This document shows, piece after piece, positions 1 through 40,641 of a stretch of DNA of 40,641 nucleotides. Every line of letters begins with the position of its first letter. The stretch's first letter is position 1. Position numbers and translations under genes: made by a program. Below the pieces are notes generated by a model. That model was not told the DNA's origin. It was given only the letters and a program-made list of their open reading frames with translations, and ran no database searches. Origin of the DNA: Bdellovibrio sp. (GTDB lineage: Bacteria; Bdellovibrionota; Bdellovibrionia; Bdellovibrionales; Bdellovibrionaceae); the NCBI GenBank assembly GCA_025359945.1, contig JANYDD010000066.1:1-40641 (forward strand), read 5' to 3'.

Positions 1-52
1 CATTTTCAGAAGCAAGTCCCCTAGATTTTGATTTTTCGTTTTTGTCATCCAT
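1..52 (-). CDS. possible 5' end of a gene running off the left edge
   Basis: An ATG on the minus strand at 52-50 opens a frame that stays open to the window edge, giving 17 residues that begin MDDKNEKSKSRGLASEN. The composition is hydrophilic and Lys/Ser-rich, as at many bacterial N-termini. No clear ribosome binding site is seen upstream (the preceding minus-strand bases are A/T-rich). The fragment is too short to identify a family; a weak resemblance to the start of KGG-type stress proteins is not enough for a call. Confidence 0.3.
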   Translation of the reverse strand, partial: MDDKNEKSKSRGLASEN

Positions 53-591
53 GACTGAATAAAAGTCTAACTTATATTTTTATTTTGAAAAGCAAATTTC
101 GTAAAAATCGAATTTTCGCGGAATTTAGGTGAGTAGTTACATACCGAGGTGGTCATTCGTTGCGCAATTAAATTTCTGGAGACCCATTAAAAATCAATAC
201 CCGGGGTTTACTTTCGACGACCGGAAACTTGGACCCTTTACCCAGAATCTAATTTCGACCGATCGCAAAGTCGGAACTTCTACGCCGGAAGAATTTTGAC
301 CAACAATTATCGAAGGCGCCGAAGAAATAGCTATTGCATTGGAAATTAGAATATTCCTAGGAAGCGGTCCCACTAGCGATTGCCAAGTTATAGATCTATC
401 CACGTTCACGACTTGCGATGCCTGCCCCGAAAACTCAACCAGCAGACGTTGCCAATTCGCTCTCAAAAAAAGGTTTAGATTTGGCCCAAATTGAAACACT
501 AGTTCTCGAATCAAGACTTAAGGTTCGCTGAAAGCCCTTTGTACATTATGGCCCTGATCGGAATAAAGTCCTGATTTTCTCTTGCCGATAA
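53..591. other. intergenic region, no supported gene
   Basis: A/T-rich sequence between the possible left-edge minus-strand gene and the repeat lipoprotein. A 106-codon open frame on the minus strand (194-514) has no ribosome binding site and no recognisable domain, so it is not called. The region may carry divergent promoters, but I could not pick a convincing -35/-10 pair. No hairpin followed by a T-tract was found. Confidence 0.4.
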
Positions 592-2355
592 GTGGGTATG
601 CCCGAATGGAATCCAATTTCATATTTGAGAGGGCCGGAAAATTGCTCCGGTAGGCCTACACTTCAAGTTTTAGTTTTATTTTTATTTTTGGGTGAATTTT
701 TTTCTGGATGTGTTTGGGTAAAAGGAAATATTACTACGGATTTATTTAACCAGGAAAGCCCGCGAGGTGAAAACTCAACCATCACCTACCCCGCTTTGGG
801 AATTTCAAAATCGCAAACGGCTACGGCAGATTCCTTTCAGAAACTAACCATTACAGCAAGTGGTGGCACCAGCCAGAGCTATACATACAGTATTTCTTCG
901 GGGACCGCCGCGATTGACTCTAGCAGTGGAATTTATTCTCCTTCAAGTGCTCGCGGAATTCAGCTCGTTCAAGTGACCGACAGTCAAAGAACTTCTACCG
1001 CCCAGGCCTCTATTTACCAAATCCCAGTTTGGGCAGACGGAACAGTCAACGCCGCTTTGATTGTGGGCAATGATATTTACTTAGGCGGAACCTTCACGAG
1101 CTTCGGAAGGGCTCCCACTCCGCGATTTGCGGCTCTTGATTCAAGCACGGGAAATATCACCGCCTTGGGATGCAGCCTTCAAGAAAACTTTAACGGCGCT
1201 GTCAACGTTGTTCTTAAAGCCGATACAGCTATTTTTGTAGGAGGCGCGTTTACAAAATACAAAAATTTGGATGCTTACTACTTGGCCAAATTGGATGCAA
1301 ATTGTGATTTAGATCAAACATTCACACAATCTGGAAGCAACGGCGGTTTTGATAGTTCGGTTAGTGCGCTGGCGGTTTCTGGAAATTCAATTTACGTCGG
1401 CGGAGCATTTACTCAGTACCGTTCGGGTAATTACGGCGCCAACAGCTCTAGATTTTTAGCAAAGCTTGATCAAACATCCGGAGCTTTGGATCAAACCTTT
1501 ACTCAGTCCGGAGTCAACGGTGGTTGCAGCACCTTTGTCACTGCATTGGCCGTTAGCGGGACCTCCCTGTACGTCGGTGGCGGATTTACCGCTTACAGGT
1601 CTGGAACCAACGGTGCGAATAGTGCCAACAATTTAGCAAAAATAAATTTAACGACCGGCGTTCTAGATCAGACTTTCACACAGTCCGGAGCTAACGGCGG
1701 ATTTGACTCTTCTGTTTTAGGATTAACTATTTTAGGAAATTCCATTTACGCTGGTGGCGCATTTACGCAGTATCGGTCGGGCACGTACGGAAGTTTCAGC
1801 GCAAATTACTTAGCAAAATTAAATTTAACTTCCGGGGCGTTGGACCAAACATTCACGCAAGCTGGCAGCAATGCAGGATTTAATAATTACATCGCGGCTT
1901 TGGCATCGGACAGTTCAACGATCTATGCCGGAGGTGGATTTACCCAATACCGTTCGGGCACATATGCAGTCAGCAGCGCAAATTACTTAGCAAAAGTAAA
2001 TTTAACTACCGGTGCTCTTGATCGCACGTTCACACAATCTGGTACAAATGGTGGCTTTAACGGCGCAGTTAAAGCCCTTGCTACAGATGGGACTTCGCTG
2101 TTTGTTGGCGGATCATTCACCCAATATCGATTCGCAACTTATGGCGCCACCAGCGCAAATTACTTAGCAAAGCTGGACATGACGTCGGGAAATCTTGACC
2201 AAGTTTTCACCAGTTCGGGTGCCAACGGAGGATTTAATAACAATGTGAATGGCCTTGTCGTCAGCGGGGACATCACTGTATGTCGGCGGCGACTTCACGC
2301 AATATCGAAGCGGAACCTATGGTGCCAACAGCGCCAATCGCTTAGCAAAAATTGA
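592..2355 (+). CDS. delta-60-type beta-propeller repeat lipoprotein, N-terminal part (frameshifted)
   Basis: Predicted surface or periplasmic lipoprotein. The GTG at 592 or the in-frame ATG at 598 starts it; neither has a clear ribosome binding site. A hydrophobic stretch (about residues 24-38) leads to a lipobox-like FSGC with Cys40. Residues about 60-145 look like an Ig-like domain, followed by repeats of the form TFTQSGxNGGF..VSGxSxYVGGxFTxYRSG..NSANxLAKxDLTSGxLDQ, resembling delta-60/DUF5122 beta-propeller repeats. The last about 28 residues are out of frame: one extra G in GGGG at 2266-2269 shifts the reading frame, and the repeat continues in the overlapping frame of the next entry. Restoring the frame gives one protein of 827 residues (592-3076). 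Ligand and role are unknown; a surface or adhesive role is inferred only from architecture. Confidence 0.75.
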   Translation: MGMPEWNPISYLRGPENCSGRPTLQVLVLFLFLGEFFSGCVWVKGNITTDLFNQESPRGENSTITYPALGISKSQTATADSFQKLTITASGGTSQSYTYSISSGTAAIDSSSGIYSPSSARGIQLVQVTDSQRTSTAQASIYQIPVWADGTVNAALIVGNDIYLGGTFTSFGRAPTPRFAALDSSTGNITALGCSLQENFNGAVNVVLKADTAIFVGGAFTKYKNLDAYYLAKLDANCDLDQTFTQSGSNGGFDSSVSALAVSGNSIYVGGAFTQYRSGNYGANSSRFLAKLDQTSGALDQTFTQSGVNGGCSTFVTALAVSGTSLYVGGGFTAYRSGTNGANSANNLAKINLTTGVLDQTFTQSGANGGFDSSVLGLTILGNSIYAGGAFTQYRSGTYGSFSANYLAKLNLTSGALDQTFTQAGSNAGFNNYIAALASDSSTIYAGGGFTQYRSGTYAVSSANYLAKVNLTTGALDRTFTQSGTNGGFNGAVKALATDGTSLFVGGSFTQYRFATYGATSANYLAKLDMTSGNLDQVFTSSGANGGFNNNVNGLVVSGDITVCRRRLHAISKRNLWCQQRQSLSKN

Positions 2356-3063
2356 TTTAACTTCTGGAAATCTAGACCAAGTTTTCACCAATTCGGGTGC
2401 CAACGGAGGATTTAACAATACGGTTTCTGCAGTAACCACCAGCGGAACTTCGCTTTATGCTGGAGGAGCCTTCACCCAATATCGATCAGGAACATACGGG
2501 GCCAATAGCTCGAACTATTTGGCAAAAGTCGATTTAACTTCTGGAAACTTGGACCAGGTTTTCACAAATTCTGGGGCGAACGGTGGTTTCAATTCAACCG
2601 TCAACGCGCTGGCCGTAAGCGGTACTTCGTTATATGCCGGCGGCGGATTTAACGCCTATCGATCGGGAACTTACGGGGCCAACAGCGCCAATTTTTTAGC
2701 CAAAGTCGATTTGACCAGCGGGAATTTAGACCAAGTATTTACAAATTCTGGCGCCAACGGTGGACTGAATTCAACCGTCAATGCGCTGGCGGCTTCGGGC
2801 AGCTTTCTTTTTGTGGGCGGAAACTTTACTCAGTATCGATCAGGAACTTACGGCGCTAACAGTGCTAACTATCTGGCCAAAGTTGATTTAAGTTCTGGAA
2901 ATTTAGACCAAACATTCACCCAAACAAGCGCAAGCGGCGGAATGGATTCGACCGTCAATGCTTTTGCTGTCAGTGGCACAACTGTTTATGTGGGCGGAGC
3001 TTTTGTCACTTATCGTGGCGGCTACTTCACCCCTTACCTAGGCGCCCTAGACACAACATCCGG
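1318..3063 (+). repeat. ten tandem 177-nt coding repeats
   Basis: Units start at the (T/V)FT codons at 1318, 1495, 1672, 1849, 2026, 2203, 2381, 2558, 2735 and 2912. The spacing is exactly 177 nt throughout, except for the unit holding the extra G at 2266-2269 (178 nt). Each unit encodes 59 residues. Amino-acid identity between units is high, especially units 6-9 (FTNSGANGGFN, YRSGTYGANSAN), which indicates recent duplication or gene conversion. The first half-unit before 1318 and the last unit are divergent. Confidence 0.85.
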
Positions 3064-3076
3064 ATCGCCAAAGTAA
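2249..3076 (+). CDS. delta-60-type repeat lipoprotein, C-terminal part (frameshifted)
   Basis: This is the continuation of the repeat protein that starts at 592. The ATG at 2249 is probably only an internal codon in the shifted frame: it has no ribosome binding site, and the first few residues (MALSSAG) are the out-of-frame version of the repeat segment VNGLVVSG. From about 2270 the frame carries four more copies of the 59-residue repeat (YVGGDFTQYRSGTYGANSANRLAK and variants) and ends in a divergent final unit. It has no signal peptide of its own, so it would not be exported if translated alone. It is either the 3' half of a recently frameshifted gene or an artefact of a one-base sequencing error. 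Confidence 0.65.
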   Translation: MALSSAGTSLYVGGDFTQYRSGTYGANSANRLAKIDLTSGNLDQVFTNSGANGGFNNTVSAVTTSGTSLYAGGAFTQYRSGTYGANSSNYLAKVDLTSGNLDQVFTNSGANGGFNSTVNALAVSGTSLYAGGGFNAYRSGTYGANSANFLAKVDLTSGNLDQVFTNSGANGGLNSTVNALAASGSFLFVGGNFTQYRSGTYGANSANYLAKVDLSSGNLDQTFTQTSASGGMDSTVNAFAVSGTTVYVGGAFVTYRGGYFTPYLGALDTTSGSPK

Positions 3077-3434
3077 AGGCTATGACGAATACAGTACCGA
3101 TCAATTGTCAGGCAAAAGGCCGCAAGGCCGACGCACGACCTACACTCCGGAACTTGCCAAAAATATTCACGAACAAAATCTAAAGTTCCCGGATCCCCAA
3201 TTTCACAACTCTTATGTTTCAAGCCGTTCACCTGGACCCTTGACCAACAAAACGATTTGATCGGGGCTTTGACAAGGCTTGAATCCTGCCCAGATTGCCT
3301 TTTGACCGGTTCTTCGACGGCATCGGTTAATACTCAAACTTTCATCGAAGGGGTGCTACGCTGGGATTATCCCCAACGCTACTTTTTTTCGGGGAATTTG
3401 ATTATTTTTTTTAAAAAAGATCTGTGGAGCTTTA
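3077..3434. other. intergenic region between repeat lipoprotein and clpS
   Basis: No gene is supported here. Small open frames of up to 67 codons lack ribosome binding sites. A stop-free stretch around 3066-3250 reads coding-like (YTPELAKNIHEQN) but has no start codon and no family match that I recognise. A weak hairpin with a T-tract lies at 3359-3389, and the ribosome binding site of clpS is at the end. Confidence 0.4.
3359..3389 (+). terminator. weak intrinsic terminator candidate
   Basis: Imperfect stem CG-C-TGGG / CCC-A-A-CG around a short A/T loop, followed by seven T residues at 3383-3389. It would separate the repeat lipoprotein gene from clpS. The stem contains a mismatch, so support is modest. 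Confidence 0.35.
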
Positions 3435-3869
3435 ATGAATTTGATCCAATTACTCATTGAGCGAGCTGAAAAACTTCGAGCCGAAGATTGGGCGCAGAAA
3501 AACTATTTGCCAACCAAGTCTTCCGGACAAAATGGTGACGGCGGCAAACCTAATCACGACGGATCGGGATCTGAGACTGGGGCCGAAGGGTCCGTTGATA
3601 CGCTTCAAAAAGTGGACCATCCGAAATTGTACAAGGTCATTCTTTTGAACGATGATTTTACTCCGATGGATTTTGTGGTTTTGGTTTTGCGACGGTTTTT
3701 TGCCAATACCGAAGAGGGCGCCACTTTGGTGATGTTAGATGTCCACCAAAAGGGGTCAGGCGTTGCCGGCGTATTTACTTTAGAAATTGGTGAGATGAAA
3801 GTGATGCAGGTGAATCAATTTGCGCGAATGAATCAGTACCCGCTGAAATGCACCTTAGAAGCCGAATAG
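3435..3869 (+). CDS. clpS: ClpS, adaptor of the ClpAP protease
   Basis: ClpS binds the ClpA N-domain and delivers N-degron substrates to ClpAP in the cytoplasm. The core begins around residue 65 with LYKVILLNDDFTPMDFV, followed by HQKGSGVAGVFTLEIGE and a final ARMNQYPLKCTLE, all family signatures (NDD/TPM substrate pocket, VHxKG, ExKxxQV). The protein is 144 residues, against about 100-110 for most ClpS, because of an N-terminal extension of about 63 residues that is Gly/Ser/Asp-rich in its second half. The start ATG is supported by TGGAGC 5-6 nt upstream. It lies 15 nt before clpA, so the two are almost certainly cotranscribed. Confidence 0.95.
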   Translation: MNLIQLLIERAEKLRAEDWAQKNYLPTKSSGQNGDGGKPNHDGSGSETGAEGSVDTLQKVDHPKLYKVILLNDDFTPMDFVVLVLRRFFANTEEGATLVMLDVHQKGSGVAGVFTLEIGEMKVMQVNQFARMNQYPLKCTLEAE

Positions 3870-3884
3870 ATTGGAGCCCCGTTG

Positions 3885-6263
3885 ATGATGACCCGAGATC
3901 TTGAACGCCGTATCGCCGAAGCCGTAGAAATGGCCAAAAAAAGCAATCACGAATTCGTGACATTAGAACATATTCTTTTGGCGCTAACGGTGTCTCCGCT
4001 GTCCGTCGAAATTATCGAAGGTGCTGGCGGCGATGTTCAAAAGCTTAAAAAAGACCTGCAGTCTTTGATCACTCAACACGCGCAAATTATTTCGCCCGAT
4101 CAAATCCGTGCGTATGGCGGCCAAGAATCTTGGACTCCGGAATTTACCCTGGCATGCCATCGACTTTTTCAGCGCGCGGCCTTGCAAATTCGAAGTGCGG
4201 GCAAAGACAAAATCACTGAAGGGCATCTTTTAATTTCTTTGTTTTTTGAACCTGATTCTTTTGCAGTGTTTTCTTTAACCCAGCAAGGGGTGACACAGTT
4301 TGATCTGATTAATTTTGTATCTCACGGCGTAGAAAAAGAGCGCGAAGCCCGAGAAGGCGCACTGCCACAGATTCCAGCCCCGTCGACCGAGATGGACGGC
4401 TTGCCGCCCGATGAAAGCAAAACTTCGCCCTTAGAAAGTTTTTGCACCAACTTAAATGAGAAAGCCAAATCCGGAAAAGTCGACCCCTTAATTGGTCGCG
4501 CAGATGTTTTGGATCGAATGATGCAAATACTTTGTCGCCGCACCAAAAACAATCCGCTGCTGATTGGCGAACCCGGCGTTGGAAAAACCGCGATCGTCGA
4601 GGGGCTGGCACAAAGAATCGAAGAAGGAAAAGTTCCTGAGCCTTTGCGTGGAAAAGTTATATATTCCTTGGATCTTGGATCTCTGCTAGCGGGAACAAAA
4701 TTTCGCGGCGACTTCGAGGGCCGATTAAAATCGATTGTTAAAGAAATTCGTAAACGAAAAAACTCGCTGCTTTTTATTGACGAGATTCACACCTTGGTCG
4801 GCGCCGGCAGCACTAGCGGTGGAACCATGGATGCATCAAACTTACTGAAGCCTGCTCTTGCTTCGGGCGAAATTTCTTGTATTGGATCGACGACTTTTGA
4901 AGAATATCGCCAACACTTTGAAAAAGATCGCGCACTGAATCGTCGTTTTCAAAAAATTGACATCAAAGAACCTACTCAAGAAGAAGCTTTGGAAATTATC
5001 CGTGGATTGCAAAAAAAATTCGAAAGCTTTCACGGGATCAGATTGACCGATGCCGCTCTTAAATCCGCAGTCGAATTATCAAGCAAGTATCTGCACGGAA
5101 AATTGCTTCCGGATAAAGCTATCGACGTGATCGATGAAGCCGGAAGTATGGCCAAACTTTCTGTCCCCGCCTTAACCGAAGTCGACGTGTCCGAAATCGA
5201 AAAAGTCATTTCGAAAATTGCACAAATTCCAACGCAGCAAGTTTCTTCAAACGATCGATCAATGCTCAGGGACTTGGACAAAAAATTAAAAGCAGTCATT
5301 TACGGTCAGGACGAATCGATTGATCGCCTTGTGGCTTCGATTAAATTATCGCGATCGGGATTGGCGCGCGAAAATAAACCCATCGGAAGTTATTTATTCA
5401 CCGGACCCACGGGCGTTGGAAAAACCGAAATCACTAAACAGTTGGCCGAGATTCTGGGCGTTCCATTGCAACGATTTGATATGAGCGAATATATGGAAAA
5501 ACACACCGTCGCGCGATTGATTGGCGCGCCCCCGGGATACGTCGGATTTGAACAAGGTGGTCAATTGACCGAAACCATTTTAAAAACTCCGCACTGTGTT
5601 TTGCTGTTGGATGAAATCGAGAAAGCTCACCCAGATATTTACAATGTTTTATTGCAAGTGATGGACGCCGGACGACTGACCGATGCCAACGGTAGAACCA
5701 CCGATTTTAGAAATGTAATTTTGGTAATGACCAGCAACGCCGGTGCCATCGAGGTCGCTCGCGGCGCGATCGGATTGGTGGACCAAGGCTCGCGACATCA
5801 ATCGATGGATGCGATCAAAAAAGTTTTTGCGCCAGAATTTATCAATCGCCTAGATGCGATTGTACCGTTTAAAGATTTGAATGAAGAGATCGTTTTGAAA
5901 ATTATTTGTAAATTTATCGATGAACTTAAAATCCAGCTGCAGAAAAAGCGAGTGGATCTGCAGATTTCTCGCGAAGTTCCCGCTTGGATATTTAAAAAAG
6001 CATATGACAAAGTTTACGGAGCCCGTCCACTGGCGCGGTTTATTGACGAGCATCTCAAACGCCCCTTGGTCGACGAGCTTCTCTTCGGGCGACTTAGCGA
6101 GGGCGGCAAAGTTCAAGTTGAACTAAATCCCCTGCCGGTGACACATGCTGCGAAAGAAATATTAACGGACTCAGGGACAGCTAAATCGTCGACCCAAAAT
6201 GAGTTGTCTTCGCGAACTTTGAAATTTGATTTCGAATCGCACAAAACACCGCAAACAGTTTAA
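3885..6263 (+). CDS. clpA: ClpA, ATPase subunit of ClpAP
   Basis: Class I Hsp100/AAA+ unfoldase that feeds substrates to ClpP. Domains in order (numbered from the TTG at 3882): Clp N-domain (about 1-145), first AAA+ module with Walker A GEPGVGKT (229-236) and Walker B LLFIDE (D300/E301), second AAA+ module with GPTGVGKT (508-515) and VLLLDE (D577/E578), and a C-terminal D2-small domain. An IGL tripeptide at 630-632 is the ClpP-docking loop, which separates it from ClpB. The length of 793 is slightly above the usual about 755. Start: TTG 3882, ATG 3885 and ATG 3888 are all possible; GGAG at 3873-3876 is best spaced for ATG 3885. No clpP is in the window. The tail beyond the last AAA+ elements (about 50 residues, Ser/Thr-rich) is an extension. 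Confidence 0.95.
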   Translation: MMTRDLERRIAEAVEMAKKSNHEFVTLEHILLALTVSPLSVEIIEGAGGDVQKLKKDLQSLITQHAQIISPDQIRAYGGQESWTPEFTLACHRLFQRAALQIRSAGKDKITEGHLLISLFFEPDSFAVFSLTQQGVTQFDLINFVSHGVEKEREAREGALPQIPAPSTEMDGLPPDESKTSPLESFCTNLNEKAKSGKVDPLIGRADVLDRMMQILCRRTKNNPLLIGEPGVGKTAIVEGLAQRIEEGKVPEPLRGKVIYSLDLGSLLAGTKFRGDFEGRLKSIVKEIRKRKNSLLFIDEIHTLVGAGSTSGGTMDASNLLKPALASGEISCIGSTTFEEYRQHFEKDRALNRRFQKIDIKEPTQEEALEIIRGLQKKFESFHGIRLTDAALKSAVELSSKYLHGKLLPDKAIDVIDEAGSMAKLSVPALTEVDVSEIEKVISKIAQIPTQQVSSNDRSMLRDLDKKLKAVIYGQDESIDRLVASIKLSRSGLARENKPIGSYLFTGPTGVGKTEITKQLAEILGVPLQRFDMSEYMEKHTVARLIGAPPGYVGFEQGGQLTETILKTPHCVLLLDEIEKAHPDIYNVLLQVMDAGRLTDANGRTTDFRNVILVMTSNAGAIEVARGAIGLVDQGSRHQSMDAIKKVFAPEFINRLDAIVPFKDLNEEIVLKIICKFIDELKIQLQKKRVDLQISREVPAWIFKKAYDKVYGARPLARFIDEHLKRPLVDELLFGRLSEGGKVQVELNPLPVTHAAKEILTDSGTAKSSTQNELSSRTLKFDFESHKTPQTV

Positions 6264-6289
6264 TTTGTCAGCCGCGAAAGACCCCGACA

Positions 6290-6318
6290 TTGACAAAAAA
6301 ATTTTGCGCCACATACTT
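6290..6318 (+). promoter_or_regulatory. candidate promoter upstream of htpX
   Basis: A perfect -35 TTGACA at 6290-6295 is followed after 17 nt by ATACTT at 6313-6318, a poor -10. It sits about 90 nt before the htpX start, in the only gap between clpA and htpX. Support comes mainly from the -35 box. Confidence 0.35.
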
Positions 6319-6406
6319 AGACTTAAAATAAACGAACAATAACGATTGATCGAACATTCGCATTGTGTAAAATGAACTCACTCGATGCTTAGAGGAGAAA
6401 ATTTAT

Positions 6407-7312
6407 ATGAAGTGGCTTAAACGAATTTCGCTTTTTGTACTGACAAACGTATTGGTTTTGCTGACCGTCAGTATTGCCTTTAGTTTGATTTCTGGTTTCT
6501 TTGGACTGGACCGAAGCTCTGGTTACATGACCTATATGCTAGTGTTTTGCGCAGTTTGGGGTATGGGCGGTGCGTTTGTTTCATTGTTGATTTCGAAGTG
6601 GATGGCCAAGCGTTTGATGGGCGTTCAGATTGTCGATCCGCAAACTTTGGACACTCGCGAGCGCGATCTTTTTTTGATGGTTCAAAGAATGGCGCAGCAG
6701 GCACAATTGCCCAAAATGCCCGAAGTTGGAATTTACGAATCCCCTGATATCAATGCATTCGCGACAGGCCCTTCTAGAAATAATTCTATGGTCGCTGTCA
6801 GTACGGGCTTGTTAGCCAGAATGAGTAAGAATGAAGTCGAAGGTGTGGTTGGTCACGAGGTCGCGCATATTGCTAACGGTGATATGGTGACAATGACTTT
6901 GATCCAAGGTGTGGTGAATGCCTTTGTGATGTTCTTTGCAAGGATCTTAGCCAATATTTTAGCGTCTCAAGTCGAAGAAAAAATGCGTGGAGTGGTGCAT
7001 CTGGTGCTGGTTATTTTGTTTGATATTGTTTTCGCGATTTTGGGCTCGATTGCAGTCAATTATTTCTCTAGACGTCGAGAATTTAGGGCTGATGCGGGCG
7101 GAGCCCAATATGCCGGCCGAGACAAAATGCTGGCTGGCTTGCGCCGCTTGCAATCCACTTTTGAATCGTTGGCTCCAGATAACGGCACACAAGCTTCAGT
7201 GGCTACTTTGAAAATTTCAAACAGATCGACTGGAATGATGGCCTTGTTTTCAACTCATCCCAGTCTAGAGGCCCGCATCGAGCGCTTAGAAAAAGCGGTA
7301 ATTTTAAGGTAA
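6407..7312 (+). CDS. htpX: HtpX, membrane zinc metalloprotease (M48)
   Basis: Inner-membrane quality-control protease that cleaves damaged membrane proteins alongside FtsH. Two N-terminal membrane segments (about residues 7-32 and 42-63) precede the catalytic domain; HEVAH at 150-154 is the HExxH zinc site and the downstream RREFRADAGG supplies the third ligand Glu. Two further hydrophobic segments lie at about 165-185 and 197-221. Length 301 is normal for the family (about 290). Start ATG is well supported by GAGGAG about 10 nt upstream. It sits just after clpA in a protein quality-control group and has its own candidate promoter. Confidence 0.96.
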   Translation: MKWLKRISLFVLTNVLVLLTVSIAFSLISGFFGLDRSSGYMTYMLVFCAVWGMGGAFVSLLISKWMAKRLMGVQIVDPQTLDTRERDLFLMVQRMAQQAQLPKMPEVGIYESPDINAFATGPSRNNSMVAVSTGLLARMSKNEVEGVVGHEVAHIANGDMVTMTLIQGVVNAFVMFFARILANILASQVEEKMRGVVHLVLVILFDIVFAILGSIAVNYFSRRREFRADAGGAQYAGRDKMLAGLRRLQSTFESLAPDNGTQASVATLKISNRSTGMMALFSTHPSLEARIERLEKAVILR

Positions 7313-7353
7313 GCCAAGACGTCTAGAAACTGATAGCCGCGCTGTAAAAAAAT

Positions 7354-7388
7354 CAGAACTCTCAAAAAAAATAGAGCTGGTTTTTTTT
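7354..7388 (+). terminator. intrinsic terminator after htpX
   Basis: Stem CAG-(aa bulge)-CTCT pairs with AGAG-CTG across an A-rich loop and is followed by G and eight T residues (7381-7388). It lies 40 nt after the htpX stop and right before the transglycosylase promoter. Confidence 0.5.
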
Positions 7389-7396
7389 GATATGAT
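7388..7396 (+). promoter_or_regulatory. extended -10 promoter candidate for the transglycosylase gene
   Basis: TGA-TATGAT fits an extended -10 (TGnTATAAT, with TATGAT at 7391-7396). No -35 is visible because the upstream bases are the T-tract of the htpX terminator. The downstream ATG at 7408 is only 11 nt after the -10 and no ribosome binding site lies between, so the mRNA would be leaderless or nearly so. Confidence 0.4.
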
Positions 7397-7407
7397 ACCC
7401 TTTTACA

Positions 7408-9537
7408 ATGAGACTTTTTTGGATTTGCTTCGTTTCACTAACCTTTTTGCTGACTTTGAATTGCTCAACCACCTCTGTGAACGACAGTTTAGTGAAAAAA
7501 GATTACTCGATGCTCTTCACTTATCAAAAAGCACTTCAGAAAAGTTCTACGGATAAAAATGCAGATTTAAAAAGCTCTCTCTTGGGAAAAAAAGAAAATT
7601 CTGTTTTAGAATCCTGCCAGGATTTCTATCTTTTAAGTCAGAATGAATTTATCTTAAAAGACGTCGCCAGATTAAGGGCCTTACTTGTGTGCCCAGCAAC
7701 CTCTGAAAACTATCTAAACTTGATTGTGCAATCAACAGAAGAACCAAAAACCAAGCCTTGGCTTAAAGATCTGTATTTGAAAGTCAGCCTGAAAAACGCA
7801 GAAGTTGCTTCTGATAAAAAATTAAAAGCATGGGTTTTTTACGAACAAGCCAGGGCGTCGGCGCGCGTGAGCGAAAAAGTAGAATTGTATCAGCGATCTC
7901 AGCAAATTTATAACGAACTTTCTGAAACGCAAAAAAATGACGAGGTTCAAAGAGCTTTGGATGAAATAGCGCCGCATTTAATCGCTCAACCGTTGAAGAG
8001 CGATTGGTTGCGCGCTGGAAAATCCGCTGTAGCGTTTCGTCTGTTCAATAAAGCCAGAAAATATTTTTTGCAAATTTTAAAAGACCCCAGCTTTTCCTTT
8101 GAAGACCAGTATCGAGCGCGCGTCGAATTGCGCGACAGCTACAAAGTAGAACAAGACCTGGTCAAACACTTAGAACAAGCTGGAAAATTGGTCTTGTTTT
8201 TGGAAAAGAAAAAAGATCCAAAAAAATTATTTGAAGCACGCGTCTTTTATGCCAGGGCCCTGTGGACGCAAGGGAAAGTCCCGGAAGCCGAAAAACAACT
8301 TCGTCGAAGTGTAAAAATAAAATCAAAAACAATTTTTTCTTTAAGCCCCGCGTTTTGGATTTTAGGCCGCATGCAGGAAGAGAAAAAAAATTACTCACAA
8401 GCAGTCTCCTATTACGATCAAGGCTTATTGGAAAACCCACCGCCCGATCAGCTAGAACAACTTCTGTATTACAAAGCCTGGAGCTTTAGAAAACTCAAGA
8501 AATTCAAGCAGGCGATTCCGGTTTTTGTACAGCTAGCAGAAAAGACCATAAACGACAAAAATCGTTTTTTATTTTGGCAAGCTCAATCAATTAAACAAGC
8601 CGGATTGCCGGGCGCAGAAGATCTTTTTCGAAAAATCGCTGACGAAGATATTTTGGGATACTACGGAATATTAGCGCACCGGGAATTGAAAATCGATTTT
8701 GCACCTTTGCCAATTCACCAAGGTAAAAGTTTAAAGGCACCGACAAAAATCGATTCCTATGTTCAAAAATATATCGAAGCCTTGTCGGTCGTTGGCGAGC
8801 GCGATATATTGGAGCGCTATGTTTATCTGAATTCGCACAAATCCAACAGCGACACTGACCCCGACAGTTGGCTGTATTTTCTAAAAGCCTACGCAAAGTC
8901 TGGATTGTATTTGCGGCTGTTTGCTGAAATTCCAAAACTAACACCTGATGTTCGCAAGAAAATTTTATTGGATGATCCGGAACTGATTTTCCCAAGGGAT
9001 TACTATTCATTGATCGAAGCCCAAGCCCAAAAATTTCAAGTTTCCCCAGAATTTGTTTTGGCCATCATTCGGCAAGAGTCCGCGTTTGATCCCTATTCTC
9101 GAAGCAGTGTTGATGCGCTGGGATTGATGCAGTTGATGCCAGATTTGGACCGTGAACTTTTAAAAGAAACTCAAATTCAGATTCGCGATTACACTGATCT
9201 GTTTGAACCACAAACCAACATTACGCTTGGAACTTTGTTAATTTCAAAGTTGTTTAAAAAATACCAAGGTCAGTTTTTATTGACAGCAGCCAGTTACAAC
9301 GCCAATGACAAAGCCATCAGGGGCTGGGTGCGATCTCGCTTTGATGGCGACGTTTTAGAGTTTATCGAAGACGTGCCTTATTCTGAGACAAGGGCTTATA
9401 TGAAATTGGTTTTAAGAAATTTTATTTTCTACTCAAGACTAAAAACTCCAGAAGTTTCGATACCTTTTCCCGAATGGTGTCTAGAAAACTTACAGTCATT
9501 CAAAAACTCGACAAGTGCACAGCTAACGTCTCATTAA
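7408..9537 (+). CDS. soluble-type lytic transglycosylase with helical repeats (Slt family)
   Basis: Cleaves the MurNAc-GlcNAc bond of peptidoglycan to give anhydro-muropeptides, in the periplasm. The N-terminal signal peptide ends near an atypical lipobox (TLNC, Cys19), so it is exported and possibly a lipoprotein. Residues about 120-520 are helical with TPR-like segments (for example YSQAVSYYDQGLLENPP and KFKQAIPVFVQLAEK), as in the ring of Slt70. The C-terminal SLT domain (about 533-690) carries IIRQESAFDP with catalytic Glu557, ALGLMQLMP and AASYNAN, all family hallmarks. Length 709 resembles Slt70 (about 640) with extra repeats. No ribosome binding site precedes the ATG; see the promoter entry. 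Confidence 0.9.
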   Translation: MRLFWICFVSLTFLLTLNCSTTSVNDSLVKKDYSMLFTYQKALQKSSTDKNADLKSSLLGKKENSVLESCQDFYLLSQNEFILKDVARLRALLVCPATSENYLNLIVQSTEEPKTKPWLKDLYLKVSLKNAEVASDKKLKAWVFYEQARASARVSEKVELYQRSQQIYNELSETQKNDEVQRALDEIAPHLIAQPLKSDWLRAGKSAVAFRLFNKARKYFLQILKDPSFSFEDQYRARVELRDSYKVEQDLVKHLEQAGKLVLFLEKKKDPKKLFEARVFYARALWTQGKVPEAEKQLRRSVKIKSKTIFSLSPAFWILGRMQEEKKNYSQAVSYYDQGLLENPPPDQLEQLLYYKAWSFRKLKKFKQAIPVFVQLAEKTINDKNRFLFWQAQSIKQAGLPGAEDLFRKIADEDILGYYGILAHRELKIDFAPLPIHQGKSLKAPTKIDSYVQKYIEALSVVGERDILERYVYLNSHKSNSDTDPDSWLYFLKAYAKSGLYLRLFAEIPKLTPDVRKKILLDDPELIFPRDYYSLIEAQAQKFQVSPEFVLAIIRQESAFDPYSRSSVDALGLMQLMPDLDRELLKETQIQIRDYTDLFEPQTNITLGTLLISKLFKKYQGQFLLTAASYNANDKAIRGWVRSRFDGDVLEFIEDVPYSETRAYMKLVLRNFIFYSRLKTPEVSIPFPEWCLENLQSFKNSTSAQLTSH

Positions 9538-9673
9538 GCGACAGTCGCCAAGCGATTAAAGCCTGAAAGCTTTCAAAGGTTTAGGGACAAGTATCGCCCC
9601 GGTGTCTCATCGGCCTTTATGGCCCACGCTTTGCTCATTAATCTAGTGAATCGTATTTTTGGGGAGGCCCATT

Positions 9674-10936
9674 TTGAAACACCAGTTTGGTCTATGGTTG
9701 ATAGTAAGTTTGATGTCGATATTTGGTGTCGTGTTGGTCAGCTTTCATTTTCATCAGTACGAACAAATCGAATTATCGTCGAAGCTTAAGAACAAACGTC
9801 CCCTAGAACTGGGACAAACTCAAATCGTCAAAGACCCAAAAACGGAATTTAAAATTGCACTGAATGATCCAGCATTAGTGCAAGCTTGGGGTCTAAAAAA
9901 ATCAAGCGCGGAACTAGCATGGACTGTTTCATTAGGTAACCGCAAGATCACCGTGGCAGTGATCGACACCGGTTGCGACGTCAATCACGAGGATCTTAAA
10001 GGAAATATCGTACCCGGTTGGAATTTTGTATCCAATAACTCTGACGTTACCGACAATCATGGTCATGGCACGCACGTCGCTGGTATTATCGGCGCCGTCG
10101 CTGGAAATAAAAAAGGCGTCGCCGGAGTAGCTCCGAACGTCAGCATCATGTGTTTAAAATATTTTGATCCCTTAGTTCCGCGCACCGACAATTTAAAAAA
10201 CACGATCGCTGCGATCAGCTACGCGATCGATAAAAAAGTCGACATTATCAATTACTCGGGTGGCGGAACTGAATTTAGCGAACTAGAAAAAGCTGCGATC
10301 GAGCGGGCTCGTAAAGCGGGAATTTTATTTGTCGCTGCTGCGGGAAATGAAAGATCGAATTCCGATAAATACCACTACTACCCCGCTGACTATGGCTTAG
10401 ATAATATTATTTCTGTCACAGCGATTGATAAAGAAACCGAAGTTTTACCTTCTAGCAACTACGGGATTGAGACCGTGGACTTGGCGGCTCCGGGCCATAA
10501 TATTATTTCAACTCTTCCGAACAATACCTATGGATTTTTGACCGGCACTTCGCAGGCCACACCCTTTGTAACCGGCGCTGCAGTTTTGTTGAAAGCGCTT
10601 CGCCCAAGCATCACGGCACAAGATATTAAAAAACACATCATTAACACCGGCGACTTAGTGGCGTCACTGAATGGCAAAACAAGAACCTCAAGACAATTGA
10701 ATTTGTATAAAGTTTTGACCGTAGTGGATTCAGATGTGACCGCGTCGGGACTAGCGATGAATCCAGAAAAAAATATTCGTTATTCTAGCGAAGACTTTTC
10801 AGCTGAACAAACTTCGGTGGCCGGAACAGCCAGCGATCCGCAAGTCTCGCTGTTTCACCTGAGCGAAAACTTAGGCGAAGCCTTGAAAAATCATATGGGG
10901 CCAAAACTTCCACGAAAAGCTGGTCTAGAAAACTAG
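9674..10936 (+). CDS. membrane-anchored subtilisin-like serine protease (S8)
   Basis: Peptidase S8 acting outside the cytoplasmic membrane. Start choice: TTG 9659 would place the strong ribosome binding site GGGGAGG (9661-9667) inside the gene, so TTG 9674, 6 nt after that site, is preferred (420 residues). A single N-terminal hydrophobic segment (about residues 5-24) is an uncleaved anchor or signal. Catalytic triad in this numbering: Asp98 (VIDTG), His131 (HGHGTHVAG), Ser293 (GTSQATP), with oxyanion Asn225 (AAAGNE). The region between the anchor and about residue 70 may be a short propeptide. The last about 70 residues after the protease fold are hydrophilic and unassigned. Substrate unknown. 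Confidence 0.92.
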   Translation: MKHQFGLWLIVSLMSIFGVVLVSFHFHQYEQIELSSKLKNKRPLELGQTQIVKDPKTEFKIALNDPALVQAWGLKKSSAELAWTVSLGNRKITVAVIDTGCDVNHEDLKGNIVPGWNFVSNNSDVTDNHGHGTHVAGIIGAVAGNKKGVAGVAPNVSIMCLKYFDPLVPRTDNLKNTIAAISYAIDKKVDIINYSGGGTEFSELEKAAIERARKAGILFVAAAGNERSNSDKYHYYPADYGLDNIISVTAIDKETEVLPSSNYGIETVDLAAPGHNIISTLPNNTYGFLTGTSQATPFVTGAAVLLKALRPSITAQDIKKHIINTGDLVASLNGKTRTSRQLNLYKVLTVVDSDVTASGLAMNPEKNIRYSSEDFSAEQTSVAGTASDPQVSLFHLSENLGEALKNHMGPKLPRKAGLEN

Positions 10937-11107
10937 GACTTGGTTGGTAAAGAGCGACCTTCCCTAGCTAACATTACTATGTTGAATGTCGCCTATTCAC
11001 TTTGCATTCACTTTTCAAATCCCAAGTTCATCACCGTGTAGAACGCAGGGCTAGCTGCCGACCACCGCCCAGATTTCCGAAAGGGCTTCGCGGCGGAGAT
11101 TTTAGGC

Positions 11108-11845
11108 TCAGTCCAGGAAATCGCCTAGGTGGATGCGACCGCGGGTCAGGTAGTAGAATCCCAGCGTGAAGAGCAAAATCGACAGGCCAAAGCCAATCAT
11201 ATTTCGTTGAGCCGGATTGACGAAGCCTATAAAAATAAAACTACAACCTAAAATCAGCGGAGCTAATTTCAATCCCCGTTTCCAGTTCAATGACTTTGCT
11301 TTTTTCTTCAGCGTCCGAAAAAAAACATTTTGCCACATCGTCTTTGCAGTGGGGTCGTGCGGCTGCGCCTGTTTTAGTTCTTGGTATTTGCGAAGCGCAA
11401 ACGGCAAGGCGTGCAAGTCCTCACACTGATCAACAAAAGATAAATGCTTTTGAACCTGATCGTAATTGTTCATCAGATCCTGCCACGCCTTCATCAGACT
11501 GGGCAGCGCCCCTAGCTGCTTAAGTTCGGCAGTCAAACCTTCTACCCGATCAAAAACACGATGGCACTTATAACACTCCGTCGACGACCTAGGATTTTGC
11601 GCCTGACATTCCGAACATTTTTTAAAACCTTCTGCCGCACCCGAGACTTTAGAAATTTGGGGCAGAGCTAAACCTTGTGTTTTTAAGACGCCGTTTTCTG
11701 GAGAATTAAAATTAATTTGAAATTGCGCTTGGCAAACCTGACACAAAAAATGCGACTTCGAGTTTTTCTGCACAACACTGTACAGCTTGAAACACTGGGG
11801 ACAACGAATGGAATAATTTTGCTTTTCAGCGATCGGCGATGCCAT
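11108..11845 (-). CDS. zinc-ribbon protein with two C-terminal membrane helices
   Basis: Unknown function. Two zinc-ribbon-like motifs are visible: CPQC..CQVC (about residues 15-39, with the first pair near the MJ0042-type start YSIRCPQC) and CSEC..CYKC (about 77-95). A linker of helical sequence follows, then two hydrophobic segments (about 193-210 and 216-235) and a short tail. The first ribbon with FxINF resembles zinc-ribbon domains at the start of many deltaproteobacterial and Bdellovibrio envelope proteins. Its ATG (11845-11843) overlaps the annotated ORF start of lnt on the opposite strand, so its promoter must lie within the first codons of lnt or lnt starts later. It converges with the subtilase gene. 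Confidence 0.7.
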   Translation of the reverse strand: MASPIAEKQNYSIRCPQCFKLYSVVQKNSKSHFLCQVCQAQFQINFNSPENGVLKTQGLALPQISKVSGAAEGFKKCSECQAQNPRSSTECYKCHRVFDRVEGLTAELKQLGALPSLMKAWQDLMNNYDQVQKHLSFVDQCEDLHALPFALRKYQELKQAQPHDPTAKTMWQNVFFRTLKKKAKSLNWKRGLKLAPLILGCSFIFIGFVNPAQRNMIGFGLSILLFTLGFYYLTRGRIHLGDFLD

Positions 11846-11856
11846 ACTCTGTCATC

Positions 11857-13473
11857 ATGATGACTGGTGAAAATTCTTTTTTCAAGACAAAACTCTTAAA
11901 GCTTTTAGGTGAATTTTTCCCGGCCGTTCTTTCTGGAATTTTGATGGGATCTTCCTACATCCCGCTGCCACCTTGGGCACTCCTGTTTTGCTACGCCCCT
12001 TTGTGGATTTCGGTGCTTCACGAAAAATCTTGGAAGAAGGTTTTCCTAAAAGCATGGCTTGCGCAAGTCACGCTGACGTTGATTGGGTTTCATTGGATCG
12101 CCTTTGTGGCTCACGAGTTCGGGTTTTTTCCATGGCCAGTGGCCGTTTTGATTTTACTTTTATTTGCCGCATTTATTCATTTGTACATTCCGACGGCGGT
12201 CCTTGCTGCGTGGACGCTGCAAAGGCGCTGGCGGCTAAAACCCTGGGCTTTTTTTCTTAGCATGGCGGTTTTGTTTTCTTTGGGTGAATCGCTGTGGCCC
12301 AGTTTGTTCCCTTGGAATTTAGGTTACTCGTATTTGCCATGGAATTTGCCGATCGTTCAGCTGGCCGATGTTTTTGGATTTTTGGGTTTAAGTTTTCTGA
12401 CCTACCTGGCGAACGCCTTTTTGGCGAACGTGGGGTTAAAATATTCTACAAAGCCCGGTTTAGAGACTCGCTCGGGAATCCTGCTGAAACCCGCTGCTTA
12501 TGTAATTTTTTTCTTCTTGGCCTTAAATTTTTTGGGATGGCTGCGCAAAGCTCAAGTGGCAGACTTAGGGGGTCGCAATCTCAAAATCCTTCAGGTGCAG
12601 GGAAATATCGGAAACCTCGAACGCCTTGAGGCCGAAAAGTCCGACCGCTTTGATAAAGAAATTTCTGAAAAATATTTTCAGCTAACGCGATTGGGATTAG
12701 CACAAAATGCACAGGCCGATATGGTGATTTGGCCCGAAGCCGCATTCCCAGATTTTTTGGGCTCAGAGCAAGCGCTAAGGACATTGCCAACTAATTTTAG
12801 AAACTTTGTTCGCGATATTAAAAAACCCATTCTCACTGGGGCTTTCGATATCGACCCAAGCGGAACAACCCGCCGCCAGGAATACAACGCTTTATATTTT
12901 TTCAACGACAAAGGCGAAACCGAAGGCCCCTCGTACAAAAAAACTTATCTTTTAGCGTTTGGAGAATACACACCCTTTGCCGATCGATTTCCAGGCCTTG
13001 CCAAACTTTCGCCCGCCGGCACAGGCTTTGGTCGAGGGCCCGGACCAACTTTGATAAATTCAACAACGGTTCGCATCGGCCCGCAAATTTGTTACGAGGG
13101 CTTATACCCCGAGTTTTCGGCAAAACTAAGTCTGCTGGGAGCACAAATGATCGTGAATTTGACCAACGACTCGTGGTTTGGTCATTCGTTCGAGCCCTGG
13201 CAAAATCTGTACATGACCTTGGCGCGGGCCCTGGAAACCCGACTGCCCGTCGTCAGATCCACAAACACAGGCGTGACGTCCGCTATTCAGGCCGACGGGA
13301 CCATGTTGACCCAATCCAATTTGGGTCAAGAATGGTTTGGCCTGTTTGAAGTGCGGATCAGCGAAAATCCTAAGCCCACTTTGTACACACGCTTTGGAAA
13401 ATTTCTTCCCGTGTTTTTAGTCTTTCTACTTTTTGGAGCTCTCTATTTTGGAAAAAACAACGCCACCCGCTGA
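11857..13473 (+). CDS. lnt: Lnt, apolipoprotein N-acyltransferase
   Basis: Transfers the third acyl chain to the N-terminal Cys of lipoproteins in the inner membrane, matching the many lipoproteins here. About six to eight hydrophobic segments (up to residue about 235, numbered from 11839) precede a periplasmic nitrilase-like domain with the triad Glu300 (VIWPEAAFP), Lys368 (YKKTYLLAFGEYTPF) and Cys418 (QICYEG); a last membrane helix closes the protein. Length about 540 fits (E. coli 512). The frame opens at ATG 11839, but this overlaps the start of the divergent zinc-ribbon gene; ATG 11857 or 11860 is more likely, though neither has a strong ribosome binding site. It overlaps the following mutS2 by 26 nt. 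Confidence 0.93.
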   Translation: MMTGENSFFKTKLLKLLGEFFPAVLSGILMGSSYIPLPPWALLFCYAPLWISVLHEKSWKKVFLKAWLAQVTLTLIGFHWIAFVAHEFGFFPWPVAVLILLLFAAFIHLYIPTAVLAAWTLQRRWRLKPWAFFLSMAVLFSLGESLWPSLFPWNLGYSYLPWNLPIVQLADVFGFLGLSFLTYLANAFLANVGLKYSTKPGLETRSGILLKPAAYVIFFFLALNFLGWLRKAQVADLGGRNLKILQVQGNIGNLERLEAEKSDRFDKEISEKYFQLTRLGLAQNAQADMVIWPEAAFPDFLGSEQALRTLPTNFRNFVRDIKKPILTGAFDIDPSGTTRRQEYNALYFFNDKGETEGPSYKKTYLLAFGEYTPFADRFPGLAKLSPAGTGFGRGPGPTLINSTTVRIGPQICYEGLYPEFSAKLSLLGAQMIVNLTNDSWFGHSFEPWQNLYMTLARALETRLPVVRSTNTGVTSAIQADGTMLTQSNLGQEWFGLFEVRISENPKPTLYTRFGKFLPVFLVFLLFGALYFGKNNATR

Positions 13474-15838
13474 TCAATTTGCAGCCTTAGATTGGGTCCA
13501 GGTCCTAGAAAAAATCCAAGAGTTGGCGACCAGCGAATCTACCCGTTCACAGATTGCTGAACTTCCGCCTTTGCCATCCCTGCAAATTGCGCAAGCCGAA
13601 TGCGAAAAAGTTTTTCAAGCGGTAGGCCTTTTGAATCTCAGTGCCCGGCCCTTTATGGAAAGCTTAGATCTGTACGACACTTGGTTTTCCCGATTGAAAA
13701 AGCAAGCGGTGCTGAAAACTTTAGAATTGCGCGATGTTCGCCTTTTCTGCCTAGAGGGCGCCGCTCTTGCCGAGGTTTTTAAGAAAGCCTCGCCAGAACT
13801 TTCATGGGCCGCAGAAAATTTGAAATCAATGATGGATCTTGAGCGCCCTTTGTCCGCCCTGGATCAAACCATCACTCCGCGAGGTGAAATGCGCGACGAC
13901 GCTAGCGAAACCCTTTTTCGTCTGATCCGCGAGAAAGAATCCTTGGCCCGACAAGTTCAGTCGCAACTTGATAAACTGGTCAAAGCCCACGAAATGGAAA
14001 ATTACCTTCAAGACAAATACGTCACCACCCGCGAAGGCCGATGGGTCTTGCCCATTAAATCGGGATACCAACATCAGCTGCCCGGAATGATTCACGGATC
14101 ATCGCAAACTAAGCAAACCGTTTACATCGAGCCCGAAACCATCTTACCCATGAATAATCGCCTGCGCTTGATAGAGGTCGAAATTGAAGACGAGATCGAA
14201 AGAATTCTGGTTTCGCTTTCACAGTTTTTATCCAGCCAGGTCATTGGGTTTGCACAACTTCAAAAAGTTTTACAAGAAGCAGATTTTACATTCGCAAAGG
14301 CTCAATTTGCTTTAGCCATCGACGCCGAAAAGTTTACTTTTTCTACCGACACTATGGATTTAACTCAAATCCGGCATCCGCTGCTGCAGCTGGAAAAACA
14401 AAAGCCTGTTTCAAATTCTTTGCGCTTGGATCAAAAGAAAAATATTTTGCTGTTGTCGGGGCCCAATGCTGGCGGAAAAACTGTTCTGTTGAAATCCGTG
14501 GGCTTGGCCTGCCAAATGGCCCGCTGTGGAATTCCCCCTTGTGCGGGCGCCGATTCGCAGATTCCATTTTTTAAAAATATTTTGTGCGTGATCGGCGACA
14601 CACAAAATGTGGACGAGCATCTTTCGACTTTCGCTGGCCACCTTTTAAATCTTCAAAAAGCATCCTTACTGAAGGGCCCTGAAAATTTAATTTTAGTCGA
14701 CGAAATTTGTGGTTCCACCGATCCCGAAGAAGGCTCAAGCCTGGCTAGAAGTTTTATCGAGCATTTTTGCACCCATCATATTTTTGCGGTGGTCACATCC
14801 CATTTAAGCCCCTTGAAAAGAGGTTGGAAAGAAACCGACCCCGTTCAAAGCGGAAGCTTAGAATATGACCTACGCACGAATAAACCCACCTATCAGTTTT
14901 TAGCGGGAATTCCCGGAGATTCTTTGGCCATTAAAACGGCTCAGCGAGTGGGCGTATCATTTGCCATCATTGATCGAGCTTTAGAATTGGTTTCGCCCGA
15001 ACAGAAAAAAAGATTTCAGGCCTTGGACGAAATTGAAAATTTAAAAAAAGATTTGGTGGTTTACCGAGAACATCTTGAATCCGAAAAAAAGAAATGCACG
15101 CAAGAAAAACTAAAGTACCAGGAACTGAAAAACCAACTTGAGCGCGAAAAAGCCCAAGCACTAGAAAAATTTATCAAAGAAAATCAAAAACTTTTAGACG
15201 AAATGATTGCCCAAGCTAAAGCCGATCAAACTTTTAAAAAGCATCTGACCTTTCAGGAAATCAAAGCGCAAATGCCCCAGATGATCAAGGCAGCCAACCC
15301 ATCGCTTCAAGCCACAGACGGTCAGGGATCACAAAATGCTATCAATACCCCAGAAGAATTTGCCCAAAGATTTCCCGCCGGCAGTCGCGTCTTTATCCCC
15401 AGCCTAAACCAAGATGGGCTTGTGCAAAGTGCTCCCAACGGCAAAGGCGATGTTTTAGTTTTAGCCAATTCGCTGCGATTAAATGTGTTCTGGAAAGAAT
15501 TAAAGCCCGCACAAAAAGGCCAAAACCCAACTGCAGATCTAGTGCGAAAATCCAGCACGCCAAATATGGGGCTACATAGTGTCTCGCTTCATAGCGAGGA
15601 TCGCGTTTTGGATTTCAGGGGAAAAACCGTTGACGATGCATTGGTGGATTTAGAAATGGCGCTGGATCGCGGCGGCCTTGCTGGCGACCATCGAATTAAA
15701 ATCATTCACGGCCACGGTACGGAAGCCCTAAAAAAATCAATCCGGGCGCATCTGTCGCGAAGTGTGCACGTTAAAAAATGGACCGCAGGGACACCTCAAC
15801 AAGGCGGCGACGGAATCACCTGGGTCGAGCTGGGCTAA
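13448..15838 (+). CDS. mutS2: MutS2, MutS-like ATPase with Smr domain
   Basis: MutS2 acts on recombination intermediates and, in Bacillus, on collided ribosomes. The MutS core and clamp region (about 1-300) leads to an ABC-type ATPase with Walker A GPNAGGKT (343-350 numbered from TTG 13433) and Walker B LILVDEICGSTDPEEG (D423/E424). A charged coiled coil follows (about 505-600), and the C-terminal Smr domain (about 720-801) carries LDFRG and IIHGHGTEALK. It lacks the MutS mismatch-recognition domain. Start: the TTG at 13433 overlaps GGAG (13435-13438); TTG 13448, 9 nt downstream of it, is preferred (796 residues). The overlap with lnt implies translational coupling. Confidence 0.93.
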   Translation: MEKTTPPADQFAALDWVQVLEKIQELATSESTRSQIAELPPLPSLQIAQAECEKVFQAVGLLNLSARPFMESLDLYDTWFSRLKKQAVLKTLELRDVRLFCLEGAALAEVFKKASPELSWAAENLKSMMDLERPLSALDQTITPRGEMRDDASETLFRLIREKESLARQVQSQLDKLVKAHEMENYLQDKYVTTREGRWVLPIKSGYQHQLPGMIHGSSQTKQTVYIEPETILPMNNRLRLIEVEIEDEIERILVSLSQFLSSQVIGFAQLQKVLQEADFTFAKAQFALAIDAEKFTFSTDTMDLTQIRHPLLQLEKQKPVSNSLRLDQKKNILLLSGPNAGGKTVLLKSVGLACQMARCGIPPCAGADSQIPFFKNILCVIGDTQNVDEHLSTFAGHLLNLQKASLLKGPENLILVDEICGSTDPEEGSSLARSFIEHFCTHHIFAVVTSHLSPLKRGWKETDPVQSGSLEYDLRTNKPTYQFLAGIPGDSLAIKTAQRVGVSFAIIDRALELVSPEQKKRFQALDEIENLKKDLVVYREHLESEKKKCTQEKLKYQELKNQLEREKAQALEKFIKENQKLLDEMIAQAKADQTFKKHLTFQEIKAQMPQMIKAANPSLQATDGQGSQNAINTPEEFAQRFPAGSRVFIPSLNQDGLVQSAPNGKGDVLVLANSLRLNVFWKELKPAQKGQNPTADLVRKSSTPNMGLHSVSLHSEDRVLDFRGKTVDDALVDLEMALDRGGLAGDHRIKIIHGHGTEALKKSIRAHLSRSVHVKKWTAGTPQQGGDGITWVELG

Positions 15839-15850
15839 AGGTCGCGTTCA

Positions 15851-15876
15851 GTCTTAGTTTGACCGTCTTAGTTTGA
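15851..15876. repeat. two direct copies of a 12-nt sequence
   Basis: GTCTTAGTTTGA occurs at 15851-15862 and again at 15865-15876, in the 241-nt gap between mutS2 and the next lipoprotein. Related GTCTAA words follow. It may be a regulator binding site or chance; no other structure is seen in this gap. Confidence 0.3.
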
Positions 15877-16079
15877 AACGTGTCTAATTGTGACTGATTA
15901 AATGTCTAAACTTTGACGAATCATTTCAAGACAAGCACTTCATCCCCACTTTCGCCCTCGTAGTTCTTTGAATTCACTCATGTCTATACCCCGTTCAAAT
16001 CTGAAACAGACAAGCCCTTATGGCCCTTTGATTGCAACACTTCTAATTAACATCCAAGTTTGTTTTTTCGGGGGGAACG

Positions 16080-16826
16080 ATGAAAGCATTTAAAAGATCG
16101 CAAGTACAACCCAGTGTATTGGCCTTCATTGTGCTGGCAAGCTCGCTGATTTTTATCGGCTGCGGACCTCAGACCATTGGGCCGACGGAAGATTCACTAT
16201 CTTCAACTTCAACTTCGCCTTCGGATTCAAACGTGCTTCTTTGCAGTCAGGGCTCGGGAAATTCTGCAGTGATGAATCTTAAGTTGGTGACACAAGCTTC
16301 TGGTTTGCGTAACGACCTGGTCGGGGTCAGAATGCTGAATGTCCCTGAAACTTTCACAGCAACAGCAACGAACGAATTGCAATTTTTTGCCGAGAAATTT
16401 AGTTCGTCAAACGTTTCAATAGCAAACACACGGACGACATTTTATTTGATGGACTCAAGCACTGGAAAGTATCTTAATTCCAACGGATACCAGGGCCTAA
16501 AATGGTCCGACATGAAAAGTATTTACAACGCCACTTTCGGCGGAGCCGTCATCACCACTGTGGCGCAGTTCTTTGCAAAATTTAATCTGATCGTGGATAT
16601 CGCCGACACCTCTTCAAGCACAAAACTTTTACGGGCTTTTATTTTCGAAAATTTAAACGCAGCCCCTACACGAGAGATCAAAGCATTGATCCCAAGATTT
16701 TTAGCCAATCCAGAGGAATACAAGAAAGTGAGTTCAAATACTTTGTATAGTCTGCACCCGCTGAAAGGCCAAAGCTTCGGCACTACGGCCGAATATGTTC
16801 AGAAGGCTAACGAGTTTTGTTTCTAG
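16080..16826 (+). CDS. lipoprotein of unknown function
   Basis: The signal peptide has Lys/Arg in its first residues, a hydrophobic core (about 12-26) and a lipobox FIGC with Cys28, followed by a Ser/Thr-rich linker (about 35-50). The remaining about 190 residues form a mixed alpha/beta domain with no family that I recognise; two Cys (about residue 54 and near the C-terminus, NEFCF) could form a disulfide. Start ATG is supported by GGGGGG about 5 nt upstream. It converges with and overlaps by 4 nt the next gene on the minus strand. Confidence 0.75.
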   Translation: MKAFKRSQVQPSVLAFIVLASSLIFIGCGPQTIGPTEDSLSSTSTSPSDSNVLLCSQGSGNSAVMNLKLVTQASGLRNDLVGVRMLNVPETFTATATNELQFFAEKFSSSNVSIANTRTTFYLMDSSTGKYLNSNGYQGLKWSDMKSIYNATFGGAVITTVAQFFAKFNLIVDIADTSSSTKLLRAFIFENLNAAPTREIKALIPRFLANPEEYKKVSSNTLYSLHPLKGQSFGTTAEYVQKANEFCF

Positions 16827-17740
16827 TGAGAAGATTCTTGAATCACTTCGTCGGCTTGCAAATTTTCACCATGCCGATAGCGATCCACTAAAGTGTCATC
16901 ATCCGTAGGAAAGGAAAACAGCAAAGTGTGAACCTTGGTTGCCGCATCTTCTTGTGTGACCGCCAAATAATATAAATCTTTAAATTTTTCATGGTCTGAA
17001 AATTCTTTAATAAAAGTCACGATCCGGTTTCCACTAGAATCGACAGATCGCCAAATTTCATCTGCGGTTTCGATGGTGCTTTCGCGAAGCTCTTCCCCTA
17101 AGTTTTGAAAATCCGAATAAGGAATATCCTTTTCTCCGCGAATTTTTAACATCGCAATAAATAAACCCATTCCCAACGGGTCACCCTCGCTCAGCGCATC
17201 GCCTTCAAGCATGGCAAAACCTACCTCTTCAAAATTATGATCGTAAACTAAATCTCCCCGACGATAGTTTTCCACCATTTCAACCCGGCCAGTTATGAAA
17301 TGCAGGAATACGAAAGTGGGTTCGTCCTCGTGCGAGACATAAGCTACGGCCACGTGAAAAAGATCGACCTCGTCCAAGCCACGAATGAAGTGAAATATTG
17401 AAAACTTGGGGAATGTTTTTGAGTCGTGCCAAATTTCTGTAGGTAAATCTAACGTGAAATCCAATTGATCTTCAATATCGATCTTGGCTTCGCGTTCAGC
17501 TTCGGCCTGATTTATTTTTGGATCCGTGGACAAATATTTTTTGGCTAGCGCATCGTGTTCGGCCTCTAAAAAATCAATTTGTATTTGGAAGTGCTCAAAT
17601 AGTTCTTTTTCAGAAGAAAAAACTAGACCTTCTTTTTGGTCGATCATGATCGTTTCTGAATGGTGTTTTTTAGCGCGAAGTCGAAGATTTTTTTTCTTCA
17701 GGGCTTTCGGTTTTCGAGACGGAACTTTGCTGGGCGCGAT
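16823..17740 (-). CDS. conserved-looking acidic cytoplasmic protein, unknown function, probable ATC start
   Basis: No family recognised. The N-terminus is basic (about 30 residues rich in Lys/Arg), and the rest is acidic, mixed alpha/beta, with no signal peptide or membrane helix. Start: the open frame begins at TTG 17752, but that codon is part of the ribosome binding site TTTGGAGG (GGAGG at 17750-17746). No ATG, GTG or TTG lies at a proper distance after it; the codon 5 nt downstream is ATC (17740-17738), giving about 305 residues. The next in-frame ATG is about 30 codons later without a ribosome binding site. The 3' end overlaps the convergent lipoprotein gene by 4 nt. Confidence 0.65.
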   Translation of the reverse strand: MAPSKVPSRKPKALKKKNLRLRAKKHHSETIMIDQKEGLVFSSEKELFEHFQIQIDFLEAEHDALAKKYLSTDPKINQAEAEREAKIDIEDQLDFTLDLPTEIWHDSKTFPKFSIFHFIRGLDEVDLFHVAVAYVSHEDEPTFVFLHFITGRVEMVENYRRGDLVYDHNFEEVGFAMLEGDALSEGDPLGMGLFIAMLKIRGEKDIPYSDFQNLGEELRESTIETADEIWRSVDSSGNRIVTFIKEFSDHEKFKDLYYLAVTQEDAATKVHTLLFSFPTDDDTLVDRYRHGENLQADEVIQESSH

Positions 17741-17935
17741 AGAAACCTCCAAATTTTATTTTCCAATGTTTCGAAAAACTTCAATAGGAAATAAACGGAA
17801 TTGATGAGCCTAGTCATGAATGTTTTTAAAAGGTGACAAATTTTCCGTTTTTTCTAATCCTAAATGCAGGGCATTTGTCTGTTCATGGACGAATAGTAAA
17901 GACAAACCCAAAATTGAATATACGCGCAAAGTATA

Positions 17936-17960
17936 CGCTCAAGAAATGCGCTCAAGAAAT
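17936..17960 (+). repeat. tandem 13-nt repeat before a ribosome binding site
   Basis: CGCTCAAGAAAT occurs at 17936-17947 and 17949-17960, a 13-nt period, directly upstream of AAGGAGG. It lies in the leader of the next gene; a third, degraded copy may start at 17961. Confidence 0.4.
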
Positions 17961-17976
17961 ACGCAAGGAGGCGTTG

Positions 17977-18327
17977 ATGTCAGAATCCCCCTTTCAAGAC
18001 TCTGGTGATGAACCCTCGCTGCAAGAAAAAAGTTTACAGCGAATGGAAGCCCTTCTTCAGCAATCGGCTCAGGGGATTCATATTCTTTTCAAAAATTCCG
18101 AAATTGCCGGCGCTTTAGCAGAAGTCAAAGACAACAAAGACTTCTTTGATTTTGCGAAAATGAAGGTCGTGCAGGATTTAATGACCCACCTGATAGCTAA
18201 AAAAACTTATCTAGAAAAAGTCGCATTTCTTAATGATCTAGAAATCGAAAAATTCAATATGCTGGTCAGGACTTATTTTCATATCGTAGAAAACACCATT
18301 CGTTCAAAACCTGATCACCGCCACTAA
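17977..18327 (+). CDS. small hydrophilic helical protein, unknown function
   Basis: 116 residues. The ATG at 17977 is chosen because AAGGAGG stands 5 nt upstream; the frame is open further upstream to 17833, but those codons lack a ribosome binding site and read as leader. The protein is predicted mostly helical (KSLQRMEALLQQSAQGIHILF, KMKVVQDLMTHLIAKKTYLEK) and has no signal peptide, Cys or known motif. Function cannot be inferred from sequence. Confidence 0.7.
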   Translation: MSESPFQDSGDEPSLQEKSLQRMEALLQQSAQGIHILFKNSEIAGALAEVKDNKDFFDFAKMKVVQDLMTHLIAKKTYLEKVAFLNDLEIEKFNMLVRTYFHIVENTIRSKPDHRH

Positions 18328-18413
18328 TTTCTAAAAAGCCCCACACTGCCCGGACCTAAATCTAGGGCTTCAATGCAGATCTTTTTTTTTCGATCTCGGC
18401 CGATAAGAACTCT

Positions 18414-18737
18414 ATGATGTTGTGGATGCTCTTATTCATCAGACCCAGTTTTTCGGAATACCGAGTGTTTCGATTGGAAATCGTCAACACCGAAACTCTA
18501 GTCGCACGAAGCTTGGTTTACAATTTAGATCCCCATCAATACCCTGGATATTTTCCCCTTCGTGCCTCTGAGAAAATCAGTTACACCGAAACCTGGATGT
18601 GCCGAGGTAACACTTCTGATTTTACAAGCTTTTGCCCGTCCCCTTCTGAACAGCAACCGCCGCCAGATTTACAACCAAAAGAAGCGCCAGCAACAGGCGC
18701 GCAACCCCCTTTACCTTTACCCCCCTCGAAGGGCTAG
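18414..18737 (+). CDS. small exported protein with proline-rich tail
   Basis: 107 residues at most. A short hydrophobic N-terminus (MMLWMLLFIRPSFS) looks like a signal peptide with cleavage near FSEY; then a compact segment starting YRVFRLEIVN with two Cys (about 63 and 74), and a Pro/Gln-rich tail. ATG 18414, 18417 or 18426 could start it; no strong ribosome binding site. Followed by a terminator candidate. Function unknown. Confidence 0.6.
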   Translation: MMLWMLLFIRPSFSEYRVFRLEIVNTETLVARSLVYNLDPHQYPGYFPLRASEKISYTETWMCRGNTSDFTSFCPSPSEQQPPPDLQPKEAPATGAQPPLPLPPSKG

Positions 18738-18753
18738 TTCTTAAAATCTAGAC

Positions 18754-18775
18754 GGCCTTTCTCAGGCTTTTTTTT
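18754..18775 (+). terminator. intrinsic terminator candidate
   Basis: A short stem GCCT / AGGC (18755-18758 and 18764-18767) with a 5-nt loop is followed by eight T residues. It lies 17 nt after the small exported protein and before the coiled-coil gene. Confidence 0.45.
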
Positions 18776-18816
18776 GATTCTACGAATAAAATAAAGACCT
18801 AGGGAGAACATCTTAC

Positions 18817-20373
18817 GTGGCCACGGAAGTGACGGCGAAACAACGAAACTACAATCAAGAGCTCAGCGAGCTTACGAACTCTTATCAGCAAAAACGTAAA
18901 GAAATCGTCGACAGCAAAGAAAAAGAAATCACCGACATGAAAGACAAGTACTCCCAGCGGGCTTCACAAACTAGGGTCGAAGGCGAAGCCGCGATCAATC
19001 ACATTCGCAAAGATCAAACCAATCAGATGGAAAGTTTGAAAACAGGATTCGAAGAACGTCGTGAAAATTTTCAAACCCAGAAGCAGCGCGAGACTGAAAA
19101 TCTAAAGAAAGATCTCAAGAAGACTCAAGAGCAATGGGACGACCGACTCAAAAGCGAAAGCGACCAGGCCGAAACCAGGGTCAAAGAAATCCAACGTAAA
19201 GAAGAAGACCAGCGCCGCGCCATTTTGGAAACGTCTAAAAAATTTCAAAATAATCAGACTGAAACGATCAAAGAGACCGATAAAAAATTTCAAACCAAAA
19301 TCCAAGAGGTGGTTAAAAAGGGTGATCAAAAGCAGACCCAAATAGTTCAAAAAGAAAAACAAGAGATCTCTAAAATCCGCGACCAGTATCAAGAGCTCGA
19401 GGCCAAGGAAAAGATAAAAGCTCAAAGCGCTTTAGAAAATCAAAAAAGCCAGGCTCAGCAAAACCAGAAAGAAGTCCAAAGACATTTCGAAAAAAATCTG
19501 GGGATGCAAAAAAAACAAGGTGAAAAAAACATTCAATTCGTCCAGCAGAAGTTCAAAGATGACGTCGAAAAAACAAAAGGTAAAAATCAGTATCAATTGG
19601 ATCAACTGAAAAACAATCAAGAAGCCAAAATCGCTATCGAAAAAGAAAAAGGCGAAAAAACTTTTAAGTCCACCCAAAAGGGATATCAAGAGGCCATCGA
19701 CAACACCGAAAAATTAGGTGACCACCGACTTAAAGAGCTAACGACCAAAGGGGAACGCGAAGTTAAGAGGACCGAGGCTGAGCTTGCCCAAGAGAATCTA
19801 AAAACTAAAAAACAATATGAATCTCAGAAAATAGGCATGCAAGAAAACTATCAAAAGATGTTCGAAAAAAATTCTGAAATTTACAAAAAAAATCTGGATC
19901 GTCAGGGAGAAATTTTTGAGAAGAGAAAATCTCACTTAGATCAGGATCACGAACGCTCGGTGAATATTCAAAAGAACCTTTATACCCGCGACTTGGCCGA
20001 GAAAAAAATGGAGCACCTGCAAAAAATCGCAGGGTATGATGAAAAAGCGGATGACCCTTTTTACTCTATCGTCGACCGACAAAGCCGAATGTTAGAAAAT
20101 TCATCTCACTATATTCTTCGCGCCTTTATCCCCTCGCACGAGAAAAAAAGCATCAGGCTTCAGATCCACGATGACAAGTTAGTTTTATCAGGGACTCGTC
20201 TTCACAAGGACCAAGTCGAAGGCGAAGAAAAAAAACTAGCGTCGCAAACATTTCAAACTTTTAAAGAAGAATTTAAAATCACCGACCCAGTCGCCAAGAA
20301 AGGCGTGTTGGAAGAGCGAAGTGGGAACTATGTTTATTTTAAAGTCCCCAAGATGGCTTTCATTAAAAGCTAA
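18817..20373 (+). CDS. long coiled coil fused to an Hsp20/alpha-crystallin-like domain
   Basis: Residues 1 to about 405 contain no proline and no cysteine and are dominated by Lys, Glu, Gln, Asp and Asn: a continuous charged helix or coiled coil. The first proline is Pro414. Residues about 428-512 then resemble a small heat-shock protein core: YILRAFIPSHEKKSIRLQI, DKLVLSGTR, FKEEFKITDPV and GNYVYFKVPK match the strands, the LxxSG turn and the final LPK-like motif of Hsp20. No signal peptide or membrane segment. GTG start with AGGGAG about 10 nt upstream. It converges with the next small gene, only 5 nt apart. Function unknown; a structural or chaperone scaffold is inferred. Confidence 0.8.
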   Translation: MATEVTAKQRNYNQELSELTNSYQQKRKEIVDSKEKEITDMKDKYSQRASQTRVEGEAAINHIRKDQTNQMESLKTGFEERRENFQTQKQRETENLKKDLKKTQEQWDDRLKSESDQAETRVKEIQRKEEDQRRAILETSKKFQNNQTETIKETDKKFQTKIQEVVKKGDQKQTQIVQKEKQEISKIRDQYQELEAKEKIKAQSALENQKSQAQQNQKEVQRHFEKNLGMQKKQGEKNIQFVQQKFKDDVEKTKGKNQYQLDQLKNNQEAKIAIEKEKGEKTFKSTQKGYQEAIDNTEKLGDHRLKELTTKGEREVKRTEAELAQENLKTKKQYESQKIGMQENYQKMFEKNSEIYKKNLDRQGEIFEKRKSHLDQDHERSVNIQKNLYTRDLAEKKMEHLQKIAGYDEKADDPFYSIVDRQSRMLENSSHYILRAFIPSHEKKSIRLQIHDDKLVLSGTRLHKDQVEGEEKKLASQTFQTFKEEFKITDPVAKKGVLEERSGNYVYFKVPKMAFIKS

Positions 20374-20378
20374 GCGGT

Positions 20379-20636
20379 TTATGCTTTTAAAATATATTTA
20401 ATCTCTTTGGCTAAAAACTGAAGTCGGTCCGAGGCCTCTTGAAGGCGGCTGACCTGAGCTCGAAAAGAAACCAAAAGATCTTCGGTACAAAGATGGCGCG
20501 ATTCAAGTTCATGATAAGTGGACACTAAACGCGAAGATTCTTGAGGGTGGCTTTCTACTTCGCTGACTCCAACAAACTGGCGCAGCGTTCCCCCAAGCAA
20601 AACCTTAGCGTCAGAGCTGTTCTCAAATTTTTCCAT
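20379..20636 (-). CDS. small helical protein, unknown function
   Basis: 85 residues, no signal peptide. Starts with MEKFENSSDAKVLLGGTLRQ and ends in a helix (LQEASDRLQFLAKEIKYILKA) with coiled-coil potential. AGAGGT stands 7-8 nt before the ATG, which supports it as a real gene. It faces the coiled-coil/Hsp20 gene tail to tail with a 5-nt gap, but nothing in the sequence proves a functional link. Confidence 0.65.
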   Translation of the reverse strand: MEKFENSSDAKVLLGGTLRQFVGVSEVESHPQESSRLVSTYHELESRHLCTEDLLVSFRAQVSRLQEASDRLQFLAKEIKYILKA

Positions 20637-20745
20637 GCGCTGAACCTCTTTCGTCCAATATTTAAGTCCCCATTCAAAGTCTAGGTGGGGCTCAATTTCG
20701 CCACAACTTAAATCATCTTAAATAAAAAAATTCCCAAATCCTGTC

Positions 20746-21366
20746 TTACTTGTATTCACATTTGATGGACTCTAAATCCGCAGGCCTGGGGGCATCGCGA
20801 ACCGTGTTCGACGCCAGTTCCGTGGACATCAGGCTAGGGGCATCATCTCGGTGCTTAAGGCCAATCACGTGCCCCAATTCATGGCCTGCGACACTTGGAA
20901 AATGCACGTCCCGGACGCCAGTTGGCTTATCGATATAGAATTTAAAGTCCCGCGCGTTGAATTTAATATCGGCCTCAACAATTTGGCTGCTGCTTTGATC
21001 CCAGACGATCACGGTTCGGGCCTGCTCGTCAGTCCGAGAACTATCCCATTTTGTCATCCAGTAAACGACACTGACTCCGTCTTGCTTGGGTTCCCCTGCA
21101 TCATGGTAATTGGTATCGACGACGCTAAAGAACGCTCGTCCGGTTTCGTTTTTCCACTCTTCAACTTCTTTTTGAATGGCAGGAACAAATTCTCGGGGAA
21201 CGGTATCCGATATCCGCAACGGAAAACCGGTCCTACCTTTCAGCGAAACCCTTTGCTGGGACGCCGACATCACAAAGCCGCAATCCTTTTGGGGCTTGGG
21301 GGCGCACGCCTGCAACATAAACAACACGATTAGAATGGATAACGAACCAACAACCGAAACCCGCAT
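20746..21366 (-). CDS. matrixin-like zinc metalloprotease lipoprotein
   Basis: Exported metzincin-type protease. Signal peptide with lipobox LQAC (Cys21). The zinc site HELGHVIGLKH is at 162-172 (His162, Glu163, His166, His172), and SLMS with Met180 supplies the Met-turn expected of metzincins (M10/M57-like). Length 206 indicates a bare catalytic domain without a recognisable pro-domain or hemopexin repeats; Cys29 and Cys203 could form a disulfide. ATG preceded by GAGGAACAGGTG. Likely role: cleavage of envelope or external proteins (inference). Its upstream region is long and structured (see 21367-21844). Confidence 0.88.
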   Translation of the reverse strand: MRVSVVGSLSILIVLFMLQACAPKPQKDCGFVMSASQQRVSLKGRTGFPLRISDTVPREFVPAIQKEVEEWKNETGRAFFSVVDTNYHDAGEPKQDGVSVVYWMTKWDSSRTDEQARTVIVWDQSSSQIVEADIKFNARDFKFYIDKPTGVRDVHFPSVAGHELGHVIGLKHRDDAPSLMSTELASNTVRDAPRPADLESIKCEYK

Positions 21367-21458
21367 AAGTCACCTGTTCCTCACAAGCAAGTTATCCAAA
21401 TTCCGCGCCGTTCAGTGGCTATAGCTAAGTATTTGATATTGTTTACTTATAACATATT

Positions 21459-21464
21459 ATTATA
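21459..21464 (-). promoter_or_regulatory. candidate -10 box for the matrixin-like gene
   Basis: Perfect TATAAT read on the minus strand. No good -35 box lies 17 nt upstream, so this may be regulated or may be chance in an A/T-rich stretch. It implies a leader of about 85 nt. Confidence 0.35.
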
Positions 21465-21800
21465 GCTGATTTAGGTGTCGATGGTTTCCATGTCTTAAGA
21501 TGAGACACCGTCCTGCTGGGCCTAACTAACTGAAATTATGCGCAAACTTGGGTGTAAAAAGAAATTACACCAACAGTGGCTCAAAGAGAGGCAGAGGAGC
21601 GATTTTGTGCTCCCCGTTCCCGATCTGGTAGGCTGGTATGGACTTTGGGGACTCTCTGGAATCCGCGATCGGCGGTAGAGTCCGGCAGGTCATCGTTCTT
21701 ACAAGGTCTATAAAGCAAGACGCTTGCCATCCATATTTCTTTAATTTTCTCTTATAAATTTAGGGAGTTAAGTGCTTGGTATCGAATTGTCTCTGATGCC

Positions 21801-21839
21801 AAAAAAGATTTTTTAAACAACTAGAGCCAGACTGGCTCT
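21801..21839 (-). terminator. intrinsic terminator after the response regulator gene
   Basis: On the minus strand AGAGCCAG-T-CTGGCTCT (21839-21823) is a perfect 8-bp inverted repeat, followed by a U-rich but interrupted tract (AGTTGTTT, then TCTTTTTT). It starts 6 nt after the stop codon at 21845. Confidence 0.55.
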
Positions 21840-21844
21840 TGAAT

Positions 21845-22522
21845 CTAGCCTAAGCCCATTCGGTAGCCGACCCCACGAACGGTTTCGATAGTGTCACCCC
21901 GGTGCTCAAGTTTTTTTCTCAAAGACGCCAAATGCACATCAATCGTGCGGTCGGTGACGTTCAAATTTCCCAACGCCTTTTCGCGCAGTATATCGCGGCT
22001 GAGAACTTGTCCGGGCGTACGCACAAGTTCACTTAAAATACGAAACTCGGTCAGTGTCAGCTGGATCTCTTTTTCAGCTAAAAAAATACGGTGAGCCTTT
22101 AAATCAATATTCATATCTAAATGTTTGAGATGGCTTTGAGGACTGGTGGTAGAGGCCTGAGCCCGGCGGTAAAGCGCATGAATCCTTGCAACCAGTTCTT
22201 TGATTGAAAAAGGTTTGGTAACGTAATCGTCAGCACCAATTTCTAATGCCGCAACTTTGTCGTCTTCACTATTCAACCCGGTCACCATCACTATGGGAAT
22301 TTTAAAGAACTTTTCATCCTTGCGAAGTTCTTTAACGACTTCTTTGCCAGATTTACCTGGCATCATTTGATCCAACACGATTAATTCGGGATTAAACTCT
22401 GCTAACTCTTTTTGCAAACCTTCCGAAGACGGTAAACCCCTAGTTTCCATTTCGTGGTCATTTAACTGAGTGACTAAAAACTCGCGAATTTCTTCTTCAT
22501 CTTCAAGAACTAGAACTCTCAT
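21845..22522 (-). CDS. OmpR/PhoB-family response regulator, orphan
   Basis: Receiver domain (1-120) with the acidic pair Glu7-Asp8, phospho-acceptor Asp51 (LIVLDQMMPG), Thr81 (VMVTG) and Lys103 (VTKPF). The C-terminal winged helix (about 130-225) has LTLTEFRILSELVRTPGQVLSR, NVTDRTIDVHLASLRKKL and ETVRGVGYRM, typical of PhoB/OmpR DNA-binding domains. Complete at 225 residues. No histidine kinase lies in the window, so the partner is encoded elsewhere. It is followed by a strong terminator. hslO lies 217 nt upstream on the same strand; the gap is long enough for an own promoter. Confidence 0.95.
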   Translation of the reverse strand: MRVLVLEDEEEIREFLVTQLNDHEMETRGLPSSEGLQKELAEFNPELIVLDQMMPGKSGKEVVKELRKDEKFFKIPIVMVTGLNSEDDKVAALEIGADDYVTKPFSIKELVARIHALYRRAQASTTSPQSHLKHLDMNIDLKAHRIFLAEKEIQLTLTEFRILSELVRTPGQVLSRDILREKALGNLNVTDRTIDVHLASLRKKLEHRGDTIETVRGVGYRMGLG

Positions 22523-22739
22523 AGCAACCTCAATTGTTAAATAGCCGATTCAATGACCTAATGTGCAATTTCCGAATTGAAAATGACTGCGATTTTTATT
22601 GGCACTTCTTCAAAATATTTAATTCAGCCGAAAATTTTAGATGCCAAAAATGATCCGCAGGCCTGCGATTGATTTTTCTCTCATCCTTATTTTGATTAAG
22701 ACTTATGAAACTTTCAAGGGAAATATACCAATAAGGACT

Positions 22740-23633
22740 TCAGTGAAGGGATTGCCTTCGGACTTCGTTTTTTAAATCCTCAAGCTCTTGCACGTTCAGA
22801 ACATAGTGCCGGCCGCAGATCTGACAGGTGATCTGAGCTTTTCCGTCTTCTTCGATGATCTCTTGAAGCCCCCCGGTGCCTAGCAAACTTAACGCTCGCT
22901 TAACTCGATCGACGGTGCACGGACAAAAATATTTTATTTCATGCTCGTGCGGAATTTCGGTGTACGGAAGCCCTAGTAAATACGGAGCTATCAAATCGGT
23001 TTCAGAAATTCCTTTCAGTAATTTTTCAGAGATATTTGCTTTCTCGGCCTGCCGGTTTTTCTCTAAGCGGTCAACGATCGTGTCCTCTACACCAGGCATG
23101 ACCTCGATCAAAAGCCCGCCGGCAGCTTTAACTTTGCCATACGAATCCAAATAAACCCCCAGATTAATAATCGAGCGAATCTGCTGCGACTGGTGCAGAT
23201 AATGGGCTAAATCTTCACCGACTTCCCCCGAAGTCATCTCGACGGTGCCGTGAAAGGGTTGTCTTTGAAACGGCTGATGTCTTGTCACACTTAAAGTCCC
23301 GTTCCCCAAAGCCCGACCCAAATTCAATGGATCTTCATCCGGCGGAGCCTCGTAATCCGGTTGCGGGCAGTAGCCGCGGACGTGGCCTTCATACGAGGCC
23401 TCGGCGTAAATGCTAGAGATCGGGCCGTTGCCTTTGAACAGCAAACCAACCTCTTGCCCACTTTTTAAATGGCTAGACATCAACAAGGCACCCACCATCG
23501 CCCGACCAATGCCGACGGTGGCCAAGGGATAGCTATTTTGGATAATTTGCATTTCTTGTACGACAGTCGTTGCATTAACCACCGAGACTCGAACGGTAAA
23601 ATCATTTGTCACAAAGCGATGAACACGTTTCAT
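22740..23633 (-). CDS. hslO: Hsp33, redox-regulated chaperone
   Basis: Cytoplasmic holdase activated by oxidative unfolding. The C-terminal zinc switch is intact: CPC (Cys237, Cys239) and CQIC (Cys270, Cys273). The N-terminal core shows the family segments GRAMVGALLMSSHLKSGQ, GPISSIYAEA, VRGYCPQP and GEVGEDLAHYLHQSQQ. Length 297 is typical. ATG at 23633 lies 64 nt from the divergent phosphatase gene, so both promoters share that gap. Confidence 0.96.
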   Translation of the reverse strand: MKRVHRFVTNDFTVRVSVVNATTVVQEMQIIQNSYPLATVGIGRAMVGALLMSSHLKSGQEVGLLFKGNGPISSIYAEASYEGHVRGYCPQPDYEAPPDEDPLNLGRALGNGTLSVTRHQPFQRQPFHGTVEMTSGEVGEDLAHYLHQSQQIRSIINLGVYLDSYGKVKAAGGLLIEVMPGVEDTIVDRLEKNRQAEKANISEKLLKGISETDLIAPYLLGLPYTEIPHEHEIKYFCPCTVDRVKRALSLLGTGGLQEIIEEDGKAQITCQICGRHYVLNVQELEDLKNEVRRQSLH

Positions 23634-23697
23634 AAATGCGTCGAAATTAACATCCTATTGAGTCGGTCTCAAGCAAAAAGGTAGGCTTTCAATCACG

Positions 23698-24174
23698 ATG
23701 CAAATTTGGATTTTTCGACATGCAGAACGAGACGCGCAAATCTTTAACGATCCTCCTCTGAGTTTACGGGGAACGATGCAGTCACAGCATCTAGTTTCAT
23801 TGGTCCAAAAAAAAACTTTGCCCACGCCAGATAAAATATTTTCGTCGCCGCTTCAGCGAGCTTTGATGACTTTTCAGCCATTGTCGGGCGCCATGACGCT
23901 TCCTTTGCAAAAAACATCTGATCTTTCGGAAAAGCAAAATTTAGAATCCAAAAACCAATTCGCCCTTAGAATTCATCATTATTTGGATCATCTGACGACG
24001 TCGCTTTCGACCTATTTTTTAGTCACACACTTAGATTGGATCGAGGAAGCGCTTCATTATTTCGAAGACAATCATCATCTGGGTTTTGCCTCTGCGGCTT
24101 GGGCGCCAGGCCAGTACTTGGGGCTCGAGATTTCTGAATCCCAAATTCATCTTATTTCCCGAGGAGTTCTGTAA
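23698..24174 (+). CDS. SixA-like histidine phosphatase
   Basis: Branch-1 histidine phosphatase superfamily. The catalytic motif is IFRHAERD (His8, Arg7), where RHG is usual; SSPLQRAL carries the second conserved Arg and VTHLDW the second catalytic His. At 158 residues it is of SixA size, so removal of phosphate from phosphohistidine is the likeliest activity, but a small-molecule substrate is possible. No clear ribosome binding site; TTGAGT (23658-23663) and TAGGCT (23682-23687) with an 18-nt spacer could be a promoter giving a nearly leaderless mRNA. The stop overlaps the next ATG by one base (TAATG), so it is coupled to the FAH-family gene. Confidence 0.8.
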   Translation: MQIWIFRHAERDAQIFNDPPLSLRGTMQSQHLVSLVQKKTLPTPDKIFSSPLQRALMTFQPLSGAMTLPLQKTSDLSEKQNLESKNQFALRIHHYLDHLTTSLSTYFLVTHLDWIEEALHYFEDNHHLGFASAAWAPGQYLGLEISESQIHLISRGVL

Positions 24175-24764
24175 TGCTGATCCGAAATATTTGGGCTGTG
24201 GGTCGCAATTACTCGGAACATATTCAAGAACTGAATAGCGAAATACCGGTGCGGCCTTTGGTTTTTCTAAAAGCCGGCAGTTGCGCCAGCGTGAACTCGA
24301 CCGAAATCATTCTTCCTCATTGGGTCGATGAGGTCCATCACGAGGTCGAACTAGCGCTCAAGTTTTCGGCTTTTTATCATATTATCGAAGGTGCAGTAGC
24401 TTTGGATTTAACCGAACGAAAGCAACAGACCATCGCTAAAGACCAAGGGCTGCCTTGGACACTTGCAAAGTCGTTCACTAATGCGTGCGCGGTTTCTTCC
24501 TTTTTTAGCGTCAAGCACTTGGACGATCTAAAAAATTTGGAACTTAAACTTTCCGTCAACGACGAAGTCCGCCAGCAGGGAAATACATCGCAAATGATTT
24601 TTCCACTGGAAGACTTGGTTGAATATATCAAATTACATTTTCCAGTTTGTCCAGGGGACTTGATTTTGACCGGGACACCAAAGGGTGTGGGACCTATCGA
24701 ACGTGGCGACGTGATTCGCGCAGAAATTTCGGGGCAACTGACTCATCAGTGGACGGTGAAATAA
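24174..24764 (+). CDS. fumarylacetoacetate hydrolase-family protein (YcgM/FAHD1-like)
   Basis: FAH-fold hydrolase or decarboxylase of beta-diketo acids such as acylpyruvates or oxaloacetate, Mg-dependent. Features: VGRNYSEHIQEL near the N-terminus, PLVFLKAGS, the metal-binding HHEVELAL, and TGTPKGVGPIERGDVI near the C-terminus. Length 196 fits the small single-domain YcgM type (about 200-220). Starts on the stop of the phosphatase gene and is followed 29 nt later by putA, so a small catabolic operon is likely. Confidence 0.9.
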   Translation: MLIRNIWAVGRNYSEHIQELNSEIPVRPLVFLKAGSCASVNSTEIILPHWVDEVHHEVELALKFSAFYHIIEGAVALDLTERKQQTIAKDQGLPWTLAKSFTNACAVSSFFSVKHLDDLKNLELKLSVNDEVRQQGNTSQMIFPLEDLVEYIKLHFPVCPGDLILTGTPKGVGPIERGDVIRAEISGQLTHQWTVK

Positions 24765-24793
24765 AGTTCAAAGAAGTACAGGGGGATTTACGG

Positions 24794-27748
24794 ATGGATA
24801 TTCAAAATCAAATTAAAACTCGCGGGGAAGAAATTCTTAAGCGGATGGAATCGCAGAGCAAGATTTCTTTGTTTAGCAAAGATTTTTGGTATGGATCAAT
24901 CATGGATTGGTCGATGAAAAATGAAAGTTTTAAAACTCAGATGTTTCGATTTGTGGACGTGCTACCGTCGCTAAATTCAGGGTCTGATGTCGCAAAGCAC
25001 TTAAAAGAATATTTTTCTGAGGGCGGAGAAAGTTTGCCTTCGGTTTTTAACGTTGGTCTGGGGATCGGCAGTCTAGCACCGGGGCTGATGGCCGGTGCCA
25101 TTAAAAAAAATGTTACGTCGATGGCGAAAATGTTTATCACCGGTGAAAACCCCGAAGAGGCTCTGGCCGTTTTAAAAAAAGCGCGCAAAAATCAAATTGC
25201 ATTTACCGTGGACCTACTTGGAGAAGCTACCTTAAGCGAAAAAGAAGCTCTGGAGTATCAAACAAAATATCGTGAATTGATTGAATGGCTTTCGAAAGAC
25301 GCTAAAAACTGGACGCCAGTGCCACTGATTGATTCCGATGAGTTAGGCGCCCTTCCGGCGGTCAACGTCAGCGTCAAATTGACGGCGCTGTATTCTCAGA
25401 TGAACGACCGAGCTTGGGACCAGACAAAAAAAATGCTGAAAGACCGCGTGCGCCCGCTAATGCAGTTGGCGATAAAAAATAATGTGTTCTTGAATTTAGA
25501 TATGGAGCAGTACGCAGTTAAGGATCTGACGCTTGAGGTTTTTGAAGAACTCTTAATGGAAGATGATCTAAAAAAATATCTTTTTTTTGGTTGCGTGATC
25601 CAAGCTTACTTAAAAGATTCGCTGAAAGATATTGCTCGCCTGATCGATTTTGCGAAGCTTCGAAAAACCCCGTTTACAGTTCGGTTGGTCAAAGGTGCTT
25701 ACTGGGATTTCGAGACCATCGAGGCTCAGCAAAAAGGTTGGGAAGTTCCGGTCTTTTCCAATAAAAACGAAACCGATTTAAATTACGAGAAAGCTTCCGA
25801 ATTGCTATTAAAAAATGACCCATTGATCAAAGTTGCTTTCGCGTCTCATAACGTCCGGTCGATCGCCAATGCCCTGGTTCAGGCCGAAGCCTTGAAAGTG
25901 CCAAAGCAAAGTTTTGAAATCCAAATGCTTTACGGAATGGCTGACCCGATCAAAAAATCTTTAGTCGAAATGGGCTATCGCGTACGAGAGTACGCTCCTG
26001 TCGGAGAATTGCTGCCGGGGATGGCTTATTTGGTCAGGCGACTACTTGAGAATACTTCTAACGAAAGTTGGTTGCGGGGAAAATTCGCTGACAATAAATC
26101 TTCCGAACAACTTTTGCGCGATCCCAACAGCACCGCCGCTACTCCATCGAAAGAAACCAAAGAAAAAACGCCGCTCTTTCAAAACGAGCCCTTTAAGGAT
26201 TTTGCAATTTCAGAAAACCGAAAAGCACAAAGCCTAGCCTTGCAAAAATTAGAAGCGCAGTTTCCCGTGTCGGTTAAGCCTTGTATTCAGGGTCAATGGT
26301 CCACTAGCCCGCAAAAACTAGATCGAATGAATCCCTCGAAGAAAAATCAAAAAGTGGCCGACATTCATTTAGCATCCCGAGACTTGGCCCAAACCGCTGT
26401 GCAAGCGGCGCAAGGTGCATTTAAAAAATGGAAAAACACTACCCCTGAAAGTCGTGCGCAACTTTTAGAAAAAGTGGCGCAACTGATGAAGCAAAAACGC
26501 TTCGAGCTGAACGCCATACAGATTTTTGAAGTGGGGAAAACCTGGACCGAGGCCGACGCCGATGTCGCCGAGGCCATCGATTTTTGCAACTACTACGCTC
26601 TAGAGATCCGCCGAATTTTAAATCCACAGAAAATGGGTCATGCACCTGGCGAGTCCTCGTTGCTAAGTTATCAACCTCGAGGCATTGCATTGATCATCGC
26701 GCCCTGGAATTTCCCGTTAGCGATAATCACTGGAATGACGGTCGCGGCCCTTGGCACTGGCAACACTGTATTGATCAAACCTGCCGAACAAAGTTCATTG
26801 ACAGCGATGAAACTGATGGAGCTTTTGTTGGAAGCCGGCGCACCAAGGGACGTGGTTTCGTTTCTACCAGGCCTGGGTGAAGACATCGGTGAATACTTAG
26901 TCGATCATCCATTGGTACAAACCATTGCATTCACGGGCTCGAAAAAAGTGGGACTTGAAATATTAAAAAAATCCTCAAACGTTAAACCAGGGCAAGTGCA
27001 AACTAAACGCTGCGTGATTGAAATGGGCGGAAAAAACGCAATCATCGTTGATCAAGACGCTGACTTGGACGAAGCGGTCAAGGGCGTGCTGTCGTCGGCG
27101 TTTGGTTTTGCCGGGCAAAAATGTTCGGCCTGTTCTCGAGTGATTGTTTTGAAAGACGTCTATGAAAAGTTTCAAGACCGTTTGCTTGAAGCCGTGCGCA
27201 GTCTTCATATTGCCGCTAGCAGCGACCCCAGTTCATATTACGGGCCTGTCGTCGATGAAGAGGCCTTCTTGCGAATTCTTCGAACCATCGAAGAAGGATC
27301 CGTGCAAGCTCAACGTCTTTTTCCGGACACACCCACCGAAAATCAGGACGGATATTTTATTCCACCCACTTTATTTTCGCGGGTGAACCCAGAATCGGCT
27401 TTGGCCCAGGACGAAATATTTGGCCCGGTCTTGTGCTTGATCGAAGCCTCAGACATGGCCCATGCTTTGAACATTGCTAATTCCACGGCCTACGCCTTAA
27501 CCGGTGGCTTGTATTCAAGATCGCCTGCAAATATTAAAAAAGTTTCCGAAGAATTTGAGTGCGGAAATCTATACATCAATCGCGGCATCACCGGCGCTTT
27601 GGTTGAAAGGCATCCGTTTGGTGGTTTTAAAATGTCGGGTTTGGGCAGCAAGGCCGGTGGTCCCGACTACTTAAAACTTTTTATGGATCCTCGGTGTGTG
27701 ACAGAAAATATGGTACGACGAGGTTTTGCTCCCCTCGAAGAAATTTAA
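24794..27748 (+). CDS. putA: bifunctional proline dehydrogenase / delta-1-pyrroline-5-carboxylate dehydrogenase
   Basis: Oxidises proline to glutamate in two steps with FAD and NAD. The frame is open from 24647, but ATG 24794 has GGGGGA 7-8 nt upstream and clears the previous gene, giving 984 residues. The proline dehydrogenase barrel (about 100-450) shows RLVKGAYWD and the signature YLVRRLLENTSNESWLR. The aldehyde dehydrogenase domain (about 520-975) shows APWNFPLAI, FTGSKKVG, EMGGKNAIIVD, the catalytic-Cys motif GQKCSACSR and EIFGPVL. No ribbon-helix-helix domain at the N-terminus, so it should not self-repress as E. coli PutA does. Its 3' end overlaps the convergent rhomboid gene by 68 nt. 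Confidence 0.95.
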   Translation: MDIQNQIKTRGEEILKRMESQSKISLFSKDFWYGSIMDWSMKNESFKTQMFRFVDVLPSLNSGSDVAKHLKEYFSEGGESLPSVFNVGLGIGSLAPGLMAGAIKKNVTSMAKMFITGENPEEALAVLKKARKNQIAFTVDLLGEATLSEKEALEYQTKYRELIEWLSKDAKNWTPVPLIDSDELGALPAVNVSVKLTALYSQMNDRAWDQTKKMLKDRVRPLMQLAIKNNVFLNLDMEQYAVKDLTLEVFEELLMEDDLKKYLFFGCVIQAYLKDSLKDIARLIDFAKLRKTPFTVRLVKGAYWDFETIEAQQKGWEVPVFSNKNETDLNYEKASELLLKNDPLIKVAFASHNVRSIANALVQAEALKVPKQSFEIQMLYGMADPIKKSLVEMGYRVREYAPVGELLPGMAYLVRRLLENTSNESWLRGKFADNKSSEQLLRDPNSTAATPSKETKEKTPLFQNEPFKDFAISENRKAQSLALQKLEAQFPVSVKPCIQGQWSTSPQKLDRMNPSKKNQKVADIHLASRDLAQTAVQAAQGAFKKWKNTTPESRAQLLEKVAQLMKQKRFELNAIQIFEVGKTWTEADADVAEAIDFCNYYALEIRRILNPQKMGHAPGESSLLSYQPRGIALIIAPWNFPLAIITGMTVAALGTGNTVLIKPAEQSSLTAMKLMELLLEAGAPRDVVSFLPGLGEDIGEYLVDHPLVQTIAFTGSKKVGLEILKKSSNVKPGQVQTKRCVIEMGGKNAIIVDQDADLDEAVKGVLSSAFGFAGQKCSACSRVIVLKDVYEKFQDRLLEAVRSLHIAASSDPSSYYGPVVDEEAFLRILRTIEEGSVQAQRLFPDTPTENQDGYFIPPTLFSRVNPESALAQDEIFGPVLCLIEASDMAHALNIANSTAYALTGGLYSRSPANIKKVSEEFECGNLYINRGITGALVERHPFGGFKMSGLGSKAGGPDYLKLFMDPRCVTENMVRRGFAPLEEI

Positions 27749-28631
27749 ATGCCAGCGCTAGGAGGGCTCCGAAAAGGGCTCCTCCTAAATGTGCCGAATG
27801 CGCTAGTGTCGATCCAAGCCTTGGATCTTGAACCAAGAACGACGCCAAATCCGGCAAAAACGAAAATGGTAAAATCAGAAGTGTCGGTAAATAAATCCAG
27901 CCGTAATAACCTTGCACTGGCGAAAGAAAATAAAAAAAACTGACGCGTTTTTTACTTTCAAGCAAACTATAAAATGCGATTAAGCCGCTAATAGATCCGC
28001 TGGCACCCACCATTGGAATCAGTCCCGAGTGCCCAAACCATTTGTAGAATAAGGCGCCTCCTAAACCGGTAGATAGGTAAATGAAAATCAAAAGCAAGCT
28101 TCCCACTTTTTGTTCCAGCACCCCAGCGACCAACAACAATAAAAATAAATTTCCCAACAAATGATAAAAGTTGGCGTGCATAAACTGATACGTCAGCCAA
28201 CTAAGCCTTGAATTTTCTTGATCTCTAAAACCAAATTTTTCAACAGGCCGCTGGTGGCGCAGAGCCTGCAATTCTTGAATTTTAATTTTCCATTCTTTGA
28301 TCGCCAGTTGGTCGCCAAATAGTGACAGACTTTGTGCGGTGGCGATAAACTGAGGATCCTTGAGCGCTAGCCCACCTTGCATGATCAGTTCTTGGGGAGA
28401 CTTTTCAAATTTAGACATCTGCGTGGTCTGAGTGTCGGAAGCTTTCAGTTTTTGGGATAAATACTGTTGATAAAAAAAACCGGTCTCTTTTAAAAACTCA
28501 CCCTTCAGATTTCGCTCAACTGCAGAGGGGTCTAAAGTTAAAAAATAAAAAAAGATATTTGTCGCCACCAGCGTCCACGCCAATGGTGCTTGTGAAAAAG
28601 ACGAAAAACCTCTTAACCACGGGACGATCAT
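27681..28631 (-). CDS. rhomboid-family intramembrane serine protease
   Basis: Cleaves membrane proteins within the bilayer. Family signatures in order: HANFYHLLGN (about 152-161), the catalytic motif GASGS with Ser211, and AHLGGALFG with His281, giving the Ser-His dyad. About six to seven membrane helices. Between the first helix (about 17-32) and the core lies a soluble insert of about 100 residues (35-140), larger than in GlpG. The ATG overlaps the stop of the preceding RDD gene as ATGA, so translation is coupled. The C-terminal 68 nt overlap putA on the other strand. Confidence 0.93.
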   Translation of the reverse strand: MIVPWLRGFSSFSQAPLAWTLVATNIFFYFLTLDPSAVERNLKGEFLKETGFFYQQYLSQKLKASDTQTTQMSKFEKSPQELIMQGGLALKDPQFIATAQSLSLFGDQLAIKEWKIKIQELQALRHQRPVEKFGFRDQENSRLSWLTYQFMHANFYHLLGNLFLLLLVAGVLEQKVGSLLLIFIYLSTGLGGALFYKWFGHSGLIPMVGASGSISGLIAFYSLLESKKRVSFFYFLSPVQGYYGWIYLPTLLILPFSFLPDLASFLVQDPRLGSTLAHSAHLGGALFGALLALAFKFLRGEQNLVVPYFLSHTEDP

Positions 28632-30385
28632 AAATTTTCCATTGCGGGCAAGCGTCGCTGAGATCCCACAAGACTTGAGCGAAGTTCGCTGGAAAGATCT
28701 CCAAGCAACACATCTAAATTACTTTTAGTCTTTGGCAGCAGAATTTTTTCCTTGGAAAAAGCCGACTTAAAGATTTTGACCCACATCCAGTCGCGGGGTC
28801 CTTCCGATTGCAACCAATCTAAAACAGGGCGCAGTTCTTTTTCAGATTGAACTAATTGGGTGTATTCCAATAAATAACGGCGCTCGAGATTCGACCAACT
28901 TTTGGATCCAAAAAAAAGATGGCCAGCCAACAAATTCAGTTTTTGGCTTCGATTCGAGTCAATCAACGGATTAAACAAATCAGTTAAAAATCGATCCTTG
29001 GATAATCCTTGATAGATAATGGGTAAAGTTTCGCTTTCGGTTTTCTTGCAATGACTTTCTCGGATGACGGCGTAGATATCTTCTGGATTATCCTGATTGG
29101 TGTTTTTCATTTGTTCACGCAAGTCCTCGCACGCGGAATATTTTTTAACCGAACAGCCCTGGTCCAGGCTTTCGTGACACATCCAGCGCGAGATTTCTAA
29201 CCGGTGGTTGGTCAACATATAGGGCATCGAGGCTTGGTAAGCTCCCCAGGATTTGTCTGTTTGATTGTCCATCCAGAAAGATTTGACTAAAATCCGTTGA
29301 GCGAAACTTTGAAAGTGTTGCAACTTGCTCAAAGCCATCATTTCGGATGCCAAATTTTTTAAATCCATCTCGCCGAGCATTTGCGAAGCGCGAAGAATTT
29401 TTGCAGTCATACTTTTCAGACCAGCCAAGGACGCGCCTTTTTCTTGCTGCAAAATTTTCTCTGACAGTTTGCAAGATTCAGAAGACAAATTTTCTGAACA
29501 CACTTGCTTGAGATATTGGTTCGATTTTTCGGCATCAAATTTATAGTAAAAACTTTTGGCCAAATAGCCCCAAGACCGTTGATCGGTATCGGTTCCCCAC
29601 AACGCAAAATCAGCTTCGCTCATTAAACAGGATTCATCGATCTCGCTAGCTAAGAAAAGCGCCAAACCTAGATCGACTCTTGCTGCCGAAGAAATATTTT
29701 TTTCATTTTCATCAAGGTTCAGATCCGGGCACAAATAGCGATCCTGCAGCAGTTCTTCTTTTTTGAATTCGCCCCGTTGCACAGATTTAAAAACTTGGCC
29801 CGCCATTGAAAATACCCACAACGAAAGCACACCTAAAAACATTTGTGTGGCCCGAAGGACTAATTTTGTTTCTAGCGGAGGTGGGCCTTTTAAGGGCTGA
29901 CCCGTCGAGGTGACTTTGAGACTGACCACATTGGTTTCACTGATTCGATCGTGCAGAGTTTTTCGCAAAGGATGCCCAAGGCTTGGAATCAGCACCAGGC
30001 CACCAGTTAAAAAAGAGAGGCACTGAAAAAACGATCGTTCAAACGCCTGCATGCCGGTGATTTTGCTACCTGAGCTTGAAATAATTTTAATTTTGAAAAA
30101 AAATTTTCCCGGAGTTGTCTGAAAATAAAAATACGCGATAGTAAAAAACACGGTCGCCAACGAAAAATATCCCAAGATACAAAGCACCACTAAAAAGTAA
30201 AACTCGGAAGACTGAGAATCTAAATAGTATCGCAAGCTGGTTTCTCGAATCACCGGGGTCAGCAATATCGAAAACAATGGAGAAAATAAAATCACGTCAA
30301 AAAGAAAAGCTAGAACTCGGTCCGACACCGGCGGGATCGAGAGCTTACCCTCCGCGGACTGCACTTGAAAATCAGGCCAAACCAT
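28628..30385 (-). CDS. RDD-domain membrane protein with large helical domain
   Basis: Residues about 15-160 form an RDD domain: SDRVLAFLFD (Arg23, Asp30), two hydrophobic hairpin segments, TPGKFFFKIKI and HDRISET. A further membrane helix (about 176-197) leads to about 385 residues of soluble, mostly helical sequence with scattered Cys (DESCLMSE, SCKLSE, WMCHES, HCKKTE), perhaps TPR/Sel1-like repeats but too degenerate to name. Cys pairs suggest a periplasmic location. Directly coupled to the rhomboid gene (ATGA). Function unknown; it may be a substrate or partner of the rhomboid protease. Confidence 0.75.
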   Translation of the reverse strand: MVWPDFQVQSAEGKLSIPPVSDRVLAFLFDVILFSPLFSILLTPVIRETSLRYYLDSQSSEFYFLVVLCILGYFSLATVFFTIAYFYFQTTPGKFFFKIKIISSSGSKITGMQAFERSFFQCLSFLTGGLVLIPSLGHPLRKTLHDRISETNVVSLKVTSTGQPLKGPPPLETKLVLRATQMFLGVLSLWVFSMAGQVFKSVQRGEFKKEELLQDRYLCPDLNLDENEKNISSAARVDLGLALFLASEIDESCLMSEADFALWGTDTDQRSWGYLAKSFYYKFDAEKSNQYLKQVCSENLSSESCKLSEKILQQEKGASLAGLKSMTAKILRASQMLGEMDLKNLASEMMALSKLQHFQSFAQRILVKSFWMDNQTDKSWGAYQASMPYMLTNHRLEISRWMCHESLDQGCSVKKYSACEDLREQMKNTNQDNPEDIYAVIRESHCKKTESETLPIIYQGLSKDRFLTDLFNPLIDSNRSQKLNLLAGHLFFGSKSWSNLERRYLLEYTQLVQSEKELRPVLDWLQSEGPRDWMWVKIFKSAFSKEKILLPKTKSNLDVLLGDLSSELRSSLVGSQRRLPAMENL

Positions 30386-30441
30386 TCCACACCATAGCTA
30401 TGGATCGGCTAAAAACGGCGATAAGATAAGGATTTATTAGT

Positions 30442-31056
30442 TTATTGCGAGACCAGTTTTAGGCTTAATATTTCAAGTTGATCGTTCATTTCTAGTTCGT
30501 AAGTTTTTTGTTTACGCCCCGACTTTAGCAGAGAAAGTTCGGCTTTTTGCGGAGCCAACCAATGAATTTCCGAATCATCTGAATCCCCAGACCGAAAAAA
30601 CAAAGGGTATTTATTTAATAAGTTTTGAAAATCCTGGTAGGTCAGCAATCCCGAAGTGGCGACGTCAGAACTTTTTAACGAAGTAATCTGGGATGGAGAA
30701 TCCCACCCTATGGAATAGTTTCCGCGAAGATCCTCAAAGCGCAATCGGTCTAAGGGCTGAACTGAAGATTTTAAACTGGCCGGATGTCGACGCGATGTTT
30801 TTGAAAGCTCTTGTAAAACCTGTTGGTCTTTTCGCCACGCACTTTTTTCATCCACTACCAAACTGGCCGGAGTTCTTCCCACCGATGGGTGAGGCGCAAG
30901 TGAAAAATTCACAAGGCTATTTTGTTGAAGCGATAAAACAAAGCTTAGGCTGAGTAGACTTAAAAAAAATGTGGCCGCAAAACGAATTTTCTGCATTTCG
31001 GAACGTTCTAATTTTTGTCGCAACTTGGAACGAGATATTACACTTGGCTCTGACAT
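30442..31056 (-). CDS. single-pass membrane protein, unknown function
   Basis: The frame opens at GTG 31062; ATG 31056 is equally possible (204 residues). A basic N-terminus (about 20 residues) is followed by one hydrophobic helix (about 26-44), then a soluble domain outside the cytoplasm with segments such as LRGNYSIGWDSPSQI and YQDFQNLLNKYPLFF. No family recognised. It precedes the RDD gene by 56 nt on the same strand and may be cotranscribed with it and the rhomboid gene. Confidence 0.65.
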   Translation of the reverse strand: MSEPSVISRSKLRQKLERSEMQKIRFAATFFLSLLSLSFVLSLQQNSLVNFSLAPHPSVGRTPASLVVDEKSAWRKDQQVLQELSKTSRRHPASLKSSVQPLDRLRFEDLRGNYSIGWDSPSQITSLKSSDVATSGLLTYQDFQNLLNKYPLFFRSGDSDDSEIHWLAPQKAELSLLKSGRKQKTYELEMNDQLEILSLKLVSQ

Positions 31057-31247
31057 GATCACCCCATCATTTCAAACGACCCCGCATCTTAAGTTGATGC
31101 GAAATCCAGGCCACGCCAAATTGAATTCAATTTGGTTTAAGTCCCATTTTCTGTCTAAGGTTTGGTGTATGGAATAAAAGATCATCTGTTTTAATTGTCT
31201 CAAAACGGGATGACGTTCAAAAGTCCAGAAGACAAAAAGCGTTTAAA

Positions 31248-31679
31248 TTAAGCGGCTTTTTTACGACGAACTTCGTTGGGATTAATATTGTACTGCTTTA
31301 CTTTGCGGTAAAGAGTGGCTCGGCCGATTCCCAAAGCCCTCGCGGCTTCGGTCAGGTTGCCCCGATACTGGCCAATGGCATTGGTGATCGCCTGAGATTC
31401 CATTTCGTTCATAGTAGACACTTTTAGAGGGCTGGCCGCCTGCGGTTGAGCCGTTGGAAAGTTTATAACGTTAGACTTCACTTCCAGAGGGCTATTGCCT
31501 GAACTAAGGCTGGGCGCACCTAAATAAAGATTATTAATAAATCCTGAACGAGTTAAACCCGTTTTCCAGTTTTCACTAGTGTAGGAATGTGGTGTGACAT
31601 TATTGAGCTCACAAAAACTTTTAAACTTTTCGACTAAGTTTGGATCGTCAGAGACAAAAAAGGCTGTCGAATGATTCAT
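31248..31679 (-). CDS. Fis-type DNA-binding protein
   Basis: 143 residues. The C-terminal about 45 residues are a Fis/NtrC-type helix-turn-helix: GQYRGNLTEAARALGIGRATLYRKVKQYNI, preceded by a helix (MESQAITNAIGQ). The N-terminal about 90 residues match neither a receiver nor an AAA+ domain clearly, though FFVSDDPNLVEKFKSFCE resembles the first strand and helix of a degenerate receiver. Start ATG is strongly supported by GGGAGG 5-6 nt upstream. Target genes unknown. Confidence 0.88.
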   Translation of the reverse strand: MNHSTAFFVSDDPNLVEKFKSFCELNNVTPHSYTSENWKTGLTRSGFINNLYLGAPSLSSGNSPLEVKSNVINFPTAQPQAASPLKVSTMNEMESQAITNAIGQYRGNLTEAARALGIGRATLYRKVKQYNINPNEVRRKKAA

Positions 31680-31755
31680 GAATCCTCCCGTTAATATTCA
31701 GTCACTGAATCTATCGGCGGTTCATCTTGAGAATTAAGGCCGGGCCTAAAAATCT

Positions 31756-32352
31756 CTATCTTCGTCCAGATTTAATCTTCAATTGAAGTTTAGCAATCAA
31801 ATGCACGGCCATCTTTTCTTGCACTTTGCACATTTTAAGCTCGTCTTTGCGGTAGGATCTTTGGCTAGGTGTCAGGGTGCCGGTTTCAAGCTCCATCTCG
31901 TAATCTAACTTGTGGGCGCGGATGCCTTCTAGTTCTTTACTTTGCTGTTTGAATAGTTTCAAAACTCCGCTGACCGGAGCCACTTCGATCCATTCTTCTT
32001 TTTGGCGATACCAGTTCACCATACGCAAGAATCGAGCCTTGTTTTTGGCTAATGTAAATTTAGGAAACTGATCTTCCGGAAGTTCTAAAATATTATCGAT
32101 AGCGTCGAAATTAAAATCTTCCTCAAAATCCTCAAGCATGCCGGCGGCAGCCAAACTTTCAAGTTGGGCCAAATCTGCATTTCTTTCTTGAGCAGCGGCG
32201 TCTTCGGCGTCTTGAGCTTCTTGGTCAAAAATCTCACCATCTTCGGTGTCCAACTCTGCAGCTGCGCCTTTAGTTTTGATTTTTTCTTTAAGATCGGCGG
32301 GCGTGACGTTGATATTTGATGTGGTTGCGCTAGCAGGCGTTGATGGTATCAC
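31756..32352 (-). CDS. acidic protein of unknown function, GTG start
   Basis: The frame is open from 32415, but GTG 32352 has GGGAGG 8 nt upstream, giving 198 residues (MIPSTPASATTSN..). Residues about 20-95 are Ala/Glu/Asp-rich and likely disordered or helical; the C-terminal half is basic and helical, with KFTLAKNKARFLRMVNWYRQKEEW and a Lys-rich end. No signal peptide, no Cys in the acidic half, no family recognised. It lies 76 nt upstream of the Fis-type gene and 75 nt downstream of the metallo-hydrolase, all on the minus strand. Confidence 0.65.
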   Translation of the reverse strand: MIPSTPASATTSNINVTPADLKEKIKTKGAAAELDTEDGEIFDQEAQDAEDAAAQERNADLAQLESLAAAGMLEDFEEDFNFDAIDNILELPEDQFPKFTLAKNKARFLRMVNWYRQKEEWIEVAPVSGVLKLFKQQSKELEGIRAHKLDYEMELETGTLTPSQRSYRKDELKMCKVQEKMAVHLIAKLQLKIKSGRR

Positions 32353-32427
32353 TGAATTTTCCTCCCAGAATTTGACGTGAAAAATTGTTATATCCGAAAA
32401 GAGTCGAAGACACAATAGAGCATAATT

Positions 32428-33387
32428 TTAAAAAATAAAACTTTGGCCGTTTTGAGGAATCAGAAAATTTTGCTCGGAAATTTCTTTCAATTGCAGGGCC
32501 ATTTTCAGATCGATCGCGGGTTGATCCTCGCTCTCGTCAGTTAACTGCCAAGTGCCAAAATGAATGCCCATAGATTTTTTGGATCGCAGATCAACATGAG
32601 CCTGAACCGCTTCTGCTGGGTTCATGTGTTGATCTTTCATAAACCAGCGGGGCTCGTAAGCTCCTATGGGCAAAAGACTTAAATCTGGCGTCCCCAGACG
32701 CTTGTAAATTTCGCCAAAATGAGGACCATATCCCGAATCCCCAGCGAATAAGACTTGATGAGTCGAACCGTGCAGCCAAAAGCCTCCCCATACAGTGGTC
32801 ATCCGATCGTGCAGACCCCGCCCCGACCAATGCTGAGCCGGCAAAAAAGAAAGCTTTAAATTCTGAATTGAAAAAGCTTCCCACCAATCCATGGGATGGA
32901 TCTTGGCCCGCGGAATTCCAAATTTTTGCAGATGTTTCTGATCTCCCAGCGCGCATAAAAAATCAGGATTCCAACGACGGTGCAAAAATGCCAAGGACCG
33001 TGAATCCATATGGTCAAAGTGATTGTGAGAAACAAGCACTAGGTCGATCTGCGGAAGTTCTTCTAACTTCATTCCTGCGGGCCGATAGCGGTGAGGCCCA
33101 ACAAAAGAAACAGGGCCAAGGCGATGTGAAAAAACCGGATCGGTTAAAATATTTTTTCCATCCATTTGAATCAGTAGTGTTGCGTGATTGATAAATGTGA
33201 CGCCTAATTCGTTTATCTGTGTTTGAGATAGCGGCTGAGCTTTAAAACAATTCGAGTGGTGGGTGTCCCAACTTTTTCGGTGAAACAATCTGGACTGAGC
33301 CTGCCACCTTAGCAAATCCAGAAATGTCTTTTTAAAAGGCAAACCCGGATTAAAAAATTTCTTGCCGTCAAAGTGATCCGACTTCAT
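32428..33387 (-). CDS. metallo-beta-lactamase-fold hydrolase (NAPE-PLD / UlaG-like)
   Basis: Zinc-dependent hydrolase. The motif SHNHFDHMD (His121, His123, Asp125, His126) binds the metal pair; GVTFINHATLLIQ, NILTDPVFSHR and FAGDSGYGP are typical of the beta-lactamase-like family that includes N-acyl-phosphatidylethanolamine phospholipase D and UlaG. The C-terminal GIHFGTW fits that group. 319 residues, complete. No signal peptide, so cytoplasmic or membrane-associated. Divergent from the tRNA gene, 61 nt apart. Confidence 0.88.
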   Translation of the reverse strand: MKSDHFDGKKFFNPGLPFKKTFLDLLRWQAQSRLFHRKSWDTHHSNCFKAQPLSQTQINELGVTFINHATLLIQMDGKNILTDPVFSHRLGPVSFVGPHRYRPAGMKLEELPQIDLVLVSHNHFDHMDSRSLAFLHRRWNPDFLCALGDQKHLQKFGIPRAKIHPMDWWEAFSIQNLKLSFLPAQHWSGRGLHDRMTTVWGGFWLHGSTHQVLFAGDSGYGPHFGEIYKRLGTPDLSLLPIGAYEPRWFMKDQHMNPAEAVQAHVDLRSKKSMGIHFGTWQLTDESEDQPAIDLKMALQLKEISEQNFLIPQNGQSFIF

Positions 33388-33406
33388 CTATCGATTTAAA
33401 AAGATC

Positions 33407-33435
33407 TTTACTTAACACGCAATAAAAAATACAAA
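33407..33435 (+). promoter_or_regulatory. candidate promoter of the tRNA-Arg gene
   Basis: TTTACT (33407-33412), 17-nt spacer, TACAAA (33430-33435), ending 13 nt before the tRNA. Each box matches four of six consensus bases. Confidence 0.45.
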
Positions 33436-33448
33436 CGTCTTTTACCGC

Positions 33449-33525
33449 GCACCCGTAGCTCAATTGGATAGAGTATTTGACTTCGGATCAAAGGGTTCCA
33501 GGTTCAAGTCCTGGCGGGTGCACCA
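33449..33525 (+). tRNA. tRNA-Arg (anticodon TCG)
   Basis: A complete cloverleaf can be folded by hand: acceptor GCACCCG/CGGGTGC, D-stem GCTC/GAGT, anticodon stem TTTGA/TCAAA with loop CTTCGGA (anticodon TCG, 33483-33485), T-arm CCAGG-TTCAAGT-CCTGG, and an encoded CCA at the 3' end. It would read CGN codons, principally CGA. It marks the border to the accessory region on its right. Confidence 0.95.
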
Positions 33526-33684
33526 ATTTTCCGACCCCTCATTTAATTTGAGATCAGCGACTCCTTGAAATGGCAAATTCAAATCATAACAAATACTTGC
33601 GCCGTTCAAGCGCGGGTTCGAGCAGGGCGCACGCACTTGCATCGATGGGAGTGCGGGGCTTGCTGCAGCGAGACACGTTGATCT

Positions 33685-33701
33685 AATTGTATGATACGAT
33701 T
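33685..33701 (+). promoter_or_regulatory. 17-bp palindrome overlapping a -10 box (operator candidate)
   Basis: AATTGTAT-G-ATACGATT: half sites agree at seven of eight positions around a central G. It overlaps TATGAT (33690-33695), a good -10, about 32 nt before the first gene of the accessory operon. Palindromes of the form TnGTATnATACnA are typical of GntR-like repressor sites; the regulator is not in the window. Confidence 0.5.
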
Positions 33702-33726
33702 TGTACCTCTACACGGAGGTAGAAAT

Positions 33727-33936
33727 ATGATCGACCAACGAGTTCAAAAATCATTCATCCATTATTTTTCAATTTTACCTGATCCGAGGGATGATCTCAA
33801 ATTTCTGTTCTCGCACTCTGACTTTCCAAAAGTTGAACCACTTCACATTGAGGCTCAATTGTGGATCGAGCCTTCTTCCGAATGGATCTCAACCTATGAG
33901 CATTGTTTCTCTCAAGACGAAGAAGCGTGCAAATGA
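33727..33936 (+). CDS. small protein at the head of the FosA-like operon
   Basis: 69 residues. ATG 33727 is chosen because GGAGGT stands 6 nt upstream; the frame is open from 33691, but those codons contain the palindrome and the ribosome binding site. Sequence acidic and aromatic (FIHYFSILPDPRDDLKFLF, EAQLWIEPSSEWI); no signal peptide, no known family. Its TGA overlaps the ATG of the FosA-like gene (ATGA), so it is translated with it. Confidence 0.6.
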   Translation: MIDQRVQKSFIHYFSILPDPRDDLKFLFSHSDFPKVEPLHIEAQLWIEPSSEWISTYEHCFSQDEEACK

Positions 33937-34394
33937 TTAGCGGAATAAATCACGTCACAATAGCCGTTTCCAATTTGGATCAATGCTTTGCCTTCTACCA
34001 TGAAATCCTGGGTTTCAAAGCTTTGGCAAAACGCCGAAAGCAGTCGGCTTATCTTTTATCATGGTCGGATTGGATTGTTTTGGTCCAAGATGAAAATGTA
34101 GAGGGGCTAACATCCCCTAAGTCATACGCTCACTTAGCATTTTCAGTAGCCGAAGGTGATCTTTTAAAAATGTCAGAAAAAATAAGAAAATCAGGGGCTG
34201 ACGTCTGGCAAGAAAACTCAAGCCCAGGTGAATCGCTCTACTTTCTAGATCCGAGCGGCAATCCACGTGAAATTCATTGTGGCGATTGGAAATCGCGCTT
34301 GCAGTGGTTGAAGGACATTCCGACGGATGAGGTAATACTCTATGAACAGAAAAATCGGAATGCTCAAATGACTTACTTCTCCCGAGCATTATAA
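33933..34394 (+). CDS. FosA-like VOC-family protein (possible fosfomycin thiol transferase)
   Basis: Vicinal oxygen chelate fold. Numbered from ATG 33933, metal ligands His7 (NHVTIAV), His67 (YAHLAF) and Glu113 (REIHCGD) match those of FosA, and Thr9, Ser97, Ser101, Tyr103 and Arg122 fall on FosA active-site positions in SSPGESLYFLDPSG and WKSRL. The position equivalent to Lys90 is Gln93, so fosfomycin activity is uncertain. FosA adds glutathione to fosfomycin; related VOC proteins have other substrates. Length 153 is longer than FosA (about 135): the last residues after about 146 come from a frame that appears shifted relative to the next gene (see the PaiB-like entry). Overlaps the preceding gene by ATGA. 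Confidence 0.85.
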   Translation: MISGINHVTIAVSNLDQCFAFYHEILGFKALAKRRKQSAYLLSWSDWIVLVQDENVEGLTSPKSYAHLAFSVAEGDLLKMSEKIRKSGADVWQENSSPGESLYFLDPSGNPREIHCGDWKSRLQWLKDIPTDEVILYEQKNRNAQMTYFSRAL

Positions 34395-35004
34395 AGAAAA
34401 CCGAAGCGAGCTGATCTATCAAATCATTAGGGATTACAGTTTTGCGACAATTATAACCCAATCGCCAGATAGTCCTTTAGTAAGTCATCTTCCACTTTTA
34501 CTTGAAGTTACGGAAAGTGGGCCGGTCTTAATCGGTCACTGTGCTAAAGCAAATCCCCAGTGGAAACAGTTTGCCGATGGTCAGAAACTGACCTCCATAT
34601 TTCACGGGCCGCATTCTTATATTTCTCCCGCGTGTTATGAACCAAAATCCGATAGTGTTCCGACATGGAATTACGCGACCGTTCACATCCAGGGGGTTGC
34701 TTCGATTGGCTCTGCTACTGAAGAAGTGTTTGAAGTGCTTCAGAAGACTGTCCAGCAGTTTGAAAATGAATATGCTACTGGTTGGACTTTGCCAGACGTA
34801 CCTAACGAAGAACTGAGCCAGCTTCTTCGACAAATTGTCGCTTTTCAAATCAAAGTGAAAGACATCCAAGCGAAATTTAAATTGAGCCAGAAGCAAAACT
34901 CCAAAGATCGAAATAACGTCATCGAGAATCTTTCTAAAATGAATGAAGCACAACAAAGCGTAGCGAATCTGATGCGTGATGTTCTTAAGTCTGGTGGCGA
35001 ATGA
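34372..35004 (+). CDS. PaiB-like FMN-binding split-barrel protein, start codon missing (apparent frameshift)
   Basis: From 34372 the frame is open to the TGA at 35002-35004. It encodes a clear PaiB-type protein: PEHYKENRSELIYQIIRDYSFATIITQ, LVSHLPLLLE, SIFHGPHSYISPACY, VPTWNYATVHIQG and a C-terminal helical tail. No ATG, GTG or TTG precedes the conserved core in this frame, and a TGA lies at 34369. Removing one base near 34377-34383 makes ATG 34368 read MTYFPEHYKENR, which fits PaiB N-termini, and also joins it in frame to the upstream FosA-like protein (33933-35004, 356 residues). PaiB proteins bind FMN and are linked to stress and protease gene control. The stop overlaps the next ATG (ATGA). 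Confidence 0.75.
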   Translation, partial: LTSPEHYKENRSELIYQIIRDYSFATIITQSPDSPLVSHLPLLLEVTESGPVLIGHCAKANPQWKQFADGQKLTSIFHGPHSYISPACYEPKSDSVPTWNYATVHIQGVASIGSATEEVFEVLQKTVQQFENEYATGWTLPDVPNEELSQLLRQIVAFQIKVKDIQAKFKLSQKQNSKDRNNVIENLSKMNEAQQSVANLMRDVLKSGGE

Positions 35005-35918
35005 AGCGGCTTCAAGCGAATCCACATTATCTGCTGGTCATTGCAGCCATACTGCAAATCGTATGGCGTTTTGTTCCCAGTGCATCAAAAATGGTGATTG
35101 ATGAAATCCCTGTGGAACTTTACATCGCCGTTCGTTGGAGTATTTCAGGCGCGATATTCGCTCTTTATCTTTTTATTACAAAAAGTTGGCGGCGAATGTC
35201 TTTAAAAGATTTTGCCGTTGTTTCGTTTCTTGGTATTTGCGGATACGGACTGGCCTCTGTCGGAACTCTTTATGGATTGAAAACAGGTGGTGTTACAAAT
35301 TTTGCTCTTTTAAGTGCGCTGGGGCCTGCAATCACCTCAGTGATTGCTATCTGGATTTTGAAAGAACGCCCCGAGCGAATTTTTTTATTCGCTTTACCCA
35401 TCAGCATTTTAGGTCTTTTGCTTTTGGTTTTTGGGAAATATCAGGTTTCGTCTTTTGATGTCGCAGGCCTAAGCGCGGCCTTCATTGTTTTTGGGTACAT
35501 TCTTGAAGCGTTCGTTTTTGTGTTTTCGAAAAAATTTAAAGCTCGAGTAAGTGCCGCACAGTATCTCGCGGTGGCACAGATTTCCGCAGCTTCTATTACT
35601 TGGCTGCTGCAATTGACTTCGTTTCATCAGGTCCATCAACTCCAAGATTTAAGTTTCAAGGGTGTATGGGCTGCTATTTTTGTATCTGTTGTGGCGTGTG
35701 TGCTATGTTATGCCGTATTGTATTGGCTTCTTAAGCACATGGACGGTCATAGACTTGCTTTGTTCGATGCCTTCCATGCGCTATCAGCGACATTGTTTGG
35801 ATACTTCATTTTTCACGAGAATCTTAGGCCACTTATGCTTGTAGGTGGTGCTTTAATTTTATTGGGTCTGGTCACCGGCAACTGGCCGAAAAAGATCACG
35901 GAGGAAATTCCTGTATGA
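35001..35918 (+). CDS. EamA/DMT-family transporter
   Basis: Ten predicted membrane helices in two EamA repeats of about 140 residues (first ending near ILGLLLLVFGKY, second near LILLGLVTGNW), as in drug/metabolite exporters such as RhaT/YdcZ relatives. Typical segments are GLKTGGVTNFALLSALGPAITSV in the first half and VVACVLCYAVLYWLLKHMDG in the second. 305 residues, complete. Overlaps both neighbours by ATGA. Substrate unknown; with a FosA-like protein beside it, export of a toxic or modified compound is possible (inference). Confidence 0.9.
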   Translation: MKRLQANPHYLLVIAAILQIVWRFVPSASKMVIDEIPVELYIAVRWSISGAIFALYLFITKSWRRMSLKDFAVVSFLGICGYGLASVGTLYGLKTGGVTNFALLSALGPAITSVIAIWILKERPERIFLFALPISILGLLLLVFGKYQVSSFDVAGLSAAFIVFGYILEAFVFVFSKKFKARVSAAQYLAVAQISAASITWLLQLTSFHQVHQLQDLSFKGVWAAIFVSVVACVLCYAVLYWLLKHMDGHRLALFDAFHALSATLFGYFIFHENLRPLMLVGGALILLGLVTGNWPKKITEEIPV

Positions 35919-36556
35919 AAATTAAATCAATTATTTTTGATTGCGATGGCGTTTTGATAGATAGCGAAATCATCGCAAATCGTATCGAAGTTGAAGTAAA
36001 GACTGAACTGGGTTTTTCGATCACGCTTGAAGAACAACTTAAAAAGTTCGTGGGTCTTGGGATGAGTCATCCCGTCATGCAGGCGGAATTGCGAAGATTG
36101 CCGGCTGACTACTGGCAAATTGTGGATGATCGAGTGAAAGTCGCTTACATCAACGAGCTAAAAGCTATCGATGGTGTTGTTGAAATTCTAGAACAGTTGT
36201 CTCTTCCTAAATGTGTCGCTTCGAGTAGCGAACCTGAATGGCTCGCATTCAAACTTGAACATACAAAACTGGCTCGTCATTTTCCAGATGCCGTTTTTAG
36301 CGGACGTATGGTCAAAAATAGCAAACCTGCGCCGGATCTTTTTTTGTTGGCTCTCGAGAAGATGGGCTGGCGCGCTGCAAGCTGCTTGGTCATCGAAGAC
36401 AGTGTCGCTGGAGTCGAAGCTGGAAAAGCGGCTGGCCTGACTGTTTGTGGGTTTACGGGCGGAGCTCACATTTATCCCGGCCACGCTGAAAGACTTATTA
36501 CAGCCGGGGCTGATCACATGATTTCCCATTTTAGACAGATCGAGAGGTTCATGTGA
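35915..36556 (+). CDS. HAD-superfamily phosphatase (beta-phosphoglucomutase-like)
   Basis: Motif I IFDCDGVLIDSE (Asp9 nucleophile, Asp11), motif II around CVASSSEP, motif III Lys in NSKPAPDLFL, motif IV IEDSVAGVEAG. The cap domain between motifs I and II is alpha-helical (subfamily IA). 213 residues, complete. Substrate could be a sugar phosphate or other small phosphate ester. ATGA overlap with the transporter gene; last member of the coupled run, followed by a 6-bp palindromic hairpin at 36567-36583. Confidence 0.9.
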   Translation: MKIKSIIFDCDGVLIDSEIIANRIEVEVKTELGFSITLEEQLKKFVGLGMSHPVMQAELRRLPADYWQIVDDRVKVAYINELKAIDGVVEILEQLSLPKCVASSSEPEWLAFKLEHTKLARHFPDAVFSGRMVKNSKPAPDLFLLALEKMGWRAASCLVIEDSVAGVEAGKAAGLTVCGFTGGAHIYPGHAERLITAGADHMISHFRQIERFM

Positions 36557-36566
36557 CGAATTTAAA

Positions 36567-36583
36567 TCGAGAGAAATTCTCGA
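36567..36583 (+). other. short hairpin after the HAD gene
   Basis: Perfect inverted repeat TCGAGA/TCTCGA with a 5-nt loop, 11 nt after the stop codon. No T-tract follows, so it is not a classical terminator; it could stabilise the 3' end of the operon mRNA. Confidence 0.35.
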
Positions 36584-36664
36584 CCGCCAAAGTCGATTGA
36601 ATACACTCGTATCGGACACTTTGCCCTGATTTTAAGTTAAGCAACAAGTGAAAGGAGCCCATCG

Positions 36665-37507
36665 ATGAACGGCAAATTTAATTCTAAATCTTTGATGGCC
36701 TCAGCTCATTTGCCTCAACATCATTATCTACTTAAACAGATTTTTTATTTTTTCGACCAACTCCCCGAAATCAAAGGTGCCTTCGTCAGTGGTAGTACGG
36801 CCTCTGGCGGAATGGATGAATTCAGTGACCTGGACATCGGCTTCTTGGTTTCGGACAAGGCAGCTCGCGATCAACTTTGGAAAAACCGATGGAACTGGGA
36901 TATTGCGGCTTGGTTTCACCGATTTGATGCCGATCATGTAAAGCCCTACTTCGTTATCTATTTTTTCGAGCCCAGCATTCATGTTGATCTTAATTTCTAT
37001 ATTGAATCAGATTTGCCTTCTTTTGCGGGAGCACCATATGTGAAAGCATGGGGTGACGATGTGGAATTTGAAAAGTGGCCTGTTCAAGTTAATGGTGCAC
37101 CACCGCTATCGGTAGATTGGAATACGGTCGTAAACGATGACGAGCGCTTCTGGGCATGGATTCATTTTAGCTGCAGCCATGCCCTTCGAGGCGAATATTA
37201 CGCTGCGGCTTTTTTCATGAAAGATTTGAGAAAAATTGTTGAAACCTGGCATGCCAAATTGAGTGGGGCTACAGCTTTTCATTCTCGAAAGACCGAGTCA
37301 CGTTGGTCTCCTGATTTTATTTCCCAAATGAATACTATCTTTGCGGTCCCGAATCGAACTTCAATTGCAGGTGCTTTTCGAACGCTTATAAAAATTCAAA
37401 CAGAACAGCGACGCCTCCTTGCAGCTCAGCAGAAGGTGAAGTGGAAAACTTCTGAGGCCGCTATTCAGAAAATGACCGCGATGATTACCCAGCTGGAGGC
37501 CCGATGA
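36665..37507 (+). CDS. nucleotidyltransferase-domain protein (aminoglycoside adenylyltransferase-like)
   Basis: The polymerase-beta-type nucleotidyltransferase motif is clear: VSGSTASGGMDEFSDLDIGF with Gly43-Ser44 and Asp55, Asp57; IHVDLNFYI provides the third acidic residue. A helical C-terminal domain follows (about 150-280). Related to ANT-type and stand-alone antitoxin-like transferases; without an adjacent HEPN toxin and at 280 residues, an antibiotic- or metabolite-modifying enzyme is more likely. Start ATG with AAGGAG 8 nt upstream. Coupled by ATGA to the SnoaL-like gene. Confidence 0.85.
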   Translation: MNGKFNSKSLMASAHLPQHHYLLKQIFYFFDQLPEIKGAFVSGSTASGGMDEFSDLDIGFLVSDKAARDQLWKNRWNWDIAAWFHRFDADHVKPYFVIYFFEPSIHVDLNFYIESDLPSFAGAPYVKAWGDDVEFEKWPVQVNGAPPLSVDWNTVVNDDERFWAWIHFSCSHALRGEYYAAAFFMKDLRKIVETWHAKLSGATAFHSRKTESRWSPDFISQMNTIFAVPNRTSIAGAFRTLIKIQTEQRRLLAAQQKVKWKTSEAAIQKMTAMITQLEAR

Positions 37508-37920
37508 AATATGATTCTGATCAAGAGTTGCCGATGCAAATGTGGCGGCATTTCAAAGCAAAGGAATGGGACCTAGCTCAAAATCTTCTATCCGAAGATT
37601 TCAGGGCTTACTGGCCGCAATCTAACGAGACATTTTCAGGTCCTCAAAACTTCATTGAGGTGAATCGTATTTATCCGGTAACAAATGTCGTCGAAATTAT
37701 TGATTCCCATCACTCCTACGACCAGTGGGAGCACCTTCAGAAAGTAACAACCGGAGTTTATATTCATTCCAAAATGCCAGACGGAAAAGAAATGAAGTTA
37801 TATGCGATTTTATTTTTTGAAGTCACGGACGGTAAAATTGCATCTTTGAAAGAATATTTCGCGGACACTTACCCAGCTCCCGAATGGCGCAGTCATTTGG
37901 TGGCGGAAGCTATACGATAA
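37504..37920 (+). CDS. SnoaL-like / NTF2-fold protein
   Basis: 138 residues with the cone-shaped NTF2-fold pattern: a helix (QMWRHFKAKEWDLAQNLLSEDFRAYWP), YPVTNVVEIIDSHH and a final strand ITDGKIASLKEY-like segment (VTDGKIASLKEYFADTYPAP). This fold is used by small isomerases, hydrolases and binding proteins, so substrate cannot be named. Overlaps the nucleotidyltransferase gene by ATGA. Confidence 0.8.
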   Translation: MKYDSDQELPMQMWRHFKAKEWDLAQNLLSEDFRAYWPQSNETFSGPQNFIEVNRIYPVTNVVEIIDSHHSYDQWEHLQKVTTGVYIHSKMPDGKEMKLYAILFFEVTDGKIASLKEYFADTYPAPEWRSHLVAEAIR

Positions 37921-37941
37921 ATTAAAAAAGAGGAGAAACTC

Positions 37942-38598
37942 ATGGCTAAAAAAACTGATTTTAAAAAACGACCACAAGATCAGATCTTCACGCTTCATAT
38001 TTCATTGGAAGATGTAAGCCCTAGTGTTTGGCGGCGGCTTATGGTTCCTGGCCTATTTACTTTAGACAAACTCCATTCGGTCCTTCAAATGGTTATGGGA
38101 TGGCAGATGTCCCACCGCTACGATTTCGAAATAAATAAAGAGCGATATGCCGCACCGGATGATTTTGACGAGACGAAAGTTAAATCATTAGCGGCAAGCC
38201 TAACCGCTGCGGTTAAAGAACAAAAGACATTTTTTTACAACTATGACTTTGGCGATAGTTGGCGCCATAAGATTACGGTCGAAGAAATTCAAGCTCGAGA
38301 CGAGGCCTTCAACTATCCAATTTGCATCGGCGGCGAAAATGCTTGTCCACCGGAAGACTGTGGCGGAGCTCCGGGCTTTGACGAACTTAAGAAAACCCTC
38401 GCCGACAAAAAAAGTTTCGATCATCAAGAAATGCTTCAATGGGTGGGCGGCTATTTCGATCCAAAGTCGTTTGATGCCAATCGGATCAACCGCGACATGC
38501 TTTGGATGATAGATTGGAATCGTGAGCCGAATGACCAGGGGTTATATCTTCCTTTTAATGGTGAGGAATCAGAACTTCGAAATGGGATGGATTCATGA
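37942..38598 (+). CDS. plasmid pRiA4b ORF-3-like family protein
   Basis: 218 residues. Family hallmarks: LHISLEDVSPSVWRRLMVPG, LDKLHSVLQMVMGWQMSHRYDFEI, FFYNYDFGDSWRHKITVEE, and CIGGENACPPEDCGGAPGFDEL, which are diagnostic of PF07929-type proteins often carried by plasmids, integrons and islands. Biochemical function unknown. Start ATG with GAGGAG 7 nt upstream; separate from the upstream pair by 21 nt. Confidence 0.9.
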   Translation: MAKKTDFKKRPQDQIFTLHISLEDVSPSVWRRLMVPGLFTLDKLHSVLQMVMGWQMSHRYDFEINKERYAAPDDFDETKVKSLAASLTAAVKEQKTFFYNYDFGDSWRHKITVEEIQARDEAFNYPICIGGENACPPEDCGGAPGFDELKKTLADKKSFDHQEMLQWVGGYFDPKSFDANRINRDMLWMIDWNREPNDQGLYLPFNGEESELRNGMDS

Positions 38599-38669
38599 GA
38601 ATGCAAACCATATGGAACATCATGGCATGTTTTCTTCTGCCTTTCTCAGTTTTTAAGAGGAAATAAACA

Positions 38670-39266
38670 ATGAAAAACATCTTTTTACTGATGGCATTAT
38701 TCGTTTCGTTTTTCAGTCTAAGTGCATGCGCTTCCCAACGAGTTGCGCGCATTGAAAATAAAATTCCTAATTTTTCCGTCGTAGAATATAAAGTTCAACT
38801 TAAACCAAATTTTTTGAATCAATCCATCGAAGGCCTAACTGAGCTTTCGTTGAACTTTGAATCTGGTGCAAAAGAGTCATTTTTTAACGTCAACGATCTT
38901 GTAGTTGATGAGGCGAAATCTGAAATAGGAAATCTTGATTGGAAACAATCTGGCAGCAGGCTTGAGATTCGTTTTTCTGACGCTCCGAAAAAGCTCACCA
39001 TTCGATATGATGGCAAGCCCGCAAAGGGGCTCAATTGGGGAAACAAATTTGTTTACTCGGCCTATTTTACTTGTGACTGGATGATTTGCAATGAGGAACC
39101 CAGTCCTAAAAGTAAATTGGATCTAACTCTGATTGTACCATTGAATTTCAAGACGACGGCGAGCGGAAATTTAATCGATGTGCAAAAGGATAAAGAAGGC
39201 CTTTCGCACCATCACTGGCGTGAAGACAAACCTTATTCAACTTACATCTTTGGATTTGCCGCATGA
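38670..39266 (+). pseudogene. M1-family aminopeptidase, N-terminal fragment (interrupted)
   Basis: Signal peptide with lipobox LSAC (Cys19), then the N-terminal saddle domain of M1 peptidases: YDGKPAKGLNWG, FTCDWMICNEEPSPKSKLDLTLIVP and PYSTYIFGFAA. It stops at TGA 39264-39266, exactly where family members continue GFAxGEF; the next codons in the same frame read EFHEAQLKQKSGTVLT before another TGA at 39315-39317. So a GGA-to-TGA change and a further stop seem to have removed the whole catalytic domain (no HExxH gene follows). AGAGGAAATAAACA precedes the ATG. It may still make a secreted 198-residue domain. Confidence 0.7.
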
Positions 39267-39420
39267 GAGTTTCACGAAGCCCAATTGAAACAAAAAAGCG
39301 GAACAGTTTTAACCTGAGAAAGATCCAAGGATCTTTCTGTCTCGAGTTTTTAGCGCCAACTTTGACTTTAATAACCGCTACGTTGCAAACTATAAAGTCT
39401 AGGCTGATGCCCAATTTTAG

Positions 39421-39750
39421 GTTTGGTTTTTAAAAATCGGGTTTTTTCCGGGCCGACTATTTAGTCTTGGGGCTCATGCTAATTTTTATGGAAGTTGTGA
39501 TGATCCAGATAACAATTACTGCACTGAGTTTATTGGTTCAATTTATACCGATCAAAATCAGAAAATCGAATACTGCGCGCTCGGGTCAGGGAACGGAAAG
39601 CTGACAAGTGAACATTGCGCATCTGGTTTAAAGCCAGGTTGTCGTTTCAATGCCAAGCAAGAAAATGAGAATGTTTTGTATGGATACGGAAACGTCCGAG
39701 ACGTACTACGCGCCACCTGTAGGCGAATCGGCGGAGAACTTCAGGAATAA
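39421..39750 (+). pseudogene. cysteine-rich secreted-type ORF without a start codon
   Basis: Open between TAG 39418-39420 and TAA 39748-39750 with no ATG, GTG or TTG near its beginning. The translation around 39481 reads SLGAHA-NFYGSCDDPDNNYC, where AHA/N looks like a signal-peptidase site, then YCALG, EHCASGLKPGC and RATCRR: six to seven Cys in about 90 residues, the mark of a secreted disulfide-rich protein. The hydrophobic part of the signal peptide is not in the same frame upstream, so the 5' end is probably broken by an indel or deletion. No family recognised. Confidence 0.5.
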
Positions 39751-39753
39751 TGT

Positions 39754-40005
39754 TTATGCCCAACTTCTTCGGAGACGATAGCTTCCTTCAATTGAAAGAA
39801 GGGAACCCAACGTAGCTCCGATAATCCAAAGAAAAGCAAATACACTAACAATTTCTCCTCCAAAAAAATAAAAGGAGGACAAGGAAATTAAAGCCAAGAT
39901 GCTAGTTTGCAACCACTCATATCTTTTAACCGATTCAAGCTCTTCAAGGTTGAGAGCAAAATTAGAGAGAATAAGTCGTCGCCATAAAAAATACGCCACA
40001 AGCAA
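39754..40005 (-). CDS. small membrane protein
   Basis: 83 residues from a TTG at 40005, with no visible ribosome binding site, so the start is uncertain. Two hydrophobic segments (about 33-48 and 50-70) follow a charged stretch (LNLEELESVKRYEW). No family recognised. It is 16 nt downstream of the 85-residue membrane protein and probably in the same transcript. Confidence 0.5.
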   Translation of the reverse strand: MLVAYFLWRRLILSNFALNLEELESVKRYEWLQTSILALISLSSFYFFGGEIVSVFAFLWIIGATLGSLLSIEGSYRLRRSWA

Positions 40006-40021
40006 GCATACAAAAATTGTG

Positions 40022-40279
40022 TCAGCCTATTTTCATAAACCAATCTGTTAACGACTGCTCAGTATTAAAGGGATTAAGACCAAATTGATTACAAATTGCA
40101 AGCGACAAGAATCCCACGACAACATGAATTCCTAAAACTTTCGAAAAGACAAACCAAGGATTTGGAAAAATTCGCGCACGTATTTTCTCGTAAAGAGATG
40201 ATGGAGCTTGAAGGTGGCTTGCATCACCTTCTAAAAATTCGTTATAATCATTAATCCAGGAGTTTTTATCAGAAACCAT
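40022..40279 (-). CDS. small single-pass membrane protein, possible anti-sigma factor
   Basis: ATG 40279 is chosen over 40297 because GAAGGAG stands 5 nt upstream of it, at the end of the sigma-like gene. 85 residues: about 45 cytoplasmic residues (WINDYNEFLEGDASHLQAPSS), a membrane helix (about 47-65, GIHVVVGFLSLAI) and a short tail. Position right after a sigma-region-4 gene and the topology suggest an anti-sigma partner, but no zinc-anti-sigma motif (HxxxCxxC) is present. Confidence 0.6.
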   Translation of the reverse strand: MVSDKNSWINDYNEFLEGDASHLQAPSSLYEKIRARIFPNPWFVFSKVLGIHVVVGFLSLAICNQFGLNPFNTEQSLTDWFMKIG

Positions 40280-40281
40280 TT

Positions 40282-40473
40282 TTACTCCTTCTTCCATATT
40301 TCGCGAAGCTTGCTAAGGCCCCGGCTAACAAGTTTGCGAGCATTATCCTCTGATGTTGAAAGTTTTACGGCAATCTCCTCGAATGTTGCCTCATCAAAAA
40401 CCCTTAAGCCCACAGCTTGTTTTTGATTGAGTGGTAACTGATCTTCCCCCAAAAAAACGGACACAAAATTCAT
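40282..40473 (-). CDS. sigma-70 region 4-like protein (no region 2)
   Basis: 63 residues. LPLNQKQAVGLRVFDEATFEEIAVKLSTSEDNARKLVSRGLSKLREI is a sigma region 4 helix-turn-helix as in ECF sigma factors, which recognises -35 elements. No region 2 is encoded: the same frame is closed by TGA shortly upstream, and the upstream open frame ends on the ATG (ATGA) and does not look like sigma. It could be a small DNA-binding regulator, a truncated sigma factor or the product of a frameshift. The gene lies 2 nt before the small membrane protein. Confidence 0.6.
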   Translation of the reverse strand: MNFVSVFLGEDQLPLNQKQAVGLRVFDEATFEEIAVKLSTSEDNARKLVSRGLSKLREIWKKE

Positions 40474-40641
40474 GCTGCGAGCGCCAAGGGAATATCAATG
40501 TGTAAATGCTCATGCCATTTCAATGGAAAATCTAAAATCCCATGACCCTCTGGACAAAATTCTGGAACCCAGAAAGTTTCTCGGTCGGGCTCTTGTTCAA
40601 TGGCCCTACGTGGATTTGCAACGTGACCAATCCACGGACCA
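40470..40641 (-). CDS. 3' end of a gene running off the right edge
   Basis: The minus-strand frame is open from the window edge to TGA 40472-40470, giving 56 residues that read WIGHVANPRRAIEQ, FWVPEFCPEGHGILDF and HLHIDIPLALAA. The stop overlaps the ATG of the sigma-region-4 gene (ATGA), the usual form of operon coupling here. No family recognised. Confidence 0.5.
   Translation of the reverse strand, partial: GPWIGHVANPRRAIEQEPDRETFWVPEFCPEGHGILDFPLKWHEHLHIDIPLALAA

Follow-up and report, generated by a model that had tools for sequence, protein, structure and literature searches.

A long hendecad coiled coil of conserved length joined to an alpha-crystallin domain across much of Bdellovibrionota

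Whether Bdellovibrio possesses its own cytoskeleton, and what determines the distances inside its cells, is a vague question that becomes directly testable with a widespread, uncharacterised gene of these predatory bacteria, in which the length of a predicted rod is exact over deep divergence. The gene lies in a 40,641-nucleotide stretch of Bdellovibrio sp. DNA (hereafter referred to as the window). An earlier note, made from the letters of the window, had described its product as a long proline-free coiled coil with an Hsp20-like domain at the end, had thought of a cytoskeletal filament, a spacer or a scaffold that places a chaperone, and had known of no described system of this architecture. 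Here we describe a computational analysis of this gene (hereafter the rod gene), its protein and its neighbours (Table 1). Both halves of the protein are of known kinds, and it is their combination, conservation and fixed length that appear to be new. The open-access literature yielded no account of a Bdellovibrio coiled coil joined to an Hsp20 domain, a broader search of titles and abstracts likewise returned nothing relevant, and the NCBIfam models gave neither a match nor a helpful name for this protein or its neighbours F0, F5 and F6; to that extent, the impression of an undescribed system stands. We propose, with about even confidence, that the protein is a cytoplasmic structural rod, that is, a spacer or scaffold that possibly forms filaments, in which the crystallin domain acts as a dimerising or binding head.

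Table 1 Features of the rod gene locus, in window coordinates
Feature	Coordinates	Strand	Description and evidence
F0	16823..17752	-	Divergent gene; ~290 aa; PBECR2 nuclease-like domain (PF18810, 1e-8)
F5	17833..18327	+	Small protein ending ...RTYFHIVENT...H; conserved as a neighbour of F6 and the rod gene
F6	18414..18737	+	Small protein; signal-peptide-like start; EYRVF...STLDP.QY...W.C.G.T...C; adjoins the rod gene here and is upstream of it in most loci, f12 among them
Terminator-like hairpin and T run	18754..18768	+	Between F6 and the rod gene; weak evidence, since 5 such sites were found against 5.3 expected by chance
Rod gene	18817..20373	+	CDS, 518 aa; GTG start; hendecad coiled-coil rod and alpha-crystallin domain
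Rod	18820..20046	+	Residues 2-410; ~60 nm; hydrophobic period 3.66 (11/3); AlphaFold helices, periodicity, conserved end-motif spacing
N-terminal rod motif GEAAINHIRK	18982..19011	+	Residues 56-65; most conserved part of the rod N-terminus
Hinge motif DPFY	20053..20064	+	Residues 413-416; joins rod to domain; orthologue alignment; pLDDT low at 410-418
Alpha-crystallin (Hsp20) domain	20083..20352	+	Residues 423-512; PF00011, structure-profile search, Foldseek

The start of the reading frame is supported by AGGGAG, a ribosome-binding-like sequence about 10 nt upstream of the GTG, and by the starts of the orthologues. Promoter and terminator scans around the gene remained at chance level. The protein contains no signal-peptide-like or membrane segment, its most hydrophobic 19-residue window averaging -0.07, and, judged from the absence of such segments, it is probably cytoplasmic.

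The rod is a hendecad (11/3) coiled coil, not a heptad one. Residues 1-413 of the window protein are free of proline, which first appears as P414 within the hinge motif. At a proline frequency of 4.2%, taken from eight long window genes, the chance of 412 proline-free residues is ~2e-8; one of those eight genes, which encodes a beta-repeat protein, has a comparable 410-residue proline-free run, so that the absence of proline is by itself weak evidence for a rod. Periodicity and predicted helices provide stronger evidence. Hydrophobic residues recur with a period of 3.66 residues, a value reached in none of 200 shuffles, and acidic residues follow the same period. The hydrophobic period also holds when averaged over 54 members; it is far less marked in two f12 members taken singly, where 4 and 12 of 200 shuffles attain the value. 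The autocorrelation of the rod is greater at 22 residues (0.32) than at 11 (0.28). AlphaFold, supplied with 38 orthologues and modelling a single chain, predicted helices at residues 2-168 and 171-410 followed by a beta-sandwich, with a mean pLDDT of 78. The coiled coil proposed in the earlier note is borne out by these results, and its length estimate of about 60 nm holds. Some Pfam models, SARAH and DraK among them, matched the rod; we rejected these matches as coiled-coil noise.

Conserved motifs mark both ends of the rod. Near the N-terminus, A58 and H62 are nearly invariant among the 38 orthologues, and in the class of longer rods defined below the A, H and I of this motif are conserved at 0.95, 0.93 and 0.88, respectively. 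At the other end, the D, F and Y of the hinge are invariant in f1, the family of the window's genome.

An 11/3 periodicity is common to coiled coils and to lipid-binding 11-residue helices, and the rod, with about 20% hydrophobic residues, could accordingly be read as an amphipathic helix on a membrane or lipid surface, of the type found in alpha-synuclein and perilipins, instead of a coiled coil. We consider this very improbable: the hydrophobic stripe is narrow, with one strong position of the 11 and two weaker ones (71, 40 and 38% hydrophobic, respectively), all other positions carry charged residues over about 400 residues, and exact conservation of length would be unexpected for a helix that binds lipid. 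The coiled coil instead resembles those of FilP and Scy of actinobacteria, which are long, extended hendecad coiled coils in bacterial cytoplasmic proteins (PMC9858780). Hendecad coiled coils are almost straight, and the cores of FilP and Scy are alanine-rich (PMC9858780), whereas the rod protein has an alanine-poor core (alanine makes up 5-10% of the rod), carries an alpha-crystallin domain and comes from an unrelated phylum.

The C-terminal part of the protein is an Hsp20 fold, as the earlier note had supposed. The window domain alone matched PF00011 (HSP20) with E = 0.0018 and 18.8 bits, just below the cut-off of 20.8, and the family was recognised in 37 of the 38 orthologues, at best with 3.8e-7. 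A profile of the alignment, run with hmmsearch against solved structures, matched small heat-shock proteins (5ds2 at 2.5e-6, 6ewn, 3gla and 1gme). The top 50 Foldseek matches were all small heat-shock proteins with a probability of 1.00, for both the full model and a separate domain model; the two models share their orthologues and so are not independent. The TM-scores of the domain model were ~0.5 by query and mostly 0.6-0.7 by target; the alpha-crystallin fold is therefore well supported, and its details are not.

A comparison with small heat-shock proteins (Hsp20, PF00011), such as Xanthomonas HspA (3gla), pea Hsp18.1 (5ds2) and Entamoeba Hsp18.5 (6l6m), revealed a shared C-terminal fold with a recognisable sequence relationship, and, by eye, a beta5-beta7 stretch similar in length to that of the bacterial HspA. 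By contrast, small heat-shock proteins have a short, variable N-terminus where the rod protein has a coiled coil of about 400 residues and fixed length, and their small subunits (about 12-43 kDa) differ from its 518 residues. The rod protein is further distinguished by its conserved hinge. The window protein stops 6 residues beyond the last strand of the domain (the last PK) and has no IXI motif; in a crude scan for I/V-X-I/V in the last 18 residues, a stretch that includes the last strand in many members, 50 of 114 members matched. Some members outside f1 show the A-x-x-x-n-G-v-L motif of strands 8-9 in the form NGVL, DGVL or similar, and in Bdellovibrionaceae the loop between the last two strands is instead DGDW- or DGDF-like.

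These features bear on whether the domain might be a working holdase, with the rod serving only to oligomerise or position it. A true alpha-crystallin fold, the canonical loop in some members outside f1 and an Hsp33 chaperone gene 2.4 kb downstream of the rod gene, also nearby in many relatives, are what such a stalked chaperone would lead one to expect, but the missing IXI tail of the window protein and the altered loop in Bdellovibrionaceae are not. Moreover, ordinary Hsp20 genes are present in many of the genomes that carry the rod gene, one genome described below has lost the domain and kept the N-terminal rod motif, and the conservation of rod length far exceeds what a tether needs and would go unexplained. 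On balance, we judge a stalked chaperone unlikely.

Rod length was measured as the spacing between two anchors, a profile of residues 11-66 (the N-terminal AAINHI region) and the DPFY motif, wherever the N-terminal profile matched clearly. It is exactly 346 aa for 42 proteins from eight families (f1, f3, f4, f5, f6, f7, f9 and f11; these labels denote numbered groups, not named taxa) and exactly 251 aa in 26 members, all from f1, counts that are not independent because the sequences share ancestry. The two classes correspond to two main rod lengths, ~60 nm for the window protein and ~47 nm for Bdellovibrio proper. Within the 346 class, ungapped identity over 390 rod residues averages 19.5%, with a minimum of 12.3%, and a shift by one residue lowers the mean to 7.5%; each 50-residue window drops alike on the shift, so no compensating insertions and deletions are hidden in this class. 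Among the few members with other spacings, those of 335 (two members), 313 and 302 equal 346 minus 11, 33 and 44, and that of 240 (two members) equals 251 minus 11; further spacings of 268, 248, 244, 232, 119, 97, 66 and 37 are not all multiples of 11 away. The 95-residue step between the two classes equals eight hendecads and one heptad, or 26 turns, to which we attach no weight, because many numbers of that size decompose likewise. The fixed length is not universal, since families f22-f27, like a few members of f5 and f9, have shorter or variable rods.

As a control, we used another long coiled-coil protein of the genus Bdellovibrio, in which 14 of 22 orthologues contained internal gaps of 1 to 15 residues; the comparison covers one protein, orthologues at 50-95% identity to the HD100 copy and gaps from automatic alignment. 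Coiled coils in these genomes can thus change length, whereas this rod mostly does not. To our knowledge, few proteins other than intermediate filaments, tropomyosin-like proteins and rulers keep a rod length exact across deep divergence.

The control protein is also our best candidate for Ccrp, a long coiled-coil protein of Bdellovibrio according to the citation of Fenton et al. (2010) in PMC8938487. The candidate gene (L106:18741-19898, minus strand) encodes a coiled coil that begins with a signal-like segment and varies in length across the genus. In what we take to be the HD100 genome, it lies at 2.619 Mb, which is presumably the place of Bd2697, the locus tag of Ccrp; the open-access literature yielded nothing on Bd2697. 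The rod orthologue lies at 1.2015-1.2028 Mb of that genome and the Ccrp candidate has no Hsp20 domain, and on these two grounds we rejected the identification of the rod protein with Ccrp.

The architecture occurs across much of Bdellovibrionota, where the earlier note had proposed to look for it. Orthologues (E<1e-20) were found in 60 of the 66 f1 genomes, four of the six others being less than 90% complete; at E<=1e-3 the count rises to 64 of 66 and takes in ordinary Hsp20 genes. About 18 further families of the phylum also have orthologues. Long-frame orthologues that include the hinge and the domain are present in other families of the order and, elsewhere in the phylum, in f11, f12 (which we take, by inference only, to be Bacteriovoracaceae), f20 and f22-f27, and the gene is often absent from groups with genomes of ~1.2-2.4 Mb. 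We also looked for homologues in which the C-terminal part is unrelated: nearly all members keep both rod and domain. A scan of genome contigs with the single protein as query gave no match, and an alignment-based scan gave 33 loci, all in records titled as Bdellovibrionota-type organisms or generic bacteria; the latter scan used one 10-residue pattern, so the rod gene may also exist beyond the phylum. The plasmids scanned contained no match to the rod protein.

The exact rod length, together with the conserved motifs at both ends, makes a spacer or scaffold the best explanation, and its constancy favours a spacer, scaffold or filament over a free chaperone. In our proposal, chains would pair in register through the nearly straight coiled coil, over the length characteristic of each class. 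The N-terminal end with the AAINHI motif may bind or anchor one partner, and the alpha-crystallin domain, the relatives of which generally form dimers, would sit on its short DPFY hinge as a head that dimerises or binds protein, free-standing chaperone work not being its main role. Each rod could then keep two things a set distance apart, or align with other rods in register in a larger assembly. The alpha-crystallin domain would thereby serve as a structural end-piece. In animals, free alphaB-crystallin is an assembly chaperone that binds desmin intermediate filaments (PMC5465037).

Intermediate filaments are also the model for a different reading, in which the rods polymerise laterally and end to end into a cytoskeletal filament. 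The AlphaFold model, a rod followed by a beta-sandwich, recalls the lamins, and, as in intermediate filaments, the rod lengths are fixed and fall into a few discrete classes. The lamin beta-sandwich is an Ig fold, which the alpha-crystallin domain would replace. In intermediate filaments, 42 residues of coil 1B separate the lamins and protostome cytoplasmic types from the chordate cytoplasmic types (PMC4829535), and extended hendecads are also found in the bacterial cytoskeletal proteins FilP and Scy (PMC9858780). However, no sequence relationship with intermediate filaments is apparent, the repeat is hendecad and not heptad, and the beta-sandwich belongs to another family. The intermediate-filament family PF00038 gave no match to the window protein, and the match of one of 38 C-terminal pieces, at E=0.09, is noise; no Pfam filament model rose above it, and the consensus motifs that intermediate filaments have at the two rod ends were not seen. 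A DivIVA-like N-terminal motif, as in FilP and Scy, was likewise not found, with no Pfam match and, by eye, no RGYD-like motif in the first 70 residues. A search of the rod for a long-range axial charge period of the intermediate-filament kind detected none that was significant, leaving a regular staggered packing of rods unsupported. We therefore regard an intermediate-filament-like protein as a possible but rather doubtful alternative to the spacer or scaffold.

Short rods occur in the clade of the two known epibiotic predators, in which the rod is reduced to ~100-145 aa. The rods of Candidatus Bdellovibrio qaytius (CP025734) and a relative measure 145 and 102 residues, and both proteins have the domain. 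Another genome, presumably that of Pseudobdellovibrio exovorus JSS, lacks the rod-plus-domain protein and has, behind F0, F5 and F6, a 134-aa open reading frame (L176:11741-12145) that encodes an N-terminal coil with AAVNHI; no alpha-crystallin domain was found in this frame or in the sequence downstream. This gene retains the N-terminal motif in the absence of the domain, indicating that the rod N-terminus can matter without it. The apparent link of rod length to feeding mode comes from one clade only and counts as a lead, not as a test. At its most speculative, the pattern could reflect a structural protein that is ancient in Bdellovibrionota and differs from the bacterial cytoskeletal proteins described so far, either a molecular ruler or a lamin-like filament with a crystallin tail, needed for long dividing growth inside prey and shortened or reduced in outside feeders; we think it improbable that this whole scenario is correct.

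The genes beside the rod gene name no partner for its protein. The order F0, F5, F6 and rod gene recurs in most loci inspected, f12 included, with members missing or undetected in some; that the order is kept so widely suggests vertical descent and perhaps a common role, and is no proof of an operon. The domain of F0 is recognised more clearly in its HD100 orthologue (PF18810, 7.5e-21), and F0 stays next to the rod gene in much of the phylum. Such conservation would be surprising for a toxin-type nuclease fold, so that F0 may have a housekeeping role or its domain may be misnamed. F5 and F6 are uncharacterised proteins retained with the rod gene; the true start of F5 is probably the ATG at about 17977, and F6 has two conserved cysteines. 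A Matrixin-type (PF00413) metalloprotease gene with a lipoprotein-like start lies at 20746-21366 of the window on the minus strand, and most of f1 conserves it downstream of the rod gene, at a distance of one or two genes. Elsewhere in the window, two overlapping plus-strand frames (592-2355 and 2249-3076), read in different frames, encode the same DUF5122-like repeats and look like one repeat protein broken by an apparent frameshift, either natural or an assembly error.
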